64,000 bases of DNA from Anaeromusa acidaminophila DSM 3853 (GTDB lineage Bacteria > Bacillota > Negativicutes > Anaeromusales > Anaeromusaceae). The stretch lies in NCBI RefSeq assembly GCF_000374545.1, contig NZ_KB894583.1, forward strand, positions 1 through 64,000, in the 5' to 3' direction. The first letter of the stretch is position 1; every line of letters begins with the position of its first letter. The position numbers were made by a program, and so were the translations under genes. This document shows positions 1 through 64,000 of this stretch, one piece after another. The notes below the pieces were generated by a model. That model ran no database searches, had not been told where the DNA came from, and saw nothing but the letters and a program-made list of their open reading frames with translations.

Positions 1-196
1 GGCGAACCCGGTATCCGGAGCGATATCCTTGGCGTCCTTCACTACGCTCGGATTTTTCAGCGCCAAGCTTTCCTTCTACTTCGGCTTCCATAAGCCGTTC
101 ACAGAGCCATTTGAGCATAGATAACATGGGTTCTTCGTCCAACACAAATTTCATTAGCATTTTTTCGAAAGGTACGGTAGAATTTTGGTAAGCCAT
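1..196 (-). CDS. IS256-family (mutator-type) transposase, N-terminal part
   Basis: The minus strand reads from an ATG at 196 to the left edge without a stop, giving 65 residues that begin MAYQNSTVPFEKMLMKF. An AAAGGAG ribosome binding site lies 8-10 bases upstream of the ATG. The stretch GAEKSERSEGRQGYRSGYR matches the conserved N-terminal region of IS256/mutator transposases (G-A...ER...R..YR.GYR). The DDE catalytic core would lie outside the window. The gene points away from ccsB. The family call rests on motif recognition. Whether the element is intact cannot be judged. Confidence 0.8.
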   Translation of the reverse strand, partial: MAYQNSTVPFEKMLMKFVLDEEPMLSMLKWLCERLMEAEVEGKLGAEKSERSEGRQGYRSGYRVR

Positions 197-290
197 CGAT
201 TACACACTCCTTTGGGTTTGCTAGCACTTACCTTTTCGGAGTTTTCGATGGCTTTTCCTTTTTCACTTTTGCGAACTTAATTCTACGCTA
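1..290 (-). mobile_element. End of an IS256-like insertion sequence
   Basis: The element is inferred from the transposase start. The non-coding stretch 197-290 would hold its terminal inverted repeat. The exact end cannot be fixed because the other end and the target duplication lie outside the window. The boundary probably falls between about 250 and 300, only a few tens of bases from the ccsB start codon. Confidence 0.45.
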
Positions 291-322
291 TCAAAACGAC
301 TAAAAGAATTCGAGGTGAGGCA

Positions 323-1600
323 ATGAAGCAAAAAACATTTTGGCAAAGATTCACTTCGATGAATACGGGAATTGCCCTGCTGCTGCTGATAGCAGCTCTT
401 GCCGTTGTGGGAACGCTCATTCCCCAGGAACGAGCCGTAGCTTCCTCGTCGCCCTTGGTGCAGATGTTATATCAAACCGTCGGTTTGGGCGATCTTTACC
501 ACGCCTGGTGGTTTCGCGGTTTATTGGGATTGCTGAGTTTAAACGTGCTGGCCTGCATGGTTCGGCAGTTTCCTGCGTTGTGGCGGCGCACAAGTTTGCA
601 AGAACCGTGGCCTTCCCTGAAGGAGACTTCGCCGCAGGTAGTGCTGCCTTCGCGAGAGCAAGCGGTTTATAACGTGGAACGCGTATTGCAAGCAGATGGC
701 TTTGCGTGGAAAAAGCAAGAAATAGAGGGGCGGCTTGTTTGGCTGGCGTATCGCCGTCGCTGGGCGGCTTGGGGAACGTTCTTAGCGCATCTATCGGTAC
801 TGTTGATTACCGCAGGGGGACTTTATGGCAGCTTGGCAGGCATGCAAGGGGAACTCTCCGTACCGGTAGGAGAACGCCGACTGCTTGATGAGACCTGGGG
901 TGCAGCGACGGGGCTGGAAATAGAATTGGCGGATTTTCGTACGGAGTATTATGAAAATGGACAAGTATCGGATTGGATTAGTGATGTAATTGTTCGCAAG
1001 GACGGGCGGGAATTAGCCAGGCAGCTTGTGAAGGTAAACCAGCCGCTCGATTTGGACGGCTTGCGTTTGTATCAATCCTTTTACGGCCAGATGATTGACG
1101 CCCAACTGGGAACGGGCATGAAGCAGCGTCTGGCGGAGCGCCAAGTCTGGGTGGTGGAGCCAACTAGGCAGGTTGCGGTGCAGGTTATGCGGTATATACC
1201 GGATTTTGATCCGCTGCGGCCGATGGTCAGCCGTTCGACAGAAGCGAGAAACCCTCATTTCCTGTATGTAGTCTATGAAAATGGACGACAGAGCGATTGG
1301 GGCGCTGCGGCAACGGGGCAGGAAGTAAAGCTGCCGGGAGGCGGCAGTGTGGTCTTTACCGGGGCGGCTCCGTTTTCAGGCTTTCAGATTAAGCTGGATC
1401 CGGGAATTCCAATTGTTTTTACGGGCTTCATTTTGTTGGTATTTGGCTTTTTTGCGGGCCTGTACGGAAAAACAAAGTATTTTTCCTGCCAGGTAGATGC
1501 TAAAGGAAATTTAGCGGTAGGCGGCTTAGGGAAAGCTGAAGAGGAAGTCTTTTGTCGGCGCATTCGTGAAGGGAAAGAAACAGCGAAGGAAGCGGTGTAG
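323..1600 (+). CDS. ccsB: Cytochrome c biogenesis protein CcsB/ResB family
   Basis: This 425-residue membrane protein has hydrophobic segments near residues 15-35, 60-80, 150-175 and 365-388, with a large extracytoplasmic domain between the last two. That is the ResB/CcsB plan of system II cytochrome c maturation, in which ResB and CcsA together export heme and ligate it to apocytochrome CxxCH motifs. A GAGGTGAGG site precedes the ATG. The CcsA-type gene follows directly and nrfHA comes next, so the likely clients are the multiheme nitrite reductase subunits. The IS-like element ends just upstream and may have displaced the native promoter. The protein is shorter than many ResB proteins but shows no break. 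Confidence 0.85.
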   Translation: MKQKTFWQRFTSMNTGIALLLLIAALAVVGTLIPQERAVASSSPLVQMLYQTVGLGDLYHAWWFRGLLGLLSLNVLACMVRQFPALWRRTSLQEPWPSLKETSPQVVLPSREQAVYNVERVLQADGFAWKKQEIEGRLVWLAYRRRWAAWGTFLAHLSVLLITAGGLYGSLAGMQGELSVPVGERRLLDETWGAATGLEIELADFRTEYYENGQVSDWISDVIVRKDGRELARQLVKVNQPLDLDGLRLYQSFYGQMIDAQLGTGMKQRLAERQVWVVEPTRQVAVQVMRYIPDFDPLRPMVSRSTEARNPHFLYVVYENGRQSDWGAAATGQEVKLPGGGSVVFTGAAPFSGFQIKLDPGIPIVFTGFILLVFGFFAGLYGKTKYFSCQVDAKGNLAVGGLGKAEEEVFCRRIREGKETAKEAV

Positions 1601-1640
1601 AAAGCCTAGCTTCCTGGTAAGCAAAGCAGGAGGTGGTCCG

Positions 1641-2450
1641 ATGGCAGCCTATGAAGGCGTATTGTTTGCAGGAGCATTTTTTCTTTATTTTTTGGCGGCG
1701 TCGTGTTATTTGCTGCGTTTAGTTTGGAAAGCGCCTGTTTGGGGAAAGGCGGCTACGATTCTAGCGGTGCTGGCGGTAAGTTTGAATGCAGCGGCCGCTG
1801 TAGCTAGAACCGCTGGGGCAGGAAGAGCGCCGTTTGCCAATATGTATGAGTTTGGCATGCTCTTTGTTTTGTGCTTGGGGTTGCTTCACTTATTCATTGA
1901 GTGGCGGCAGAAAGAACAGTCTTTTGGAGCGTTCATTATGCCGGTGGCCTTTTTGTTCAGCGGTTTTTTTGCGCTGTATTATCAAGAAGCACGCCCGTTG
2001 ATGCCGGCGCTGAAAAGCAATTGGCTCATGGCGCATGTGTTGACGGCGGTAGTGGCCTACGGCTTTTTAGCTGTATCTTTTGCGCTGGGGCTGATGTTTT
2101 ACTGGCGTCAAGGGCTCCAAGGCGTTACGACGCTGCCTTCTTTGGAGCGGTTGGAGAACATGACACATCAGGCCATTGTTGCGGCGATGCCCTTTTTGAC
2201 ACTGCTTATCATTACCGGCGCCGTCTGGGCGGAATATGCCTGGGGAACGTATTGGCGCTGGGACCCTAAAGAGACGTGGTCGCTGGTGACCTGGATTATT
2301 TACGCGGTATATTTGCATGGACGGCTTAGCCGGGGCTGGCGGGGGAGGAAGGCTGTAAATTGGGCCTTGGGCGGCTTTCTAGCAGTGGTTTTTACCTTTA
2401 TCGGTGTCAATCTGTTGTTGTCCGGTCTTCATAGCTATGCATTAAATTAA
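1641..2450 (+). CDS. ccsA: Cytochrome c biogenesis protein CcsA/ResC (heme handling)
   Basis: The protein has 269 residues from the ATG at 1641, which follows an AGGAGGTGG site at 1628-1636. An upstream in-frame start overlapping ccsB lacks such a site and adds a basic non-membrane tail. About eight membrane segments are visible. The heme-binding WWD-type motif is at about residues 200-212 (YWRWDPKETWSL), which is diagnostic of CcsA/CcmC/CcmF heme-handling proteins. Conserved histidines flank it, and the last is near the C-terminus (LLSGLHSYALN). It partners the preceding ccsB and is probably cotranscribed with nrfHA. Confidence 0.92.
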   Translation: MAAYEGVLFAGAFFLYFLAASCYLLRLVWKAPVWGKAATILAVLAVSLNAAAAVARTAGAGRAPFANMYEFGMLFVLCLGLLHLFIEWRQKEQSFGAFIMPVAFLFSGFFALYYQEARPLMPALKSNWLMAHVLTAVVAYGFLAVSFALGLMFYWRQGLQGVTTLPSLERLENMTHQAIVAAMPFLTLLIITGAVWAEYAWGTYWRWDPKETWSLVTWIIYAVYLHGRLSRGWRGRKAVNWALGGFLAVVFTFIGVNLLLSGLHSYALN

Positions 2451-2494
2451 AGGTTGTAAGCAGGCTTTTTCGTAGTGTGAAAGGAGGTTTTGAG

Positions 2495-2974
2495 ATGGAC
2501 GAGAGCCCGCTAAAAAAGAAATTTGTCTTGCTGTATATGACGTTGGGAGCCGTTTTAGCAGTTGTGGTGCTGGCTGTTTCAGCCGGGTCTATGGCTTATG
2601 CCGACAAGCCGCAGTTTTGCGGCAGCTGCCATTCCATGCAGGAGGTGTATGCGACCTTCAATGAATCGACGCACCGGGGAATTAGTTGTGGGGACTGCCA
2701 TTTGCCGCAGCAAAACATCGTTGTGAAAATGACGGCGAAAGCAAGTAATGGCCTGCGGCATACCTATCATGAAACGCTGCGGGATTATCCGGAACCCATC
2801 CTGGTCAGTGGCAGTGCCAAACAGGTCGTAAATGACAACTGTCTGCGCTGTCACAGCGGTTCAACAGCTAATACGCACTTGACTGCAGGGGGCGACTGCA
2901 TTTCCTGTCACCGGGATCTGGTGCACAATGAACGCCGCTTGGCAGAGAAGAAAGGAGGCGTAGGTCTTGAATAG
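2495..2974 (+). CDS. nrfH: NrfH: tetraheme cytochrome c, quinol-oxidising subunit of nitrite reductase
   Basis: The 159-residue protein starts at the ATG at 2495 behind AAGGAGGT (2481-2488). It has an N-terminal membrane anchor (residues ~10-35) followed by four CxxCH heme sites at about residues 42 (CGSCH), 65 (CGDCH), 116 (CLRCH) and 135 (CISCH). This is the NapC/NirT-family NrfH layout. NrfH takes electrons from menaquinol and passes them to NrfA on the outer face of the membrane. The stop codon overlaps the start of nrfA by 8 bases, a sign of translational coupling. Heme attachment would depend on the ccsBA genes just upstream. Confidence 0.95.
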   Translation: MDESPLKKKFVLLYMTLGAVLAVVVLAVSAGSMAYADKPQFCGSCHSMQEVYATFNESTHRGISCGDCHLPQQNIVVKMTAKASNGLRHTYHETLRDYPEPILVSGSAKQVVNDNCLRCHSGSTANTHLTAGGDCISCHRDLVHNERRLAEKKGGVGLE

Positions 2975-4256
2975 GGGGCAGAAGATACTCATTGGTTTTC
3001 TGGGACTTCTGATGCTTGTTTTCGGCTTAGTCGTGGTGATGCGGGTTTGGGTTATGCCGCCGGCTTCCGCTACGGTGGCTGCGGCGAAAATTCCTAAAGG
3101 CGAATACGATCCTGCCGTTTGGGGCAAAGCCTATCCTTTGCAGTATGCCAGCTATGAAAAAAACAAAGAAATGAAAGCGTCTCCTACGGGATACGGCGGC
3201 AGCATTAATGTGCAAAAGTGGGATATGCAGCCGGAACTTAAGGCGAATTTCGCGGGGATGCCCTTCAGCAAAGACTATCGGGAGGATCGCGGACATCCCT
3301 ATGCTTTGCAGGATCAAAAAGAATCAGCTCGGGTGACTCCAGCGACGGTGGGTTCTTGTATTGCCTGCAAAACGCCGTATGTAGAGAAACTATATGCGGA
3401 GCAAGGATGGGGATTTACCAAGACACCCTTGCTAAAACTAATTGATGAATCCAAGCATCCTGTAAGCTGTGCGAACTGTCATGATAATGAAACCATGGCT
3501 CTGAAAGTGACGCAGCCTGCTTTTGTTGAAGCGATGCAGCGCAAAGGCGTTGACATCTCTAAAGCTAGCCGGCAGGATATGCGCACCTATGTTTGCGCGC
3601 AGTGCCATTCGGAATATTATTTTGAACCCGGAAGCAATCGTGTGGTTTTCCCGTGGGATAACGGCCTGACGGCGGAGGCTATGTATTCGTATTACAGCAC
3701 GAAACCGAATGGTTTTGAAAAGGACTGGATCCATGGAACCTCACAGGCTCCAATGCTGAAGGCCCAGCATCCGGACTATGAAGAATGGTCGACAGGTGTA
3801 CATGGTCAGTCCGGCGTCTCTTGCGCGGATTGCCATATGCCGTATATGCGCAATAACGGGCAAAAATATACGTCCCATCATATGACAAGCCCGCTGCAGG
3901 CCATTCAATCTTCTTGCCTTACCTGCCATAAGCAGGATGAAGCATGGGCGTTGAACCAGGTTAAGGGCATTCAAGATTCGGTGTTTGCTATGCAGCACAG
4001 CGCCGGCCAAAATATTGCGCGAGCCCATGAGACCATCGCAAAAGCGGCGGCGCAGCCGGGAGCGAACGAAGCTGATTTGGCTGCGGCGAGAGAACTGGTG
4101 CGGCAGGCGCAGTGGTATTGGGATTATGTAGCTGCTGCCAACAGCATGGGCTTCCACAGCCCGGTGCAGGCGCAGCGCAACTTAGGTCAGGCTCTTGACT
4201 TGTCCTATAAGGCCATCGAAAAGGCCAACCAGGCGGCAGGCCGCGGCGGGTTCTAG
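2967..4256 (+). CDS. nrfA: NrfA: ammonia-forming cytochrome c nitrite reductase (pentaheme)
   Basis: The 429-residue protein begins at a TTG at 2967 with AAAGGAGG at 2951-2958. An N-terminal signal/anchor (residues ~7-32) is followed by five heme sites: the active-site CxxCK (CIACK, ~131) and CxxCH at ~168, ~210, ~286 and ~317. CxxCK is the hallmark of NrfA, where lysine is the axial ligand of the catalytic heme. Downstream of heme 4, the segment KYTSHHMTSP carries the expected distal histidines. The enzyme reduces nitrite to ammonium by six electrons. With NrfH it forms a membrane-bound respiratory or detoxifying complex. Confidence 0.96.
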   Translation: MNRGQKILIGFLGLLMLVFGLVVVMRVWVMPPASATVAAAKIPKGEYDPAVWGKAYPLQYASYEKNKEMKASPTGYGGSINVQKWDMQPELKANFAGMPFSKDYREDRGHPYALQDQKESARVTPATVGSCIACKTPYVEKLYAEQGWGFTKTPLLKLIDESKHPVSCANCHDNETMALKVTQPAFVEAMQRKGVDISKASRQDMRTYVCAQCHSEYYFEPGSNRVVFPWDNGLTAEAMYSYYSTKPNGFEKDWIHGTSQAPMLKAQHPDYEEWSTGVHGQSGVSCADCHMPYMRNNGQKYTSHHMTSPLQAIQSSCLTCHKQDEAWALNQVKGIQDSVFAMQHSAGQNIARAHETIAKAAAQPGANEADLAAARELVRQAQWYWDYVAAANSMGFHSPVQAQRNLGQALDLSYKAIEKANQAAGRGGF

Positions 4257-4310
4257 AAGCTCCGTTCAACAGGGAGAAAGATTGGTGTTGTAATCTCAAA
4301 TGTTGCTTGG

Positions 4311-4349
4311 GCAGGCCCTGCATTTTTGCGGGGCCTGCTTTTGACTTTT
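4311..4349 (+). terminator. Terminator after nrfA
   Basis: GCAGGCCC and GGGCCTGC arms enclose a short loop at 4311-4338 and are followed by a T-rich tail (TTTTGACTTTT). It closes the ccsBA-nrfHA transcription unit. Confidence 0.8.
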
Positions 4350-4350
4350 C

Positions 4351-4386
4351 GGTTCCTCACTCTACTCACGCTGCTCTTGTTCAAAA
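4351..4386. repeat. R3 dispersed intergenic repeat unit (degenerate)
   Basis: The segment contains CTCTACTCACGCTGCTCTTGTTCAA. It matches the family core CT(C/A)TTGTTCAA that recurs in at least eight intergenic gaps of this window. It directly follows the nrfA terminator. Confidence 0.55.
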
Positions 4387-4421
4387 ATATATTCTGTAAC
4401 TCTCAATCAGGCCCTCGTGTG

Positions 4422-4556
4422 GACGTCGGTTGCCATGCCATCCATGGCATTTTCAGCGGAGACCGGCAATTATGCCATCCGTGGCATTGCCGGCATTAGG
4501 CACTTCACGTGCCGTCAGACGCATCCAGCGCCGTCGCCGGTTCTCCTGTTCAATTC
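4422..4556. repeat. R2 hairpin-array repeat, copy 1
   Basis: About 135 bases carry a series of small inverted repeats: GCCAT/ATGGC near 4432-4449, an 8-bp stem CCGGCAAT/ATTGCCGG at about 4463-4493, GGCAC/GTGCC near 4499-4513, and CGC-ATCCA-GCG near 4520-4531. It ends in an R3-like tail (GGTTCTCCTGTTCAATTC). A second copy lies at 57116-57246. In copy 2 the stem sequences differ but still pair. No protein-coding signal was seen. Confidence 0.8.
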
Positions 4557-4757
4557 TTGTTTTTCCTGTTTTCTCTCTGCTTCCTCTGGCCTTTTCTCTG
4601 TTGCTCTGTGTAAACCGAATATCCCCGTCGAGTCTCCCACTACTCCTGTTAAAACTCGTTTTTGCGTATCCCTCAGTCATGCCCTCCGGTTCTCCCGTGA
4701 CTCTTGTTCAATCCCCGTTTTTTCTCTATGCTTCGTTCCCTGTATTGTTGCCAGATG
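4557..4757. repeat. Degenerate R3 repeat cluster upstream of the YccA-like gene
   Basis: There is no gene in this part of the 4257-4799 gap. It is pyrimidine-rich and contains at least two further R3-like units: 4626-4658, which ends in ACTCCTGTTAAAACTCG, and 4670-4716, which contains CCGTGACTCTTGTTCAAT. Open frames of 110-120 codons across this stretch have no ribosome binding site or recognisable product and are treated as chance. Confidence 0.55.
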
Positions 4758-4766
4758 TGGTATAAT
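4758..4766 (+). promoter_or_regulatory. Extended -10 promoter of the YccA-like gene
   Basis: TGGTATAAT is a perfect TATAAT preceded by the extended TG-n element. It lies 34 bases upstream of the start codon. No good -35 hexamer is seen at 17 bases, as is common for extended -10 promoters. Confidence 0.65.
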
Positions 4767-4799
4767 AAAGTTCACATTGACATAAAGGAGATGAATAAA

Positions 4800-5507
4800 A
4801 TGGCAAATCCTGTCATTTCAAAGGTTAAAGAACTTCACAGTTACAGTGGCGAAACGGCCACCTATGCAGGGGTAGCCGTAAAAAGCCTCTCCCTGGTCGG
4901 CATTGCTCTCGCTTCGGCGGGGGTGACCTGGGTTATGGGTTACGCGTCGCCCGTCACGGCGACGGTGACGGCGATTATGGGCTTGATTACCGCTTTCGCA
5001 ATCAGCTTCCGGCCGCAATGGGCCGGCTTTCTCTCGCCGCTCTATGCTATTCTGGAGGGGATGTTCTTAGCGTCCATATCCGCCATGTTTGCCCGGTTCT
5101 ATCACGGTATTGTCCTGCAGGCGGTGATGATTACCCTGGGGATTGCTGTGAGTTCGGCGTTGATTTACGCTAAAGGCTATGTGAAGGTAAATGAAGGCTT
5201 TATGCGTGCGACGATGATGGCTACTATGGGTATCGCCATTACGTATTTTATTGAGTTCGTATTGAGCTTTTTCGGCATCCGCATTCCCATGATTCATCAG
5301 GGCGGCATCGTCGGCATCTTGTTTAGCCTGGTTGTGATTGGCATTGCTACAATGAACCTGTTTGTTGATTACGAGCAGATCCAGCAGAGCGTGCGTCAAG
5401 GCATGCCGAAAGAGTACGAATGGTTTTGCGCCTTTGGCCTTTTGGTAACGCTGGTTTGGCTATATATTGAGGTCTTGAATTTGCTGCGGAAGTTGAAAGA
5501 CGAATAA
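4800..5507 (+). CDS. Bax inhibitor-1/YccA-like membrane protein
   Basis: The 235-residue integral membrane protein has about seven hydrophobic segments from residue ~25 to the C-terminus. Start ATG 4800 is chosen because AAAGGAG (4784-4790) sits 9 bases upstream; the ATG at 4791 abuts the site. The overall plan, the acidic segment FVDYEQIQQSVRQGMPKEYE in the last loop and the closing helix (WLYIEVLNLLRKL) fit the Bax1-I/YccA family (PF12811-like). In bacteria these proteins are linked to FtsH membrane-protease control or ion leak. The specific role here is unknown. The gene is monocistronic, with its own promoter and terminator. Confidence 0.8.
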   Translation: MANPVISKVKELHSYSGETATYAGVAVKSLSLVGIALASAGVTWVMGYASPVTATVTAIMGLITAFAISFRPQWAGFLSPLYAILEGMFLASISAMFARFYHGIVLQAVMITLGIAVSSALIYAKGYVKVNEGFMRATMMATMGIAITYFIEFVLSFFGIRIPMIHQGGIVGILFSLVVIGIATMNLFVDYEQIQQSVRQGMPKEYEWFCAFGLLVTLVWLYIEVLNLLRKLKDE

Positions 5508-5554
5508 GCTGCAGCGGTGATTCCCTAAAAAATTAATCAGACATAGATTTAAAG

Positions 5555-5596
5555 CGAAGAAGTCTTTCACTTTGGTGAGAGGCTTCTTCGTTTTTT
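5555..5596 (+). terminator. Terminator after the YccA-like gene
   Basis: CGAAGAAGTCTTTCAC and GTGAGAGGCTTCTTCG form a near-perfect stem around a TTTG loop, followed by six T residues. Confidence 0.85.
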
Positions 5597-5675
5597 GGTC
5601 TATACCAAAGCTTATAAGTTTTGAGAGGCTGAGACAGCAGGATTGGAAAGGGTTTGTGAGAACGACAAATCAAAT

Positions 5676-5762
5676 TTCGTGCTTTTCGCGATTTTCGCGG
5701 TTGGATAATAAAATCGGGAGACGTTGCTAACGAACCGCGAAATACACGAAATACGCGAAAGG
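5676..5762. repeat. Inverted-repeat segment with CGCGAAA motifs, containing an R4 copy
   Basis: The left arm (TTTCGTGCTTTTCGCG...CGCGGTT) pairs imperfectly with the right arm (AACCGCG AAATACACGAAATACGCG). Motifs like the right arm recur at 53072-53092 and 56858-56879. The middle holds the 28-base R4 sequence (5699-5726), which recurs at 18299-18326 with two mismatches. Confidence 0.6.
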
Positions 5763-5786
5763 AGAGTTTGAGGGCTAAGAGCTTCC

Positions 5787-5847
5787 GTATAAACGGCGGC
5801 CTCGAACGTACCCTCCCTTTACTCCTTCTACTCTTGTTCAAAACCCG
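5787..5847. repeat. R3 repeat unit before kdpF
   Basis: It begins with TATAAACGGCGG, a sequence that also precedes R1 copies at 44457 and 56900. It continues into an R3 unit, CCCTCCCTTTACTCCTTCTACTCTTGTTCAA. The gap 5508-5973 holds only a terminator and these repeats. No gene was seen before kdpF. Confidence 0.6.
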
Positions 5848-5973
5848 TCACTCATCTGTGTTCGTCCTCTGCCAATTTTTACATTTTTTTTATACGCAGC
5901 CCTGCTTTTTTGACACCATTTTGAAGGGTATCAGGAGTACAATCAAAGTAAGAAAAGACAAGGGGGCGTTTAT

Positions 5974-6057
5974 ATGGAATGGTGGCTGGGCGCGGCAGTA
6001 AGCGCGGCTTTGTTTGTCTATTTATTTTATGCCTTATGGAAGCCGGAGGATTTTTAA
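5974..6057 (+). CDS. kdpF: KdpF: small membrane subunit of the potassium P-type ATPase
   Basis: This 27-residue frame starts at ATG 5974 with an AGGGGG site 5-9 bases upstream. The peptide MEWWLGAAVSAALFVYLFYA continues with LWKPEDF. It is a single membrane helix with the usual KdpF ending (Y.L..PE.F). KdpF stabilises the KdpABC complex. The stop is separated by one base from the kdpA start, and the kdpA ribosome binding site (CCGGAGG) lies inside kdpF. Confidence 0.93.
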   Translation: MEWWLGAAVSAALFVYLFYALWKPEDF

Positions 6058-6058
6058 G

Positions 6059-7750
6059 ATGGGATACGATCTGATTTTAGTAGGCTTGTTTTTAGTGGTT
6101 TTGTTGATGCTTGCTTGGCCGATAGGACATTATCTAGTTCGCGTTTTTCAACAGGAAGCTACACTGCTGGATCGAGCCTTGCTTCCTATTGAAAAAATCA
6201 TCTATCACGTCAGCGGAATTCAGCCGCAAGAGGATATGACCTGGCAGCGTTATGCCGGATCGTTAGTGGCGTTTAACCTGTTGGGCTGCGCCGTTGTTTT
6301 TGCTTTGCAGCTGCTGCAAGGCGGGCTGCCTTTAAATCCCCAAGGCTTGCCAGGCGTAGAGTCGTGGCCTTTGGCCTTTAATACGGCGGTCAGCTTTATG
6401 ACCAATACGAATTGGCAAGCCTATAGCGGCGAAAGCACAATGTCTTATTTGACGCAGATGCTGGCGCTAACGGTGCAGAATTTTCTTTCCGCTGCGACGG
6501 GCCTTGCAGTGGCGGTGGCCTTGATTCGCGGCCTGCAGCGTCAGGAAGAAAAAGGCATTGGGAATTTCTGGGTAGATATGACGCGCAGCGTACTATGGGT
6601 TTTACTGCCTCTTTCGTTGCTTTTGGCGCTGGCGTTGATGCAGCAAGGGGTTATTCAAAATGTATCCGCCTATGTGCAGGCGGTAACGCTGGAAGGAGCG
6701 GAGCAAATTTTGCCAATGGGACCGGTAGCTTCCCAAGAAGCTATTAAGCTTATTGGAACCAATGGCGGCGGTTTTTTCAACGCCAACTCGGCGCATCCTT
6801 TTGAAAATCCTACAGCCATTACTAATTTTCTCGAAATGCTGGCTATCTTCTTGCTGCCGACGTCGTTGGTGTTTAGCTACGGCTTTTGGTGCGGCAATGT
6901 CCGGCAGGGCTATGCTATTTTGGGTGCGATGCTAACCTTGTTTGTGCTGTTCTTTGGTGTCATGTACGCCAGCGAACAGGCGGGAAATCCGAGCTTGGCT
7001 CCCTGGGGGCTGTCGGGTCCGACGGCTATGGAAGGCAAGGAAGTGCGCTTCGGTCTAGGAGGGTCTTCGCTCTTTGCTACGATTACGACCGCCGCTTCTT
7101 GCGGCGCCGTCAATGCCATGCATGACAGCCTGACTCCCTTGGGCGGGATGGCGGCGATGCTGCAAATGCTGATTGGCGAAGTGGTTATTGGCGGCGTGGG
7201 CGCCGGGTTTTACGGCATGCTATGTTTTGTGCTGCTGACCGTCTTTATTGTGGGGCTTATGGTGGGACGTACGCCGGAGTATTTGGGTAAGAAAATTGAA
7301 GCCTATGAAATGAAAATGGTGGTTCTGGCGGTGCTGGTCCCGGCGCTGACGGTTCTTTTTGGCACGATGACGGCCGTGTTGAGCCAAGCTGGGGTGGCGG
7401 GCGTATTAAACGAAGGACCTCATGGCTTCAGCGAGATTCTTTACGCCTTTGCTTCGGCGGCGGGGAATAACGGCAGCGCTTTTGCCGGCTTGAGTGCGGA
7501 CAGTCTTTTTTACAATATGATTTTGGCGGTTTCTATGCTGCTGGGACGCTTTGGCGTGATTTTACCGATTTTGGCAGTTGCAGGCAGCTTGGTTCGCAAA
7601 AAAGCGGCGCCCGTTTCGGCAGGCACCTTTGCTACGGATCAGCCGCTGTTTTCGTTCTTGCTTATGGGGGTCATCCTTATTGTCGGGGCCTTGACGTTTT
7701 TACCGGCCTTGGTGCTGGGCCCGGTTGTGGAACAAATGCTGCTGTGGTAG
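6059..7750 (+). CDS. kdpA: KdpA: potassium-binding and translocating subunit
   Basis: The 563-residue protein starts at ATG 6059, one base after kdpF. A longer frame exists upstream but would overlap kdpF and lacks a site. It has about ten membrane helices and four pore-like segments of the SKT superfamily, for example NTNWQAYSGESTMSYL, IGTNGGGFFNANSAHPFENP and AAGNNGSAFAGL; these glycine-rich loops form the K+ selectivity filter. KdpA carries high-affinity K+ uptake driven by ATP hydrolysis in KdpB. The length matches the family. Confidence 0.97.
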   Translation: MGYDLILVGLFLVVLLMLAWPIGHYLVRVFQQEATLLDRALLPIEKIIYHVSGIQPQEDMTWQRYAGSLVAFNLLGCAVVFALQLLQGGLPLNPQGLPGVESWPLAFNTAVSFMTNTNWQAYSGESTMSYLTQMLALTVQNFLSAATGLAVAVALIRGLQRQEEKGIGNFWVDMTRSVLWVLLPLSLLLALALMQQGVIQNVSAYVQAVTLEGAEQILPMGPVASQEAIKLIGTNGGGFFNANSAHPFENPTAITNFLEMLAIFLLPTSLVFSYGFWCGNVRQGYAILGAMLTLFVLFFGVMYASEQAGNPSLAPWGLSGPTAMEGKEVRFGLGGSSLFATITTAASCGAVNAMHDSLTPLGGMAAMLQMLIGEVVIGGVGAGFYGMLCFVLLTVFIVGLMVGRTPEYLGKKIEAYEMKMVVLAVLVPALTVLFGTMTAVLSQAGVAGVLNEGPHGFSEILYAFASAAGNNGSAFAGLSADSLFYNMILAVSMLLGRFGVILPILAVAGSLVRKKAAPVSAGTFATDQPLFSFLLMGVILIVGALTFLPALVLGPVVEQMLLW

Positions 7751-7780
7751 ACGAACGCGGTGCAAAAGGAGGAATAAGTC

Positions 7781-9808
7781 GTGAAAAAAGCACAAGGCTT
7801 TGACCGGCAGCTGCTCACTGCTGCCGTATGGCAGGCTTTTTATAAAATGAACCCCAAGGTGCAGCTTCGCAATCCGGTGATGTTTTTAGTATGGGTAGGC
7901 TGCGCTTTGACGACAGTTTTATTGGCTGCAAGTCTATATGAAGGCGGCAGGGACGTAGTATATGAGCTGCAAATTATCGTGTGGCTTTGGTTTACTGTGT
8001 TTTTTGCCAATTTTGCGGAAGCGGTTGCTGAAGGGCGTGGTAAAGCGCAGGCTAATGCGTTGCGGGGCACGCGGGGGCAGACGCTGGCAAAACGCTGGGA
8101 GAATGGAGCCTGGAAAGCGGTGGATGCTGTCTCGCTTCGCAAAGGGGACGTCATTTATGTGGAAGCAGGCGATACCATTCCTAGTGACGGGGAGATTTTA
8201 GAAGGTATGGCGACGGTGGATGAGAGCGCCATTACAGGAGAGTCAGCGCCGGTCATCCGCGAATCCGGCGGCGACCGTTCTTCGGTGACGGGAGGAACGC
8301 GGATTTTGTCGGATTGGCTGAAGGTAAAGGTCAGCGTTAATCCGGGGGAAACCTTTTTGGATCGCATGATTTCTTTGGTAGAAGGAGCTAAACGAGGCAA
8401 GACGCCGAACGAGATTGCCTTGACCATTTTACTCATTGGTTTGACAATTATCTTTTTGGCAGTAGTGGTCACACTTCAGCCGTTTGCTCTTTATGCTAAG
8501 ACCAGCCTTTCGTTGACGACGCTGGTAGCCCTTTTAGTCTGTTTGATTCCGACCACTATTGGCGGGCTGTTGTCCGCCATCGGCATTGCCGGCATGGATC
8601 GTCTGCTGCAGCGCAATGTGCTGGCGATGTCCGGCCGAGCCATTGAGGCGGCCGGGGATGTCAATGTGCTGCTCTTGGATAAGACCGGTACCATTACCTT
8701 GGGTAATCGGATGGCGACACAATTTTTGCCTGCGCCGGGCGTTAAGGAAGAAGAATTGGCAGATGCCGCGCAGTTGGCCTCGTTGGCGGATGAGACGCCC
8801 GAAGGGCGGAGTATTGTGGTGCTGGCTAAAGAACGTTTCAATTTGCGAGAACGAGACCTGACGGGTCTCAGTGCGGAATTTGTTCCCTTTACCGCGCAAA
8901 CGCGGATGAGCGGGGTAAATGTTCAGGGGCGGGAGATTCGTAAAGGCGCCGTGCAGGCGATGGCGGACCATGTTCGGGTCTGCGGCGGGAAGTGGCCGGA
9001 AGAAGTAGTGAAAACGGCGGACGCGATTGCTAACAAGGGCGGTACGCCGCTGGTCGTAGCGGACGACAAAAAGGTGCTGGGCGTAGTGTATCTGAAAGAT
9101 GTGGTCAAAGGCGGCATTCGCGAACGCTTTCAGGAATTACGGCGCATGGGCATTAAGACCGTCATGATTACCGGTGACAATCAACTTACGGCGGCTGCCA
9201 TTGCGGCGGAAGCCGGGGTGGATGATTTTCTGGCGGAAGCCACGCCGGAAGATAAATTGGCCTTGATTCGTTCGTATCAGCAAAAGGGGATGCTTGTGGC
9301 TATGACCGGAGATGGGACAAATGACGCTCCTGCCTTGGCCCAAGCCGATGTAGGAGTGGCCATGAACAGTGGTACCCAAGCGGCGAAGGAAGCAGGCAAT
9401 ATGGTGGACATGGACAGCAATCCGACCAAACTCATTGAAGTGGTGGAAATTGGCAAACAGCTGCTGATGACAAGAGGCTCGCTGACTACCTTTAGCATTG
9501 CCAACGATGTGGCCAAGTATTTTGCCATCATTCCGGCGTTGTTTATGGGAACGTACCCAATTTTGGGGGATTTGAACATTATGGGGCTGGCTACGCCCCA
9601 AAGTGCGGTACTAAGCGCCGTTATTTTCAATGCCTTGATTATCATTGCCTTAATTCCGTTGGCGTTGAGGGGCGTTGCCTACCGTCCGGAAGGAGCGGCG
9701 GCGGTACTGCGACGCAACCTGCTTTTATACGGCGGCGGCGGCTTGGTGGTTCCTTTCATTGGCATCAAACTGATTGACTGCATCTTGTCGTTGCTGGGCG
9801 TGGCGTAA
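7781..9808 (+). CDS. kdpB: KdpB: ATP-hydrolysing P-type ATPase subunit
   Basis: The 675-residue protein has a GTG start with AAAAGGAGGA at 7765-7773. The phosphorylation motif DKTGT is at Asp ~300. The actuator-loop TGES (AITGESAPV) is at ~150. TPEDKLALI and [20 protein letters not shown] (hinge and Mg site) follow. Six to seven membrane helices are visible. It hydrolyses ATP and couples this to K+ movement through KdpA. The length is typical (~680) and all catalytic residues are present. Confidence 0.97.
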
Positions 9809-9832
9809 TGCAGAAGGAAGGAGGGGAAGAGC

Positions 9833-10396
9833 ATGATAGGCATTTTGAAAATAAGTGCAAGGCTGCTGTGCATATTGACTATTTTAACGGGGTGTGTGTA
9901 CCCGTTGGTTTTGACGGGCCTGGCGCAGGCCATCTTTCCGGAACAGGCGCAGGGAAGCCTCCTTGTGGAAGGGGGACAAGTACGCGGTTCACTGCTCATC
10001 GGACAGTCCTTTCAGAGCGAACGCTACTTTCATGGACGACCGTCGGCGGGAGAGTATGATGGCTTGCTTTCCGGCGGTTCGAATGCAGGCCCGTCAGCAG
10101 CTAAGCTGCATGAAGCAGTAGGTCAGCGGGCGATGCAGGTCCGGCAGACGGAAAGATTGACGCCGCAGCAGCCCGTCCCTGCGGATTTGGTTACCGCATC
10201 CGCCAGCGGCTTGGACCCGCATATTTCGCCGGAAGCGGCTATGCTTCAAGCGCAGCGTGTTACCCAAGCAAGGGGACTGTCGCTAAAACAGGTAGAAACG
10301 CTGGTGTATGAAACATTGGAAGAGCGGCATGGCGGATTTCTGGGTGAACGCCGGGTAAATGTGTTAAAATTAAACCAAAGATTAGACCGGAATTAA
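9833..10396 (+). CDS. kdpC: KdpC: K+-transporting ATPase subunit C
   Basis: The 187-residue protein has one N-terminal membrane helix (residues ~8-30) and a periplasmic-side domain. Family motifs are visible: GSLLIGQSF, YFHGRPSAGEYDGLLSGGSN (the catalytically important segment) and SASGLDPHISPEAA. AAGGAGGGG lies 7-14 bases before the ATG. It acts as a chaperone-like subunit that raises ATP affinity of KdpB. The spacing to kdpB is 24 bases, consistent with one operon. Confidence 0.95.
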   Translation: MIGILKISARLLCILTILTGCVYPLVLTGLAQAIFPEQAQGSLLVEGGQVRGSLLIGQSFQSERYFHGRPSAGEYDGLLSGGSNAGPSAAKLHEAVGQRAMQVRQTERLTPQQPVPADLVTASASGLDPHISPEAAMLQAQRVTQARGLSLKQVETLVYETLEERHGGFLGERRVNVLKLNQRLDRN

Positions 10397-10420
10397 AAAT
10401 AGAATCATGAGGCTGAAGAC

Positions 10421-13126
10421 ATGAAGCAAGAGCGCGAAAGAAAAAAACCGGAAGACTGGCTGGAACAGATCGCTCGGGAGAAAAAGGGCGAACTGACGGT
10501 GTTCTTAGGTGCGTCGGCAGGGGTCGGAAAAACCTATGCCATGCTGGAAACAGCTCATGAACGATTGTTGGAAGGCCAAAATGTCATTGTGGGCTGGATC
10601 GAGACGCATGGCCGGAAGGAAACGGAGAAATTGGCGGCCGGCATTCCTAAAACAGAGCCGAAAAAAATAGTCTATCGGGAACGGGAATGGCTGGAAATGG
10701 ATGTGGACGCTATTTTGGCGCTGCACCCGGATATTATCTTGGTGGATGAACTGGCGCACACGAACATTCCCGGAAGCCGTTACGTACGGCGTTTTCAAGA
10801 TGTGGAAGAACTGTTGGCTGCCGGCATTGACGTCTATACGACACTCAACATCCAGCATATTGAAAGCCTGAATGATGTAGTGGCTAAAATTACGGGCGTT
10901 GTTGTGCGCGAAACCGTGCCGGATTCCATTCTCGAACAGGCGGCGGTAGTGGAGCTGATTGACCTGCCGCCGGAGAAACTGCTCAAGCGGTTGCATGAAG
11001 GCAAAGTATATGTAGCAGAGCAGGCGCAGCAGGCGGTGCGCAAGTTTTTTCGCCCAGGGAATTTAAATGCTCTGCGTGAGCTGGCGCTGCGCTATACGGC
11101 TCGCCGAGTGGATCAGGAGCTCAGTGCCTATATGCGGGCCCATGGCATTCCCGGCCCGTGGCCTGCAGCGGAGAGGGTTATGGTTTGCGTCAGCGCCAGT
11201 CCTTTTTCCGCGGAGCTAGTCCGCGCGGCAAAACGGCTGGCGGACGGTCTGCAGGCGGAATGGCTGGCGGTATATGTAGAAAGCTCTTCGCAGCGAGCGT
11301 CTCTCGGCGATGAAGAGAGCGCCCGGGTCAGTCGGAATTTGAAGTTAGCCGAAGAATTAGGCGCTAAAATCATAACTGTTTTGAGTTCGGAGCCAGCTGA
11401 AGAAATCTTATCGTTGGCTAAAAATCATAATGTAACGGCGATTGTTATTGGGAAGACCCGCAAAACAGCCTGGTGGCAACGTTGGCAAAGCTCTATTGTT
11501 GATGAGATTTTGAGGGGAAGCGCGGGGATTAGCGTTCATGTTATTCAGGCGGAGGACGAGAAGGTCAAAGTCCCTGTTATTGCGATAAAATATCCTTTGA
11601 CTCCTTTTGCATGGAAGAATCACGGCAAAGGGCTGGCGTTGGTGGCCTTGGTGACGCTGGCGCTCTGGCTGCTTCGCGAACAAGTGGATGCAGCCAGTAT
11701 TGTACTTATTTACCAATTGCCTACGTTGCTAAGCGCCTTTTGGTGGGGACGCTGGGAAGCGTATAGCAGTGCTGTTGCCAGTGTGTTGGTTTTTGACTAT
11801 CTTTTTGTAGAGCCTATTTTTACCTTTGCTGTTTCCGATATCAAGCATTTGTGGAGTTTTCTTGCTTTTTGGGGTTTGGCTGTCGTTATTGGACGGAGAA
11901 CGGAGCAAATGCGTCTGGATTTGAAAGTGTCTCGGCAGCGGGAAAAAAGTACGCGCTTTCTATATGAATTTAGCAGTGAGATGGCTGGTACTGTTGAACG
12001 AAGCATCGTGGCGGAGCGACTTTCCTTACAGGCGGCGGAGACATTGGGGCGGGAGACCTTGGTGTTTTTACCGGTAAAAAACCGCTTGGAGTTGTGGGCG
12101 CGCCATAGCGGAGAGTGGAGTCGGCAAGGTCTGAATTTGAACCCGCCGGAACCTGCGGAAATGGCAGTGGCCAACTGGTGCTTTGAGCACGGTCAAGCAG
12201 CTGGGAGAGCGACGGAAATTTTGCCTAGCGCCGATTATTTGCATGTGCCTCTGCGCAGCCAGGAACGGGTGATGGGAGTTTTCAGCGTACGCTTACAGGA
12301 AAGCAAGGTTGCGCAAGAAGAGCGTCGGCTTATTGATGCTTGGGCCGCTTTAGCAGCGCTTACGCTGGAGAGAGCTTCTTTGGCGGAAGAAGCGCGCAAG
12401 GCCGCTCTTTGGAGTGAGTCGGATCGCTTGCGAACGGCGCTATTCAATTCCGTGTCGCATGAATTGCGGACGCCTCTAGCTTCGATTTTGGGAGCTACGC
12501 AGACATTGCTTCTTTGTCGAGAGCGTTGCGATGCGGCACAGCTTCAGGAAATGTTGCAATCCATCAGTGAAGGAGCGATGCGCATGGAGCGGGTTGTTTC
12601 CAATCTGCTGGATACAGCCCGCCTGGAAAGCGGCATGATGCAGTTAAAAGCAGATTGGTGTGATTTAGAAGATGTGCTGGGGGTGGTGCTGCGCCGCTTG
12701 GAGGGCTCGGTTTATTCGCGAGAAATTATAGTTAAAATGGAACCGGAATTGCCGATGATTTGGGGAGACTGCGTTCTTTTAGAACAGGTCATAGTAAATT
12801 TGCTGGATAATGCGTGCAAGTATTCTCCGGCTGATGCGCCGGTTGAAATACGCGTGTCCAAGGCGGCGGATGAGGTTAAATTAGAAGTGCTGGATCGCGG
12901 GACGGGGATGGCGCAGGAGGAATTAGAATTAGTTTTCGAGAAGTTTTATCGTGCGCCGAGGACGCATGCGTCGAAGCCGGGCGGAACCGGTTTGGGACTA
13001 TCCATTTGCAAGGGGATCGTGGAGGCGCATCATGGGCGCATTGAAGCGGCTAATCGCGAAGCTGGGGGAGCGATTTTTAGAGTGTATTTGCCTGTGAAAA
13101 AAGCAGAGGAGGCTGTTTCTTCATGA
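10421..13126 (+). CDS. kdpD: KdpD: turgor/K+ sensor histidine kinase
   Basis: The 901-residue full-length KdpD opens with the KdpD domain and its Walker-like GASAGVGKTYAML (~30-42). A universal-stress-type domain (~250-375), four short membrane helices (~405-505, DUF4118) and a GAF-like region follow. The HisKA dimerisation domain has the phospho-acceptor His ~680 in SVSHELRTPLASILGA. The HATPase domain shows its N (LLDNACKYSP), G1 (LDRGTGMA) and G2 (GGTGLGLSICKG) boxes. It phosphorylates KdpE at low K+. The stop overlaps kdpE by ATGA coupling. In other Firmicutes the USP domain binds c-di-AMP; that is not shown here. Confidence 0.96.
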   Translation: MKQERERKKPEDWLEQIAREKKGELTVFLGASAGVGKTYAMLETAHERLLEGQNVIVGWIETHGRKETEKLAAGIPKTEPKKIVYREREWLEMDVDAILALHPDIILVDELAHTNIPGSRYVRRFQDVEELLAAGIDVYTTLNIQHIESLNDVVAKITGVVVRETVPDSILEQAAVVELIDLPPEKLLKRLHEGKVYVAEQAQQAVRKFFRPGNLNALRELALRYTARRVDQELSAYMRAHGIPGPWPAAERVMVCVSASPFSAELVRAAKRLADGLQAEWLAVYVESSSQRASLGDEESARVSRNLKLAEELGAKIITVLSSEPAEEILSLAKNHNVTAIVIGKTRKTAWWQRWQSSIVDEILRGSAGISVHVIQAEDEKVKVPVIAIKYPLTPFAWKNHGKGLALVALVTLALWLLREQVDAASIVLIYQLPTLLSAFWWGRWEAYSSAVASVLVFDYLFVEPIFTFAVSDIKHLWSFLAFWGLAVVIGRRTEQMRLDLKVSRQREKSTRFLYEFSSEMAGTVERSIVAERLSLQAAETLGRETLVFLPVKNRLELWARHSGEWSRQGLNLNPPEPAEMAVANWCFEHGQAAGRATEILPSADYLHVPLRSQERVMGVFSVRLQESKVAQEERRLIDAWAALAALTLERASLAEEARKAALWSESDRLRTALFNSVSHELRTPLASILGATQTLLLCRERCDAAQLQEMLQSISEGAMRMERVVSNLLDTARLESGMMQLKADWCDLEDVLGVVLRRLEGSVYSREIIVKMEPELPMIWGDCVLLEQVIVNLLDNACKYSPADAPVEIRVSKAADEVKLEVLDRGTGMAQEELELVFEKFYRAPRTHASKPGGTGLGLSICKGIVEAHHGRIEAANREAGGAIFRVYLPVKKAEEAVSS

Positions 13127-13818
13127 CAGAAGGGCAACTTCGAGTGCTGATTATTGACGACGAGCTGCCGATGCGACGAATGTTGCGGGTTGCCTTAGAG
13201 TCGTATGACTATACGGTAACAGAGGCGGCAAACGGCAAAGAAGGTTTGACGCAGGCGGCCATGCAGCAACCGGATCTAATTCTTTTGGATTTAGGCTTGC
13301 CGGATTTAGACGGCAAAGAAATCGTGCGGCGTTTGCGCGAGTGGACCCAAGTTCCCATCGTTATCTTGTCAGCTCGCGACCAGGAAAGAGAGAAAATTGA
13401 AGTGCTCGATGCCGGAGCCGACGATTATTTGACGAAGCCTTTCGGTATGGGCGAGTTATTAGCAAGAATGCGGGTGTCGCTGCGGCGGTCTGGCCGAGAG
13501 GATAATGGACCGGCCTTGCTGTGCGGCGCTCTTTGCGTGGATGTAGCTTCTCATACAGTGACGCTTCAAGGGGAGGAGCTGCATCTGACGCCGACGGAAT
13601 ATACGTTGTTAAAAGTGCTGATGCAGAATACGGGAAAAGTAATGACCCATAAACAATTATTGAAGCAAGTGTGGGGCGACGCCTATTCCCAAGACACGCA
13701 TTATGTGCGGGTCTATATTGCGCAATTACGCCGGAAAATAGAAGAGAACCCCTTGCGGCCACAGTACATTATTACAGAGTCCGGCGTGGGGTACCGGTTT
13801 ACGGAACCTAGAAATTAA
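13123..13818 (+). CDS. kdpE: KdpE: OmpR-family response regulator of kdp
   Basis: This 231-residue regulator has a receiver domain with the acidic pair D12/D13, phosphorylation site D56 (LILLDLGLPD), T/S switch (ILSAR) and K106-type lysine (YLTKPF). It ends in a winged-helix DNA-binding domain (LTPTEYTLLKVL...YVRVYIAQLRRKIE). It starts inside the last codons of kdpD. It is expected to activate kdpFABC. Its binding site could not be identified in the repeat-rich region before kdpF. Confidence 0.95.
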   Translation: MTEGQLRVLIIDDELPMRRMLRVALESYDYTVTEAANGKEGLTQAAMQQPDLILLDLGLPDLDGKEIVRRLREWTQVPIVILSARDQEREKIEVLDAGADDYLTKPFGMGELLARMRVSLRRSGREDNGPALLCGALCVDVASHTVTLQGEELHLTPTEYTLLKVLMQNTGKVMTHKQLLKQVWGDAYSQDTHYVRVYIAQLRRKIEENPLRPQYIITESGVGYRFTEPRN

Positions 13819-13866
13819 AGAATACAACAGTTTTTTTGATGGATACTATAAAATAATCAAACTGTA

Positions 13867-13896
13867 TTGATGGTGTTGACAATGATACAATAAATT
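13867..13896 (+). promoter_or_regulatory. Possible promoter of the candidate RNA after kdpE
   Basis: TTGATG (13867-13872) and TAAATT (13891-13896) are 18 bases apart. TACAAT at 13886 is an alternative -10. Either would start transcription near 13898-13903, where the closing stem of the candidate RNA begins. This is sequence resemblance only. Confidence 0.35.
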
Positions 13897-13900
13897 TAAC

Positions 13901-14099
13901 AAGTCGTGACGGGCTTGGGGCATCTGTGGCCTTTTGGCGCGGATGTGTCTCCCCTCTGTGCGGATGCTCGAAAAGCGAGGCCTTTGGCCTTACGACTTCT
14001 TGAGCCATTGCCGCGCGTTTTGTTGCTTGGCGTTTAACAATTATATTGGAAAAGGCTGATAGCGACAGGCTCCCTGAGATGCAGGGGGCGTTTTTTTTT
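13901..14099 (+). ncRNA. Candidate structured RNA or leader between kdpE and a GNAT gene
   Basis: No convincing reading frame lies in the 382-base gap 13819-14200. AAGTCGTGA (13901-13909) pairs with TTACGACTT (13990-13998) to close a domain. Inside it, GGGCATC (13918-13924) can pair with GATGCTC (13963-13969), and CTCG-AAAAG-CGAG forms a hairpin. A second part (13999-14065) leads to a terminator at 14069-14099. I compared it with T-box, GEMM, cobalamin, Moco, SRP RNA and tmRNA hallmarks and found no match. It could be 6S-like, a riboswitch of the downstream GNAT gene or an orphan small RNA. Confidence 0.5.
14069..14099 (+). terminator. Terminator of the candidate RNA
   Basis: The GCTCCCTG and CAGGGGGC arms around AGATG are followed by nine T residues. 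It lies 102 bases upstream of the next start codon. Confidence 0.8.
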
Positions 14100-14200
14100 A
14101 TTTAAAGAGCAGCGTGCTTGGGAACGTTCTAGACGAGCAGGGTTTTAAGGGCGGCGAAAAGAATGTATGTTAAAAAGCAATGTCGAGGGGGGGCTAGGCA

Positions 14201-15199
14201 GTGGAACAGGACTTTCAACTGGTTTCGGTTGATGCCGTCAATGCCAAGCATGTAGGAACGGTATTTCGTTCGGTTTATGGAAATGATTTTCCCATTCAAT
14301 ATGTGTATCAACCAGAAGCCGTAGCCGCAGAAATAGCAGCGGAACGTCTGACTGCGGTGTTGGCCTTTGATGCGGCAGGGCAGCCCGCAGGCTATGTGTC
14401 TATGTTCAAAAATGCGCCTAATTTTCAGCTTTGGGAAGTTGGCAATATGGTAGTGAATCCTGTGTATAAGCAAAGCCGCCTATCGTTACTGTTAGCCAAT
14501 TGCTGCCAAAATGCGGAACTGATGAATATTGCAGGCAGCGATGGCTTGTACAGTGAAGCCGTGTGCCACCATTACATGACGCAAGTAGGCAGCGCGAAAG
14601 CGGGGATGGCGGACTATGCACTCGAAATAGATCAACTCGCTGGTTCTAGTTTTAAAGAGCACTGTGCTGATACGGAACGGATCTCCTGCGTTTTTAACTT
14701 TATCGAATATACAAAGCCTTCTTTGCCTACGTATATTCCTCCAGTCTATGAAACTATGGTACAAACCTTGCTGGAGCCCTTGGCCCATAGAGAGATCCTT
14801 ATCTCGGCAGCAGCGTTACCGCAGCAAGGAAACTTGCGAAAAGAAGAAAAATATTACGAGTTTGCCGGCACCTGGAAACTTGCGGTGTGGGAAACCGGCG
14901 CCAAGTGGCGTGAAGAAGTGGAGGCTCTTTTGCAGGAAGCGGCGCGCAGAAAGGTCGTCAGCTTGCAGGTCGCCATTGATATGGCGCTGCCCCATCTGGG
15001 TGCGGCGGTGGAAGAAATGCGCAAGCAGGGCTTCTTTTTTGGAGGCGTTCTGCCGCGTTGGTTCGGCAGCGACGGCCTTTTGATGCAAGTTGTATTAGGC
15101 GGGGCGCCGAATTTTGCAGGAGCTAAACTTTACACCCAGACGGCCCGCTCCTTGCGTCAGTACTGCCAGGCGGATTGGGAGAAGGTGCGCAAGGCGTAG
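14201..15199 (+). CDS. GNAT-like N-acetyltransferase, substrate unknown
   Basis: The 332-residue protein has a GTG start behind GAGGGGGG. The N-terminal half looks like a GNAT fold: the acceptor strand and loop VLAFDAAGQPAGYVSMF at ~50-66, then VGNMVVNPVYKQSRLSLLLA (~75-95), which resembles the acetyl-CoA pyrophosphate loop. The C-terminal half (VSLQVAIDMALPHLGAAVEE, GFFFGGVLPRWF) resembles a second degenerate GNAT module. No known substrate family is recognised. It sits alone between the candidate RNA upstream and a convergent gene 8 bases downstream. Confidence 0.6.
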   Translation: MEQDFQLVSVDAVNAKHVGTVFRSVYGNDFPIQYVYQPEAVAAEIAAERLTAVLAFDAAGQPAGYVSMFKNAPNFQLWEVGNMVVNPVYKQSRLSLLLANCCQNAELMNIAGSDGLYSEAVCHHYMTQVGSAKAGMADYALEIDQLAGSSFKEHCADTERISCVFNFIEYTKPSLPTYIPPVYETMVQTLLEPLAHREILISAAALPQQGNLRKEEKYYEFAGTWKLAVWETGAKWREEVEALLQEAARRKVVSLQVAIDMALPHLGAAVEEMRKQGFFFGGVLPRWFGSDGLLMQVVLGGAPNFAGAKLYTQTARSLRQYCQADWEKVRKA

Positions 15200-15207
15200 G
15201 GCAAGCT

Positions 15208-16107
15208 TTATTCTTCTGCAGGGTACAAGTCCGCCAAGGCGCTTGCAAGGTCGGGGAACTGAAATTGAAACCCTGATTCCAGCAAGCGTTGCGGCAATAC
15301 CTGTTGATCCGCCAGTAAGACGGCTTCCGCCATTTCGCCTAAAAGGAGTTTGGATGCCGAAGCGGGAATGCGGGTCCAAGCTGGCTTTTTCAGCTGCTTT
15401 CCCAAAGAGGCGGCAAATTGGCGCATCGGTATGGGGTTCGGACTGGTGAAGTTATAAGCTCCTTGCAGAGAAGGAGTGGTAAGCGCTAACTGCAGCATCT
15501 GCAGCAAATCTTGCAGGTGAATCCAGGAAAGGTGCTGCGTGCCGTCGCCGATGGTTCCGCCAACGCCCCAATGAAAGGGAAGCGCCATGCGGGGCAAAGC
15601 GCCGCCGCTAGTTCCGAGGACGACGCCAAAGCGGCCAATAACGGTTCGTATTCCCAAGCGCTCAGCATGAAGAGCTGCTTGTTCCCATTGCTGGCAGACG
15701 GAGGCTAAAAAGTCAGTCCCAGGAGGGCTTGCTTCGGTTTGAACTCCTGCCGGCGATATGCCGTAATAGCCAATCCCTGAGGCGTTTATGAAAACAGAAG
15801 GAATAGGGAGCTGGAGTTCTTTGGCGCACTGTAAGGAGTCTACCAGAAAACGCGTAGTGTTGAGACGGCTTTCAAGAATGCGGGCTTTGGTTTTTTCGTT
15901 CCAGCGCTGGCTAATACTGACTCCTGCTAAATTGATGATGCCGGAGATGTCAGACAGCTCTTTAGCGGGAAATACTTCGTTTCTATTTTGATAAGCGAAA
16001 ATATCTTGGTGGGATAAGGGTGTGAGTTTAAACTGGTTTTTGTTTAAGAAGCGGAACAGCTCTTGGCCGATGAAACCGCTGCTTCCTGTGACTAGAATTT
16101 GTTTCAT
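15208..16107 (-). CDS. TIGR01777-family NAD-dependent epimerase/dehydratase-like protein (YfcH type)
   Basis: The 299-residue protein starts at ATG 16107, with AGGAGGAGCG upstream. The N-terminal Rossmann motif TGSSGFIGQELFRFL, then GIINLAGVSISQRWNEKTK, INASGIGYYG and the C-terminal LLLGEMAEAVLLADQQVLPQ are typical of the TIGR01777 short-chain dehydrogenase-like family (YfcH, SULA). The biochemical role of the family is mostly unknown. It shares direction with the FMN enzyme upstream on the minus strand, but a strong terminator separates them. Confidence 0.85.
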   Translation of the reverse strand: MKQILVTGSSGFIGQELFRFLNKNQFKLTPLSHQDIFAYQNRNEVFPAKELSDISGIINLAGVSISQRWNEKTKARILESRLNTTRFLVDSLQCAKELQLPIPSVFINASGIGYYGISPAGVQTEASPPGTDFLASVCQQWEQAALHAERLGIRTVIGRFGVVLGTSGGALPRMALPFHWGVGGTIGDGTQHLSWIHLQDLLQMLQLALTTPSLQGAYNFTSPNPIPMRQFAASLGKQLKKPAWTRIPASASKLLLGEMAEAVLLADQQVLPQRLLESGFQFQFPDLASALADLYPAEE

Positions 16108-16154
16108 AGTCGCTCCTCCTTGTCCATGCGAGAAATGCGCTTGACGATCAACTG

Positions 16155-16200
16155 AAAAAGGCTGTGCAGAAAGAGTATTCTGCACAGCCTTGCTTTTTTA
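16155..16200 (-). terminator. Bidirectional-looking terminator between the FMN enzyme and the SDR gene
   Basis: AAGGCTGTGCAGAA and TTCTGCACAGCCTT form a perfect 14-bp stem with a six-base loop (16158-16191). There is an A/T run on both sides, so it ends the FMN enzyme transcript on the minus strand. Confidence 0.88.
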
Positions 16201-16203
16201 CTT

Positions 16204-17220
16204 CTATTTTCGCACCATATCTTTGGTAATTTCTTTTAAACTGAAAGCGCCGCACATGGCCATGGTGTCCTTCAGTTCTTCTCCCAGCTTATCAATATAG
16301 AGCTTGACGCCCTCGGCTTCAGCGCCATACACGGCGGTAACAAAGGGGCGGCAGATCAGTACGCCGTCAGCGCCCAAGGCCAACGCTTTAAAAATATCCG
16401 TACCGGAGCGGATGCCGCCGTCTACGAGGATTTTCAGATCGCTGCCGATAGCGGCTGCGATTTCCGGCAAGACTTCAGCGGTGGAGGGGCATTGATCCAG
16501 CACCCGACCGCCGTGATTGGAAACAACAATGGCTGCAGCCCCGGCGTCTTTCGCCTTTAGGGCGCTTTTAATGGTCATAACTCCTTTGACGATGAAGGGG
16601 ATGCCCGCCAATTCCGAAATGCGACGGAGTTCTTCGATGGATTTGCTCCCGGCAGGAGGCGTCATGTTTTTTAGAAAAGGCAGGCCGGCAGCGTCAATGT
16701 CCATGGCAACAGCGAAAGCGCCAGCTTTTTTTACGAGCGCTAATTTTTCCTGAATGGTATCTAAATTCCAAGGCTTAATAGTAGGTACGCCGCAGCCGCC
16801 CGCTTTGGCGATTGCCGCGGTGGCGCCTTCCATAACCTTGGGATCAACGCCGTCTCCGGTAAAGGCGGCAATGCCGTTTTCCTTGCAGGCGGAAACGAGA
16901 ATATCATTGTAGGTGGTATCGGTGTATTTATCACTGTAGTGCATATTGACCGCACCGACGGGAGCGGCAAAAAAAGGATACTTAAAGGTTTGCCCGAATA
17001 ATTCCAAAGTGGTGTTAACCGGTTTGTTTTCGCAAAGGGTATCCATGTTGACCCGGATGTCCTGCCATTTTTGATAGTTACGGATGGCCGTATCGCCGAC
17101 GCCCTTAGCGCCGGGGCCGGGGATGGTGTTTTTGCAGACTATGCCGTTGCAAACGGTACAGGCTTTGCAATAAGCGCCGATACAGGTGCGGGCGCTCTCC
17201 AGAAGTTCCTTGTAAGTCAT
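16204..17220 (-). CDS. FMN-dependent 2-hydroxy-acid dehydrogenase/oxidase family protein with an N-terminal cysteine cluster
   Basis: The 338-residue protein has the TIM-barrel FMN core of the lactate/glycolate oxidase family: SNHGGR with the catalytic His-Gly-Gly near residue 235, DGGIRSGTDIFKALALGAD binding FMN phosphate, and VKGVMT upstream. Such enzymes oxidise L-2-hydroxy acids to 2-oxo acids. The first 30 residues hold five cysteines (C13, C18, C21, C24, C29), which the classic family lacks; they may bind an Fe-S cluster or metal. RBS AGGGAGG precedes ATG 17220. It is divergent from the C39-like gene. The substrate is unknown. Confidence 0.85.
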   Translation of the reverse strand: MTYKELLESARTCIGAYCKACTVCNGIVCKNTIPGPGAKGVGDTAIRNYQKWQDIRVNMDTLCENKPVNTTLELFGQTFKYPFFAAPVGAVNMHYSDKYTDTTYNDILVSACKENGIAAFTGDGVDPKVMEGATAAIAKAGGCGVPTIKPWNLDTIQEKLALVKKAGAFAVAMDIDAAGLPFLKNMTPPAGSKSIEELRRISELAGIPFIVKGVMTIKSALKAKDAGAAAIVVSNHGGRVLDQCPSTAEVLPEIAAAIGSDLKILVDGGIRSGTDIFKALALGADGVLICRPFVTAVYGAEAEGVKLYIDKLGEELKDTMAMCGAFSLKEITKDMVRK

Positions 17221-17282
17221 AGTAGTTCCTCCCTCTTTTTCTCTATGTAGGTTCCTCGCTGAATTGAATCAATACTATTTTT

Positions 17283-17311
17283 ATTATACTGCGCCGAAAC
17301 GTCTTGGTTAA
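17283..17311 (-). promoter_or_regulatory. Possible promoter of the FMN enzyme gene
   Basis: The minus strand reads TTTAAC, 17 bases, then TATAAT (at 17288-17283). It lies 60-90 bases before the start codon. Confidence 0.4.
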
Positions 17312-17326
17312 AGAGGTTTTGGATAA

Positions 17327-17354
17327 TTGATAAAATTAGTTTCTGATGTATAAT
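17327..17354 (+). promoter_or_regulatory. Promoter of the C39-like secreted protein gene
   Basis: TTGATA (17327-17332) and TATAAT (17349-17354) are 16 bases apart. They lie about 45 bases before the start codon. Confidence 0.6.
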
Positions 17355-17396
17355 TTTTACATAAAAGAAACTGCAAATTACGTAAGGAGAAGATGT

Positions 17397-18191
17397 ATGC
17401 AAGCAAACCTTTTTAAATCAGGGAAAAAAGCAGTTGCTGCGTCAGCGGCGCTGGCTTTTTTAGGAGTTTTTTTCCTGGCTAATCCTGTAAGCTTTGCGGC
17501 GGCAGAACGTACGATCCCGTATCCGCCGGGCTATGTTATTGACAAAGAGGGCGCCTCGTCCTTTAACGGCGTAGGCAATGTGGAAAAATCGCCGTATTTT
17601 TCAACGCAAGATTATTATACTTTGCAGTCGAACAGCCATCTGACGATTTTATCGCACTATAAGACGTATCAGCAAACAACTGAAATTACTTGCGGGCCCG
17701 CAGCAGCCTTGACCGTGCTGGCGCATTTTGGAAATCACGCTTGGGACGAATTGCAGATTGCTAAAATCATGGGAACCAAAGCGGAAGTAGGCACCGATAC
17801 AAAGGGCATGGTGAAGTTTTTTAAAGCGATCCATTGGGATGTAAATTCCAGCTTGCAGGCATCCGGCAAAGACGGCGCGACTTTTGCGAACTACTACGAA
17901 TTTCGCGATTTTGTGCTGAAGAATCTGCAGGCTAATACGCCCATTATGGTGGAAAATATTGAATGGGGCGGACATTGGCGGGTTATTATTGGCTATGACA
18001 CTATGGGGACGGAGACCGTGGCTGATGACGTCTTGATCATGGCTGATTCGTACGATACGGCGGATCAGCAGCAGGACGGCTATGCCGTCCATTCTGCAGT
18101 GAAATTTTACTATATGTGGTTTGACGCGCATATGCTGCCGAAAGGACAGCAAAACCAGCAATGGCTTGTGGCTAAGCCATTGGCAAAATGA
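17397..18191 (+). CDS. Secreted C39-like (papain-fold) cysteine peptidase family protein
   Basis: The 264-residue protein starts at ATG 17397 behind TAAGGAGA. A signal peptide (residues 1-35, cleavage probably after SFAAA) precedes a C39-like domain. The nucleophile region QTTEITCGPAAALTVLAHFG has Cys ~100, the histidine is in GGHWRVIIGYD, and an Asp is in IMADSYD. The catalytic triad therefore looks complete. Such proteins act outside the membrane on peptides or peptidoglycan-linked substrates; the target is unknown. No ABC exporter or bacteriocin gene is adjacent, so a bacteriocin-processing role is unlikely. Confidence 0.75.
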   Translation: MQANLFKSGKKAVAASAALAFLGVFFLANPVSFAAAERTIPYPPGYVIDKEGASSFNGVGNVEKSPYFSTQDYYTLQSNSHLTILSHYKTYQQTTEITCGPAAALTVLAHFGNHAWDELQIAKIMGTKAEVGTDTKGMVKFFKAIHWDVNSSLQASGKDGATFANYYEFRDFVLKNLQANTPIMVENIEWGGHWRVIIGYDTMGTETVADDVLIMADSYDTADQQQDGYAVHSAVKFYYMWFDAHMLPKGQQNQQWLVAKPLAK

Positions 18192-18193
18192 AA

Positions 18194-18234
18194 CGAACAA
18201 GAGAACCAGAGTGACCTGAGGGTACGCTGGAGGA
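18194..18234. repeat. R3 repeat unit immediately after the C39-like gene
   Basis: CGAACAAGAGAACCAGAGTG and ACCTGAGGGTACGCTGGAGG form one R3 unit, read here as the reverse complement of most copies. It starts three bases after the stop codon. Confidence 0.7.
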
Positions 18235-18242
18235 CTATAAAA

Positions 18243-18296
18243 TCTAAAAAAGCTCCGCTTTTGCTTGACGCAAAAAGCGGAGCTTTTTTAGATTTT
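18243..18296. terminator. Strong bidirectional terminator between the C39-like gene and purB
   Basis: The left arm AAATCTAAAAAAGCTCCGC plus TTTTGC pairs with GCAAAAAGCGGAGCTTTTTT plus AGATTT. This is a stem of about 24 bp with a five-base loop that serves the two convergent genes. Confidence 0.9.
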
Positions 18297-18298
18297 AT

Positions 18299-18326
18299 GG
18301 TTGGATAATAAATTCGAGAGACGTTG
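18299..18326. repeat. R4 28-base repeat, copy 2
   Basis: GGTTGGATAATAAATTCGAG plus AGACGTTG matches 5699-5726 with two differences. It lies between the terminator and the purB stop codon. Confidence 0.7.
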
Positions 18327-18339
18327 TTTAATCTCGTAC

Positions 18340-19695
18340 CTAAATATGCTTGAGCAGTGAGGAAGCAATGCCCACGTATTGCGCTGGGGACAGGGCCAAC
18401 AGGCGCTGTTTGTCAGCGGCCGGCAGGTCGACGCTTTCGATGAAAGCTTTGATGTCGGTTTCGCTGATGCCCTTGCCGCGAGTAATGGCTTTAAGCTTGT
18501 CGTAGGAGTTGGCATGGCCGAATTTACGCATCACTGTTTGCACGGCTTCCGCCAGCACTTCCCAGGCGTGATTCAAATCGCCAGCCAGGGCTTCCTGGTT
18601 GACGACGGTTTTCTTCAAGCCCTTCATAGTGTAGGTAATGGCAATATGGGAATGAGCCAGGCCGGTACCCATGTTGCGCTGCGCCGAAGAATCGCTCAAA
18701 TCGCGCTGCAGACGGGAAATAGGCAGCTTGTTGGCCAAATGATCCAACACCGCGTTGCTCAGGCCTAGGTTGGCTTCGGAGTTTTCGAAATCAATGGGGT
18801 TGACCTTGTGCGGCATGGTGGAGGAGCCCACTTCGCCGGCAATGGCTTTCTGTTTGAAATAGCCCATTGAAATATACAGCCACATATCGCGGTCAAAATC
18901 CAGCAGGATATTGTTGAATCGGGCCAGCGCATGGAAGGCTTCGGCCACGTAATCATGGGATTCGATCTGCGTGGTCAGCGGATTGTAAGTAAGACCTAAA
19001 GATTCCACGAAAGAGCGGGATACTTGCTCCCAATCTACTTCCGGGTAAGCGATGCTGTGGGCGTTGAAGTTGCCTACGGCGCCGTTGAATTTTCCTAAGT
19101 ACTCTAACGCGCGAATTTGCTTTAATTGGCGATTCCAGCGGTAGACGAAGACGGCCAGTTCTTTGCCGATGGTGGTAGGCGAAGCGGACTGACCATGGGT
19201 ATGGGCCAGCATGGGGATGTTTTTTTCTTCCTCTGCCATGGTAGAAACCATTTTTACCAGCGTTTCGGCAGCCGGCAGCCAGACGTCGTTGAGACCTTCC
19301 TTAAGCATCAGCGCATAGGAAAGATTGTTGATATCTTCCGAGGTGCAGGAGAAGTGAATGAATTCAAGCAAATCTCCTAGGGACATGGCGCCCATGGTTT
19401 CGCGCAGGAAGTACTCGACCGCTTTTACGTCATGGTTGGTAGTGCGCTCGATTTCCTTGATGCGGAGCGCTTTTTCGTCGTCAAAGTTGGCGACAATATT
19501 GCGCAAGAAAGAAACCTCTTCAGCCGTGAAGGGGCGAATTTCAGCAAAAGCCGGGTTGGCGGCCATGGCAATCAGCCATTCTACCTCTACGTGCACCCGG
19601 TATTTAATCAAAGCCCATTCGGAAAAATAATCGCCAAAAGGCTCGGTGATGGCGCCGTACCGCCCTTCCAGCGGCGTCAATGATTTAATGCTCAT
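18340..19695 (-). CDS. purB: Adenylosuccinate lyase
   Basis: The 451-residue protein belongs to the fumarase/aspartase superfamily. The signature GSSTMPHKVNPIDFEN is at ~285-300, with the catalytic serine loop. Catalytic-His regions are TTNHDVKAVEYF (~86) and AHTHGQSASPTTIGKELAVF (~160). PurB splits SAICAR and adenylosuccinate, each releasing fumarate, in purine synthesis. The start is MSIKSLTPLEGRYG, with GAGGT upstream on the minus strand. It is alone rather than in a pur operon here. Its length (~450) is closer to the longer PurB type seen in proteobacteria than to the ~430-residue Bacillus form. Confidence 0.96.
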   Translation of the reverse strand: MSIKSLTPLEGRYGAITEPFGDYFSEWALIKYRVHVEVEWLIAMAANPAFAEIRPFTAEEVSFLRNIVANFDDEKALRIKEIERTTNHDVKAVEYFLRETMGAMSLGDLLEFIHFSCTSEDINNLSYALMLKEGLNDVWLPAAETLVKMVSTMAEEEKNIPMLAHTHGQSASPTTIGKELAVFVYRWNRQLKQIRALEYLGKFNGAVGNFNAHSIAYPEVDWEQVSRSFVESLGLTYNPLTTQIESHDYVAEAFHALARFNNILLDFDRDMWLYISMGYFKQKAIAGEVGSSTMPHKVNPIDFENSEANLGLSNAVLDHLANKLPISRLQRDLSDSSAQRNMGTGLAHSHIAITYTMKGLKKTVVNQEALAGDLNHAWEVLAEAVQTVMRKFGHANSYDKLKAITRGKGISETDIKAFIESVDLPAADKQRLLALSPAQYVGIASSLLKHI

Positions 19696-19900
19696 GTTTA
19701 TACCTCGTCATTTCAAATTTTCATGGACAGCAAATAACCATCTGCTGCGCATATATAATCTATTGTACTACTAAACGGCTGAGGGAACAATTGCCATCTA
19801 CGAAGTGGCTTGGGGAAATTTCCAGCGGCAGGATTTGCTGTAAAAGGAGAGAAAAGTGCTTATAAGTTGGTTGATGGATTCTTGAAGGAGGGCTTGAAGT

Positions 19901-20269
19901 ATGAAACGGCAATTTATTTGCTATCCCAAGTGTACAACCTGTCAAAAAGCGAAAAAATGGCTCGATGATCAAGGGCTTGCCTACGAACAGCGGCATATTA
20001 AGGAACAGCATCCTACAGCGGTCGAACTGGAAGCATGGTGGAAGCAAAGCGGCTTGCCTTTGAAGCGCTTTTTCAATACAAGCGGTCTTTTATATAAGTC
20101 GCTGCAATTGAAGGAAAAGCTGCCAGCCATGTCGGAACAAGAAATGCTGGCCTTGTTGGCTACGGACGGCATGCTGGTCAAGCGGCCGCTGCTCATTGAG
20201 GCGGGCAGAGTATTGGTGGGATTTAAGCAGGCGGAATGGGAGCAAGCCCAAGCAGACGCCCGTGAATAA
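19901..20269 (+). CDS. ArsC/Spx-family thioredoxin-fold protein (YffB/arsenate reductase-like)
   Basis: The 122-residue protein has the CxxC-type motif near the N-terminus (CYPKCTTCQKAKKWLD; Cys11 and Cys14 in CTTC). It also has the family segments FFNTSGLLYKSL, LLATDGMLVKRPLL and VLVGFKQAEWE. It fits the ArsC-like/Spx branch (YffB, MgsR, YusI). True arsenate reductases and Spx regulators are hard to separate by sequence. With no ars genes around, a thiol-redox or regulatory role is as likely. RBS GGAGG lies 10-15 bases before ATG. The next gene starts 10 bases after its stop. Confidence 0.82.
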   Translation: MKRQFICYPKCTTCQKAKKWLDDQGLAYEQRHIKEQHPTAVELEAWWKQSGLPLKRFFNTSGLLYKSLQLKEKLPAMSEQEMLALLATDGMLVKRPLLIEAGRVLVGFKQAEWEQAQADARE

Positions 20270-20279
20270 GGGGAAATGC

Positions 20280-21707
20280 ATGAAAACGGCAAGCGGCAAG
20301 AAGGGATTCCTGGATTCTTGGCGGGCCATTATTCAAGGCGCAAGCTTTATTTTCGTGTGGGCGTTGAGCTTGTTTGGGAGCGTTGAAACCGTCTGGGCGC
20401 AGGAGAGACCGCCAGAATTGAGACAAGAACAGAGCATGGCCGGAGCGTTTTTAGATAATTTTATGGCTGGTTCTTTTGAGGGAACGCAACGAATGGCGCA
20501 GGGAGAACTTGTATTAGCCGGGCCTAGGAGGAACTTGGGCGTATACTGCTCGCCTATTTTTAAGAGTGCCTCGTTTACGGAACTGGTGATGTCATGGAAT
20601 GCGGCTACCCCGCAGGGAACGTCAGTAGAGGTGCAAGCGCAGGTTCGCGTAGAGGGCAAGTGGTCTGCCTGGTTTTCCTGGGGAAAGTGGAACTCCTGGA
20701 GCGCTGTCGGTTCGCAGCAAGAGACGGTAAAAGACGGCTTAGCTGTCATGGATATTGACACTCTCAAAGTGGTTAAAGGAAAAACGGCCGACGCCTTGCG
20801 GTATCGTATCTTCTTAAGTAGTGAACAAGCCCACGTGACGCCCCGCGTTACTTTGTTGGCGGCGACGGTAAACGCCGAGCAAAAAACTTCTAAGGAACTC
20901 ACGGAGAAAAAAGACGTGGTGCTGGAAGTCCCGGCGTATGCACAGCGTCGAAGCGATCCAAGGATTGCGGGGCAGATTTGCAGTCCCGTATCAATGGCTA
21001 TGACGCTCAACTATCATGGCGTGGACGTGTTGCCGGAAGAACTGGCTTGGCGCGTGACAGACCATAGTCAAGACCGCTTTCCCTTTGGAAACTGGTCTTT
21101 TAATTGCGCAGCCGCCGCCGCTTTTGGGCTCAAAGCGTATGTGGCGTATGAAAATTCGTTGGTGGAACTCAGAGAAACGCTGCAGCAAACAGGGCCGGTG
21201 ATCGCCAGCGTTATGTACAAGAACAGTGAGGATGTTCCCGATGACTTGCCTGTGCTGCATGGTGCGCCGGTGGAGGCGACAGACGGGCATTTGGTGGTAG
21301 TGAGAGGCTTGGTGCAGCAAGGCGGTAAGGAGTGGGTCCTTGTGAACGATCCGGCGGGGGACAGCGGCTCGGTTCAGCGGCAGTACGCGGCGGAGGAATT
21401 TGAAAAAGCTTGGACGCATTACGTATACGTAATTGCCAAAGAAAAAGAGGCCGCCTTGCGGCAGCCACGGCGTATCTCGGTAAAACTCCTGCAGAAAACG
21501 GCTCAAACTTTTTTGCTCCAAGGAGAAAAAGGCGAACGTATTGTTTTGGAACTGCAAAATATCGGCAGTATTGTGAAACGCAAAAATCAGGAAACAATCG
21601 GCTTTTTAGAGCCGGAATCCCTGGGCGCGTTGCTGCTGAGACCCGAAAAAGACAGCCAATGGCTGCTTATTACGAAACAGCAACAAACGTTTTGCTTAAC
21701 GTTCTAG
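20280..21707 (+). CDS. Large secreted C39-like peptidase-family protein
   Basis: The 475-residue protein starts at ATG 20280 with AAGGGG upstream. A signal peptide (residues ~18-42, ending ETVWAQ) precedes an N-terminal beta-rich domain (~45-210) of unknown fold. A C39-like domain follows: RIAGQICSPVSMAMTLNYHG with Cys ~240, ATDGHLVVVRGL with the His, and NDPAGD. A final ~90-residue domain closes it. This architecture occurs in clostridial peptidase_C39-like proteins of unknown substrate. It is a paralogue, in domain type only, of the smaller protein at 17397. It overlaps the convergent AraC gene by 12 bases. Confidence 0.72.
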   Translation: MKTASGKKGFLDSWRAIIQGASFIFVWALSLFGSVETVWAQERPPELRQEQSMAGAFLDNFMAGSFEGTQRMAQGELVLAGPRRNLGVYCSPIFKSASFTELVMSWNAATPQGTSVEVQAQVRVEGKWSAWFSWGKWNSWSAVGSQQETVKDGLAVMDIDTLKVVKGKTADALRYRIFLSSEQAHVTPRVTLLAATVNAEQKTSKELTEKKDVVLEVPAYAQRRSDPRIAGQICSPVSMAMTLNYHGVDVLPEELAWRVTDHSQDRFPFGNWSFNCAAAAAFGLKAYVAYENSLVELRETLQQTGPVIASVMYKNSEDVPDDLPVLHGAPVEATDGHLVVVRGLVQQGGKEWVLVNDPAGDSGSVQRQYAAEEFEKAWTHYVYVIAKEKEAALRQPRRISVKLLQKTAQTFLLQGEKGERIVLELQNIGSIVKRKNQETIGFLEPESLGALLLRPEKDSQWLLITKQQQTFCLTF

Positions 21708-22559
21708 CTGCAGGGAGTAATATTTTTTAGGAGAGACGCCATGCGCTTTTTTAAAGGCGCGCGTAAAATTAGCATAATCTTGAAAGCCGCTTTCCAGGCA
21801 GGCTTGGAGGACGGAATGCCCCGCGCGGAGTAATTGGCCGGCAGCGATTAAACGCCGCTGCAGAACATATTGGTGCGGCGTAAAGCCGGTATGCTCTTTG
21901 AATTTGCGCGAGAAGTAACTGGGCGCAAGAAAGCAGAGAGAAGCTAGTTTTTCCACGGACAGGTCTTCAGCAATATGTTCTTGCATGTACTGCAAAATCC
22001 CGTTGATGGTGTCGTCGCTGCGCCGTTCAATACCGATCGGCCCCGTTTGCCTCAAAGAAAGGCGATTTAGATACACTAAAATTTGCAGGAACAACGTGCG
22101 TTGCAGGATATCGGAGCCAAAGGCGTCGCTTGCTCCTGCTTCTTCCAGTTGGGCGCATAATTCCTGCAGACGAAGCTGCTGAGGAGCTTCTGGGCGCAGC
22201 AAGTGCAGGCCGCTTGCTGTTTGCGTAAAACAGGCTTGCAGGTCAGTGCCGGGGCTGCTGCTTGCTTCCAGAAAAGAAGGCTTGAGCCACAGAATGATAC
22301 GGTTATAAGGGGAAGCGGCATCGATCAACGGTTTGTGAATGGTATCTCTTTCAATAAGCAGCAGATCCCAGGGCTGCAGCGGATACGCGGTACCTTCCAC
22401 ATAGTACGTGACCTTGCCGGAAAGGAAAATGACGATCTTGTTGAAATCGTGATAGTGAGAAGCGATACGCAATTTTCCCGTATCTTGCAAATGAAAAAAA
22501 GAAAACTCTTTGGTCAAATACCCTCTGCGATTGTGTTGCGGTGTTGCGTTGTTTTTCAT
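21696..22559 (-). CDS. AraC-family transcriptional regulator with cupin-type sensor domain
   Basis: The 287-residue protein, counted from the likely start MKNNATPQHNRR, has an N-terminal cupin-like domain (SHYHDFNKIVIFLSGKVTYY, QPWDLLLIERDTIHKP) and a C-terminal double helix-turn-helix (LSVEKLASLCFLAPSYFSRK, ACLESGFQDYANFTRAFKKA). This is the usual activator layout. The ribosome binding site is weak, and an upstream in-frame ATG would add about 45 residues inside the divergent promoter region. The start lies 116 bases from the start of the divergent DapF-like gene, which is its most likely target. Confidence 0.85.
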   Translation of the reverse strand: MKNNATPQHNRRGYLTKEFSFFHLQDTGKLRIASHYHDFNKIVIFLSGKVTYYVEGTAYPLQPWDLLLIERDTIHKPLIDAASPYNRIILWLKPSFLEASSSPGTDLQACFTQTASGLHLLRPEAPQQLRLQELCAQLEEAGASDAFGSDILQRTLFLQILVYLNRLSLRQTGPIGIERRSDDTINGILQYMQEHIAEDLSVEKLASLCFLAPSYFSRKFKEHTGFTPHQYVLQRRLIAAGQLLRAGHSVLQACLESGFQDYANFTRAFKKAHGVSPKKYYSLQLER

Positions 22560-22634
22560 ACCAAGGTAATTCGCCACCGCAGGTTTTGCAACCTTTTTTT
22601 CAGCTTCTGCAATGTTTAGGCAAGCGGAGTTGTT

Positions 22635-22640
22635 TATAAT
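22635..22640 (+). promoter_or_regulatory. Likely -10 element of the DapF-like gene
   Basis: A perfect TATAAT lies 34 bases before the ATG, between the divergent AraC and DapF-like genes. The -35 region (AATGTTT) is poor, consistent with activator-dependent expression. Confidence 0.5.
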
Positions 22641-22674
22641 GAGCTTGCAAAATACAGGCAGGAGGAATGCAGAG

Positions 22675-23529
22675 ATGAAATTCCATTTTTTCAAATACCA
22701 TGGTTTGGGAAATGATTACTTGGTGTTAGATCCCAATAGTTTTTCATGGGAGCTTTCACCCGAGACGATTCGCTTGCTTTGCCATCGACACTTTGGCATC
22801 GGTTCAGACGGGATTTTATGGGGGCCATTTCTGGAAAATGGCCAGATGCGTTTGCGCATTTTCAATCCTGACGGCAGCGAAGCCGAAAAAAGCGGCAACG
22901 GGGTGCGGATTTTTTCGCGTTACTTAGTAGACGCCGGTTATGTTACAGGCCGGAACTTTTCGCTAAACACCTTGGGCGGCCAGGTAGAAGTGGAGCTGTT
23001 GGCGAAGGATGGCAGCAGCAGCCGGGTGGACATGGGCGCGGTGAGCTTTCTTAGCAGCCAAGTTCCGGTGAAGGGATCGGAACAAGAACTGGTCGGCGCG
23101 CCTTGGGCGGTGCAGGGAGAAAACTTGCTGATGACCTGTCTTTCTGTGGGCAATCCGCATTGCGTCATTTTACGCGAGGAAGTATCAGCCGAAGAAGCCT
23201 GCCGCTTAGGTCCGGTCATTGAAAAACATGAACGGTTTCCGCAGCGGATTAATGTGCAGTTTTTGAAAGTGTTAGACCGAAAAAATATCCAAATTGAAAT
23301 TTGGGAGCGGGGCGCCGGCTATACGCTAGCTTCGGGCAGCAGCAGCTGTGCCGCCGCAGCTGCCGCCTATCGCTTAGGGCTGGTGGATGAGGAGGTAGAC
23401 GTGCATATGCCGGGCGGTGTGTTGGCGGTGCAACTGCGCGAGGACGGTCATGTGCTGCAAAGCGGCGCAGTATCTTTTGTGGGCAAGGGCTTCTTGGCAG
23501 AAGAACTATTGAAGCAAGGAAAATCTTAG
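22675..23529 (+). CDS. DapF-like epimerase-family protein with both catalytic cysteines replaced by serine
   Basis: The 284-residue protein starts at ATG 22675 with GGAGG at 22661-22665. It has the full diaminopimelate epimerase fold: N-terminal FFKYHGLGNDYLVLD, the first active-site segment NPDGSEAEKSGNGVRIF, GNPHCVIL, and the second segment WERGAGYTLASGSSSCAAA. In true DapF these segments carry the two catalytic cysteines (CGNG and ACGTG). Here they are Ser73 and Ser220. Cys-to-Ser changes in this fold and its proline racemase relatives change or abolish racemisation. It also pairs with a divergent AraC gene rather than with lysine genes. The reaction is unknown; calling it dapF would be unsafe. 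Confidence 0.85.
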   Translation: MKFHFFKYHGLGNDYLVLDPNSFSWELSPETIRLLCHRHFGIGSDGILWGPFLENGQMRLRIFNPDGSEAEKSGNGVRIFSRYLVDAGYVTGRNFSLNTLGGQVEVELLAKDGSSSRVDMGAVSFLSSQVPVKGSEQELVGAPWAVQGENLLMTCLSVGNPHCVILREEVSAEEACRLGPVIEKHERFPQRINVQFLKVLDRKNIQIEIWERGAGYTLASGSSSCAAAAAAYRLGLVDEEVDVHMPGGVLAVQLREDGHVLQSGAVSFVGKGFLAEELLKQGKS

Positions 23530-23548
23530 ACAACAAGCTGTGTTTTAG

Positions 23549-23580
23549 GAAGGATGCGCATTGTCAGCGTCCTTCTTTTT
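23549..23580 (+). terminator. Terminator after the DapF-like gene
   Basis: GAAGGATGC and GCGTCCTTC pair around a nine-base loop, followed by TTTTTC. Confidence 0.75.
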
Positions 23581-23626
23581 CTTTATGATGTAGGTAAAGA
23601 AAAAGAACGGAGGTCTGGCGGGACCC

Positions 23627-24862
23627 ATGAAAATAGGATTATCCAAACGGAACTTGCTGTTGTCGGCATCGGTTGCCGCAGTTTTGTGGGCGGGAACCTA
23701 TTTTGCGCCGCTGTTGGCCGTTACGCCAACTCACGTGATGCTGACGCAAACGGCCAATCCGGCGGCGGAGCAGACCATTATTTGGCATACAGGCCCTTTG
23801 GGCAAGGGCAGTAAAGTGGAATTCTCCGAGGCGGACGGCGGGGCGGTGCAAACTAGTAGCGGCACAGAAACGGAACTGCAGACGGAGCGCGGGACGATCG
23901 TGGTTCATACCGCGCAGTTAACTGGACTTAAGGCGTCCACTCCCTATCGTTACCAGGTTGGCGACGGGGTATTCTGGAGCGAGAGCCATACCTTTACGAC
24001 GGCGTCAGCCCAGGACAAGCCCTTTCGCTTTCTTCTTTTCGGGGATTCTCAAAGCTACACGTATGAGTTGTGGCAGGAGGTGCTGCATATAGCGTACGCC
24101 AGGAATCCGCAGGCTTCTTTTATGGTGAATATCGGAGATCTAGTAGACGTAGGCCTTGATTACGGCCAATGGGACGGCTGGTTTGGAGCAGGCAAAGGAG
24201 TTATCGACTCCATTCCCGTCGCGGCGGTCATGGGAAATCACGAAACCTACACGCCTCAAGGAAAGATCGTCTTGCCGGAGTACTTTGATGCGTTTTTCTC
24301 TTCGCCAGGGAACGGGCCGAAAGAATTGAAAAAACGCGTATATTCCTTTGACTACGGAGACGCCCACTTTTCAGTTCTCGACAGCCAGCGCCAGGAAGAA
24401 GAGGAATGGCTGCCGCAGATGCTGGCGTGGCAGCAGTCCTGGCTGGAACGGGATTTGGCGGCGACCAATAAACGCTGGAAGCTAGTGCTTATTCATCGTC
24501 CGTTGTACCATAATCGACCGTCTTTGGATTCGGACGCGGATTTGCGAGCAGCCTTTGGGCCGATTTTGGATCGATACGGCGTGGATGTCGCTTTTGCCGG
24601 ACATGATCATGTCTATGCCCGTTCCTATCCGCTGCAAGGGGGCCGCTGGAGCGAAGCGTCGGGAGACGGCGTTGTCTACATTACTGTGGGCCGCAGCGGC
24701 ACGAAGACCTTTGCCCGAGCGCAGCCAAAGGAATGGGACGCCGCTTTTCATAATCCGACAGAGCAGCCGAATTATTTGACCGTGGATGTGAGCGATAAGG
24801 AGCTGGTGGTGCACAATTTTGCCGCAGATGGTACGGTTCTTGATTCGTGGACGAAACGATAG
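23627..24862 (+). CDS. Secreted/anchored metallophosphoesterase (purple acid phosphatase-like)
   Basis: The 411-residue protein has an N-terminal signal-anchor (residues ~10-30), a fibronectin-III-like purple acid phosphatase N-domain (~32-135) and a calcineurin-like phosphoesterase domain. All metal-binding blocks are present: FGDSQSY, NIGDLVDVGLD, MGNHETY, LIHRPLYH and FAGHDHVYARSYPL. The GNHE and GHDH motifs are canonical for the dimetal centre. It probably hydrolyses phosphomonoesters or diesters outside the membrane. The ATG at 23627 has GGAGG only 13 bases upstream, so the spacing is a little long. Confidence 0.85.
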   Translation: MKIGLSKRNLLLSASVAAVLWAGTYFAPLLAVTPTHVMLTQTANPAAEQTIIWHTGPLGKGSKVEFSEADGGAVQTSSGTETELQTERGTIVVHTAQLTGLKASTPYRYQVGDGVFWSESHTFTTASAQDKPFRFLLFGDSQSYTYELWQEVLHIAYARNPQASFMVNIGDLVDVGLDYGQWDGWFGAGKGVIDSIPVAAVMGNHETYTPQGKIVLPEYFDAFFSSPGNGPKELKKRVYSFDYGDAHFSVLDSQRQEEEEWLPQMLAWQQSWLERDLAATNKRWKLVLIHRPLYHNRPSLDSDADLRAAFGPILDRYGVDVAFAGHDHVYARSYPLQGGRWSEASGDGVVYITVGRSGTKTFARAQPKEWDAAFHNPTEQPNYLTVDVSDKELVVHNFAADGTVLDSWTKR

Positions 24863-24937
24863 GGCCATGGCAATGGTTAGGCAGATGGTCTCTGGAAAGA
24901 GATTTTTCTTTATGATCGCGTTGAAAGTAAAAAGAGC

Positions 24938-24967
24938 TTGCCGGTTCTTTGTTGCTTACTTTATAAT
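24938..24967 (+). promoter_or_regulatory. Promoter of the binding-protein gene
   Basis: TTGCCG (24938-24943) and TATAAT (24962-24967) are separated by 18 bases, about 75 bases before the start codon. Confidence 0.55.
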
Positions 24968-25042
24968 TATACAGACAATTGATTGCTTATGTATTTTCTG
25001 GAAGGACGATTTGGTTACTAGAGAGATAACGGGGGGAGAACT

Positions 25043-26209
25043 ATGAGAAAGAAGCTGTTTTGGAAAAACATGCTGCTTAGCGGCCTTGTTTTGGCGTTGG
25101 GGCTGGCGGCAGGCTGCGGCAATAGTGCTAGCGGCGATTTGAAGATCGGCATGGTCTATGAATTGACGGGGAATACGGCGACCTACGGAACTTCGGCGGC
25201 GAACGGCGCTAAGCTGGCTTTTAAAGAAATCAATGCCGCTGGAGGCGTCTTAGGTAAGCAGATTCAGATTGTAACGGCCGACAACAAAGGAGAGCCGTCG
25301 GAGTCGACGAATGCCATGACCAAAGTGATCACGCAGGACAAAGTAGTGGCGGTGACAGGCTTTACAGTCAGTTCCTGCGGCATTGCCGGTTCCTCTGTAG
25401 CGGAAGGGAGCAAGATTCCTTTTGTGGCGGCGGCTACGGTTAACCCGAAGGTGACGGTAGACGGCAATACAGGCAAGGTGAAAAATTATACGTTCAGGGC
25501 GTGCTTTATTGATTCTTTCCAGGGCGCGGTGGGGGCGCAGTTTGCGTTGAATAGTCTCAAAGCCCAAAAGGTATCGATTTTGACGGATAGCTCCAGCGAC
25601 TATAGCAAGGGCTTGACTCAGATTTTTAAAGACTCCTTTACTAAAAATGGCGGACAGATTGTCGGCGAAGAAGCGTATTTGCAAAAAGATCAAGACTTCA
25701 AGCCGGTGTTGACCAAGTTGAAGTCTCAAAATCCGGATGTTTTGTACATTCCCGGCTATTATGAAGATGTTGGTAAAATTGTCAAGCAAGCGCGTGAGCT
25801 AGGCATGAATATGCCTATTCTCGGCAGCGATGCTTGGGATTCGCCGAAACTGGCGGAAATAGGCGGTCCTCAAGCCTTGAATAACACCTATTTTACCAAC
25901 TTCTACTCGATCGAAGATCGCAATCCGGTTTCCAACGCTTTTGTGGAGGCGTACAAGAAAGAGTACGGGCAAGTGCCGGACTCCATGGCGGCTATGGGGT
26001 ATGACGCGGCGCGACTGCTGGTTGACGCCATCAAGAGGGCCAATAGCACCGACGCGGCGAAAATCACGAAGGCTCTGGCGGAAACCAAGGACTTTGCCAG
26101 CGTCAGCGGTCCGATGTCATTGAATGATACCCATGACGCCGTGCGCGGCGTGGTCATCGTGGAAATGAAAGACGGAAAACAAGTCTATAAAGAAACCATT
26201 AAGCCCTAG
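25043..26209 (+). CDS. Branched-chain amino-acid type ABC transporter substrate-binding lipoprotein
   Basis: The 388-residue protein carries a lipoprotein signal (LALGLAAGC, Cys ~25) and the LivJ/LivK-type periplasmic-binding fold: IGMVYELTGNTATYGTSAAN, NAAGGVLGKQIQIVTADNKG, SSDYSKGLTQIFKDSF and AAMGYDAARLLVDAI. It binds a small amino acid or related compound for import. No permease (LivH/M) or ATPase (LivG/F) gene is adjacent; a terminator and an unrelated carrier follow. It must use components encoded elsewhere or act as a stand-alone receptor. RBS GGGGGGAG precedes the ATG. Confidence 0.9.
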   Translation: MRKKLFWKNMLLSGLVLALGLAAGCGNSASGDLKIGMVYELTGNTATYGTSAANGAKLAFKEINAAGGVLGKQIQIVTADNKGEPSESTNAMTKVITQDKVVAVTGFTVSSCGIAGSSVAEGSKIPFVAAATVNPKVTVDGNTGKVKNYTFRACFIDSFQGAVGAQFALNSLKAQKVSILTDSSSDYSKGLTQIFKDSFTKNGGQIVGEEAYLQKDQDFKPVLTKLKSQNPDVLYIPGYYEDVGKIVKQARELGMNMPILGSDAWDSPKLAEIGGPQALNNTYFTNFYSIEDRNPVSNAFVEAYKKEYGQVPDSMAAMGYDAARLLVDAIKRANSTDAAKITKALAETKDFASVSGPMSLNDTHDAVRGVVIVEMKDGKQVYKETIKP

Positions 26210-26247
26210 GGTCACTGATTAATTCACTATCGACTCCCTTGGAAATC

Positions 26248-26296
26248 TAAAAAATAGCCATGTCTGCCTATGGGTAGGCATGGCTATTTTTATCAG
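26248..26296 (+). terminator. Terminator after the binding-protein gene
   Basis: AAAAATAGCCATG...CATGGCTATTTTT forms a long stem with an internal CTGCC/GGTAGG pairing, followed by a T run. Confidence 0.85.
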
Positions 26297-26332
26297 GAAT
26301 AGGGAAACGCATTATACTAAGGAGGCCTGACG

Positions 26333-27274
26333 ATGGACATTCAAACCAAATTGCTGTATTTAGTAATTGACCTGCTGTTGCCGCTGGCCATCGGCCAGGT
26401 CTGCCGGAGTCAAACACGTCTGAGCGCAAGCTTTTTTCAGCGCATGATCATTCTTAATATTTGTCTGGTGTATCCGGTGCTGGCGGCGCTGACCATTTGG
26501 AGCTTGCGCCTTAATTATGAGCTTGTTGGCTTACCGCTCATGGGCGTGCTTCTTTGTATTATTCCCGGCGCTGCGGCGTACTTGCTTGTGGAACGCAAGT
26601 TTGACAGCGAACTGGATAAGGGTAGCTACCTTTTAAGCGCTATGTTGTCGAATACGGCTACCTTGGGAGGATTGTGCACGTACATTATGTACGGGGAAGC
26701 CGGTTTTGCGTATACGCAGATGGCGGTCATCTTGCAGAACGTGGTTATGTTCATGTTTTGTTTTCCCTTGGCGCAATATTATTATCAAAAAAGCATCGGA
26801 CGTCCTTTTGATCGGCAATCGGTCATCTCTTTATTTATCAACCGCAACCAACTGCCAGTAGTGGGCATGGTTATCGGTGTAGCGCTGAACGTATCTGGCG
26901 TAGTGCGGCCATACTTTTTGGAAGTGTTAGTGGATCCGCTAGTGCATCTAGGGGCTTGGACGGCGCTGGTTCCCATTGGCTATTCCATTGATTTATATGG
27001 AATGCGGCGGTATTACGGAAAAATTTTGGACTTGCTGCCCATTAAGCTGGTGCTGACGCCACTAGCCGCCTATGTTTTGGCGAAGTTTGTTTTTGAAGAA
27101 CCGGTGCTTATCAATACCATCGTGATTTTGGCCGCCATGCCGACAGCGATTAACGCGGTAGTGGCGGTGCAGCTTAATAAGCTGAATGTGGATTTGGCGA
27201 CGGCGTCATTTGTGTTGACGACAGCCGCCTGTTTACTGGTGGCGCTGCCCATTCTATTTGTCGTCCTGTCTTGA
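26333..27274 (+). CDS. AEC-family (auxin efflux carrier-like) transporter
   Basis: The 313-residue protein has ten predicted membrane helices in two inverted five-helix halves, the AEC/PIN plan. Characteristic segments include SAMLSNTATLGGLCTYIMYG, VVGMVIGVALNVSGVVRPYF and the C-terminal AAMPTAINAVVAVQLNKLN. Bacterial members move malate, malonate or other organic acids. The substrate here is unknown. AGGAGG precedes the ATG. It has its own terminator. Confidence 0.82.
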   Translation: MDIQTKLLYLVIDLLLPLAIGQVCRSQTRLSASFFQRMIILNICLVYPVLAALTIWSLRLNYELVGLPLMGVLLCIIPGAAAYLLVERKFDSELDKGSYLLSAMLSNTATLGGLCTYIMYGEAGFAYTQMAVILQNVVMFMFCFPLAQYYYQKSIGRPFDRQSVISLFINRNQLPVVGMVIGVALNVSGVVRPYFLEVLVDPLVHLGAWTALVPIGYSIDLYGMRRYYGKILDLLPIKLVLTPLAAYVLAKFVFEEPVLINTIVILAAMPTAINAVVAVQLNKLNVDLATASFVLTTAACLLVALPILFVVLS

Positions 27275-27358
27275 CAAAGAAACCGATACACGGTATAGTA
27301 TGTTTGCAAAAGATGCTATATTCAAGAGGATAGTTCCAAGGTATTGTAAAAGTAAGAG

Positions 27359-27404
27359 CAAAGAAGCTCAAAGCGAAATTAACGCTGCTTTGGGCTTCTT
27401 TTTT
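27359..27404 (+). terminator. Terminator after the first AEC gene
   Basis: AAAGAAGCTCAAAGC pairs with GCTTTGGGCTTCTTT, followed by T residues. Confidence 0.8.
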
Positions 27405-27477
27405 TACGGTGAGTGTAAGTTTGTACTATCTATCAATAACGCATCAAGAAAGTGAAAATGCAAGGAGGATACAAGAA

Positions 27478-28728
27478 ATGATGACGGCAATCGGCGTAAT
27501 TATTGTTGCAGTGACGGTCTATTTTCTATTAAAGAGGTACGACGCGCGATTGGTTCTTTTGACTTCGGGGATTCTTATGGCCTGTGTGGCGGGAACGCCC
27601 ATGGCTTCGTTAGATGCGTTCGCTAAAAACATGACTAATGGGGGTTTAATTCAAGCAGTTTGTTCGGTTATGGGCTTTGCGATGGTCATGCGCTATACGG
27701 AATGTGACAAGCATTTGATCAACTTGTTGGCTGGGGGGCTTTCTAAGGTTCGGCCTCTGTTGATTCCCGGCGTGGTACTGGCTACCTATGCAGTCAATGT
27801 GGCCTTGCCTAGCGCGGCAGGAACTGCTGCGGCTGCGGGCGCTATCTTTGTGCCTTTGATGATGTCTGCCGGTATTCATCCGGCGATGGCTGGAGCTGCA
27901 GTAAAATGCGGGACCTATGGGAGTATGCTCAATCCGGGGCTGGCTCATAATCCATTTGTGGCGAAAATTGCCGGCGTAGGGGTCATGGATGTGATTGCTT
28001 TTCACTTCAAAGCCAATATTGCCTCGCTTTTGACGGCGGCAGTGCTGATTACCCTGATTGCTTATTACCGCAAAGAACATAAAGGATACATAGCGGAAGG
28101 CTTGGAAGCGGAAGCTTCGTTTAAGGTTAACTGGCTTTACGCCATCATGCCGATTTTGCCGATTGTGATTTTGATTTTGGGAACAGCGGGTGTTGTGCCT
28201 GCGTTGAAAATGGATGTGCCGCAGGCTATGGTGATTGGGGCGCTGCTGGCGCTAGTGGTGACACGAAAAAACCCGACAAATTTGAGCAATGCTTTTTTTG
28301 ACGGTATGGGTAAAGCGTACGGTTCTATTTTGGGTATTATCATTTCCGCCGGAGTCTTTGTTTCGGGCATGACGGCGCTGGGGCTTGTGAAAACCTTTAC
28401 TACGGCCATGCTTAACAATCCGGCCATCGTTAAAGTTTGTGCGGCGGTTGGTCCGTTTGTTCTTGGCGTTATTGTCGGCTCCGGCGATGCAGCAACCTTT
28501 GCGTTCAATGAAGCCATTACGCCGCATGCCGCTGATTTTGGTATGTCCGCTGTGCAGATGGGCAGCATGGCGACGCTGGGAGGAACCCTGGGCCGCACGA
28601 TGTCGCCTATCGCCGGTGCAACGATTATCATTGCCGGCATTGCCGGAGTGAATCCTATGGAAATCGCCAAACGCAATTTTTTGCCGATGGTAGGGGCTAT
28701 GGTTTTGGGAATGGCTTTCTTGATGTAA
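27478..28728 (+). CDS. DcuC-type C4-dicarboxylate carrier
   Basis: The 416-residue protein has about 12 membrane helices. Start ATG 27478 has AAGGAGGA about 8-15 bases upstream. The segments VNVALPSAAGTAAAAGAIFVP, GTYGSMLNPGLAHNPFVAKI and VGSGDAATFAFNEAITPHAA resemble the DcuC family of anaerobic C4-dicarboxylate exchangers, which move succinate, fumarate or malate. It opens a series of eight co-directional genes up to 35036. The terminator after it implies its own transcript. It may import the substrate or export the product of the downstream catabolic genes. Confidence 0.78.
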   Translation: MMTAIGVIIVAVTVYFLLKRYDARLVLLTSGILMACVAGTPMASLDAFAKNMTNGGLIQAVCSVMGFAMVMRYTECDKHLINLLAGGLSKVRPLLIPGVVLATYAVNVALPSAAGTAAAAGAIFVPLMMSAGIHPAMAGAAVKCGTYGSMLNPGLAHNPFVAKIAGVGVMDVIAFHFKANIASLLTAAVLITLIAYYRKEHKGYIAEGLEAEASFKVNWLYAIMPILPIVILILGTAGVVPALKMDVPQAMVIGALLALVVTRKNPTNLSNAFFDGMGKAYGSILGIIISAGVFVSGMTALGLVKTFTTAMLNNPAIVKVCAAVGPFVLGVIVGSGDAATFAFNEAITPHAADFGMSAVQMGSMATLGGTLGRTMSPIAGATIIIAGIAGVNPMEIAKRNFLPMVGAMVLGMAFLM

Positions 28729-28751
28729 GCGAATTAGATACTAATAATAGA

Positions 28752-28796
28752 AGAGGTAAGACCGGGTGCTGTAAAAGCCGGTCTTACCTCTTTTTT
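28752..28796 (+). terminator. Terminator after the DcuC-type gene
   Basis: AGAGGTAAGACCGG and CCGGTCTTACCTCT form a perfect 14-bp stem, followed by TTTTTT. Confidence 0.9.
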
Positions 28797-28867
28797 GCTA
28801 TAATCAGAAAATTACTATTTACTTTTTCAGGCTGCTGTGCAATAATTTACTTAAAGTCAAACGTAGG

Positions 28868-28885
28868 ATGTAGTATATACTACAT
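28868..28885. promoter_or_regulatory. 18-base perfect palindrome, candidate operator
   Basis: ATGTAGTATATACTACAT is a perfect palindrome that lies 21 bases before the start of the racemase-family gene. Its centre (GTATATAC) resembles operators of FadR-subfamily GntR proteins, one of which is encoded at 31138. The link is inference. Confidence 0.5.
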
Positions 28886-28906
28886 AAAACAAAAGGAGGA
28901 AGAATC

Positions 28907-29578
28907 ATGAAAGTAGCATTGGTGTACACAAGTACCACTCCGGAGTTGATTGAACTAGTAGAAAAAGAAGTGCAGCAGGTATTGCCCGCCGGTACAGAGA
29001 TCATCAGCAATCAAGACCCGTCCATTTTAGCAGAGGTGCGGGAAGCGGGCTATGTGACGGCGCCGCCAGCTTCGCGTTTGGTTGGCATGTATATGAAAGC
29101 CATCGGTGATGGAGCGGACGCTATTCTCAATATCTGCTCTTCGGTTGGGGAAGTAGCGGATTCGGCGCAGGATGTAGCCAAGTATACAGGCATCCCTATT
29201 GTGCGAATTGATGAAGATATGTGCCGCGAAGCAGTGCGGCAAGGAACGCGCATTGGCGTTATGGCCACGCTGCCGACGACGCTGGCGCCGACGAAGAACA
29301 CCATTTTACGGGTAGCTCGAGAAATGAACAAGCCGGTGGAATTGGTGGATTCTTTGGTGGATGGCGCATTTGGCTTGGATCAAGAACAGTTCAAAGAGCT
29401 GATGACCAAGTATGCAGGAGAGATCAGCGATAAAGTAGACGTAATTTTGTTTGCTCAAGGTTCGATGGCGTATTGTGAAGAATACATTCATGAGAAATAT
29501 GATTTGCCGGTATTGTCCAGCCCGCGTTTTGGCGCTGTAGCGCTGCAAGAAGCATTGCAGAAAAAAGGCTTGATGTAA
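28907..29578 (+). CDS. Aspartate/glutamate racemase-superfamily protein
   Basis: The 223-residue protein has two cysteines at the expected active-site positions: C77 in LNICSSVGE and C190 in QGSMAYCEE. The fold includes GTRIGVMATLPTTLAPTKN and SSPRFGAVAL. The superfamily includes Asp/Glu and hydantoin racemases, maleate isomerase and arylmalonate decarboxylase. The true reaction cannot be set by sequence alone. RBS AAAGGAGGA precedes the ATG. It starts a tight gene series with the BASS carrier and the GlcG-like gene (gaps of 52 and 28 bases), which suggests that it acts on the transported compound. Confidence 0.78.
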   Translation: MKVALVYTSTTPELIELVEKEVQQVLPAGTEIISNQDPSILAEVREAGYVTAPPASRLVGMYMKAIGDGADAILNICSSVGEVADSAQDVAKYTGIPIVRIDEDMCREAVRQGTRIGVMATLPTTLAPTKNTILRVAREMNKPVELVDSLVDGAFGLDQEQFKELMTKYAGEISDKVDVILFAQGSMAYCEEYIHEKYDLPVLSSPRFGAVALQEALQKKGLM

Positions 29579-29630
29579 AAAAGTAAAGTTGACGGTATAA
29601 TTTAATAATCATCGCAAAGGAGCAAAAGCC

Positions 29631-30602
29631 ATGATCGAAAAGCTTGGAAATATCGTAAAGTTCATTACGAAATACTTCTCGGTGTGGATTATTCTGGGCG
29701 TTGTAGCCGCATTCTATCAGCCGGAGCCGTTTAAGCCGTTGGCTAAATATGTGCCGTATTGTATTATGGCGGTTATGTTGAGTATGGGTCTTACGGTGTC
29801 GCTGAATGATTTCAAACTGGTTTTTTCGCGGCCCAAGGATGTCTTTTGGGGGATTGTGCTGCGGTACATGATCATGCCGTTCATTGCGTTGGCTTTGACC
29901 AAAGTGCTTGATTTACCCCCTGTGTTGGCAGCAGGCTTGATTTTGGTAGGGTGCTGCCCCAGTGGTGTAGCCAGTAATGTCATGACGTTTCTGGCCAAAG
30001 GCGATACGGCTTTGTCCATTACAGTGTCTACGATTAATACTTTAATTGCTCCCTTTATTACGCCCTTTATGTTTGCCTTGTTAGTAGGCTCGATTGTACC
30101 GGTAGATGCCAATGCTATCTTGTTTGACATCTTAAAAATTGTCTTGGTGCCGGTGGTTTTAGGAGCGGTTATCCGCGGGGTAGCTTCTGATTTTGTCGAT
30201 AAGATTATGCCGATTATTCCTATCGTATCGGTTGTGGCTATTTTTGTCACGACGAGCTCCGGGTTTGCCTTGAGTGCCAGTAAATTGGCGGATGTAGCAA
30301 TTATTGCGGTGCTGGCGGTGGTTCTGCATAATTCCTTGGGCCTGATGACCGGCTACTGGGCTGCACGAGGCGTAGGCATGCCTCCGTATAAATCGAAAGC
30401 GCTGTGTTTTGAAATTGGCATGGAAAACGGCGGCCTGGCCATGGCTTTAGCTTTGGCGCATCTGGCTCCGCTGGCCTTTATTCCTGCAGCTATTTTCAAC
30501 CTGGTGCATAATCTGACAGGTCCTATGTTGGCCAGCTATTGGCGGGAAAAGGAAGAAAAGCTGGAAGCGCAGGAACAAACTAAGGAAGCGGCGCAACTGT
30601 GA
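29631..30602 (+). CDS. Bile acid:sodium symporter (BASS) family carrier
   Basis: The 323-residue protein has ten membrane helices. BASS-family segments are seen: MAVMLSMGLTVSLNDFKLV, LVGCCPSGVASNVMTFLAKG (a crossover region with Na+-site residues), FEIGMENGGLAMALA and the charged C-terminal tail. Bacterial members import bile acids, pantoate or 2-oxo acids with sodium. In this context an organic acid is likely. RBS AAAGGAGC lies 8-14 bases upstream. Confidence 0.88.
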   Translation: MIEKLGNIVKFITKYFSVWIILGVVAAFYQPEPFKPLAKYVPYCIMAVMLSMGLTVSLNDFKLVFSRPKDVFWGIVLRYMIMPFIALALTKVLDLPPVLAAGLILVGCCPSGVASNVMTFLAKGDTALSITVSTINTLIAPFITPFMFALLVGSIVPVDANAILFDILKIVLVPVVLGAVIRGVASDFVDKIMPIIPIVSVVAIFVTTSSGFALSASKLADVAIIAVLAVVLHNSLGLMTGYWAARGVGMPPYKSKALCFEIGMENGGLAMALALAHLAPLAFIPAAIFNLVHNLTGPMLASYWREKEEKLEAQEQTKEAAQL

Positions 30603-30630
30603 CGCAAACGTTAGCAGGGAGGTTTTAAGG

Positions 30631-31038
30631 TTGGAAAATATGACGTTAGAATTGGCTAAAAAGCTTGGCGCGTATGCGGAAAATCTGGTAGCTAAAGAAT
30701 ACGGAGCCAAGCCATTTAGTGTAGCGATATGTGATAAGGACGGGTTTATGGTGCTTTTCAACAAGCTGGATGGTGCGAAGCTGTTGACCATTAAACTAAC
30801 GCCAAACAAGGCTTACACGGCGGTACGGATGGGCGTGAGCACGGCAGATTTTCTGAAGAGGCTGCAAACGGACAATCTTAATATTTCCTATTTTGCCGAT
30901 GAAAATTTTGTAGGCATGCCCGGCGGCGTGCCGGTATTGAACGCACAGCAGCAGATTATTGGCGCCGTGGGTATTGGCGGTCTGAAAGAAGACGGCGAGG
31001 TAGCGCTTAAGGTTGCAGCGGCGGCAAATTCCTTGTAG
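30631..31038 (+). CDS. GlcG/HbpS-family (heme-binding-like) protein
   Basis: The 135-residue protein has a TTG start behind AGGGAGG (30616-30622). Family features are SVAICDKDGFMVLFNKLDGA near the N-terminus, KAYTAVRMGVST, GMPGGVPVL and a C-terminal IGAVGIGGLKEDGE. GlcG/HbpS proteins occur in glycolate, propanediol and other catabolic operons. Their role is poorly known; HbpS of Streptomyces binds heme. It belongs with the racemase-BASS series. Confidence 0.85.
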   Translation: MENMTLELAKKLGAYAENLVAKEYGAKPFSVAICDKDGFMVLFNKLDGAKLLTIKLTPNKAYTAVRMGVSTADFLKRLQTDNLNISYFADENFVGMPGGVPVLNAQQQIIGAVGIGGLKEDGEVALKVAAAANSL

Positions 31039-31061
31039 GATGAGGCAAACAAGTGTATCAC

Positions 31062-31079
31062 ATACGGGTGATTGATTGT
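31062..31079. promoter_or_regulatory. Possible operator and promoter region of the GntR gene
   Basis: ATCAC and GTGAT (about 31060-31075) form a short inverted repeat. Just downstream, TTGTTT and TATACT are 18 bases apart, and the latter is within about 45 bases of the regulator start. This would fit autoregulation but is weak. Confidence 0.3.
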
Positions 31080-31137
31080 TTTGGACCGACGTATGATGTT
31101 ATACTGAAAAGGTAAAAATAGCATCAGGAGGTCCGGC

Positions 31138-31854
31138 ATGCAAGCAGAAACATTCTTAAAGGAAATTGGCGGTAAATCCGTTGTCGAACAGATTGTTGAA
31201 AATATTACCAATGCCATCATTAATGGTGAGTTGAAACCCGGAGATAAAATACCGACGGAAAATGAATTGTGCGCATCTATGGGCGTGGGCCGCAATTCAG
31301 TGCGCGAAGCCATTAAAATTCTGGTGGCTTATGGCGTGCTGGTAATCAAACGGGCGGAAGGCACCTTCGTTAAGCAAGATTATGACAAGAAAATGCTCTT
31401 CCCCGTGCTGTACGGAATCATCTTGCAAAAAGATTCTGCCAAACAGCTGATAGAGATGCGCAAAATTATTGATGTGGGGATTTTGCAGCTGGCCATTGAG
31501 AAGTTGGATTTTCAATCGCTGCATAAGTTGGAGCTGGCCATGCAAGAATTGGAGCGGACCATGTCGGCGGCTCAGGTAAAAGCCAGTGACATTTTTGCTG
31601 CAGATACCGAGTTTCATAAAGTGTTGGTGGATATTACGGAGAACGCGCTTCTGGAAGGGATCTGCTACTATGTCGACCAAATTACCAAAGCCTCCAGGTT
31701 AAAAGCCATTGAGATGTTTTTGGAGGCAAAGGCGACGGAAGAATTCCTGCGCATGCATCGGGATATGGTGCAGGTATTGCAAAAAAAAGATCACTCGAAA
31801 ATTGGCGAAGTCATTGAAAAACACTATGAATATTGGGAAAAAGTAAGTCTATAG
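31138..31854 (+). CDS. GntR-family regulator, FadR subfamily
   Basis: The 238-residue protein has an N-terminal winged helix (IINGELKPGDKIPTENELCA, GVGRNSVREAIKILVAYGVL) and a C-terminal all-helical FCD ligand domain. The FCD metal/ligand residues include D (ADTEFHKVL) and two histidines (RMHRDMVQVL, EKHYEYW). FadR-type regulators sense organic or sugar acids and usually repress the adjacent catabolic genes. It sits in the middle of the locus, between the transport-side and enzyme-side genes, so it probably controls both. AGGAGG precedes the ATG. Confidence 0.9.
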   Translation: MQAETFLKEIGGKSVVEQIVENITNAIINGELKPGDKIPTENELCASMGVGRNSVREAIKILVAYGVLVIKRAEGTFVKQDYDKKMLFPVLYGIILQKDSAKQLIEMRKIIDVGILQLAIEKLDFQSLHKLELAMQELERTMSAAQVKASDIFAADTEFHKVLVDITENALLEGICYYVDQITKASRLKAIEMFLEAKATEEFLRMHRDMVQVLQKKDHSKIGEVIEKHYEYWEKVSL

Positions 31855-31885
31855 CTTGCCAAGAAGCAGGCTAGGAGGTTATTTT

Positions 31886-32728
31886 ATGCTTATTTCTTTT
31901 AACGATATCTTGCAACAGGCGTATCAAGAACAGTACGCGGTAGGTTCCTTTAATGGCTACAATTACGAAACCTTTAAAGGCATTATTGAGGCAGGCGCGG
32001 AGGCGAAGCAGGCGGTTATTCTGGCTTTTGGCGCCAAGTATTTGAAAAATATGTCGCTGGAAACGGCAGCCGCATTGGCTAAAAGTTTGAGCGAAGAAAG
32101 CGGCGCTCCAGTTTGTTTGCACCTGGATCATTGCAGCAGTCTGGATACGGTATATCGCGCTATCCATAGCGGCTTTGGCTCGGTTATGTATGACGGTTCG
32201 GCGCTTCCGTTTGAAGAAAACATGAAAAACACCAGGCAAGTATGTCAGGTAGCTCATGCCTGCGGCGTATCCGTAGAAGCCGAGCTGGGCTGTTTAGCGG
32301 CTGGTGAACGTTCCCATGAAGGCTCGGCGGAGGACGTCGAAGCGTATACCGATCCGCAGGCAGCCAAGGAATTTGTCGCTGCAACGCAAGTAGATGCGCT
32401 GGCGGTTTCCATTGGCACCGTACATGGTTTGTACAAGGCTGAACCTTGTTTGCGCCTTGATATTTTGGAAAACATCAATAAACGTTTGACGATACCTTTG
32501 GTGCTGCATGGCGGCTCCGGCTTGTCGGAGGCGGATATTGCCGCTTGCCGGCAGCGCGGGATTGCCAAGGTGAATGTAAACACGGAAATATCCGTCTATG
32601 CGGTAGACAAGACGGCGGCCTTATTGGCTGGCAAACAACCTCATTTTTCCGAAGTATCTTTGCAGCAGATTGACTATGTCAAAGAAGTAGTAAAAAAATA
32701 TATCGCCTATTTTGCGGCAGGCAAGTAA
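31886..32728 (+). CDS. Class II (zinc-dependent) fructose-bisphosphate aldolase-family protein
   Basis: The 280-residue protein starts at ATG 31886 with AGGAGG upstream, and 31 bases separate it from the GntR gene. Zinc and phosphate motifs of the FbaA/GatY/KbaY family are present: HLDHCSS (H79, D81, H82), VEAELGCLAAGE, SIGTVHGLYK and VLHGGSGLSEADIAACRQRG, then VNVNTEISVY. The shorter length and the GatY/KbaY-like form suggest a sugar-acid or tagatose/fructose-phosphate type substrate that yields dihydroxyacetone phosphate. It is not necessarily the glycolytic enzyme. Confidence 0.88.
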   Translation: MLISFNDILQQAYQEQYAVGSFNGYNYETFKGIIEAGAEAKQAVILAFGAKYLKNMSLETAAALAKSLSEESGAPVCLHLDHCSSLDTVYRAIHSGFGSVMYDGSALPFEENMKNTRQVCQVAHACGVSVEAELGCLAAGERSHEGSAEDVEAYTDPQAAKEFVAATQVDALAVSIGTVHGLYKAEPCLRLDILENINKRLTIPLVLHGGSGLSEADIAACRQRGIAKVNVNTEISVYAVDKTAALLAGKQPHFSEVSLQQIDYVKEVVKKYIAYFAAGK

Positions 32729-32732
32729 AGGC

Positions 32733-32766
32733 ACGGAGAACCGCTGCAGAAGCAGCGGTTCTCCGT
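32733..32766 (+). terminator. Strong hairpin between the aldolase and BKACE genes (attenuator or processing site)
   Basis: ACGGAGAACCGCTGC and GCAGCGGTTCTCCGT form a perfect 15-bp stem with an AGAA loop. The T tail is weak (ATTTTAAGG), so it may be a partial terminator or an mRNA-stability element rather than a full stop. Confidence 0.6.
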
Positions 32767-32784
32767 ATTTTAAGGAGGACTATT

Positions 32785-33588
32785 ATGAATAAAGTGCTTG
32801 TTTCAGTGGCTCCAGTAGCCAGTACCGATACGAATATTGTGCCGGAGAAAATTGCTGCGGAAGTAATCCAGTGTTGGAAGGCTGGTGCGGCGATGGTGCA
32901 TCTGCATGTGAGGGATGCGCAAGGCCAGTTGACTACCGACATGGAACTGTTGAATGAAACGCTGCAGTTGATTCGTCAAGAGTCGGATATGATTATTGAA
33001 GTATCTACCGGCGGCGTTTCCAACTTATCCATTCAAGAACGCTGTGTGCCACTGTATTCCGAATTGGTAGAAGCCTGTTCTTTGAATGTTGGTTCTACTA
33101 ATTTGGGAAAAGCTGTTTACTGCAACCCGCTGGACGAAGTAGAGTACTGTATTAAAGAACTGCTGAAGCAGAAGAAAACCCCTGAAGTGGAAGTGTTTGA
33201 GATTGGTCATATCCATACGATGCAGGAATTTATGGGACAATATGATTTTGTGGCGCCGGTACTGTTCAGCATTGTCTTAGGGCATCAAGGGGAAGCGCCC
33301 GCTACGCCGCAAGCGCTGACAACCATGATTCAGATGATTCCTGCAGGGACGCTCTGGGGTATTACCCAGGCCAATCGAAAAGATTTTGGTCTGATTGCCG
33401 CCGCATTAGGATTGGGAGCGCGTACGGTGCGCATCGGCTTTGAAGACAGCCGGTATTTGGATACGCGCACAGTAGTGGGCAGCAACGTGCCTCTCGTAGA
33501 GAAAACGGTGCGGCTTTTGCAGGCGATGGACAAAGAGCCGATGAGCCCGGCAGAAGCGCGGCAACTCTTTAAAATAGGCGGTCAATAA
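32785..33588 (+). CDS. BKACE-family beta-keto acid cleavage enzyme (DUF849)
   Basis: The 267-residue protein is a TIM barrel of the 3-keto-5-aminohexanoate cleavage (Kce/BKACE) family. Zinc ligands are in MVHLHVRDAQGQ (H39, H41). Other family blocks are EVSTGGVSNLSIQER, EVFEIGHIHTMQEF, ALGLGARTVRIGFEDSRYLD and VGSNVPLVEKT. BKACE enzymes condense a beta-keto acid with acetyl-CoA, giving acetoacetate and a new acyl-CoA. The lysine-fermentation genes that flank true kce are missing, so the substrate is another beta-keto acid. It is two bases from the kinase gene. Confidence 0.9.
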   Translation: MNKVLVSVAPVASTDTNIVPEKIAAEVIQCWKAGAAMVHLHVRDAQGQLTTDMELLNETLQLIRQESDMIIEVSTGGVSNLSIQERCVPLYSELVEACSLNVGSTNLGKAVYCNPLDEVEYCIKELLKQKKTPEVEVFEIGHIHTMQEFMGQYDFVAPVLFSIVLGHQGEAPATPQALTTMIQMIPAGTLWGITQANRKDFGLIAAALGLGARTVRIGFEDSRYLDTRTVVGSNVPLVEKTVRLLQAMDKEPMSPAEARQLFKIGGQ

Positions 33589-33590
33589 GT

Positions 33591-35036
33591 ATGATGGCGC
33601 AGCATAAGCAATGCCCTACTTTAGACACAGCCGTGCTGGACCGCTTTCCTTCTGTAGACGCGGTGAATTTACAGAGGCTGTTGGAAGCGGCGGTTGCCGG
33701 GGATAAGCACAAAATTATTGTGTTGGATGACGATCCTACCGGTGTGCAGACGGTTCATGATTTATCCGTGTACACGGATTGGTCCTATGAAAGCGTACGA
33801 CAAGGCTTTTTGGAAGAACGCAAAATGTTTTACATTCTGACTAATTCCCGAGGCTTTACCGAAGAGGAGACCATCAAAGCGCATCAAGAGATTGCCAAGA
33901 TGGTATCTCAAGTGGCTCGGGAATTGCAACGACCATTTCTGCTTGTCAATCGCAGCGATTCGACGCTGCGGGGGCACTACCCTTTGGAAACACAGGTGCT
34001 GAAAGAGCAATGGGAGGCTGAAAGCGGTCAGGCGGTGGATGGAGAAATTCTCTGCCCTTATTTCAAGGAAGGAGGCCGGTTTACCCTTGGCAATGTGCAT
34101 TACGTTCGGTATGGCGAGCAACTGGTACCGGCTGGAGAAACCGAATTTGCCAGAGATAAAACTTTTGGCTATTGTGCATCGGATTTGACAGAGTATGTAG
34201 AAGAAAAGACAGTCGGCGCTTATCGCAGCGAGAAGGTAACGACCATTTCGTTAGAAGAACTTAGAAGCCTGCAGGTGGAAGCCATTACGGAGAAGCTGCT
34301 TCGCGTTCACGGCTTCGGCAAGGTGGTTGTTAATGCTGTGGATGCTTGCGACGTGAAAGTGTTTTGCCTAGCTTTGTACCAGGCTCTTAGCCGAGGGAAA
34401 CGCTTTCTATTTCGCGTGGCGGCCGGTTTGGTAAAAGAACTTGGCGCTGTATCGGACAGGCCTCTTTTAACGAGAGAGGATATGTTGAAGAGAACGCTTG
34501 GCACCGGCGGAATCGTCATTGTTGGTTCTCATACGGTTAAAACTACGCAGCAATTAGAACGTTTAAAAGAATTGCCGGACGTTTGCAGTCTAGAATTCAA
34601 CTCCGACTTGGTTTTGGAAGAAGAGCGTTTTGCCGAAGAAATTGAAGCGGTTCTACAGCAGGAAGAAGCTTTACTGCAAAGCGGTAAAACTGTTGTTGTT
34701 TATACCAAACGCAAGCTGCTGTCTTTAGAGGGAGACTCTAAAGAAGCCGCTTTGCGGCGTTCGGTAAAGATTTCCGAGGCTGTGCAATCCTTAGTAGGAC
34801 GGCTGCGGGTAACGCCAGCTTTTGTCGTGGCCAAAGGAGGCATTACCTCTAGCGATGTTGGTACTAAGGCGTTAAAGGTTAAACGCGCTCGCGTTCTCGG
34901 CCAGGTGCGGCCGGGGATTCCCGTATGGCAGACTGGAGAGGAAAGTAAATTTCCCCGCATTCCCTACGTGATTTTTCCGGGAAATGTCGGCGAAGCCGAC
35001 ACCCTAAAAGACGTTGTGAAAGTGTTGATGGGCTAA
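33591..35036 (+). CDS. Four-carbon acid sugar kinase family protein (DUF1537)
   Basis: The 481-residue protein has the two-domain DUF1537 plan. The N-terminal sugar-acid domain has IIVLDDDPTGVQTVHDL, NSRGFTEEE and LVNRSDSTLRGHYPLE. The C-terminal nucleotide domain has GGIVIVGSHTVKTTQQL, VVAKGGITSSDVGTKAL and PYVIFPGNVGEAD. Characterised members (OtnK, DtnK, LtnK) phosphorylate tetronates such as threonate or erythronate derivatives. Here the neighbours are a class II aldolase and a BKACE enzyme rather than PdxA2 or OtnC. ATG ATG at 33591/33594 leaves the exact start open. Confidence 0.88.
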   Translation: MMAQHKQCPTLDTAVLDRFPSVDAVNLQRLLEAAVAGDKHKIIVLDDDPTGVQTVHDLSVYTDWSYESVRQGFLEERKMFYILTNSRGFTEEETIKAHQEIAKMVSQVARELQRPFLLVNRSDSTLRGHYPLETQVLKEQWEAESGQAVDGEILCPYFKEGGRFTLGNVHYVRYGEQLVPAGETEFARDKTFGYCASDLTEYVEEKTVGAYRSEKVTTISLEELRSLQVEAITEKLLRVHGFGKVVVNAVDACDVKVFCLALYQALSRGKRFLFRVAAGLVKELGAVSDRPLLTREDMLKRTLGTGGIVIVGSHTVKTTQQLERLKELPDVCSLEFNSDLVLEEERFAEEIEAVLQQEEALLQSGKTVVVYTKRKLLSLEGDSKEAALRRSVKISEAVQSLVGRLRVTPAFVVAKGGITSSDVGTKALKVKRARVLGQVRPGIPVWQTGEESKFPRIPYVIFPGNVGEADTLKDVVKVLMG

Positions 35037-35105
35037 AGGGGGGAGGGATTCACAGAGCAGCGGGAGCAAGAACGTTTGAAGCAGTTTATATAAGGATAAC
35101 GCAGA

Positions 35106-35141
35106 AAGAGGGCGCCTTTAAAAGGCAGCCCTCTTCTTTGT
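35106..35141. terminator. Terminator at the end of the acid-sugar gene series
   Basis: AAGAGGGC...GCCCTCTT with an inner CCTTT/AAGG pairing is followed by TCTTTG. It lies between the convergent kinase gene and the fusion gene. Confidence 0.75.
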
Positions 35142-35194
35142 GTAGTCTATATTTTTTTCGTAACCCTTCTCGCATCCTTCGATTCCTAGTATCC

Positions 35195-37726
35195 TTACGC
35201 GGTCTCGACCTTGCTGTCTGCCGCAAGGCCCAGCTTTGCCACAGCCTGTTCGCGCATTTTGTACTTCATGATCTTGCCGGCGGCATTCATGGGGAATTCG
35301 CTGACAAAGTCAATATAGCGCGGGGTTTTGTGTTTGGCCATATGAGAGCGGATGTAGTCTTTGAGTTCATCCGAAGTCATCGTTGCGCCGTCTTTCAAGA
35401 TGACGCAGGCCATGATTTCCTCGCCGTACTGTTTGTCCGGCACGCCGATGACTTGTACATCTTTGACTTTTTCATGGGTATAGATGAAGTCTTCAATTTC
35501 CTTGGGATAGATGTTTTCGCCGCCGCGGATGACCATATCCTTGATGCGGCCTGTGATTTTGAAATAACCATTTTCATCGCGCTTGGCCAAATCGCCGGTG
35601 TGGAGCCAGCCGTCTTTGTCGATGGCGGCGGCGGTAGCCTCGGGCATTTTGTAGTAACCTTTCATGATGTTGTAGCCGCGGGCGACAAATTCCCCGGACA
35701 CATTGTCCGGCAAATCTTCGCCGGTTTCAGGATCCACAATTTTGCACTCCACGCCCGGTAAGGCGCGGCCGACGGTAGAGACGCGAAGCTCAATGGAATC
35801 GTCTACACGACTTTGGGTGCAGCCTGGAGCGGATTCCGTTTGGCCGAAGACAATGGTAATCTCCGTCATGTTCATCTTGTTGACCACGTCTTGCATGACT
35901 TTGGTGGGGCAGGGGCTGCCGGCCATGATGCCTGTGCGCACGTGAGAAAAATCGGTTTTGGGAAAATCCGCGTGTTCCAGCATGGCGATGAACATGGTAG
36001 GGACGCCGTGGAAGCAGGTGATTTTTTCGCGGTTGATGCACTCGAGCGATTGCTTGGGAGAGAAGTAAGGCAGCGGAGACATGGTGACGCCATGGGTCAT
36101 GGCGGCTGTCATCGCCAAGACCATGCCGAAGCAGTGGAACATAGGTACCTGGATCATCATGCGATCAGCGGTGGACAGATCCATGCAGTCGCCAATGTTT
36201 TTTCCGTTGTTGACGACATTATAGTGAGTCAGCATGACGCCTTTGGGGAAGCCGGTGGTGCCGGAAGTGTATTGCATGTTGCAGACGTCGTGCTTGTTCA
36301 AAGAACGTTCGCGTCTATAGACCTCCTCTACCGGCACGGTTCCCGACAGTTCAACCGCCTCATCCCAGGTCAGGCATCCTGGCTGCTTGGAGTCGACGGT
36401 AATGATGTTGCGCAAGAACGGCAGACGAACCGAGTGCAGCGGTGTGCCAGGCTTGGTTCGTTCCAACTCGGGGCAAAGCTCTTGCATGATTTCAACGTAG
36501 TTAGAGTCTTTATAGCCGTCAATCATGACCAGCGTATGCGTATCCGACTGACGGAACAAATACTCGGCTTCGTGAATTTTATAGGCTGTATTGACGGTAA
36601 CCAGAACGGCGCCGATTTTGATGGTAGCCCAGAAAGTAATGAACCATTGCGGCACGTTGGTAGCCCAGATCGCGACATGATCGCCTGGCTTTACTCCCAA
36701 AGCAATTAAAGAACGGGCAAAGGCATCCACGTCGTCCCGGAATTCCGCATACGTGCGTGTGTAATCATGCGTGGTATAGCGAAAAGCATACTGGTCGGGA
36801 AATTCAGCTACGACATGATCCAGGACTTGGGGGAAGGTTAGGTCAATAAGGCTGTCCTTTTCCCAGATGAACTTGCCTGTTTTGGCATTGTTGTCAAACA
36901 AGCGGCCCTTGGAAGTATTCTTTTCAATAAAGCGATTCATGTAATGGGCGAAATGAGGGAAGACAACTCCGGCATTCGCCAAGTCCGGTGCCCAGGCTTT
37001 GACCCATTCCAAGGACAGGTAACCGGCGTATTTGATGGAGTTCAGAGCGGACATGATTTGCGCAATCGGCAGATCTCCTTCGCCCAGCATGCGATATTGA
37101 ATGGCATCATCTAGGACGACAGAATCTTTGACATGAGCGTATTTGATGTAAGCGCCGAGGTTCTGCACGGTTTGCTCTGGAGTTTCTCCGGCAAAACGGT
37201 AAGGATGATGAATGTCCCACAAAGCGCCGATGGCGTCACTTGCGATCTGGTTGAGCAACTGGCCCAAACGCTTGGTATCGGCGTAAACGCCGGAGGTTTC
37301 GACCAAAAGCGTGACTTGATTGGCTTCGGCAATGGGAATCAGACGGCGCAGGGCGGCAAGAACCACCTGATCGTCAACGGCTCCTGTTGGTTGGGGTTCA
37401 TTATCGCCTAGAATACGAACATAAGGCGTCCCCAGTTTGCCGGCTAGCGTAATGTAACGTACAAGTTCTTTATGGTTGTCCTCGGCTTTTTCGGCGAACT
37501 TCAGACAGCAGCCGGAGGAAAGGCAAGATATTTCAAGGCGCAGTTCTTCCAACTTTTGTTTGGTATGCGGCCATTGCTCTTCGGAAAGAGGCTGACCTGG
37601 GCCGGTGAAGCGTTTGTTTCCCAGTCCGCGGACCTCAATACCGTCAAAGCCAAAGTCTTTGGCCAGAGAGTAAATGTCGCGCCAGCCGAATTCAGGACAA
37701 CCCAAGGTGGAAAAAGCTATTTTCAT
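35195..37726 (-). CDS. Fused sugar-phosphate isomerase/epimerase-like TIM barrel plus AMP-dependent acyl-CoA synthetase
   Basis: One 843-residue frame runs from ATG 37726 (GAGGAGAG upstream). Residues 1-~270 are an AP-endonuclease-2/xylose-isomerase-like barrel (MKIAFSTLGCPEFGW, FDGIEVRG, LLVETSGVYADT, ALWDIHHPYRFAGE, GYLSLEW). Residues ~300-843 are a complete adenylate-forming acyl-CoA synthetase: YTSGTTGFPKGVMLTHYN, FGQTESAPGCT, GWLHTGDLAKRDENGYF, GRIKDMVIRGGENIYPKEIE and the catalytic Lys in NAAGKIMKYKMRE. The synthetase activates a carboxylic acid to its CoA thioester; the barrel may act on the same carbon skeleton. A T-box leader precedes it. The substrate is unknown. Confidence 0.88.
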   Translation of the reverse strand: MKIAFSTLGCPEFGWRDIYSLAKDFGFDGIEVRGLGNKRFTGPGQPLSEEQWPHTKQKLEELRLEISCLSSGCCLKFAEKAEDNHKELVRYITLAGKLGTPYVRILGDNEPQPTGAVDDQVVLAALRRLIPIAEANQVTLLVETSGVYADTKRLGQLLNQIASDAIGALWDIHHPYRFAGETPEQTVQNLGAYIKYAHVKDSVVLDDAIQYRMLGEGDLPIAQIMSALNSIKYAGYLSLEWVKAWAPDLANAGVVFPHFAHYMNRFIEKNTSKGRLFDNNAKTGKFIWEKDSLIDLTFPQVLDHVVAEFPDQYAFRYTTHDYTRTYAEFRDDVDAFARSLIALGVKPGDHVAIWATNVPQWFITFWATIKIGAVLVTVNTAYKIHEAEYLFRQSDTHTLVMIDGYKDSNYVEIMQELCPELERTKPGTPLHSVRLPFLRNIITVDSKQPGCLTWDEAVELSGTVPVEEVYRRERSLNKHDVCNMQYTSGTTGFPKGVMLTHYNVVNNGKNIGDCMDLSTADRMMIQVPMFHCFGMVLAMTAAMTHGVTMSPLPYFSPKQSLECINREKITCFHGVPTMFIAMLEHADFPKTDFSHVRTGIMAGSPCPTKVMQDVVNKMNMTEITIVFGQTESAPGCTQSRVDDSIELRVSTVGRALPGVECKIVDPETGEDLPDNVSGEFVARGYNIMKGYYKMPEATAAAIDKDGWLHTGDLAKRDENGYFKITGRIKDMVIRGGENIYPKEIEDFIYTHEKVKDVQVIGVPDKQYGEEIMACVILKDGATMTSDELKDYIRSHMAKHKTPRYIDFVSEFPMNAAGKIMKYKMREQAVAKLGLAADSKVETA

Positions 37727-38059
37727 ACGAATCTCTCCTCTGCTTTTGGTTTCCAGGGGGCGGAAACAAAAAAATCGTCCCCTGGCATTGCTGCCAAGAG
37801 ACGAAAGCATACACTTCCGTGGTACCACTCTTGTTGATATGAACTATATCCACTCTGCAGGCGCGGCCTATAGGCGATGCCCCTCTCGTGATAACGGCGA
37901 GATGCCCGTTCACGCCTACTTGCAAATTGCTTTCGGGTGAATGCTCAAGGGTGAGTTTCGCCATGGCGCAGTACGCTGTTTCGCACCAACCAACAGCTCT
38001 CTGAAGTGACGCGGCGCTAGGCTTTTTCCCTTTCAATGCATTTTGTATATTAAAATCTT
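37727..38059 (-). promoter_or_regulatory. T-box riboswitch leader, specifier reads CTC (leucine)
   Basis: The minus strand shows stem I landmarks (AGAGAGCTGTTGGTTGGTGC, GAAACAGC) and then GCGAA-A-CTC-ACCCTTGAGC. The codon CTC followed by A fits the specifier position (37955-37953). Further on is the T-box/antiterminator sequence AGAGTGGTACCACGG (37832-37817). A perfect 13-bp terminator with seven T residues follows (37804-37768). Uncharged tRNA-Leu(GAG) would pair with the specifier and favour read-through. ACT (threonine) in an overlapping register is the main alternative, but the next base would then not be a purine. Confidence 0.88.
37768..37804 (-). terminator. Terminator of the T-box leader
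   Basis: TCGTCTCTTGGCA and TGCCAGGGGACGA pair over 13 positions around GCAA, followed by seven T residues on the minus strand. It lies 42 bases before the start codon. Confidence 0.88.
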
Positions 38060-38065
38060 GGTTAT

Positions 38066-38094
38066 AATTTAGCAAAAAGACTAATCCTTGTCAA
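38066..38094 (-). promoter_or_regulatory. Promoter of the T-box transcript
   Basis: TTGACA (38094-38089), a 17-base spacer and TAAATT (38071-38066) are read on the minus strand. This is a good housekeeping sigma-factor match just upstream of the leader. Confidence 0.75.
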
Positions 38095-38293
38095 GAGAAA
38101 AGTTACAAAAAATATCGAAAGAACAAAAAACAAAGAATGTTAGTGTAAATTAACATCCGGCAGAACGAGAGAAACAAGCGCTGGAATCCTATGATCGGCT
38201 TTGCAAGAAAGATGGCAGGGCTTGAATTTTGTGGTACACTAAGGAAGCGCCTGATTAGTATTGTGTAACGAACAAGGAGGAACTAAAAAATCC

Positions 38294-39973
38294 ATGGAAA
38301 CGCAAGAAAATAAAGCATATAGCCGCAGTGATTTGCTGTCGTGGGGCATGCTGGCTTTGCTTTTTGTGTATATGCTATCTCTGAACTTTCTCATGCCGCT
38401 GCATCGCGATGATTATTGGTATTCCTTGATATGGGGAACGATGGATAAGCTAGCGGTTTTGCCGGATGTCTTTCAATCTATGTACGCCCATTATTTGACC
38501 CATGGCGGTCGTATGACAGCCTATGTGGTACTGAGCAGTTTTTTATTGGCAGGAAAGTTTTGGTTTAATCTATTCAATTCGTTTCTCTATGTGGCTTTAA
38601 TTGTATTGATGTACTGGCATTCGCAACGTCAGCTTACCTGGCGTTTTCAGCCGCATATACTATTGCTGCTGATAACCTTTGCTTGGTTAGGACTGCCGCA
38701 TTTTGCAGAAGTGACGATTTGGATGGCCGGTTCCTGCACGTATTTATTTACGGCCGTACTGATTCTTGCATTCTTTCTTCCCTATCATTTTCAAGCTTTG
38801 GGACGCGGCTTGTGGCGGGGAGGTTTTTTATCTGCTGCAGGTATGTTGCTCTTGGGGGTCCTGGCAGGCTGGGGAATTGAAAATACTTCGGCGACAACGG
38901 CATTCATCAGTGTTTGCGCCACCTTCTACTTTTACAAAAAGAAACAGCTGCAAACATGGATGTTGACAGGCGCTTTTGGCGCGGTATTAGGCATGATTAT
39001 GCTGGTTATTGCGCCGGGAAACTATGTACGCTATGACGATTCGAAAACGAAATTGATTTATCATTTTACCAATCTTATCGCGGCAGGGGCGGAGGCGCTG
39101 CTCTATGTGCTGCCGGTTGTACTGTTTTTGCTTTTGGCTTGGCGGGTTTTGCTTGTTTGTCATGCGAAGGGCGCTGCTGCTATAGTGGAAAATCGGCAAT
39201 TGGACGGACGTTTTATTTTTTCCTCCTTTCTGACCATGGCTGTGATTGCTTTTTTACTGCTTTCCTATAGCAATGGACACTTCTTTTCTACTTGGCTGGG
39301 GCCGTTGCTGATGGCTAAGGTGGCGGTGCCCCTGGGAGTCGCTACGCCGCGCCTGCAGGTGCAGCTTTTCAATACCTTGTCCGGTCTGGAGGAGATGTTG
39401 ATCTATTTGCTCACGATCGCCCAACTGTATCGATATGCCTTTACGAAGCTGTCGTTGCGCAAAAAGGATTTGCAAGGGCTGGCGGCTGGTGTTCGCTGGC
39501 GGGAGATTATGGCGGCGCATCCGGCTTGCTGGCATGTGGCGGCCTGGCTGGGGCTGGCTTTGTTTAATCATTTTGTCATGGTGGCGTCGCCGCGCTTTCC
39601 GGCGCGGGCTACCTTTGGTTCGGTTGCATTCCTGCTGGTTGCGACAGCCAGCGTATTTACTGTGCCCGAAGTGCGGCAATATTTTTTGGAAACGGCGCGC
39701 AGGAAATACTTGGCTTTCTTCGCAGTCTTACTCCTCCTGCCCATGATGGCGGCAACCTTGAATCAGTATGTCACTATCTATCGGGAAGACGGGGCTCGGA
39801 TGGCTTATGTGCAGGAAATGGCGGCTCAGGGAGTGACAGAACTCGAAGTGGCGCCGATTTCCATTAAAAATCGCGTGCTGCGCCATGTGTACTTTGAGGA
39901 TTTAAATAATTCCGTCTCACGCGACCTGCTTTGCAATTATTACGGCCTGAAAACGATCAAGCTGAAAGAATAG
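38294..39973 (+). CDS. Polytopic membrane protein, DUF6056-like (probable GT-C glycosyltransferase type)
   Basis: The protein has about 559 residues from ATG 38294 (AAGGAGG at 38274-38280, slightly long spacing; GTG 38261 is an alternative). Eleven to thirteen membrane helices are visible. The first outer loop holds LHRDDYWYSLIWG, an acidic pair like the catalytic DD/DE of GT-C lipid-linked sugar transferases, and then HYLTHGGRM. The next outer loop has IWMAGSCTYLFTA and later YSNGHFFSTWLGP. Proteins of this kind transfer sugars from polyprenyl carriers at the outer membrane face. The exact acceptor is unknown. A terminator follows at 40081. Confidence 0.65.
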   Translation: METQENKAYSRSDLLSWGMLALLFVYMLSLNFLMPLHRDDYWYSLIWGTMDKLAVLPDVFQSMYAHYLTHGGRMTAYVVLSSFLLAGKFWFNLFNSFLYVALIVLMYWHSQRQLTWRFQPHILLLLITFAWLGLPHFAEVTIWMAGSCTYLFTAVLILAFFLPYHFQALGRGLWRGGFLSAAGMLLLGVLAGWGIENTSATTAFISVCATFYFYKKKQLQTWMLTGAFGAVLGMIMLVIAPGNYVRYDDSKTKLIYHFTNLIAAGAEALLYVLPVVLFLLLAWRVLLVCHAKGAAAIVENRQLDGRFIFSSFLTMAVIAFLLLSYSNGHFFSTWLGPLLMAKVAVPLGVATPRLQVQLFNTLSGLEEMLIYLLTIAQLYRYAFTKLSLRKKDLQGLAAGVRWREIMAAHPACWHVAAWLGLALFNHFVMVASPRFPARATFGSVAFLLVATASVFTVPEVRQYFLETARRKYLAFFAVLLLLPMMAATLNQYVTIYREDGARMAYVQEMAAQGVTELEVAPISIKNRVLRHVYFEDLNNSVSRDLLCNYYGLKTIKLKE

Positions 39974-39984
39974 CCGAGGTTAGG

Positions 39985-40020
39985 AACGAACAAGAGAATT
40001 GGAGAACCGGAGGGGCCGCA
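39985..40020. repeat. R3 repeat unit after the DUF6056-like gene
   Basis: ACGAACAAGAGAATTGGAGAACCGGAGGGG starts 15 bases after the stop codon and has the same orientation as the units at 18194 and 52942. Confidence 0.6.
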
Positions 40021-40078
40021 AGAGGGGAAAAACAGGTACTTCAAGTAACAACAGGATTTAGAGAGGAATTTAGAATTT

Positions 40079-40126
40079 AAAAAAGCCAGTGAAACCTTTT
40101 ACATAAGGATTTCACTGGCTTTTCTG
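40079..40126 (+). terminator. Terminator after the DUF6056-like gene
   Basis: AAAAAGCCAGTGAAACC pairs with GGATTTCACTGGCTTTT over a loop of about ten bases. Only a short T run follows. Confidence 0.75.
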
Positions 40127-40180
40127 GATCATGTTGATCTTTTTTGATTATACTTCCAAACATCGCAAGCCTCATGAGAA

Positions 40181-40256
40181 CCTTCTGGTTCTCTGCGCGA
40201 CTCCTGTTCAATCCAACCTCGTCGTGCCCTCCCTTTACTCCTTCTACTCATGTTTA
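40181..40256. repeat. Two adjacent R3-like units
   Basis: One unit contains TCTGGTTCTCTGCGCGACTC and CTGTTCAATCC. The second contains GCCCTCCCTTTACTCCTTCT and ends in ACTCATGTTTAG. They lie downstream of the minus-strand chbG-like gene. Confidence 0.6.
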
Positions 40257-40284
40257 GATATTCCGTTCTTTCTTACGGAATATC
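40257..40284 (-). terminator. Hairpin spanning the stop codon of the YdjC-like gene
   Basis: GATATTCCGT and ACGGAATATC pair around AAGAAAGA. The left arm is made of the last codons and the TAA stop sits in the loop edge. It lacks a strong T run, so it may protect the transcript end rather than terminate. Confidence 0.5.
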
Positions 40285-41121
40285 CCGGAAAGAAGCCAGG
40301 GTAATTGAGCGCTCTTTGAGCAGCGATTTCGCTTGGCTGCTTAGGACGGTTTGTAGTTCTTCTTCAAACTGGTGCGCCCAGCCGCAGGCGGTAGCTAAAG
40401 CTTGATTATCAGTGCCGGGATGAATCATGATTTCTGTAGAACCGGCGGGCAGCTTTTGCAGGATTTCTAATAAACTTGCTTCGCGCAGACCGCCGCCGGC
40501 GACAATGCCGTAGAAATGGTCCGGCGTCCGAAAGCCGTGCTGTCGCGCCTTGCGGCGGGCTAAGGCGGCCAGAAAGATAAGGCCGGAACGGCCGACGAAC
40601 TGTCCAGGCGTGCAGGAGTAGCCTCCGGTAAAGCCGAGCGGTACGGCAGGAATGCGTACGGCGTTGATTTTGTGGGCGGCGGCCAGTTCTAAGGCGATGT
40701 CGATAATCCCGGGCAGGACATGAAGATGCTGATGACTGTCAATGTGGGTGACGCGCAGGCCGCTGGCGATAACTTTTTGAATTTGCGCGGCCAGTTCGGC
40801 GCGCACTTCTTTTAAAGAAACAGCGCCTTTGAAAAAACGAGCCATAAACTGCGGGTATTTTTCAGCAAGCTGGCCGTTTTCATCGACTAAGCTGGGAATT
40901 TGCTCCGGCGGCAGCAAGGGCTTCTCGCCAATGAGCGTCAAATGCACCCCTACTCCTAACGAAGGATGGGCGGCTGCCTTGGTTACGGCGTCGTCAAAAG
41001 CGGCGGCGCTGGGCATCAAGGTGGCGCTGGTGATGCAGCCGTCTACATGGCCTTGGATGACAGCATCGTTTATTAAAGCATGGCGGCCGAAATCATCGGC
41101 ATTGACAATGAGTTTTCGCAT
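40273..41121 (-). CDS. ChbG/YdjC (HpnK)-family carbohydrate deacetylase
   Basis: The 282-residue protein has the YdjC deacetylase metal motif NADDFG at residues 6-11. HIDSHQHLHVLPG at ~125 gives the two metal histidines, and EIMIHPGTDN at ~240 is typical of the family. GVGVHLTLIGEKPLLP is also conserved. Members remove acetyl groups from diacetylchitobiose or, as HpnK, from hopanoid-linked sugars. The neighbouring GtrA and GT2 genes suggest a lipid-linked sugar substrate. The start has AAAGGAG upstream. Confidence 0.86.
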   Translation of the reverse strand: MRKLIVNADDFGRHALINDAVIQGHVDGCITSATLMPSAAAFDDAVTKAAAHPSLGVGVHLTLIGEKPLLPPEQIPSLVDENGQLAEKYPQFMARFFKGAVSLKEVRAELAAQIQKVIASGLRVTHIDSHQHLHVLPGIIDIALELAAAHKINAVRIPAVPLGFTGGYSCTPGQFVGRSGLIFLAALARRKARQHGFRTPDHFYGIVAGGGLREASLLEILQKLPAGSTEIMIHPGTDNQALATACGWAHQFEEELQTVLSSQAKSLLKERSITLASFRDIP

Positions 41122-41160
41122 GAGTACTCCTTTTTCTGTGTCAGATAGTAAAATTTCTTA

Positions 41161-41194
41161 TGCAAGTAAGCCGAAAGCTGGAGGCTTACTTGCA
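41161..41194 (-). promoter_or_regulatory. 12-bp perfect hairpin in the leader of the YdjC-like gene
   Basis: TGCAAGTAAGCC and GGCTTACTTGCA pair around a ten-base loop, 40 bases upstream of the start codon on the minus strand. It abuts the R1 element. Function unknown. Confidence 0.5.
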
Positions 41195-41340
41195 TTTGAG
41201 ACAAGATTTGCGCGCGCCTCGAAAAAGCGGGCTAAGTTGGCAGTTTCTTAACTCGCTGCGCTCAAACAAGCGAAACTGTATTCCGTCTTAACTCGCTTTT
41301 TCGTCCTGCGGACCGGCTTGCTCCAATAAAAGTCTCAAAT
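41194..41340. repeat. R1 structured repeat, copy A
   Basis: The 147-base element has ends ATTTGAGAC and GTCTCAAAT. An inner stem CGAAAAAGCGGG...CTCGCTTTTTCG and a core stem CAGTTTC/GAAACTG are visible. The same skeleton occurs at 44473-44620 and 56920-57067 with different stem sequences that still pair. Conserved loops include CTCGCTG.GCTCA and GTCCTGCGGACCG. A small GCGC-ATCCA-GCGC hairpin follows at 41369-41382. Confidence 0.82.
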
Positions 41341-41405
41341 ACAAGCAGTGCCGCCGTAACCGACCCTAGGCGCATCCAGCGCTTTTATTAGCATTATTCT
41401 GTAGA

Positions 41406-41560
41406 GAACCGATGACTTAATGAGCACTCCGCTTAAGCACGAATTTTTTTCGTCAGACGAGAAAGAAAACGCAGGCATAGCGGCGCTTTGTCGAGTATTT
41501 CTGACGATGTATGACGAGAAAAAGGCCGCTTTAGTGTGAGATGCGAATAAGTCATCGGTT
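41406..41560. repeat. 155-base inverted-repeat element overlapping the gtrA-like stop codon
   Basis: GAACCGATGACTTA (41406-41419) is the exact reverse complement of TAAGTCATCGGTTC (41547-41560). Inside, CGTCAGA (41450-41456) pairs with TCTGACG. The right end includes the last codons of the GtrA-like gene. It looks like a small non-coding mobile element or a folded RNA. With R1 copy A it fills the 430-base gap, in which I see no gene. Confidence 0.7.
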
Positions 41561-41956
41561 CCCTAGACGAAAAACCACGTGCTTGCTGGCAAAATAGTTA
41601 AGAATCGCCACAATTACGCTTGCGGCCAATTTCGCTGCAGCATCCGGGATGAGCAGCCCTTCAACCATGATAATCATGGAAAGAATATCGGCAAAATACG
41701 AAAGGGTTCGGAAAAAGAGAAAGCTGGAAAATTCTCTAAAGAGAAGGGCGATATCGGTTTTTCGGCTTTGAAAGACATAGAATTTATTGGTAATAAAGGC
41801 GAAAAGGACTGCCAGAATCCAAGCCAAAGAGGCTGCGATTTTGTAGTCCAAAGGAATGGTTTTGGTGAAAAACAGGTAAACAATAAAATTAACCAGTGTG
41901 GTCAGCAGGCCAAAAACAATATAGGAGCTAGTTTGGCTTATCTTGCATAGCTTCAA
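41552..41956 (-). CDS. GtrA-family membrane protein
   Basis: The protein has about 134 residues from a TTG at 41956, with AGGGAGAG inside the end of the GT2 gene. A longer ATG frame overlaps the GT2 gene by about 40 bases. Four membrane helices and the GtrA signature (SYIVFGLLTTLVNFIVYLFF, ITNKFYVFQSR, VVFRLGNR) are visible. GtrA proteins are thought to move polyprenyl-phosphate sugars across the membrane, working with the GT2 enzyme encoded one base upstream. Confidence 0.88.
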   Translation of the reverse strand: MKLCKISQTSSYIVFGLLTTLVNFIVYLFFTKTIPLDYKIAASLAWILAVLFAFITNKFYVFQSRKTDIALLFREFSSFLFFRTLSYFADILSMIIMVEGLLIPDAAAKLAASVIVAILNYFASKHVVFRLGNR

Positions 41957-41957
41957 G

Positions 41958-42950
41958 TCAATTCTCTCCCTGGTCTTCAAAATGCAGGCGGTCACGGCGG
42001 TAGAGACTTTTTTTGCCGTTATACTCGTTTACAAGATATAAGGGACGTCGTTTGGTTTCGTTAAACACCCGCGCCAGATATTCGCCGATGACTCCCAGAA
42101 AAATAAGTTGGATGCCGCCTAAGAATAAGATGATCGATACCAGCGTGGGGAAACCTTGCACAGGGTCGCCAAACATCAGGGTGTTGAAGATGATCCAGCC
42201 CATATAAGCAAAAGAGATGAGAGAAATGACCAGGCCGGCAATGGAAGAAAGGCGCAGGGGAAAGGTGGTGAAAGAGGTAATGCCTTCTATTGCCAGATTG
42301 ATCAGTTTTAACCAGCTCCACTTAGTGGCGCCTGCAGCGCGCAGCGCAGAGTCGAAAAGAATTTCTTTTTTGCGGTAGCCGATCCAGCTGAAAATACCTT
42401 TGGTATAGCGCTGGGTTTCGCGCATCAATTTGATTGCTTCTACACAACGGCGGTCCAGTAACCGGAAATCGCCCACATGCTCTTGGATCTTGATGGTGGA
42501 TATTTTTTGCAGCAAGCTGTAAAAGGTGTTGGCTGCGCAACGGCGGATAAAAGATTCGCCGTTGCGCTGGCGTCGTTTAGCACAGACGTCATCATAGCCT
42601 TCTTTCCAGTAGGCAATCATTTCAGGAATGAGTTCCGGAGGATGTTGTAGGTCAGCATCCATAATAATAACGGCATCGCTGTCGGCGTAATCAAGACCAG
42701 CAATCATAGCCAGCTCTTTGCCGAAGTTACGGGACAAATCTAAATAAGAAATTTGCGGATGCTGAGCTGCGAGCTTCTTAATAACGTGCAGCGTAGTATC
42801 GGTGCTGCCGTCGTTGACGAAAAGAATTTCAAAAGAGACGGCGGATATTTCACCGAGAATGGTGTTTAAACGCAGCCAAAGCTGCTCTAAAACTTCTTGC
42901 TCATTATAGCAGGGGATGAGGAGCGTAATTTTATCCAAAATGGTTTTCAT
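41958..42950 (-). CDS. GT2 polyprenyl-phosphate glycosyltransferase (GtrB/ArnC/DPM1 type)
   Basis: The 330-residue protein has an N-terminal GT-A domain (LLIPCYNEQEVLEQLW, FVNDGSTDTT, IIMDADLQHPPELIPEMI with the DxD). Two C-terminal membrane helices (~235-255, ~270-295) and the family motif QLIFLGVIGEYLARVFNETK follow. It loads a sugar onto a polyprenyl phosphate carrier. It is immediately followed by gtrA-like, the normal GtrB-GtrA pair used in O-antigen or teichoic-acid modification. The GT-C-type protein at 38294 could be the final transferase. Confidence 0.92.
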   Translation of the reverse strand: MKTILDKITLLIPCYNEQEVLEQLWLRLNTILGEISAVSFEILFVNDGSTDTTLHVIKKLAAQHPQISYLDLSRNFGKELAMIAGLDYADSDAVIIMDADLQHPPELIPEMIAYWKEGYDDVCAKRRQRNGESFIRRCAANTFYSLLQKISTIKIQEHVGDFRLLDRRCVEAIKLMRETQRYTKGIFSWIGYRKKEILFDSALRAAGATKWSWLKLINLAIEGITSFTTFPLRLSSIAGLVISLISFAYMGWIIFNTLMFGDPVQGFPTLVSIILFLGGIQLIFLGVIGEYLARVFNETKRRPLYLVNEYNGKKSLYRRDRLHFEDQGEN

Positions 42951-43138
42951 CCTCTCATTGCGATGGATAGAAAAAATATATCGTGTCTATTATACATCTG
43001 CGCCTTCCTATAAGTACAGATTGAATCCTGCATGGGAGTAGTTTTGCCTTTTTTCTGGGAAAAATTGTTTTTATTTGGTAAAGTAGAAGGCGAGATATAA
43101 CGCTGGAAAACTCGTGCGACGAGGAGGCGGAAATAGCG

Positions 43139-43978
43139 ATGGCTGGTTTGGGCAGGAAAAACGAAGTCTATTTTGTGGGCTTGTGTATGTTGGTTGCAGG
43201 TATTGCTTATTTGGATTACTTGACCATTCATGAGATCGATCTGTCTATTTTTTATTTATTGCCTGTAGGTTTGGCCTCGTGGCAGATGGGGCTTGTCTGG
43301 GGACGCAGCGCAGCCCTTTTGGCGGTAGCGTCGTGGGGATTGGCGGATTGGCTGGATGACTATGTTTATAAGCTGCCGTGGGGCGTGTATTGGGCTTCGC
43401 TGAATCATGCCGTGTTTTTTTGGGCTACGGCGGAAGTAACAGCCCGGTTGCGCTTAGCCTATCAAATGATAGAAAAGTCGGCGTTTTATGATGCATTGAC
43501 TGGTTTATATAATCGACGAGCGTTTTTCACTATGGCGGAAAAAGAATTGCAGCGCAGTCGTCGCTATGGTCACCCTTTAACGGTGTGTTATATTGACGTG
43601 GATCATTTCAAGCAAGTCAACGATACGAGAGGCCATGAAGCGGGTGATCAACTGCTGCGCGAAATTGCTGCAGCGCTTACCGATCTGGTGCGACAAAGTG
43701 ACCTTGTATCCAGGCTGGGAGGAGACGAGTTTGCGTTGCTTTTGCCGGAAACCGATACTGTAGCGCAAAGCGTATTGGAACGCCTGCGCGAACGGTTGCA
43801 ACAGCGCATGGATACAGCTGGCTGGCCGGTGACCTTCAGTGTGGGCGCCGTTACTTGTCGGCAGTCGCCGCAATCTATTGATGATCTGGTGCAGTATGCC
43901 GATGCATTGATGTATCAAGTGAAGCATCAGGGGAAAAACCAACTGCGCTATGAAGTGTGGCAGGAGGAGAATAAATAG
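43139..43978 (+). CDS. Membrane-bound diguanylate cyclase (GGDEF)
   Basis: The 279-residue protein has three to four N-terminal membrane helices (residues ~10-100). A GGDEF domain starts at DALTGLYNRRAF (~117) with the signature RLGGDEFALLLPE (~200-212). The inhibitory I-site RQSD lies exactly five residues before GGDEF, so product feedback is expected. It should make c-di-GMP, the ligand of the riboswitch at 60933. GAGGAGGCGG precedes the ATG. Confidence 0.93.
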   Translation: MAGLGRKNEVYFVGLCMLVAGIAYLDYLTIHEIDLSIFYLLPVGLASWQMGLVWGRSAALLAVASWGLADWLDDYVYKLPWGVYWASLNHAVFFWATAEVTARLRLAYQMIEKSAFYDALTGLYNRRAFFTMAEKELQRSRRYGHPLTVCYIDVDHFKQVNDTRGHEAGDQLLREIAAALTDLVRQSDLVSRLGGDEFALLLPETDTVAQSVLERLRERLQQRMDTAGWPVTFSVGAVTCRQSPQSIDDLVQYADALMYQVKHQGKNQLRYEVWQEENK

Positions 43979-44059
43979 CTGTAATTTTTGGAATTAGTAG
44001 GGTTTTGGATGTGCAAAACAGAATATGTAAAACAAAAAGAACAGCAAGAGGTGTCAAAA

Positions 44060-44374
44060 ATGAAACATTGGACGCTGATGATCCTGTTGATCCTGTGCTT
44101 AGCGGTCATAGGAGGGCAGCCAAGGACGGTGCACGCGGCTGCAGCAGGTATTGTTTCGGTAGACCAGGTGAATTTACGCACGGCGCCAAACTTGGAGAGT
44201 GCCGTGATTGGCGTTTTGGTGAAAAAAGACGTTGTGCAGTATCTGTATAATCGCAACCCCTGTCAGGTGAATGGGTATGTCCGGGTGTTGGTCGTGCGGG
44301 CTGCAGACAAGAGCCTGGAAGGGATGGAAGGATGGGTTGTCGAGAAGTATTTGTATTGTCCCCAGGCGGATTGA
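44060..44374 (+). CDS. Small secreted SH3b-domain protein
   Basis: The 104-residue protein starts at ATG 44060, with AGAGGTG upstream. A signal peptide (1-28, ending TVHAAA) is followed by one bacterial SH3 domain (VSVDQVNLRTAPNLESAVIG, GWVVEKYLYC). Such domains bind cell-wall peptides. No catalytic domain is attached. A terminator follows. Two cysteines (NPC and LYC) could form a disulfide. Confidence 0.82.
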   Translation: MKHWTLMILLILCLAVIGGQPRTVHAAAAGIVSVDQVNLRTAPNLESAVIGVLVKKDVVQYLYNRNPCQVNGYVRVLVVRAADKSLEGMEGWVVEKYLYCPQAD

Positions 44375-44388
44375 GTCACATAAACAGT

Positions 44389-44431
44389 AAGGCTGTGTCT
44401 AAGGGCTTGCTCTTGGACACGGCTTTTTTTA
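44389..44431 (+). terminator. Terminator after the SH3 gene
   Basis: AAGGCTGTGTC and GGACACGGCTT pair with G-T wobbles, followed by seven T residues. Confidence 0.8.
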
Positions 44432-44472
44432 TGCTTTTCAAGATTACGTGGTATAAACGGCGGTATGTTTGC

Positions 44473-44620
44473 ATTTGAGACAAGATTTCCGCGCGACTCG
44501 CAAAAATAGGAGTCGACGGCAGTTCCGCGAACTCGCTGGGGCTCAGACATACGGAACTTTTCTCCGTCGTTTCCTGTTTTTGCGTCCTACGGACCGTCTT
44601 GCTCCCCAAAAGTCTCAAAT
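44473..44620. repeat. R1 structured repeat, copy B
   Basis: The ends are ATTTGAGAC/GTCTCAAAT. The inner stem pairs CGCAAAAATAGGA with TCCTGTTTTTGCG, and the core stem pairs AGTTCCG with CGGAACT. Sequence related to copy C starts earlier, at about 44436 (TTTCAAGATTACGTGG, TAAACGGCGG). The tail CCCTAGGCGCGTCCAGGGCC (44648-44667) and an R3 end (CTCTTGTTCAA) follow. Apart from this, the gap 44375-44777 holds a terminator and a promoter but no gene. Confidence 0.82.
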
Positions 44621-44743
44621 ACAATCATTGTCGCTGGCGCAACCAACCCTAGGCGCGTCCAGGGCCATCGCCGATTCTCTTGTTCAATATCTTCAGGCTT
44701 AAGAATATTTTTGAAAAAGAGGACTGCGCGCGGAAGGGTTTAT

Positions 44744-44752
44744 TGGTATAAT
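44744..44752 (+). promoter_or_regulatory. Extended -10 promoter of the LTA-synthase-like gene
   Basis: TGGTATAAT lies 26 bases upstream of the TTG start used here. It matches the extended -10 found before the YccA-like gene. Confidence 0.55.
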
Positions 44753-44777
44753 AGATCGAAGCGTTATCAGAAATACC

Positions 44778-46850
44778 TTGTACTGCCTCAAGACGTTGAT
44801 TTTATTGGCGGCATACCTTGCGGCGGTTGCGAGAAAGGTTGGGTTTGCGATTAAACTTGCAAGTTGGGATGAGTTCTTTAGAGAACTGCAGCAAGACTGT
44901 AAATTATTTGTTTTTGTCTTGGCGCTGTTTACTCTATTTCGCATTGCCTTCATCGTCATTTTGCATTCGTTTATGAGTGATGCGGCTACGTGGGAAGACA
45001 TTGGGACTGCCTTGTATTATGGTTTGCGCCTTAGCTTGAAGAGTACCGGATTGTTGATTTTGGCGCCTCTTTTATGCTGCACCGGCTTGCGGCTAATTTT
45101 CCCCTGGCGGCGGCTGGAACATTTGCGTTATTATTTGGGAGCGGTCTATGTGGTGGTTTTGAGCTTCTTATTTCATGCTCGACTGCCGTACTATCAGGAA
45201 TTTCGTATGGCTTTTAATCAGTTGCTGTTCAATACGGTAAATGATGATGTAATGGCCATTATTTATACGGTTATCGAGCAGTACAATCTGCCTTTGCGCT
45301 TTGTGGTGGCCTGTGCGACGGCCTGGGCGCTGTGTCGGCTGCTTAAGCGGCTGTTGACGGCGGGGACCTTTTCGTTTCCGAAGCTGCCTCGCTGGTATCT
45401 GAATTTGTCTCTGCGTGCGGTGCTCCTTGTAGGGGTGTATTATTTCGCTATTTTTGTATCGTATGGCGGAACGATGGATGATATTCACAATCTTGATTGG
45501 GAAAACGCAGGTGTTACGCGGGATCAGCTTCTCAATGAGGCTATTTTGGATGATATGCATGCGTTGTATCGAGCGTATATTTTGCATGAGCGAATTGCCT
45601 CGTCTACTGGCTTGTTTATGGATCCGCAAAAGCTTGGCGCGTATGGCAATTATGTGGCAGGGCGCGAAGTGGACTCAAAGGAGATCGATGATTTCTTACG
45701 ACATAAGGTCGTGGTAGGACAAGCTGCCCCACCGCGCCATGTGTTCTTTATTATCAGTGAGAGCTACGCCAATTGGCCCTTGCTGCCGCAGTACAAGTAC
45801 CTGAATGTCGCCAATGGGGTTAAGCAGATTATAGAGCAAGATAACGCGGCGTATTCGCCTAATTTGCTGCCCAACGGTTTGAGCACAATTTCCGGAGTTA
45901 TGGGCGTGGTGACTGGTTTTGCCGACGCCAATTTGTATTTGAATCAATTGCCTGATGCCTACAAAGAACCTTATAGCACAGCGTTGGCGGCGCAAATGAA
46001 GCGTCTGGGCTATAAAAGCGACTTTTGGTATGCAGGACCGTCTTCTTGGGAGAAAATTCGAGAGTTTACTTTGTCGCAAGGCTTTGACGTTTTTTATGGC
46101 AAAGGGGATTTGGCCAGTGAGAGCGGCAATGTCTGGGGCTGTGACGACCGAGATCTTTACCAAGCTGTCTTGGGGCGTATTCAAGATGAACAGCCAGGCT
46201 TTCATATGATCTTGAACGTGTCTAATCATTCTCCGTATACGGTGGATTTAGATGCGGAAGGCTATGATCGGGCGGCCATGGAGGCGATCTTGCCGGAAAA
46301 GGCCAAGCAAGATCCGGAAATGGTTAAAAAGCTGGGGCATTTCTGGTATGCTGATAAAATGTTGTCTCAGTTTGTAGCGGAAGCTAAAAAACGGTATCCA
46401 GATAGTGTTTTTGTGATCGTTGGCGATCACGCGGATCGTTTGAACCTGGATGTTAATCCGACGATGTATGAGCGCTATGCCATTCCGTTGGTAGTGTATG
46501 GCAAAGGAATTCATAAAGAAGCCATCCCCGAAACGGCGGCAGGCAGTCATATTAATTTGACGGCGACCTTGATGGAGCTTATTGCGCCTCCGGGCTTCGA
46601 GTATTATGCAATCGGTCCTAGCTTGACGCGGGGCAGCTCTTTTGGCATCAATTACGGTTTTTGGATTACCGCCGATTATATCGGCGATGCTGACAGCGGC
46701 GAACGCTGCGAGCCTCATTCGGCGCGGGCGGGCATTGCACCGCCGGATGCGGAAAAAATTCGCATGGAAGTCGATTCTGCTCGGGGGCTTTCCTGGTGGC
46801 GCATCAAATACGGCAAAACCCTGCGGCCCTTGACGGAAGCAGACAATTGA
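44778..46850 (+). CDS. LTA synthase-like membrane sulfatase-fold protein (phosphoglycerol transferase type)
   Basis: The protein has about 690 residues, with five N-terminal membrane helices (residues ~5-215) and a large extracellular sulfatase-fold domain. Metal and catalytic features include HVFFIISESYANWPLLP (acidic metal ligand), LPNGLSTISGVMGVVTGFAD (nucleophile Thr/Ser), FHMILNVSNHSPYTVD and FVIVGDHADRLNLD (Asp-His ligands). LtaS-type enzymes transfer glycerol-phosphate to glycolipids or periplasmic glucans. The TTG start has no clear ribosome binding site and lies close to the promoter, so the N-terminus is uncertain. Confidence 0.82.
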   Translation: MYCLKTLILLAAYLAAVARKVGFAIKLASWDEFFRELQQDCKLFVFVLALFTLFRIAFIVILHSFMSDAATWEDIGTALYYGLRLSLKSTGLLILAPLLCCTGLRLIFPWRRLEHLRYYLGAVYVVVLSFLFHARLPYYQEFRMAFNQLLFNTVNDDVMAIIYTVIEQYNLPLRFVVACATAWALCRLLKRLLTAGTFSFPKLPRWYLNLSLRAVLLVGVYYFAIFVSYGGTMDDIHNLDWENAGVTRDQLLNEAILDDMHALYRAYILHERIASSTGLFMDPQKLGAYGNYVAGREVDSKEIDDFLRHKVVVGQAAPPRHVFFIISESYANWPLLPQYKYLNVANGVKQIIEQDNAAYSPNLLPNGLSTISGVMGVVTGFADANLYLNQLPDAYKEPYSTALAAQMKRLGYKSDFWYAGPSSWEKIREFTLSQGFDVFYGKGDLASESGNVWGCDDRDLYQAVLGRIQDEQPGFHMILNVSNHSPYTVDLDAEGYDRAAMEAILPEKAKQDPEMVKKLGHFWYADKMLSQFVAEAKKRYPDSVFVIVGDHADRLNLDVNPTMYERYAIPLVVYGKGIHKEAIPETAAGSHINLTATLMELIAPPGFEYYAIGPSLTRGSSFGINYGFWITADYIGDADSGERCEPHSARAGIAPPDAEKIRMEVDSARGLSWWRIKYGKTLRPLTEADN

Positions 46851-46864
46851 AGCGTATATACGGG

Positions 46865-46890
46865 AAGAGCCGCGCAATAGCGCGGCTCTT
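46865..46890. terminator. Bidirectional terminator after the LTA-synthase-like gene
   Basis: AAGAGCCGCGC and GCGCGGCTCTT form an 11-bp perfect stem with an AATA loop between two convergent genes. Confidence 0.85.
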
Positions 46891-46895
46891 TGCTG

Positions 46896-48860
46896 TTACT
46901 CCAACTCTGCTATACCTATGCTTTTTAAATATGTATAGGTAGTATCATAAAAATCAGGTTGTCTCGTTGCGTCATTTTCGACGCCTTTAGGTACAAAAAT
47001 CACCATGCCTTGACGTGCTCGCGTTAGTAATACGCGATAAGCATTTTTGCGATATAATGCATTTTCTGGCTTGTTAATGCTATGCCATTTTGAACCGGCT
47101 AAATTGTAGCAGTCAAAGGCTTCGTTGGTGAATCGAAAATCAGCATCCCAAGCAACTAGCGCCCAATCAAGTTCTAGCCCTTGAATATCAAATTCTGTGG
47201 CAGCGTCTTCTAAGAAATATGAAGACCTGATATCATCTTTTTCATTCAGGAACCAGTTTTTAGCTTCGATTTTACATTGCGTCCAAATTCCAAAGGGTTT
47301 TAATCTTGTCGAGCCAGAGCTGGCAATTACACCATATCGTTCGCTCCCTCTGGCCTTTTTCTTAATCCAGGCTTTTGCTTTTTTAATATCTCTTGTTAAT
47401 GTAATAGGGTAAACGTCTTTGATTTCGGAATAAAGCTCTCTCGCTTTAGCCAGTTCAACATCCAAAATAGCTTTTACTAGTTCGGAAACGCGCTCGCTTC
47501 TAAAAGAACGTAGCGAAACTGACAAATGCAATTCTTCGCGAATCGTGTAGTTCAGACCGGATAACATTGTTTTTAAATTACTGCCATGTGTATATTCAGT
47601 GTCTAATAGCTGGTTGGATACGTAAATATTCCAATGTTTAAAACTGCGCTGTAAAGCTTGAAACCATTCGGGAAGACCTGCTTCGCCTGTGTTGATTTCT
47701 TGGCCACCGCCTACTAAACATACGATTACTGACCATTCGAGGTGTCGATCCATGACGCTTATAAGAAACTCTGGTTCTGACATAAGAAAATTCGGTTTCC
47801 CTTTTTTCTTTTGCATAAAACTTGAAGTTTGCTCTAACGTCCAGGCACGTTGGGCTTCGTCAAAGATTGCCACTTTTTCTAAAGGGGGAGAATCGACTGC
47901 CAGCGCATCATCTCTGAAATGATGAATCAACTGTATAAAGGTTTTTGCCTTTCTTAGGGCATCTGCTTTTTTTATTTTTTCCAAAGAAGTATTAACCTGA
48001 TTTCGGGCTAGAGCCTCCTGTAAAACATCGACTAGAGGACCATTTCCTGACAGAAAAACTGCATGCTCATCTTCTGAAAAATTATGCCGTATATTGGCTA
48101 TGTTTAGGCCGGCCAGTGTTTTTCCTGCTCCGGGAACACCTGTAATAAAACAAATGGATTTTTCGTTGTTACATTTGGCATTGTCAATAATTTCGTTAAT
48201 AGCAACAGTTGTTGAACTCAAGTTTTTGTGCCCAGCATCTGAACGAGATATCTCTGTTACGCTGTGATTGCAATAAAGAGCTTGTGCAGCCTCAATGATA
48301 GTAGGAGTAGGCAAATAAGGTGAATTTTCCCAGTGTGCAGAGGATAACGGAGGCTCGTTGTATTTACTGCATACGTTCTGAATAATACTAGATATATCCG
48401 TGCCGTTACTAAGCAGCGGCTTTATTATTCTATCAGCATACTGGATGATCTGATTTTGCATTGAATCAGCTTCAGTGGCAACTAAAATAGGAACAATAAT
48501 TCTAGCATGACTTTCCTTGTGGAAATTCTTCAGATCCAATGCATAATCCATTACCTGTTCAATGGCGTGATTGCGATAAACACTATCGCCAACTTTAAAT
48601 TCTAGTAAAAAAACAAGCCCATTGGTTATAAAAACGTTGTCGATGCGGGAGCCGACACGTGGGATGGTATATTCGAAAAGGATAGTTCCTTGGGGAAAGC
48701 AGCGCAACTGTGATTTTAATAAATCAATTTGGTGTATCCAAGCGCGTTTTTGTGTGTCATCAAGGGCAAATGGATTGTTTCGAGACAGCTCCCCCAATAT
48801 TTCGCTGTTGCGTTGGGTAAAAAAAGTATCAATGCTTTCGGAATAGTAACATCTGCTCAT
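46896..48860 (-). CDS. DUF2075-type helicase with N-terminal nuclease-like domain (possible defence protein)
   Basis: The 654-residue protein has an N-terminal segment with a PD-(D/E)xK pattern, RIDNVFI...FLLEFKVGD (D74, E87, K89), then Q102. It is followed by an SF1-like DUF2075 ATPase: Walker A GVPGAGKTLAGLNIA near 245, Walker B VAIFDEAQRAWT near 340, motif III-like VCLVGGGQEINTGEAGLP, and C-terminal VLLTRARQGMVIFVPKG. Such proteins are common in defence islands and on mobile elements. Codon choice is AT-richer than in the neighbours, which suggests transfer. No toxin, methylase or integrase gene is next to it. Confidence 0.78.
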   Translation of the reverse strand: MSRCYYSESIDTFFTQRNSEILGELSRNNPFALDDTQKRAWIHQIDLLKSQLRCFPQGTILFEYTIPRVGSRIDNVFITNGLVFLLEFKVGDSVYRNHAIEQVMDYALDLKNFHKESHARIIVPILVATEADSMQNQIIQYADRIIKPLLSNGTDISSIIQNVCSKYNEPPLSSAHWENSPYLPTPTIIEAAQALYCNHSVTEISRSDAGHKNLSSTTVAINEIIDNAKCNNEKSICFITGVPGAGKTLAGLNIANIRHNFSEDEHAVFLSGNGPLVDVLQEALARNQVNTSLEKIKKADALRKAKTFIQLIHHFRDDALAVDSPPLEKVAIFDEAQRAWTLEQTSSFMQKKKGKPNFLMSEPEFLISVMDRHLEWSVIVCLVGGGQEINTGEAGLPEWFQALQRSFKHWNIYVSNQLLDTEYTHGSNLKTMLSGLNYTIREELHLSVSLRSFRSERVSELVKAILDVELAKARELYSEIKDVYPITLTRDIKKAKAWIKKKARGSERYGVIASSGSTRLKPFGIWTQCKIEAKNWFLNEKDDIRSSYFLEDAATEFDIQGLELDWALVAWDADFRFTNEAFDCYNLAGSKWHSINKPENALYRKNAYRVLLTRARQGMVIFVPKGVENDATRQPDFYDTTYTYLKSIGIAELE

Positions 48861-48900
48861 GGTATCATTCCTTTACTCTATCTACTCTGAATCCCCGAAC

Positions 48901-48947
48901 CCTCAGTCGAACCCTCCCGTGACTCCGGTTCTCCTGTTCAATCTCCG
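48901..48947. repeat. R3 repeat unit (near-consensus)
   Basis: CCTCAGTCGAACCCTCCCGT then GACTCCGGTTCTCCTGTTCAATC is one of the clearest copies. Read on the minus strand it overlaps the stop codon of the TPR gene. A degenerate half unit (CCTTTACTCTATCTACTCTG) precedes it at 48870. Confidence 0.75.
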
Positions 48948-50410
48948 TATTCTCTGGCTTTTCGATCTGCGCTCCGTATTCTCTCTAGTTCCTGCCGGAT
49001 GGCAGCGAGCGATGTCTGCCAGTCGCCCGGTTTAGGCTGGCGGAAAAGGCGCATCGAGGCATACCAGGGGCTGTCTGTGCGTTTGAGCTGCCAGCGCCAG
49101 TCCGGCGCGAAGGGAATGAGCGTCCAGACCTTTTGACCCAAAGCGCCAGCCAGATGCGCTACGGCGGAATCGACGGTGATGACTAAATCCAGATTGGCAA
49201 TCAGCGCAGCAGTAGCTGCAAAATCCTGCAATTGGTCGGAAGCGTCTACAAGGGTTTCTGGCCAAGAAACAGCGCTTTCTTCTGGTAGCTGCGCTTGCAG
49301 GCTGATCCAAGAAATTCCCGGCAGTGAAAATAGCGGAGCCAAGGAAGACAAAGGCAAAGAACGGTTACTGTCATTGTGATGCTGGGGGTTGCCAGCCCAA
49401 ACTAAGCCGATTCTGAATGTGCCTGTCGCCGTGGTTTCTTTAAGCCAGCTTGCTTTTTGCAGAACGTCTGCAGCAGGCGCGTTAAGATAAGAGACGCCGG
49501 GCAAGGTATCATTGGCGGCGTCAAAAACCATAGGCAGGTTAGGCAAAGCGCAGGCGTAGTCAAACTCCTGCGCAGGCGCTTCTTCGCCGCTATAAAAATC
49601 TAGTTGCGGCCAGGAGGCCTGCAGCAATCGTTGCAGCTGCGGCTGCACCCAGATGGTGGTTTGAGCGGCTTGAGCTGCTGCTGGGGGGATATACCGGCAA
49701 AACTGCAGGGTGTCCCCAAAACCTTGCTCGTAAAAAAGCAACAGCCTTTTTTCGGCCAAATCTTCTCCTTGCCAGCGGGGCAAAGAGGCGGCGCGAGGGG
49801 AGAGCTGACGCATGCGCAGCGCGTTGTAATTTTGCCAGCCTTTGGCGAATTGACCGCGCAGCAAATAGAGTGTTGCCAGCGCAAATAAAGCATCCGTATA
49901 TTGAGGCCGCCATTTTATGGCGCGCCGCAGGGCCTCTTCGGCGGCTTCCAAGCGGCCCAGGCTTTTAAAGAGGCAACCAAGATTGTAATGGGCTTCGGCA
50001 AAAGAGGCGTTGGCTTTAATTGCTTGGCGAAAGGAGGCCTCCGCTTGGCGGGAGCGGCCGGTTTCCTGATAGACAGAACCCAGGTTGTTATGTAGTTCAG
50101 CGGTTTTGGGACTAAGCTGAATCGCTTGACGCAACACTTTTTCGGCTTCGTCCCAGCGGCGAGTGTCCATCAGCAGCAGGCTTAGGTTGTTGTAAGCGCT
50201 GATCATTTTTGCATCAAGCGCAAGCGCTTTTCGCAGACAGGCCTCCGCGTCGGTGAAACGACGGGTTTGCTGCAAGACGAAGCCTAAGTTGCTGTAAGCG
50301 TGCGCATAGTTAGGGTTTAGCTCCAGCGCTTTGCAGAAGGCTTCTTCCGCTTCTTTCCATAAGCCGTTTTCCGTGCACTGAATGCCGAGGTTTAAAAAAA
50401 GACCTTCCAT
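48938..50410 (-). CDS. TPR-repeat protein with a glycosyltransferase-9-like C-terminal domain
   Basis: The protein has 490 residues from ATG 50410 (AGGAGG nine bases upstream; a longer frame lacks a site). Six TPR units cover residues ~1-205 (for example ALELNPNYAHAYSNLGFVL, AEASFRQAIKANASFAEAHY). The C-terminal ~270 residues look like a GT-B/heptosyltransferase-like fold (LLLFYEQGFGDTLQFCRYI, IGLVWAGNPQHHNDSNRSLP, LDLVITVDSAVAHLAGALG, PWYASMRLFRQ). This TPR-GT fusion resembles protein glycosylation or O-GlcNAc-type bacterial enzymes. Acceptor unknown. Confidence 0.8.
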   Translation of the reverse strand: MEGLFLNLGIQCTENGLWKEAEEAFCKALELNPNYAHAYSNLGFVLQQTRRFTDAEACLRKALALDAKMISAYNNLSLLLMDTRRWDEAEKVLRQAIQLSPKTAELHNNLGSVYQETGRSRQAEASFRQAIKANASFAEAHYNLGCLFKSLGRLEAAEEALRRAIKWRPQYTDALFALATLYLLRGQFAKGWQNYNALRMRQLSPRAASLPRWQGEDLAEKRLLLFYEQGFGDTLQFCRYIPPAAAQAAQTTIWVQPQLQRLLQASWPQLDFYSGEEAPAQEFDYACALPNLPMVFDAANDTLPGVSYLNAPAADVLQKASWLKETTATGTFRIGLVWAGNPQHHNDSNRSLPLSSLAPLFSLPGISWISLQAQLPEESAVSWPETLVDASDQLQDFAATAALIANLDLVITVDSAVAHLAGALGQKVWTLIPFAPDWRWQLKRTDSPWYASMRLFRQPKPGDWQTSLAAIRQELERIRSADRKAREYGD

Positions 50411-50570
50411 ATTGGCAAGCCTCCTGGTAAGTAATGATTGTCGTACTATTATTATGCCCGGAAATAAGGGGGCTGACAATGTTAGAAGTTTATGTGAAAA
50501 CTATGTTTAGAAAACAACAAGAATACTCGATATACTATTACATAGTGTATGCAGCAGGGAGGAAGAGCAC

Positions 50571-51113
50571 ATGGCTGGATTGCTGATTCAACCGCAACCA
50601 AGCGGCAATATACAGGCGTTAAACCGGCAGGGACAAAACGCGCCCTTGTCCGGCGTTTCTCCGGCGGGACAAGACAATAGCTGGCAGGCTCAGATTGGCC
50701 CGGCATACAAATTAGAGTTGTCGGAGGCTGCTAAAAACAGCTGGGCGGACCCGGAGGTGCGGCGATTGAAGCAGACTGGGCAGATTGAGTGTCAAACCTG
50801 CAAAAATCGAACCTATCAGGATGGCTCGGATGATCCAGGGGTCTCTTTTAAGAGTCCTACGCATATTGCGCCGGAAAATGCCGCTGCTGCAGTTAGTTCT
50901 CACGAACAGGAGCATGTAGTGCGGGAACAATCGTCGGCGCAGGCGGAAGGACGCAAGGTTATTGCGCAGAGTGTGCAAATCTACACATCCGTATGTCCGG
51001 AATGCGGCCGCAGCTATGTATCTGGCGGACAAACAAAAACAACTACTGCCGCGGAAGCGAAGCCGCCGGAGCCGAATGAAAAGCTGGGCGGTCAGGTGGA
51101 TATGATGGCATGA
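50571..51113 (+). CDS. SprA-related putative metalloprotease-like protein (CJM1_0395 type)
   Basis: The 180-residue protein starts at ATG 50571 with GGGAGG upstream. It carries a CxxC pair (IECQTCKNRTYQDGSDDPG), a zinc-peptidase-like HExxH (SSHEQEHVVREQ, ~111-122) and a second CxxC (SVCPECGRSYVSGG). This CxxC-HExxH-CxxC layout matches the SprA-related family, annotated as putative metalloproteases. There is no signal peptide. Activity is not shown for the family as far as I know. It stands alone with a terminator. Confidence 0.75.
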   Translation: MAGLLIQPQPSGNIQALNRQGQNAPLSGVSPAGQDNSWQAQIGPAYKLELSEAAKNSWADPEVRRLKQTGQIECQTCKNRTYQDGSDDPGVSFKSPTHIAPENAAAAVSSHEQEHVVREQSSAQAEGRKVIAQSVQIYTSVCPECGRSYVSGGQTKTTTAAEAKPPEPNEKLGGQVDMMA

Positions 51114-51119
51114 GTTTCC

Positions 51120-51146
51120 AAGACCGCTAAGGCGGTCTTTTTTTAT
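51120..51146 (+). terminator. Terminator after the SprA-related gene
   Basis: AAGACCGC and GCGGTCTT are separated by TAAG and followed by seven T residues. Confidence 0.88.
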
Positions 51147-51238
51147 GAAGTGTAAGGGGATTTTCTTGACGGTGCCGGAGTCGGGTGCGACAATAGATAT
51201 TGGAGTCGCCAGGACGGTGGGACGGGAGCTGTGTATGT

Positions 51239-52201
51239 GTGGGCGTTTTTTTCTATATTTTAAGTCATAATATTATTCCTATTTTTTTACTGATTTCATT
51301 AGGCTTTATTATTGCTAAAAAGTTTGAAATTCAGATTTTAAGCCTTACGAAGTTGATGTTTTATCTTTTTGTGCCTTCTTTTATTTTTGTGAATCTCTAT
51401 ACTACTCATTTGAAACTGGATTTGCTAATCGTATTGTTGTGCGGTATTTTGATGCTGCTAACAAACGATTTATTGTCGCGGATGATTGCTAAACGACGCG
51501 GGTATGATATTGGCTTGGCTAATGCGTTTAAAAGCTCCATTATGTTCAACAACTCAGGGAATATAGGCGTTTCTCTGGCTACGTTGATTTTTGGAGGCGC
51601 TCCCTTTGTCGTTAACGGTCAAACTCCCTATTTAAACGAAGCCGTTACGGCGCAAATCATGATTTTAGTTTTGCAAAACATCGGCGTTAATACGCTAGGA
51701 TTTTATTATGCCGGCAGAGCCAACCGCAGCGTACGGGATTCCGTGAAAACCATTTTGACAATGCCGTCGATTTACGCCATTCCTTTGGCATTGGCGTTGA
51801 AAAGCATGGAAGTGGACATTACTGGCACGCCTTTTTGGCCGACCCTGGAGTATCTAAAAGCAGGCATGGTTCCCATGGCGCTCATTACGCTGGGCGTTCA
51901 GTTGGCTAGAACCCAGTTTGACTTTAAGGATCGAGATGTACATGCTTCTGTGTTCATTAAATTAGTGCTTAGCCCGCTAATGGCTCTTTTTTATATCTAT
52001 TGCTTCGGCCTGAGCGGCGTGGTGGCCCAAACGGTGATGATTGCTCATGCAGTACCGACGGCGGTAAACACGGCCTTGATTGCTGTAGAGTGCAAAAGTT
52101 GCCCTGACTTTGCTTCGCAGGCGGTTATGATGTCGACGCTGCTAAGCGCAGTGACCTTGACCATGACGGTGTATGCTGCGCAACATATTTTCCCAGTATG
52201 A
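51239..52201 (+). CDS. AEC-family transporter, second copy
   Basis: The protein has about 320 residues from GTG 51239 (GGGAG ten bases upstream; other in-frame starts lie upstream). Ten membrane helices have the AEC inverted repeat: FLLISLGFIIAKKFEIQ, SSIMFNNSGNIGVSLATLIF, AGMVPMALITLGVQLARTQF and HAVPTAVNTALIAVECK. It differs strongly from the carrier at 26333, so it is not a recent duplicate. Substrate unknown. Confidence 0.8.
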   Translation: MGVFFYILSHNIIPIFLLISLGFIIAKKFEIQILSLTKLMFYLFVPSFIFVNLYTTHLKLDLLIVLLCGILMLLTNDLLSRMIAKRRGYDIGLANAFKSSIMFNNSGNIGVSLATLIFGGAPFVVNGQTPYLNEAVTAQIMILVLQNIGVNTLGFYYAGRANRSVRDSVKTILTMPSIYAIPLALALKSMEVDITGTPFWPTLEYLKAGMVPMALITLGVQLARTQFDFKDRDVHASVFIKLVLSPLMALFYIYCFGLSGVVAQTVMIAHAVPTAVNTALIAVECKSCPDFASQAVMMSTLLSAVTLTMTVYAAQHIFPV

Positions 52202-52357
52202 GGTTGAATGCAGGATTCTCTGCCTTTGTGCAGAAATCAAGGTAGGGAACGATCACAACTAGCGATCAAGCGATGAGGTTCTGAAAAAGTGCAGTGTGAA
52301 AAGCAAACAGAGAGCCGCTAGTATAAAAACGGTTTTCTTAAAAATGGAGGAGATACT

Positions 52358-52930
52358 ATGGAACAGGATAGCAAAAATAGCCAACAGAAATGGCAAGAGC
52401 AGCTTTTAGCAAGTCGGTCTATTATTCTTACCGGTGAAATTACGCAAGAAGTGGCGGAAAGTGTAGCTTCCCGGCTGCTTCTTCTACAGGAACAAGGCGA
52501 TGACCCCATTAAGCTGTACATCAACAGCCCTGGGGGCCATGTTGAATCCGGCGATACGATTCACGATATGATTCGTTTTGTGAAGCCCCGTGTGCTGGTA
52601 ATCGGCACTGGCTGGGTGGCTAGCGCAGGTATTACCATTTATCTTGCCGTTCCCAAGGAAGACCGCATATCGTTGCCTAATACGCGCTATATGATTCATC
52701 AGCCACTGGGAGGCGTGCGGGGTCAGGCGTCGGATATTCGTATTGAAGCGGAAGAAATCGTCAAGGTTCGCAGTCGCATCAACCGCTTGATTAGCGCAGG
52801 CACTGGGCAGCCTTTGGAAAAGGTTGAACAGGATACCTTGCGCAACTACTGGCTCAGCGCCGAAGACGCCAAAGCGTACGGCCTTGTGGGACAAATTGTG
52901 GAGAAGTACGAGGATTTGCCGAAACTGTAA
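52358..52930 (+). CDS. ClpP-family serine protease subunit with a Ser-His-Asn triad
   Basis: The 190-residue ClpP homologue has catalytic Ser89 in GWVASAGITIY and His114 in YMIHQPLGG at the normal 25-residue spacing. Aligned with E. coli ClpP, the position of the catalytic Asp171 (TERD) is Asn163 (TLRN). Listeria ClpP1 also has Asn there and is a weakly active partner of ClpP2. No clpX gene is adjacent. It is probably a secondary ClpP that works in a mixed ring with a housekeeping ClpP encoded elsewhere. RBS GGAGGAG precedes the ATG. Confidence 0.88.
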   Translation: MEQDSKNSQQKWQEQLLASRSIILTGEITQEVAESVASRLLLLQEQGDDPIKLYINSPGGHVESGDTIHDMIRFVKPRVLVIGTGWVASAGITIYLAVPKEDRISLPNTRYMIHQPLGGVRGQASDIRIEAEEIVKVRSRINRLISAGTGQPLEKVEQDTLRNYWLSAEDAKAYGLVGQIVEKYEDLPKL

Positions 52931-52941
52931 GCGATTGAAAG

Positions 52942-52984
52942 ACGAACAAGAAAACCGGAGTGACCTGAGGGTGTGACTGAGGTC
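52942..52984. repeat. R3 repeat unit after the clpP-like gene
   Basis: GACGAACAAGAAAACCGGAG then TGACCTGAGGGTGTGACTGAGGTC begins 12 bases after the stop codon. Confidence 0.7.
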
Positions 52985-52993
52985 ATTAGATAG

Positions 52994-53050
52994 TAAAGCC
53001 CCAGACTTTGTTGCACTCGTTTGTGTGCAATAGAGCCTGGGGCTTTCTTC
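52994..53050 (+). terminator. Terminator after the clpP-like gene
   Basis: AAAGCCCCAG pairs with CTGGGGCTTT, with an inner GTTGCAC/GTGTGCAA stem. A short T-rich tail follows. Confidence 0.75.
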
Positions 53051-53071
53051 GATATACTAGAATTTATAAAT

Positions 53072-53252
53072 GAACCGCGAAAGGCGCGAAAGGGTTTTAG
53101 AATTTAAAATCTCTTTCTCTGCTTTTCGCGGCATCTGTGTTCCGTTTTCCCGTACTCCGTAACGCCCTCCCTCTACTCCCTTGACTCTTGTTCAAAAATC
53201 GTAATCCTCCAGCGTACCCTCCCGCGACTCCGGTTCTCTTGTTCAATCTCCT
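53072..53252. repeat. Repeat cluster: CGCGAAA inverted repeat and two tandem R3 units
   Basis: GAACCGCGAAAGGCGCGAAA at 53072 pairs with TTTTCGCGG near 53123-53131. R3 units follow at 53161-53199 and 53206-53252 (CCCGCGACTCCGGTTCTCTT, GTTCAATC). The gap 52931-53261 contains no gene. On the minus strand the units directly follow the RMD1-family stop codon. Confidence 0.7.
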
Positions 53253-53261
53253 CGTACCTTC

Positions 53262-54089
53262 TTAGTGCAGCGGGCTGATGAACATGCTGTACAAGGAGAG
53301 GACAATTTCAATCATAATGAGGATGATGATCGCCCACTCCAGACGTGTGCCCCGACGGGCGTGAACCAAGCCAGAGAAAGCTTCGGTGATGTCCATGAGA
53401 GTTTCCGTTTTATGGCGAAGATTTTCATAACGCTCTTTCAGCTCGAAGAGCGTGGACAGTTCGTTGTGCAGCGAAGCCGCCGCTTCGTTATCCCAGGTAA
53501 TATCCGGATTGTCGAGAAGCATGATATACGAAATGGTATTTAAACGAAAACGCAAAATATTAGCAGTCATGCGGGCTAAGCCGCTATCGGTCATGCCCAG
53601 TTCACCGCGGCTGAGATTGTTCACGACCGCTTCAATGCGATCCAATAAAGCGTCAACTTCATTTTCGTTTTTTTCGAGAGAGACGGATTTAGCTAAAATA
53701 GTGGCGATGATTTCTAAATGGTAGTCGTATTGGGCCGCGACAACGAGGCTATCGTTATTGATAGAGAAGTCTGCATCCGGGTTGACTTCAAGCTTATAAT
53801 CATCCTCGTAAGGGAAGTTCTGCGAAATGTCTATTTCTGGCTCCAGACGTTTTAAGTAATGAATCACATCCAGAATTTCATGATGCTGCAGATTGACGCA
53901 AACTACGCTTCCAAAATGAAAAAGATAGACCATTTTATGATCGTTGTCGTTGACAATCCCTTGTAGTTGGTCCTGCTTAAGCAGCAAGGGATCTTCCCAT
54001 TTAAATTTTCTCTGGATGCCGAAATGCGGCGCAATTTTGTTTAAATGCAGCTCATTGCCTATTACAATGGCTTTGAATTCAGTATACAT
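53262..54089 (-). CDS. RMD1/DUF155-family protein with C-terminal membrane helix
   Basis: The protein has 275 residues from ATG 54089, with GGAGG upstream. It shows the RMD1 family layout: an N-terminal alpha/beta region ending with FHFGSVVCVNLQHHEILDVI, a middle helical part (LEIIATILAKSVSLEKNENE, SRGELGMTDSGLARMTANIL) and a long coiled region (LHNELSTLFELKERYENLRHK). It ends in one membrane helix (WAIIILIMIEIVLSLYSMF). Yeast and animal relatives (Rmd1, RMND1) are mitochondrial membrane proteins needed for translation or meiosis. The bacterial role is unknown. Confidence 0.85.
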   Translation of the reverse strand: MYTEFKAIVIGNELHLNKIAPHFGIQRKFKWEDPLLLKQDQLQGIVNDNDHKMVYLFHFGSVVCVNLQHHEILDVIHYLKRLEPEIDISQNFPYEDDYKLEVNPDADFSINNDSLVVAAQYDYHLEIIATILAKSVSLEKNENEVDALLDRIEAVVNNLSRGELGMTDSGLARMTANILRFRLNTISYIMLLDNPDITWDNEAAASLHNELSTLFELKERYENLRHKTETLMDITEAFSGLVHARRGTRLEWAIIILIMIEIVLSLYSMFISPLH

Positions 54090-54275
54090 AGATTTTATCC
54101 TCCAAAACACGGAAATATCGCTGGACGATGCGAAAATGTTTGCGAAAATATGCTATTTGTAGTACACTCAAAATACTGTTCATGGTTCCACAGGGAGCAG
54201 CCGTCCGTTAGGTTCATTGGACGTTGCATTGTCTGAGGGACTTTTCTTTATGTCTGAGCGTAGCCTATTTTTTCC

Positions 54276-54304
54276 TTTTTGTAAAGCAAAGACCAGTGTA
54301 TAAT
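54276..54304 (+). promoter_or_regulatory. Possible promoter of nspC
   Basis: TTTTTG, 17 bases, then a perfect TATAAT (54299-54304). It leaves an untranslated leader of roughly 75 bases. The leader (54311-54387) shows no obvious riboswitch. Confidence 0.45.
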
Positions 54305-54387
54305 GCTGGTTTAGTGTAAAAAGAATGTAAACTTTATGCGCAGACTCTATCGGTCATACCCGGAAATCGCGTAGTATAGGAGACAGG

Positions 54388-55494
54388 ATGATGAAGCTAA
54401 CTACTCCCTATTATTTGATTGATGAGAAAAAACTACAACGCAATATGGAAATCATCAAACAGGTGCGGGATTTGTCTGGAGCCAAGTCGGTGCTGGCTTT
54501 GAAATGCTTTGCCACCTGGTCTGTTTTTGATTTGATGAGCCAGTATATGGACGGTACTACGTCCAGTTCTTTGTATGAAGCGCGCCTGGGGCATGAAAAA
54601 TTCGGCAAGGAAACTCATGCCTATTGCGTCGGCTACTCGGCGTCAGATGTTGCGGAAGTCGCGTCGTTTGCGGACAAGGTGATTTTTAATTCCTTCTCCC
54701 AACTGGACCGTTACCATGACGTTACTAAAGGGGTCAAGCTGGGCTTGCGAGTTAATCCGGGCTTTAGCACATCCGGTTTTGACTTGGCGGATCCGGCGCG
54801 GCGCTATTCGCGTTTGGGCGTACAGGATATGGTGGAGCTTCGACGACGGTTGCCGCTTTTGAGCGGCTTAATGTTTCATTATAATTGCGAAAATGACAGC
54901 GTCGCATCCTTTCGAGACCAATTGCAGCGTTTGGGAGAAACCTATGGGGAATTTTTGCACCAGCTGCAGTGGATCAGCCTGGGCGGCGGTCTGTATTTTA
55001 CCAAAGAAGGGTATCCGGTAGAAGAGTTTGCGGCCTTGTTGAAGGAATTTGCCGCTCAATACGGCGTGCAAATTTATTTGGAGCCAGGCGAAAGCTCGAT
55101 TACCGGCTGTGCGGAATTGGTAACAAGCGTAGTGGATATCGTTCATAACGAAATGGACATTGCCATTGTAGATGCGTCGGTAGAGGCGCATATGCTGGAT
55201 CTTTTGATTTATCGTCTGGAAGGGAAAATGGAGCAGCCGCAAGAAGCAAAGCGTCGTTATATGGTGGCGGGACGTTCTTGCCTAGCGGGCGATGTTTTCG
55301 GAACCTTTGACTTTGAACGGGATTTGGAAATCGGCAGTGAAATTCGTTTGATGGATGCAGCTGGCTATACAATGGTAAAGAAGAACTGGTTTAACGGCCT
55401 GCAGATGCCGGCTATTGTGGTAAAACGGTTGGATGGTACGCTGGAATGCGTGCGATCTTTTAGCTATGAGGATTTCAGAACGGCTTTGTCTTAG
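54388..55494 (+). CDS. nspC: Carboxynorspermidine/carboxyspermidine decarboxylase
   Basis: The 368-residue PLP-dependent alanine-racemase-fold decarboxylase has PLP Lys at LALKCFATWSVFDL (~39), TSSSLYEARLG, GLRVNPGFSTSGFDLADPARR (substrate loop typical of NspC), MFHYNCENDS, SLGGGLYFTKEGYP, LEPGESSI and AGRSCLAGDVFG with the catalytic Cys at ~293. It releases CO2 from carboxy(nor)spermidine in the alternative polyamine route. It forms an operon with the dehydrogenase 30 bases downstream. ATG 54388 or 54391 is the start. Confidence 0.93.
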   Translation: MMKLTTPYYLIDEKKLQRNMEIIKQVRDLSGAKSVLALKCFATWSVFDLMSQYMDGTTSSSLYEARLGHEKFGKETHAYCVGYSASDVAEVASFADKVIFNSFSQLDRYHDVTKGVKLGLRVNPGFSTSGFDLADPARRYSRLGVQDMVELRRRLPLLSGLMFHYNCENDSVASFRDQLQRLGETYGEFLHQLQWISLGGGLYFTKEGYPVEEFAALLKEFAAQYGVQIYLEPGESSITGCAELVTSVVDIVHNEMDIAIVDASVEAHMLDLLIYRLEGKMEQPQEAKRRYMVAGRSCLAGDVFGTFDFERDLEIGSEIRLMDAAGYTMVKKNWFNGLQMPAIVVKRLDGTLECVRSFSYEDFRTALS

Positions 55495-55524
55495 AACGTT
55501 TTTGACAAGCAAAAGGAGGAAAAA

Positions 55525-56787
55525 ATGAAAAAAAATGTTTTGATCATCGGTGCTGGCGGCGTAGCTCATGTGGCAGCTCATAAATGTGCAATGCACAATG
55601 ATGTGCTGGGCGATATTTGTATTGCGTCGCGGACCCAGTCCAAGTGCGACGCTATTATTGAAAGCGTGCTGCGTAAAAACCACTTGAAGGATACTGCGAA
55701 AAAGCTCTATTCCCGCGCGGTGGACGCATTGGATATTCCGGCACTGGTCGCCTTGATTCAGGACACGAAATCGGAGATTGTTCTCAACTTGGGACAATCC
55801 TATGTCAATATGTCCGTGTTGGAGGCGTGCATCGAAACAGGCGCTGTATATATGGATACAGCCATCCATGAAGAACCGGACAAGGTTTGCGAAAACCCGC
55901 CATGGTACGAAAATTATGAGTGGAAGCGCAAAGAGCGTTGTGCGGAAAAAGGCGTTACCGCTATTTTGGGCGCAGGCTTTGATCCTGGCGTGGTTAACGC
56001 CTGGTGCGCTCTGGCGCAGCAAAAATATTTCGATACCATTGACACCATTGATATTTTGGATGTCAATGCCGGCAGCCATGGCAAGTATTTTGCCACGAAC
56101 TTTGATCCTGAGATCAATTTCCGGGAGTTTAAAAAGGTTTGGACTTGGGATGAGCGTCAGTGGAAGCTGCAAAAAGTTCATTCCATTCGCATGGACTATG
56201 ATTTCCCGGTAGTGGGAAGCTGCCCAGTATACCTTACAGGCCATGACGAATTGCACTCGCTGTCGAAGAACATCGACGCCAATTCGATTCGTTTTTGGAT
56301 GGGCTTTGGCGACCATTATCTGAACGTCTTTTCCGTGTTGACCAATCTCGGCATGACTTCGGAAAAACCGGTGCGTTTGCCGGATGGCACGGAAGTAGTC
56401 CCGCTGAAGGTGCTGAAGGCCCTTCTGCCGGACCCGTCTTCTCTGGCGCCTGGTTATACTGGCAAGACCTGTATCGGTAACTTTATCAGCGGCATGAAAG
56501 ACGGTCAGAAGCGGGAAATTTTCATTTACAATACCTGCGACCATGCGGAATGCTACCAAGAGGTAGAGGCTCAAGCTATCAGCTATACCGCAGGCGTACC
56601 GGCTGCAGCTGCGGCTATTCTAGTCGCCCGGGGCGAATGGGATGTAAAACATATGGTCAATGTGGAGGAACTGGATCCGGTGCCCTTTATTGAGCTGTTG
56701 GATCAGATCGGCTTGCCTACGGAAGTGGAAGAAAAGCCGTTGGCCTTTGTACCGCCGGCGATTGCCGCGCTGGAGAGCGTCGACTAA
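55525..56787 (+). CDS. Carboxynorspermidine/carboxyspermidine synthase (saccharopine dehydrogenase-like)
   Basis: The 420-residue protein has an N-terminal Rossmann motif (LIIGAGGVAHVAAHKC) and CANSDH-type blocks ASRTQSKCD, YMDTAIHEEPD, AILGAGFDPGVVNAWCALAQ, NAGSHGKYFATNFDPEINFR and FIYNTCDHAECYQEVEAQAI. It reductively condenses aspartate semialdehyde with diaminopropane or putrescine using NADPH. NspC then decarboxylates the product to norspermidine or spermidine. AAAAGGAGG precedes the ATG. The amine used cannot be set by sequence alone. Confidence 0.93.
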   Translation: MKKNVLIIGAGGVAHVAAHKCAMHNDVLGDICIASRTQSKCDAIIESVLRKNHLKDTAKKLYSRAVDALDIPALVALIQDTKSEIVLNLGQSYVNMSVLEACIETGAVYMDTAIHEEPDKVCENPPWYENYEWKRKERCAEKGVTAILGAGFDPGVVNAWCALAQQKYFDTIDTIDILDVNAGSHGKYFATNFDPEINFREFKKVWTWDERQWKLQKVHSIRMDYDFPVVGSCPVYLTGHDELHSLSKNIDANSIRFWMGFGDHYLNVFSVLTNLGMTSEKPVRLPDGTEVVPLKVLKALLPDPSSLAPGYTGKTCIGNFISGMKDGQKREIFIYNTCDHAECYQEVEAQAISYTAGVPAAAAAILVARGEWDVKHMVNVEELDPVPFIELLDQIGLPTEVEEKPLAFVPPAIAALESVD

Positions 56788-56801
56788 ATTACTGAATTAT
56801 T

Positions 56802-56836
56802 AAACCTCCCGCAAGACCTGCGGGAGGTTTCTTTAA
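56802..56836 (+). terminator. Terminator after the polyamine operon
   Basis: AAACCTCCCGCA and TGCGGGAGGTTT form a perfect 12-bp stem with an AGACC loop, followed by CTTT. Confidence 0.88.
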
Positions 56837-56857
56837 ATATACCAGGCTTAACAAAAC

Positions 56858-56879
56858 GAACCGCGAAATACGCGAAGGG
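56858..56879. repeat. CGCGAAA repeat fragment
   Basis: GAACCGCGAAATACGCGAAG matches 5732-5760 and 53072-53092. Confidence 0.55.
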
Positions 56880-56919
56880 ATTTTTCAAGATTATGCGGAA
56901 TAAACGGCGGCATAACTGT

Positions 56920-57067
56920 ATTTGAGACAAGATTTCCGCGCGACTCGCAAAAATAGGAGCCGCCGGCAGTTCCGCGAACTCGCTGGCGCTCAGACATACG
57001 GAACTTTTTTCCGTCGTCTCCTGTTTTTGCGTCCTGCGGACCGTCTTGCTCCAAAAAAGTCTCAAAT
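56920..57067. repeat. R1 structured repeat, copy C
   Basis: The ends are ATTTGAGAC/GTCTCAAAT, with a 14-bp inner stem CGCAAAAATAGGAG/CTCCTGTTTTTGCG and core AGTTCCG/CGGAACT. It is about 90 percent identical to copy B. Similarity to B begins at about 56882, 38 bases upstream of the left end. Minus-strand reading frames across B and C look alike only because the DNA is repeated. Confidence 0.85.
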
Positions 57068-57115
57068 ACAATCACGGCCACCGCAGTCTCAGTCGTGCCC
57101 TCACTTTAAGCAGTA

Positions 57116-57246
57116 GACGTCGGTCCATGCCTTCCATGGCGTTTTTAGATGAGACCGGATGCTATGCCATCCCTAGCGCATCCGGCATTAGGTACATCAC
57201 GTACCGTCCCCTGCTTCCAGCACCGTCGTACTCCTGTTAAATTCCA
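57116..57246. repeat. R2 hairpin-array repeat, copy 2
   Basis: The order of motifs is the same as at 4422. The main stem here is CCGGATGC/GCATCCGG, where copy 1 has CCGGCAAT/ATTGCCGG: four pairs changed together. The next hairpin is GGTAC/GTACC against GGCAC/GTGCC. The small ATCCA-type hairpin is TGC/GCA against CGC/GCG. The tail is ACTCCTGTTAAATTC. An R3 unit follows at 57250-57292. No gene is seen in the gap 56788-57327. Confidence 0.82.
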
Positions 57247-57249
57247 TAA

Positions 57250-57292
57250 CCCTCCGTCGGACCCTCTCGCGACTCTGGTTCTCTTGTTCGAC
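57250..57292. repeat. R3 repeat unit before the cyclophilin gene
   Basis: CCCTCCGTCGGACCCTCTCG then CGACTCTGGTTCTCTTGTTC lies 35 bases before the start codon. This is one of the few copies placed upstream of a gene rather than after one. Confidence 0.65.
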
Positions 57293-57327
57293 ATTTTCAG
57301 TCTAAAACAAAATGGAGGTTCTTATTA

Positions 57328-57939
57328 ATGAAAAAGATGTTGATTTTGGCTGTGACATTTCTATTTTGCTTAACCGCGGTGACCGGTTGTGCTGGCCCTG
57401 GAAGCAAAACGGCGGAAAAAACGGAGCCTGTAAAAGCAGACACACCCTTGCCGCCGGCGGATTCGAACAAGAAAAACAGCTTGGCTGTTTTTGAAACTTC
57501 TATGGGAACCTTTAAAGTGGAACTGTTTGAAGATAAGGCGCCTCGGACGGCTCAGAATTTTATTTCCTTGGTAAATAAAGGATTTTACAACGGCCTGATT
57601 TTTCATCGCGTGATTGACGGCTTTATGATTCAAGGGGGCGATCCCAAGGGCAACGGCACCGGAGGCCCTGGCTATGTGATTCCCGATGAATTTCATAAAG
57701 ACTTGAAACACACCGGCGCGGGCATTTTATCCATGGCGAATGCCGGTCCCAACACCGGCGGCTCTCAGTTCTTTATCACGCTGGACGCCACGCCTTGGCT
57801 GGATGGCAAGCATGCCATCTTTGGCAAGGTAGTAGAAGGCTTGGATGTGGTCAAAGCCATTGGCAAGGTGAAAACAGGCGCCCAAGATCGGCCGCAGACC
57901 GATGTGGTTATGAAAAAAGTCACTATTGTTGCTCCTTGA
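57328..57939 (+). CDS. Cyclophilin-type peptidyl-prolyl isomerase lipoprotein
   Basis: The 203-residue protein has a lipoprotein signal (LTAVTGC, Cys ~21), a short linker rich in K, E and P, and a cyclophilin domain from ~50: [20 protein letters not shown] with the catalytic Arg, [20 protein letters not shown] and [14 protein letters not shown]. It speeds proline isomerisation in proteins folding outside the membrane. TGGAGG precedes the ATG. The yigZ-like gene starts eight bases after its stop. Confidence 0.93.
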
Positions 57940-57947
57940 GGGACGCT

Positions 57948-58583
57948 ATGAGTGCATTACAGTCGTATCGATGTGTTAAAGGATATGGCGAAGCGCAGTT
58001 TGAGATCAACCGTTCGTTGTTTATTGGTTACGCTTCTAGGGCGGAGACGGTGGAAGAAGCAGTTGCCTTTATTCGGCAAATTCGGAAAAAGCATCCCGAT
58101 GCTACTCATAATTGCGCCGCGTACATCGTTGGCAAGCACAGCGAGCAGCAGAAAGCCGATGATGACGGCGAACCGACGGGGACGGCGGGTAAACCGATGC
58201 TGGAAGTGCTGAAAAAACAAAACCTGACTGATACGGCGCTCGTCGTGACGAGGTACTTTGGGGGCGTTAAATTGGGCGCAGGCGGGCTGATCCGCGCCTA
58301 CGGAAAAGCCGCCTCCGAAGGCGTAGCGGCGGCTGGCGTTGTTTCTTGCGAGCCCTATGCGTGCAGCGCCGTTTCTTGCGACTACGGTTTAATGTCGGTT
58401 TTGGAGCATCATTTGGGCCGGGATGGCTATGCAATCAAAGAGAAGGTCTTTGCGGAGCAGGTGACGCTATATGTATTGCACCGCCCGGAGGATACAGCTT
58501 TTTTTTCTAGGATTGCCGACTGGTCCGGCGGAACGGCCTGTATCAAAGAAGCTGGCGAGGAATATTGCGAAACTGAGCTTTAA
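57948..58583 (+). CDS. yigZ: YigZ/IMPACT-family protein
   Basis: The 211-residue protein starts at ATG 57948 with TGAGGG upstream. The conserved N-terminal half has FIGYASRAETVEEAVAFI, HPDATHNCAAYIVG, DDDGEPTGTAGKPMLEVL and VVTRYFGGVKLGAGGLIRAYG, the UPF0029 signature. A smaller ferredoxin-like C-terminal domain (DUF1949) follows. The eukaryotic relative IMPACT modulates Gcn2. The bacterial role is thought to be linked to translation or nucleotide-type ligands but is not settled. Confidence 0.94.
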   Translation: MSALQSYRCVKGYGEAQFEINRSLFIGYASRAETVEEAVAFIRQIRKKHPDATHNCAAYIVGKHSEQQKADDDGEPTGTAGKPMLEVLKKQNLTDTALVVTRYFGGVKLGAGGLIRAYGKAASEGVAAAGVVSCEPYACSAVSCDYGLMSVLEHHLGRDGYAIKEKVFAEQVTLYVLHRPEDTAFFSRIADWSGGTACIKEAGEEYCETEL

Positions 58584-58677
58584 TGGCGGATTTTTACAAG
58601 CCGTCTCTGTTGCTCCGAGGTACTATATAAGTGAAGTTGCTGGTCAGTAAAAGGCAACTACTTAGGAGGGAACGGGC

Positions 58678-58980
58678 ATGGCATTAAAAGCGGCATTTAT
58701 ATTCGTGGAGCCGGAGGCGGAAGCGTCAAAACATCGGACACAGGTCAAAACACCGCAGGTGGAGCTGACGGTTGTGGGAGTGGCGGACTATGCTGCGGCC
58801 GTAGCGGCGGCTCAGGAGCTGAAAACGCAGGGGATTGGGGCTATTGAGCTTTGCGGCGGCTTTGGCAGCGAGGGCGTGGCTCTGGTGCAAAAAGCCGTAG
58901 GTCCCGAGATTGCCGTCGGCGTTGTGCGCTTCGACAAGCATCCAGGCTTAGGACATCGCAGCGGGGATGAACTGTTTTAA
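58678..58980 (+). CDS. DUF6506-family small protein
   Basis: The 100-residue protein (MALKAAFIFVEPEAEASKHR at the start) contains VVGVADYAAAVAAAQELKTQ, GIGAIELCGGFGSEGVALVQ and AVGVVRFDKHPGLGHRSGDE. It fits DUF6506, whose function is unknown. A short alpha/beta fold is likely. TAGGAGGG precedes the ATG, and it has its own terminator. Confidence 0.75.
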   Translation: MALKAAFIFVEPEAEASKHRTQVKTPQVELTVVGVADYAAAVAAAQELKTQGIGAIELCGGFGSEGVALVQKAVGPEIAVGVVRFDKHPGLGHRSGDELF

Positions 58981-59003
58981 GAACTCTTGAAACGAGTACA
59001 AGA

Positions 59004-59042
59004 TGAAGTTACCTCTTCGTGCAGCGAGGAGGTAACTTCTTT
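59004..59042 (+). terminator. Terminator after the DUF6506 gene
   Basis: GAAGTTACCTC and GAGGTAACTTC form an 11-bp perfect stem with a 14-base loop, followed by TTTG. Confidence 0.8.
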
Positions 59043-59107
59043 GTTATAATAAGAGAAACTGTGCTTGTTATCATGCTGGGGCGTGTAGCAACAGAAAGGA
59101 TAAGACC

Positions 59108-59911
59108 ATGCGTTGCAATGAAATTGCGCCTTGTTCGGCGCTGCAGCCGTTTATTGATCGCTATTGGTGCTGGACCGAAGAGCCTTCTGCGCCGCGGCGC
59201 TTGCCTGGTACCGGCCATGAGTTGATGCTTCATTTTGGAACCCCTTGGCGGGCGCGCACTTCGGAACAAGAATTTTCTCTGCCTCGAGCGTATGTTGTGA
59301 CGCCGCGAAGTAAAAGCTGGAAAAATGCAGTGCGCGGTTCAACCGGCTTTTTGGCTGTGCGTTTTCGGGCAGGGGCTTTCCGGCATTTTTGTGGTGAGTC
59401 CGTAGAGCTATTTGCAGATCAAATTAGCGAAACGTCACAGATATGGAAAGTAGGACGGACGGCTTGGCTGCGGCAAGCGATAGAGGCGGCGGATATGCCG
59501 GAACGTGTGGCGGCAGTAGAAGGCGGACTTTTAGCATTGCTAGACCAGTATCGGAAACCGGATGACTGGTTGGATGAGGCGGTGCGACGAATTTACGCCG
59601 GAACTCCCTTGGATAGGCTGCCTTCCTTAGTGTTTAGCAGTGAAAGAACCTTGTTGCGTAAATTTAAAGAGGGGGTTGGCGTAACGCCAAAGGTATTTCA
59701 GAGACTGGCGCGGTTTGAGCGAACGCTGCGCTCCTTAATGCTGGGAAGGACGCACGCATATTTGCCGCTGGCTTTGGCTGGAGGATACTATGACCAGGCT
59801 CATTTCAGCAAAGAATTTAAAAGGCTTGTAGGCGAGACGCCGCAAGCGTATTTATCGCTCGAAAATTTTCAAGCCCATTTTTACTTTTCACGGCGCAAAG
59901 CAGGCGTATGA
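59108..59911 (+). CDS. AraC-family regulator with DUF6597-like N-terminal domain
   Basis: The 267-residue protein has an N-terminal domain like that of AraC regulators with the LxPFIxxYW motif (CSALQPFIDRYWCWTEEP, GTGHELMLHFG). It ends in an AraC DNA-binding domain (YAGTPLDRLPSLVFSSERTL, LALAGGYYDQAHFSKEFKRL). The gene is followed 39 bases later by an EamA transporter gene, a frequent pairing that suggests control of export. GAAAGGAT precedes the ATG. Confidence 0.85.
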   Translation: MRCNEIAPCSALQPFIDRYWCWTEEPSAPRRLPGTGHELMLHFGTPWRARTSEQEFSLPRAYVVTPRSKSWKNAVRGSTGFLAVRFRAGAFRHFCGESVELFADQISETSQIWKVGRTAWLRQAIEAADMPERVAAVEGGLLALLDQYRKPDDWLDEAVRRIYAGTPLDRLPSLVFSSERTLLRKFKEGVGVTPKVFQRLARFERTLRSLMLGRTHAYLPLALAGGYYDQAHFSKEFKRLVGETPQAYLSLENFQAHFYFSRRKAGV

Positions 59912-59950
59912 AAGATAACGAAAGGGCATAGCTTTTTAGGGGGCTTTCGT

Positions 59951-60820
59951 TTGTTGGATAAGGAAAAAGCGTATTGGTATTTAACGCTGACGGTATGCGC
60001 ATGGGGCAGCTTGTATGTTGTTAGCAAAGTAGTGCTGGCGCAATTGCCGGTAGTGACGACCTTGTTTATGCGCTACCTCATAGCCGGGGTAGCGTTGTTT
60101 TTTGTTGTGCGCAAAGTTGGTTTTGAACGTATTGAGCGTGCCGATTATAAGTACATTTTCTTTATTGGCTTTGTGGGGTATTTCGTGTCGATTGCGGCGC
60201 AGCTATGGGGAATTCAATTAGCGAATGCGTCCTTGGCGGCTTTAGTGAACGCTCTGAATCCGGTTTGTATTTTAGTCTTGGCCCTTATCTTTTTGCAAGA
60301 AAAAATACGGGCGTATCAGCTGGTGGCGGTAGCTGCTGCGATGGCGGGCATTTACATCGTGGTAGGCGGCGCTGCCGGAGAAGGTCAATTGGCGGGGGCC
60401 ATGGCGTCGATGGCCTCTGTTTTGTGCTGGTCCTTGATGAGCGTGTTGGTGCGCAAAATTACTAGGAAATACAATCCGGTTGTTGTGACGGCGTATGGAA
60501 TTTGGATTGCCTTGGCGTGTGCGTTGCCTGCCAGCTTGTATGAGCTGTCTCAGACGGAAACGCACTGGGATTGGGCCCTTGCACCCGCCTTGCTCTATCT
60601 TGGTTTGATTTGTACGGCGCTGCCTCATGTGCTTTGGAATCAAAGTTTGTCCCTATTAGAAGCGGGACGCTGCGCCTTATTTTATCCCTTGCAGCCTATG
60701 ACGGCAGCGCTCTTGGGCTGGATGTTCTTGAACGAATCACTCAGTTTTAGCTTTTTGCTGGGAGCGGTTTTGATTGTTGGCGGAGTGCTGATTAGTGTGT
60801 TAGGAGAACGTTTTGCATGA
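59951..60820 (+). CDS. EamA/DMT-family transporter
   Basis: The 289-residue protein has a TTG start behind TTTAGGGGG. Ten membrane helices in two EamA halves are visible: YWYLTLTVCAWGSLYVVSKV, LVNALNPVCILVLALIFLQE, VLCWSLMSVLVRKITRKYNP and FYPLQPMTAALLGWMFLNE. DMT carriers usually export amino acids or metabolites. Substrate unknown. It is probably cotranscribed with the AraC gene. Confidence 0.87.
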   Translation: MLDKEKAYWYLTLTVCAWGSLYVVSKVVLAQLPVVTTLFMRYLIAGVALFFVVRKVGFERIERADYKYIFFIGFVGYFVSIAAQLWGIQLANASLAALVNALNPVCILVLALIFLQEKIRAYQLVAVAAAMAGIYIVVGGAAGEGQLAGAMASMASVLCWSLMSVLVRKITRKYNPVVVTAYGIWIALACALPASLYELSQTETHWDWALAPALLYLGLICTALPHVLWNQSLSLLEAGRCALFYPLQPMTAALLGWMFLNESLSFSFLLGAVLIVGGVLISVLGERFA

Positions 60821-60932
60821 GAGGAATGGACTATAGTCATGTTTGAAATGTGTAAAAATAAGGGAAAAAAGTACTAAGATAACTTGTAATATATAAAAAA
60901 ATTGTGTAAAATAGAATTGTAAATACAAAAAA

Positions 60933-61027
60933 TTACAAATTGGGCAAACTTGCTGAAAAGCAAGGACGCAAAGCCGTGGGTCTAAGGGCTGAAAAGTCTA
61001 GGATTGCCAGGTTGCTGCTTTTTGTGA
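60933..61027 (+). promoter_or_regulatory. c-di-GMP-I (GEMM) riboswitch aptamer
   Basis: Hallmarks appear in order: TTGGGCAAAC, the hairpin CTTGCT-GAAA-AGCAAG with a GNRA tetraloop, GGACGCAAAGCC, then GGGTCTAAGG and the closing GCCAGGTTGC. TTACAAA (60933-60939) and TTTGTGA (61021-61027) pair to close P1. This matches class I c-di-GMP riboswitches. GGTTGCTGC (61010-61018) is nearly complementary to GCAACAACC (61042-61050), the left arm of the terminator, so aptamer and terminator folds can exclude each other. Confidence 0.92.
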
Positions 61028-61036
61028 AGCGTACGT

Positions 61037-61075
61037 AAACTGCAACAACCTTGGTTGATGCAGTTTTTATTTTTA
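61037..61075 (+). terminator. Riboswitch-controlled terminator
   Basis: AAACTGCAACAACC and GGTTGATGCAGTTT are separated by TT, with one A-A mismatch in the stem, and are followed by TTTATTTTT. It lies 38 bases before the start of the small protein gene. Confidence 0.85.
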
Positions 61076-61112
61076 GCATTACGGCTGATTTTTGTGAGAA
61101 AGGAGAGGGAAC

Positions 61113-61295
61113 ATGAAAAAGATCACGGTGGCCGAAGTGGAAAGCGGTATGGTGCTGGCGAAAGAAGTTGTTTCTTCACAGGGGATGATCTTGCTGGATA
61201 AAGGCGTGTGTTTGTCGGATTCTCAAATAGCTACGCTTAGAAAATGGGGGATTGTACATTTGTATGTACAAGCTTCCGCTACGGCGTGTTGTTAA
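61113..61295 (+). CDS. 60-residue protein controlled by c-di-GMP, resembling the N-terminal segment of HD-GYP proteins
   Basis: MKKITVAEVESGMVLAKEVV is followed by SSQGMILLDKGVCLSDSQIA and TLRKWGIVHLYVQ. This pattern (GMVLAKDV, then G.LLL..G..L, then L...GI..V.V) is the short domain often found in front of HD-GYP or HDOD domains. Here it stands alone and ends with two cysteines (TACC). AAGGAGAGGG precedes the ATG. It is the only gene before a terminator, so the c-di-GMP riboswitch controls it alone. It may bind a c-di-GMP enzyme as a free regulatory module. Confidence 0.75.
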   Translation: MKKITVAEVESGMVLAKEVVSSQGMILLDKGVCLSDSQIATLRKWGIVHLYVQASATACC

Positions 61296-61310
61296 ATGAA
61301 CTACAGGGTG

Positions 61311-61351
61311 ATACAGCAAGTCTTATGAAAAAGGCTTGCTGTATTTTTTTA
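61311..61351 (+). terminator. Terminator after the riboswitch-controlled gene
   Basis: ATACAGCAAG and CTTGCTGTAT form a perfect 10-bp stem, followed by seven T residues. Confidence 0.88.
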
Positions 61352-61523
61352 TAGATTCATCAGGATTTTTACAGGATGCTGTATAAGGAGATTTGCCGGA
61401 GAGAGCCTTCAAGAGTAGACAAGAATCGGGAAATCATCTATGCTTATAAAAAGAACAGGCCTTTGTAAGACAAGAAGGCTGTTATATATTTAATCCCAGA
61501 ATTGAAAGGAAAGAAGGAGAATA

Positions 61524-62732
61524 ATGAAAGAAACAGCAAAGGAAAGCGAAGCGCAGTTGGGCTTGCAAGAGGAAGAGGCTAAAAAGGCGGAGCAGGAAGA
61601 GGCCAAGCAAGAAGAAAAACGTTGGCGTCATACGTATAGCGAAAGACCGGGACTGGCCGAAGCACTGTCAGCCAACACCATGCCGGAGCTTACTTTGCTT
61701 CGTCAAAATATGGGCCTTTCAGGCGTTAGCTCGCTGAAAAAGCAGGAACTGGTGCCTGTTTTGGCGGAGGCTTTGCTGTTGCGGGCGCCCGCGCTGTTTC
61801 AACTGTTAGACTTGGTGCAATACCAATGGCTGAAGAAGACGATTGCTGCCGGCGGCTTGCATGTCGTTGGAGAGGAAGAGGAGCCTCTTTGGCGGGAGTT
61901 GGAAACGGTTGGCTGGGTATTTCGCGGGACGTTTCCTGCGGGGAAAGCGGTATTTTTGCCGCAGGAGTTTGCGGAGCTGTTTGCGCGTTTTGATCAGGAA
62001 GGCTTGGGGCAGGTTGCCGCCCGCAATGAGCAATGGACCCGTTTGACAACCGGTTTGCTTCATTACTACGGCGTATTATCAACAGAAGAAATAAAGACGT
62101 TTTTAGAGGCTCTTACAGGCAAGGAAGTAGTGGAAGAAGAAGTATTGGGAGTTTTATCCTGGTACCGTTTATATAGTGACGGCGATATTGCTTGCGGAGA
62201 AGGTTTATGGTGGGACTGGCGCGTTGATGACGTGGAATCGGTTCGACAAGAGCAGGAATTGCGTAGTTCTTTGCCTTTTGCGACTTTTTCGTATGAGCAA
62301 TTGTATGCGGCGGGGAAAGCGGACTTTGTGGAAGACTATCCGGCGTTCCAAGAGCTGCTGGAAGTATTTCAGAGCAATTGGGAGTTGGATCGGCAAGTGG
62401 CCCGAGAATTGGCCGCATATAGTGTAGAAATGATTCGCAACGACAAAGATGTGTCCTTGTTACTGCAGGAACTGGGCGAAGCCTTGGAATTTCCTAACAT
62501 GGAAGTCGTACAGGGGCTTACAAAAGCATTGATTTCCCTGCATAACGAAACGCCGTTGTGGGTGCTGAAAGGCCATGCTCCGCAGGAATTGCGTCTTCAA
62601 GGAGTTGAAGATCCTCACTTGGAGCTGATCAAGAAGAAGCAGCCTGTTGTGAATACCAATAAAATTGGAAGAAACGAATTATGCCCTTGCGGCAGCGGCA
62701 AGAAATATAAAAAGTGCTGCGGCGCAAACTAA
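61524..62732 (+). CDS. SEC-C motif protein with Rho-N-like segment
   Basis: The 402-residue protein has a charged, Glu/Lys-rich N-terminus (1-35) that may be coiled. A SAP/Rho-N-like helical segment follows ([20 protein letters not shown], ~53-80), then a long middle domain of unknown fold. The C-terminal SEC-C zinc motif is [20 protein letters not shown] (CxCx8CC). SEC-C binds zinc and often recruits SecB or ribosome-linked factors. The function is unknown. AAGGAGA precedes the ATG. A small hairpin (61454-61482) sits in its leader. Confidence 0.72.
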
Positions 62733-62778
62733 GGAACAAGTGAAAACCTCAAAAGAGGAAACTGGCGGAGGAACTAGG

Positions 62779-63507
62779 ATGAAACTGGATGTGTGTTTTC
62801 GGCCAGCAGAAGTACAGGGGATGGATTTGAAGGAGACGCTCTGTATTGTGCTGGATATTTTCAGGGCGACGACTTGTATGACTACAGGCATGAAAAATGG
62901 CTGTAAAGCGATTATTCCGGTTCTTTCCTTGGAAGACGCCCGGCAGGTGGCGAAAGAGCAGAAGGAACCGGTTCTTTTAGCCGGCGAGCGGCAGTCGCTG
63001 CGTTTGGAAGGCTGTGAGCTGGGGAATTCTCCTTTTGATTATGCAGCGGAAGTTGTAAACGGACGTGTTGTTGTAGCTACGACGAGTAATGGTACTGTGG
63101 CTATTAAATCGACGGATGGCGCGTACCGGACGCTGATCGGCTCTTTTCTAAATGCCTCGGCGGTTTGCGAGGAGGCTGCACAAGCCGGCAAGGATGTACT
63201 TGTGGTTTGCGCCGGGACGGATGGGTTGTTTTCTTTGGAAGATTCCTTATGCGCCGGCCTGCTGTTGCAGCGTTTAGCCCAACTGCAGCCGGAGGCGGAG
63301 CTGACTGATGCAGCTCGAGCGGCCATGATGTTATACGCAGGCGCGGCGGCTTGTCTTTTGGAAACAGCGGTTGTTAGCCGCAACGGTCAGCGGCTGCAGG
63401 ATATTAACCGCATGGAGGATGTACGTCGTTGCTTTGAAATTGATGCAGTTCCGGTAGTGCCGGAATACCGTGACGGCGTGATACGCTGTATAGGGTCTGG
63501 AAACTAG
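62779..63507 (+). CDS. ComB-family 2-phosphosulfolactate phosphatase
   Basis: The protein has 242 residues from ATG 62779 (GGAGG eight bases upstream). ComB blocks are visible: CIVLDIFRATTCMTTGMKNG (~20-40), LLAGERQSLRLEGCELGNSP, VVVATTSNGTVAIKS and VVCAGTDGLFSLEDSLCAG. The archaeal enzyme removes phosphate from 2-phosphosulfolactate in coenzyme M synthesis. Many bacteria have it without the rest of that pathway, where it may serve sulfolactate or another phosphate ester. No ComA or ComC gene is nearby. It follows the SEC-C gene by 46 bases. Confidence 0.88.
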   Translation: MKLDVCFRPAEVQGMDLKETLCIVLDIFRATTCMTTGMKNGCKAIIPVLSLEDARQVAKEQKEPVLLAGERQSLRLEGCELGNSPFDYAAEVVNGRVVVATTSNGTVAIKSTDGAYRTLIGSFLNASAVCEEAAQAGKDVLVVCAGTDGLFSLEDSLCAGLLLQRLAQLQPEAELTDAARAAMMLYAGAAACLLETAVVSRNGQRLQDINRMEDVRRCFEIDAVPVVPEYRDGVIRCIGSGN

Positions 63508-63540
63508 TACAAGCTGATTTTTGGATTTGAACAATGAAAT

Positions 63541-63588
63541 AGCAAAGGGCTGTCCGCATACAACTGCCTGGACAGCTTTTTTGCTATA
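63541..63588 (+). terminator. Terminator after comB
   Basis: Outer AGCAAA/TTTGCT and inner GGCTGTCC/GGACAGC stems enclose a loop, with a run of six T residues in the right arm. Confidence 0.75.
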
Positions 63589-63607
63589 CATAGAAGGAGG
63601 TGAGCTA

Positions 63608-64000
63608 GTGCAGGAAGAAGCGATTTTGATTGATAAGGCACAGGCGGGAGACCGTGAGGCGGTGAACGCTTTAGTGGCGCTGCACTGGCAGCCTTTATAT
63701 CGTTATTTGGCCTACAAGTTGGGCGATATGGAGGAAGCCAAAGAGTTGTCGCAGGAAACCTGGCTGCGTCTTGTCCGCGCTTTGCCTCAATATCGGCAGA
63801 ATGGAGCTTCGTTCAAAACCTTTTTGTACCGGATCGCAGGTAACTTAGTGGTGGATCATTGGCGTAAGAATGGCCGCAAGCCGGTGGTGCTAGAGCTGGA
63901 AGAATGCGAGCGCCAGTTAGCGGTTGAAGAGGGGCCGGAAGCTTGGACTTTAAGGCAAGAGAGGCAAAGAGTTTTACAAGAAGTGATGGGGGAGCTGCCG
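63608..64000 (+). CDS. ECF-type RNA polymerase sigma factor, truncated by the window edge
   Basis: 131 codons run from a GTG at 63608 (AAGGAGGTGAGC upstream) to the right edge. Sigma region 2 is visible: LIDKAQAGDREAVNALVALH, then LYRYLAYKLGDMEEAKELSQ, ETWLRLVRALPQYRQ and FLYRIAGNLVVDHWRKNGRK, the region 2.3-2.4 block that melts and reads the -10 element. A linker follows, and region 4 would begin at the edge. No anti-sigma gene can be seen within the window. Confidence 0.9.
   Translation, partial: MQEEAILIDKAQAGDREAVNALVALHWQPLYRYLAYKLGDMEEAKELSQETWLRLVRALPQYRQNGASFKTFLYRIAGNLVVDHWRKNGRKPVVLELEECERQLAVEEGPEAWTLRQERQRVLQEVMGELP

Follow-up and report, generated by a model that had tools for sequence, protein, structure and literature searches.

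A dispersed two-hairpin repeat with constant loops and variable stems, apparently a REP-like mobile DNA element not described before

The hairpin array analysed here appears to be neither a gene nor a known RNA but an undescribed REP-like mobile DNA element. Its core is a 56-57-nt two-hairpin cassette in which loops and flanks (YYA...GTC) are constant and stems vary almost freely. Dispersed and nested in a carrier, the array is an interspersed palindromic repeat in the broad REP/MITE/BOX sense, outside described families, and we consider it fairly probable that it is a non-coding interspersed DNA repeat, a mobile hairpin of REP/MITE-like type. The strongest evidence for the core as a putative mobile module is an insert with the same ends in unrelated carriers, as read from aligned sequences. 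The elements form a natural family of hundreds of hairpins with constant loops, stems saturated with compensatory change, and matched empty and loaded sites. Two questions thereby become testable: what moves REP-like repeats lacking a transposase of their own, and what share of the compensatory change usually read as RNA selection arises at the DNA level.

Organisation of the array and its carriers

A check of the 64-kb window (the whole stretch of DNA analysed) located the hairpin arrays of both copies where a sequence-only reading had placed them, with all the motifs ascribed to them. Four consecutive main-stem pairs were said to differ with pairing kept, and the stems are indeed CCGGCAAT/ATTGCCGG and CCGGATGC/GCATCCGG; the parallel changes proposed for a second hairpin (GGCAC/GTGCC against GGTAC/GTACC) and a third (CGC/GCG at 4520-4530 against TGC/GCA at 57212-57222, around TCC loops) were also found. 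The picture of a two-copy array was sound as to the array and incomplete as to its extent, since there are dozens of dispersed copies, nested in a larger carrier repeat. The features in the window are as follows.

4414..4553, + strand: copy 1, a modular element of carrier 5' part (CCTC...), hairpin array and carrier 3' tail CGCCGGTTCTCCTGTTCAA (alignments; covariance-model match 4453-4547, 115.5 bits)
4426..4449, + strand: 5'-half remnant of a first type-A hairpin, GTCGGTTGCCATGCCATCCATGGC (by comparison with short-form copies GTCGGTTGC-YATGCCATCCATGGC-GCAACCGAC)
4463..4493, + strand: hairpin A of copy 1, stem CCGGCAAT/ATTGCCGG (4463-4470/4486-4493), inner stem GCC/GGC (covariation, DNA fold)
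4499..4513, + strand: hairpin B of copy 1, GGCAC-TTCAC-GTGCC, flanks TTA and GTC (covariation; small-hairpin stem/flank tally)
4518..4532, + strand: hairpin C of copy 1, GACGC-ATCCA-GCGCC, flanks TCA and GTC (4533-4535) (covariation; small-hairpin stem/flank tally)
44639..44687, + strand: degenerate third copy, with hairpin A 3' arm, CCCTA, hairpin C (GGCGCGTCCAGGGCC) and carrier tail CGCCGATTCTCTTGTTCAA (sequence)
57116..57241, + strand: copy 2, a modular element with carrier tail ACTCCTGTTAAA (covariance-model match 57145-57235, 89.6 bits)
57155..57185, + strand: hairpin A of copy 2, CCGGATGC/GCATCCGG (57155-57162/57178-57185), hexaloop ATCCCT (sequence, alignment, covariation)
57191..57205, + strand: hairpin B of copy 2, GGTAC-ATCAC-GTACC (sequence, alignment, covariation)
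57212..57222, + strand: hairpin C of copy 2, TGC-TTCCA-GCA (sequence, alignment)
4374-4711, 5831, 40201, 44677, 48931, 53185, 53236 and 57231, + strand: carrier motif CTCYTGTTMAA (window scan)

The cassette runs from GGCCG through stem A around a GCC-ATCCNT-GGC tip, CACTA, and stem C around an NTCCN loop to CGTC. Fixed parts are the hairpin A tip, NTCCN or NTCAC in the five-base loops, and the YYA triplet 5' and GTC 3' of each small hairpin. In the RNAalifold prediction, the GAC ahead of the hairpins also pairs with the GTC behind them, so that the hairpins form a closed junction. The short form reads hairpin A - CTA - hairpin C - GTC. In the window's genus an extra hairpin B is frequently nested into the cassette; this long form, shared by both window copies, consists of a hairpin A remnant, a nested unit (hairpin A, TTA, hairpin B, GTC) and hairpin C. 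The 3' arm of the remnant at 4426..4449 appears, on comparison with the short form, to have been replaced by the nested second unit. The hairpin A hexaloop of copy 1 is ATCCGT (ACGGAU on the minus strand), and its hairpin C stem (GACGC/GCGCC) holds a single A.C mismatch. As RNA, copy 1 folds mildly better than shuffles (z -1.3) and copy 2 clearly better (z -4.3). The third copy gives a weak covariance-model match (44615-44681, 15.4 bits). At the copy-1 locus, 4400-4580 of the window (G000) and G003:C49:68156-68336 are 99% identical, against about 91% for the flanks of other shared copies; recent transfer and strong local conservation are both possible.

The carrier in the window's genus is a pyrimidine-rich repeat that starts with CGTACCCTC and ends with CTCYTGTTMAA, with the array inside. 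The end motif occurs 11 times in the window, always on the + strand, where 0.07 would be expected by chance; it belongs to a larger pyrimidine-rich intergenic repeat family, CGTACCCTC...ACTCYTGTTMAA. At orthologous loci, G001 is loaded and G003 has the bare carrier repeat only (CGTACCCTCTGG / TTCTCCGATTCTCTTGTTCAATCTT), while G000 or G002 may be without both carrier and array. Bare carriers, CTTTAGGAC-GCCGGCAGAAGCC, are common in Sporomusa relatives, with the junction GGAC^GCCGGCAG, and the loaded carrier reads GGAC-[GGCCGAATTGC...GCGCGTC]-GCCGGCAG. A second, unrelated carrier (f26 lineage), AGTACGC-GTCGC, occurs without the core in over 100 copies across three genomes; its junction AGTACGC^GTCGC becomes AGTACGC-[GGCCGAGCGC...GGCCGTC]-GTCGC when loaded. 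This carrier (G053, G078, G086; L297-L320) is palindromic, about 115 nt long and present in at least 40 copies per genome, and the literature, as far as it could be searched, holds no description of it.

The sequence compared consisted of stretches surrounding the copies and of the orthologous sites. When empty and loaded carriers are aligned, the insertion points are exact and the insert ends, GGCCG...CGTC, are identical in the two unrelated carriers. The Sporomusa cassette junction has no target duplication; at the f26 junction a 3-nt GTC duplication is possible. Within a lineage every loaded copy occupies a single site in the carrier. The carrier may therefore account for subsequent spread, and the case for independent cassette movement accordingly rests on the same ends in unrelated carriers and not on many insertions. 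Spread within a genome would mostly be the work of the carrier, or of gene conversion among carrier copies.

Distribution and genomic context

A BLAST search with copy 1 gave 30 matches in its own genome, found the repeat in three congeners as well, and gave zero matches in 36 genomes from other families. The sequence-only reading had suggested a covariance-model search of this genome and its relatives; a model (R1) built from 22 copies having hairpins A, B and C gave 29, 39, 45 and 33 matches in the four congeneric genomes, 146 in total. At E <= 0.01 it matched 31 of 150 genomes, those four included, and reached other Negativicutes families, the weakest of these matches probably being due to chance. 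Sporomusa silvacetica has about 43 near-identical copies of about 150 nt. An exact pattern scan of 84,980 species returned 65 stretches, the majority from S. silvacetica and the others from Desulfosporosinus species and from unclassified Selenomonadales, Negativicutes and Bacillota MAGs. Sporomusa belongs to the Negativicutes, Desulfosporosinus to a different class, and on this distribution a Negativicutes genome is very likely the source of the window. The viral contigs, phages and plasmids searched held no match to the element, which leaves a phage or plasmid origin without support. A literature search for descriptions of the repeat found none.

Copies are intergenic and favour convergent gene pairs: by simple ORF calls, the neighbouring genes are convergent in 35 cases, tandem in 50 (28 + 22 by orientation) and divergent in 14, with no strand preference relative to genes seen. 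Few same-site copies are shared between species with flanks that are 85-95% identical. On the main contig of G001 (C2), 23 of 34 copies lie within 400 kb of dnaA, where 10 are expected, and G002 copies, on contig C1, are also nearer dnaA than expected (KS p = 2e-4). Match strands in G002 relative to dnaA position reveal no replication-strand bias, only the proximity to the origin.

A search for a mobiliser gave no candidate. G001, with 45 copies, has no Y1_Tnp gene, and no core matches lie near 26 Y1 transposase loci; a RAYT/Y1 transposase as neighbour or necessary partner is thus unsupported. In a single case, that of a G142 copy (C148), a Y1 fragment is found about 70 bp away. No transposase-like family recurs near copies, whose neighbours are mainly ABC transporters, response regulators and LysR paralogues.

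Other repeats occur as well. A separate dispersed repeat of about 150 bp with GGAGCAAGACGGTCCGCAGGACG lies at 41180-41332, 44458-44605 and 56905-57058, the last just upstream of array copy 2, and has many copies per genus genome. Repeats of the form GTCATTGCGAGCG(C/T)AGCG, which resemble CGTC-tagged REPs, are found near some copies (L043 1891-1908, L046, L064, L096, L109, L156, L167 and L263).

Compensatory change and the folded substrate

Two copies by themselves are weak evidence of compensation, and further copies strengthen that reading. Among the 22 copies from the genus, pairing holds in 94.4% of stem cells, both sides change in 11 of 21 pairs, and there are 47 double-change cells, compared with 12.8 in shuffled alignments (0/500 shuffles reach this); slid pairings lower the paired share to 24-50%. 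In 31 distinct cores drawn from many lineages, both sides change in 12 of 16 pairs (stem A 8/8, stem C 4/5), there are 102 double-change cells against 29.5 (again 0/500), and the covariation score is 0.559, compared with 0.165 after shuffling and no more than 0.10 when pairings are slid. In this set 97.2% of stem cells pair, a figure somewhat inflated because cores entered the set only if they passed a permissive pairing criterion (at least 5/8 and 3/5 Watson-Crick), which was not applied to the 22-copy set. In the five-base-pair hairpins alone, perfect Watson-Crick stems come in about 18 sequence versions. In the genus, stem variants and loop variants are linked in blocks (CAAT/ATCCGT, CGAT/ATCCTT, ATGC/ATCCAT), so the independent events are fewer than the cells counted.

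The sequence-only reading had taken such changes as a sign of selection on folded RNA or cruciform DNA. The hairpins are real and both substrates are open, with the evidence favouring DNA. Structured RNAs usually have an appreciable share of G.U pairs; here that share is about 1% (4 of 496 cells in the class-wide 31-core set). This low wobble, the lack of a preferred strand with respect to genes and the clean presence or absence at aligned sites favour a DNA-level element. Against a mobile-DNA reading stand the fruitless search for a mobiliser and an excess of A.C over G.T in the small hairpins (28 vs 11 in plus-strand letters; two-sided p = 0.009, the cells being non-independent), which would suit a minus-strand RNA, on which plus-strand A.C reads as G.U. 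Unpaired positions have a mild G>A excess (4.5% vs 3.2%). The conservation of loops across classes, also counter to the DNA reading, could reflect an RNA-binding protein.

If the element is mobile DNA, what matters would be its folded single-stranded or cruciform form. Loops and flanks would provide sequence-specific contacts for a trans-acting enzyme during replication (compare Y1/HUH transposases on REPs), and stems would be needed merely as complementary arms. A narrower proposal, which we advance tentatively and as rather doubtful, is that the 56-57-nt cassette moves as structured single-stranded DNA between unrelated carriers and is recognised only by the two loop tips, CACTA and the CGTC end, with stems free so long as both arms change together. 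Were this true, it would be among the smallest mobile elements known, with a new mode of recognition.

Compensatory change is no proof of selection, because replication template switching is documented to produce multi-base compensatory changes with the loop retained (PMC8794818). By quasi-palindrome correction one arm would be copied onto the other with no selection on the fold, the element being otherwise decaying repeat DNA. Compensatory changes spanning several bases at once, with scarcely a G.U intermediate, fit this explanation, as do the S. silvacetica stems, which flip from GCGC/GCGC to GCAC/GTGC with almost no intermediates. Alone, it leaves unexplained the loops, CACTA and GTC that stay invariant across Negativicutes and Desulfosporosinus while stems drift, and as a full account we regard it as unlikely; template switching may well work alongside a mobile-DNA mechanism.

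A quite unlikely alternative, in our judgement, is a minus-strand RNA that binds a CsrA/RsmA-type protein, with the repeats serving as scattered decoys or as sites in UTRs. The minus-strand versions of the core loops are a hexaloop, ANGGAU, and NGGAN; N is free in them, as it is in RsmE/CsrA sites, and GGA is the sole part fixed in both; the loop bound by RsmE is ANGGAN, and the SELEX consensus is RUACARGGAUGU (PMC7652899). The direction of the wobble excess agrees with the minus strand, and most element-rich genomes have csrA, a co-occurrence confounded with motility and genome size. However, hairpin B has a GTGAN loop without GGA, and G053, a MAG with 15 copies, has no csrA match. The rarity of G.U pairs and the absence of strand preference also tell against it, and CsrA binding does not require conservation of the linker and GTC.

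Very improbable is a modular, BOX-like repeat whose main role would be to stabilise or terminate transcripts at the 3' ends of genes: its modular build with an optional middle module, the enrichment between convergent genes and a Sporomusa minus-strand end of hairpin then TTATCTTAT would fit, but the window's genus has no T-run after hairpins, such effects are by-products in known repeats, and loop conservation is left unexplained. Two coding-related ideas were discarded. A minus-strand micro-ORF (ATG-GCN-TAR, hairpin A) is broken in several lineages, and the CTA/TTA/TCA triplets, reverse complements of stop codons, were judged a positional coincidence.

Relation to described repeats and RNAs

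The expectation that the array would fit no known RNA class was borne out by two scans of Rfam 15, which gave only chance-level matches and none above the gathering threshold (RsmW, minus strand, 15.4 of 52 bits). Among repeats, CGTC-tagged REPs (Di Nocera et al. 2013, PMC3733652) are similar in being short extragenic palindromes with heterogeneous stems and no dedicated transposase, sited between unidirectional and convergent genes. A CGTC motif beside the hairpin C stem recalls their tag; in core copies it follows that stem, its C being part of the stem. The described CGTC families have stems of 8-9 bp that start with AT, loops of 4-5 nt and a CCA-type tail, and are mostly head-to-head dimers. 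In contrast, the present stems are of 5 bp (C) and of 8 bp with a 3-nt asymmetric bulge (A), without initial A-T pairs or a CCA tail, and two different hairpins with invariant loops stand in the same orientation within a cassette embedded in carriers. Neither Negativicutes, Sporomusa nor Firmicutes is named in the text of that paper.

GTAG REPs and REPINs with RAYT transposases (PMC3116915, PMC3733652) are likewise non-autonomous, hairpin-forming, extragenic and amplified within genomes, and a tetranucleotide-like motif (YTAG) ahead of the hairpin recalls their tag. Unlike in those families, the GTAG/GGAG tag, the inverted doublet and a RAYT beside copies are all absent here; hairpins B and C are flanked by CTA, TTA or TCA 5' and GTC 3', with no GTAG/GGAG. 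BOX elements of Streptococcus (PMC3049150), compared in architecture only, are similarly modular, with fixed ends, optional middle modules and insertion into other repeats. They vary in the number of like boxB modules, whereas adjacent small hairpins in the genus copies share a stem in 0 of 34 pairs, partly because B and C have different preferred stems.

CsrB/RsmZ-type sRNAs also carry a series of hairpins with GGA loops, a feature seen here on the minus strand in hairpins A and C and missing from hairpin B; they differ from the present elements, which occur as dozens of dispersed copies with no promoter noticed. Integron attC sites and IS200/IS605 ends resemble the element in being single-stranded hairpins that are recognised by their structure and have certain unpaired positions fixed. 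No attC core sites (RYYYAAC/GTTRRRY) were noticed in it, and an association with integrase or transposase is absent. Membership among MITEs fails on terminal inverted repeats and target-site duplication. Because the definition of GTAG REPs fails on the tag and that of CGTC REPs on stem and tail, and those of MITEs and Rfam families fail as well, the element is best described as REP-like and outside described families.

Elsewhere in the window, two RNA elements scored above their Rfam gathering thresholds, namely a T-box leader at 37794-38045 (- strand) and a c-di-GMP-I riboswitch at 60933-61019 (+ strand).
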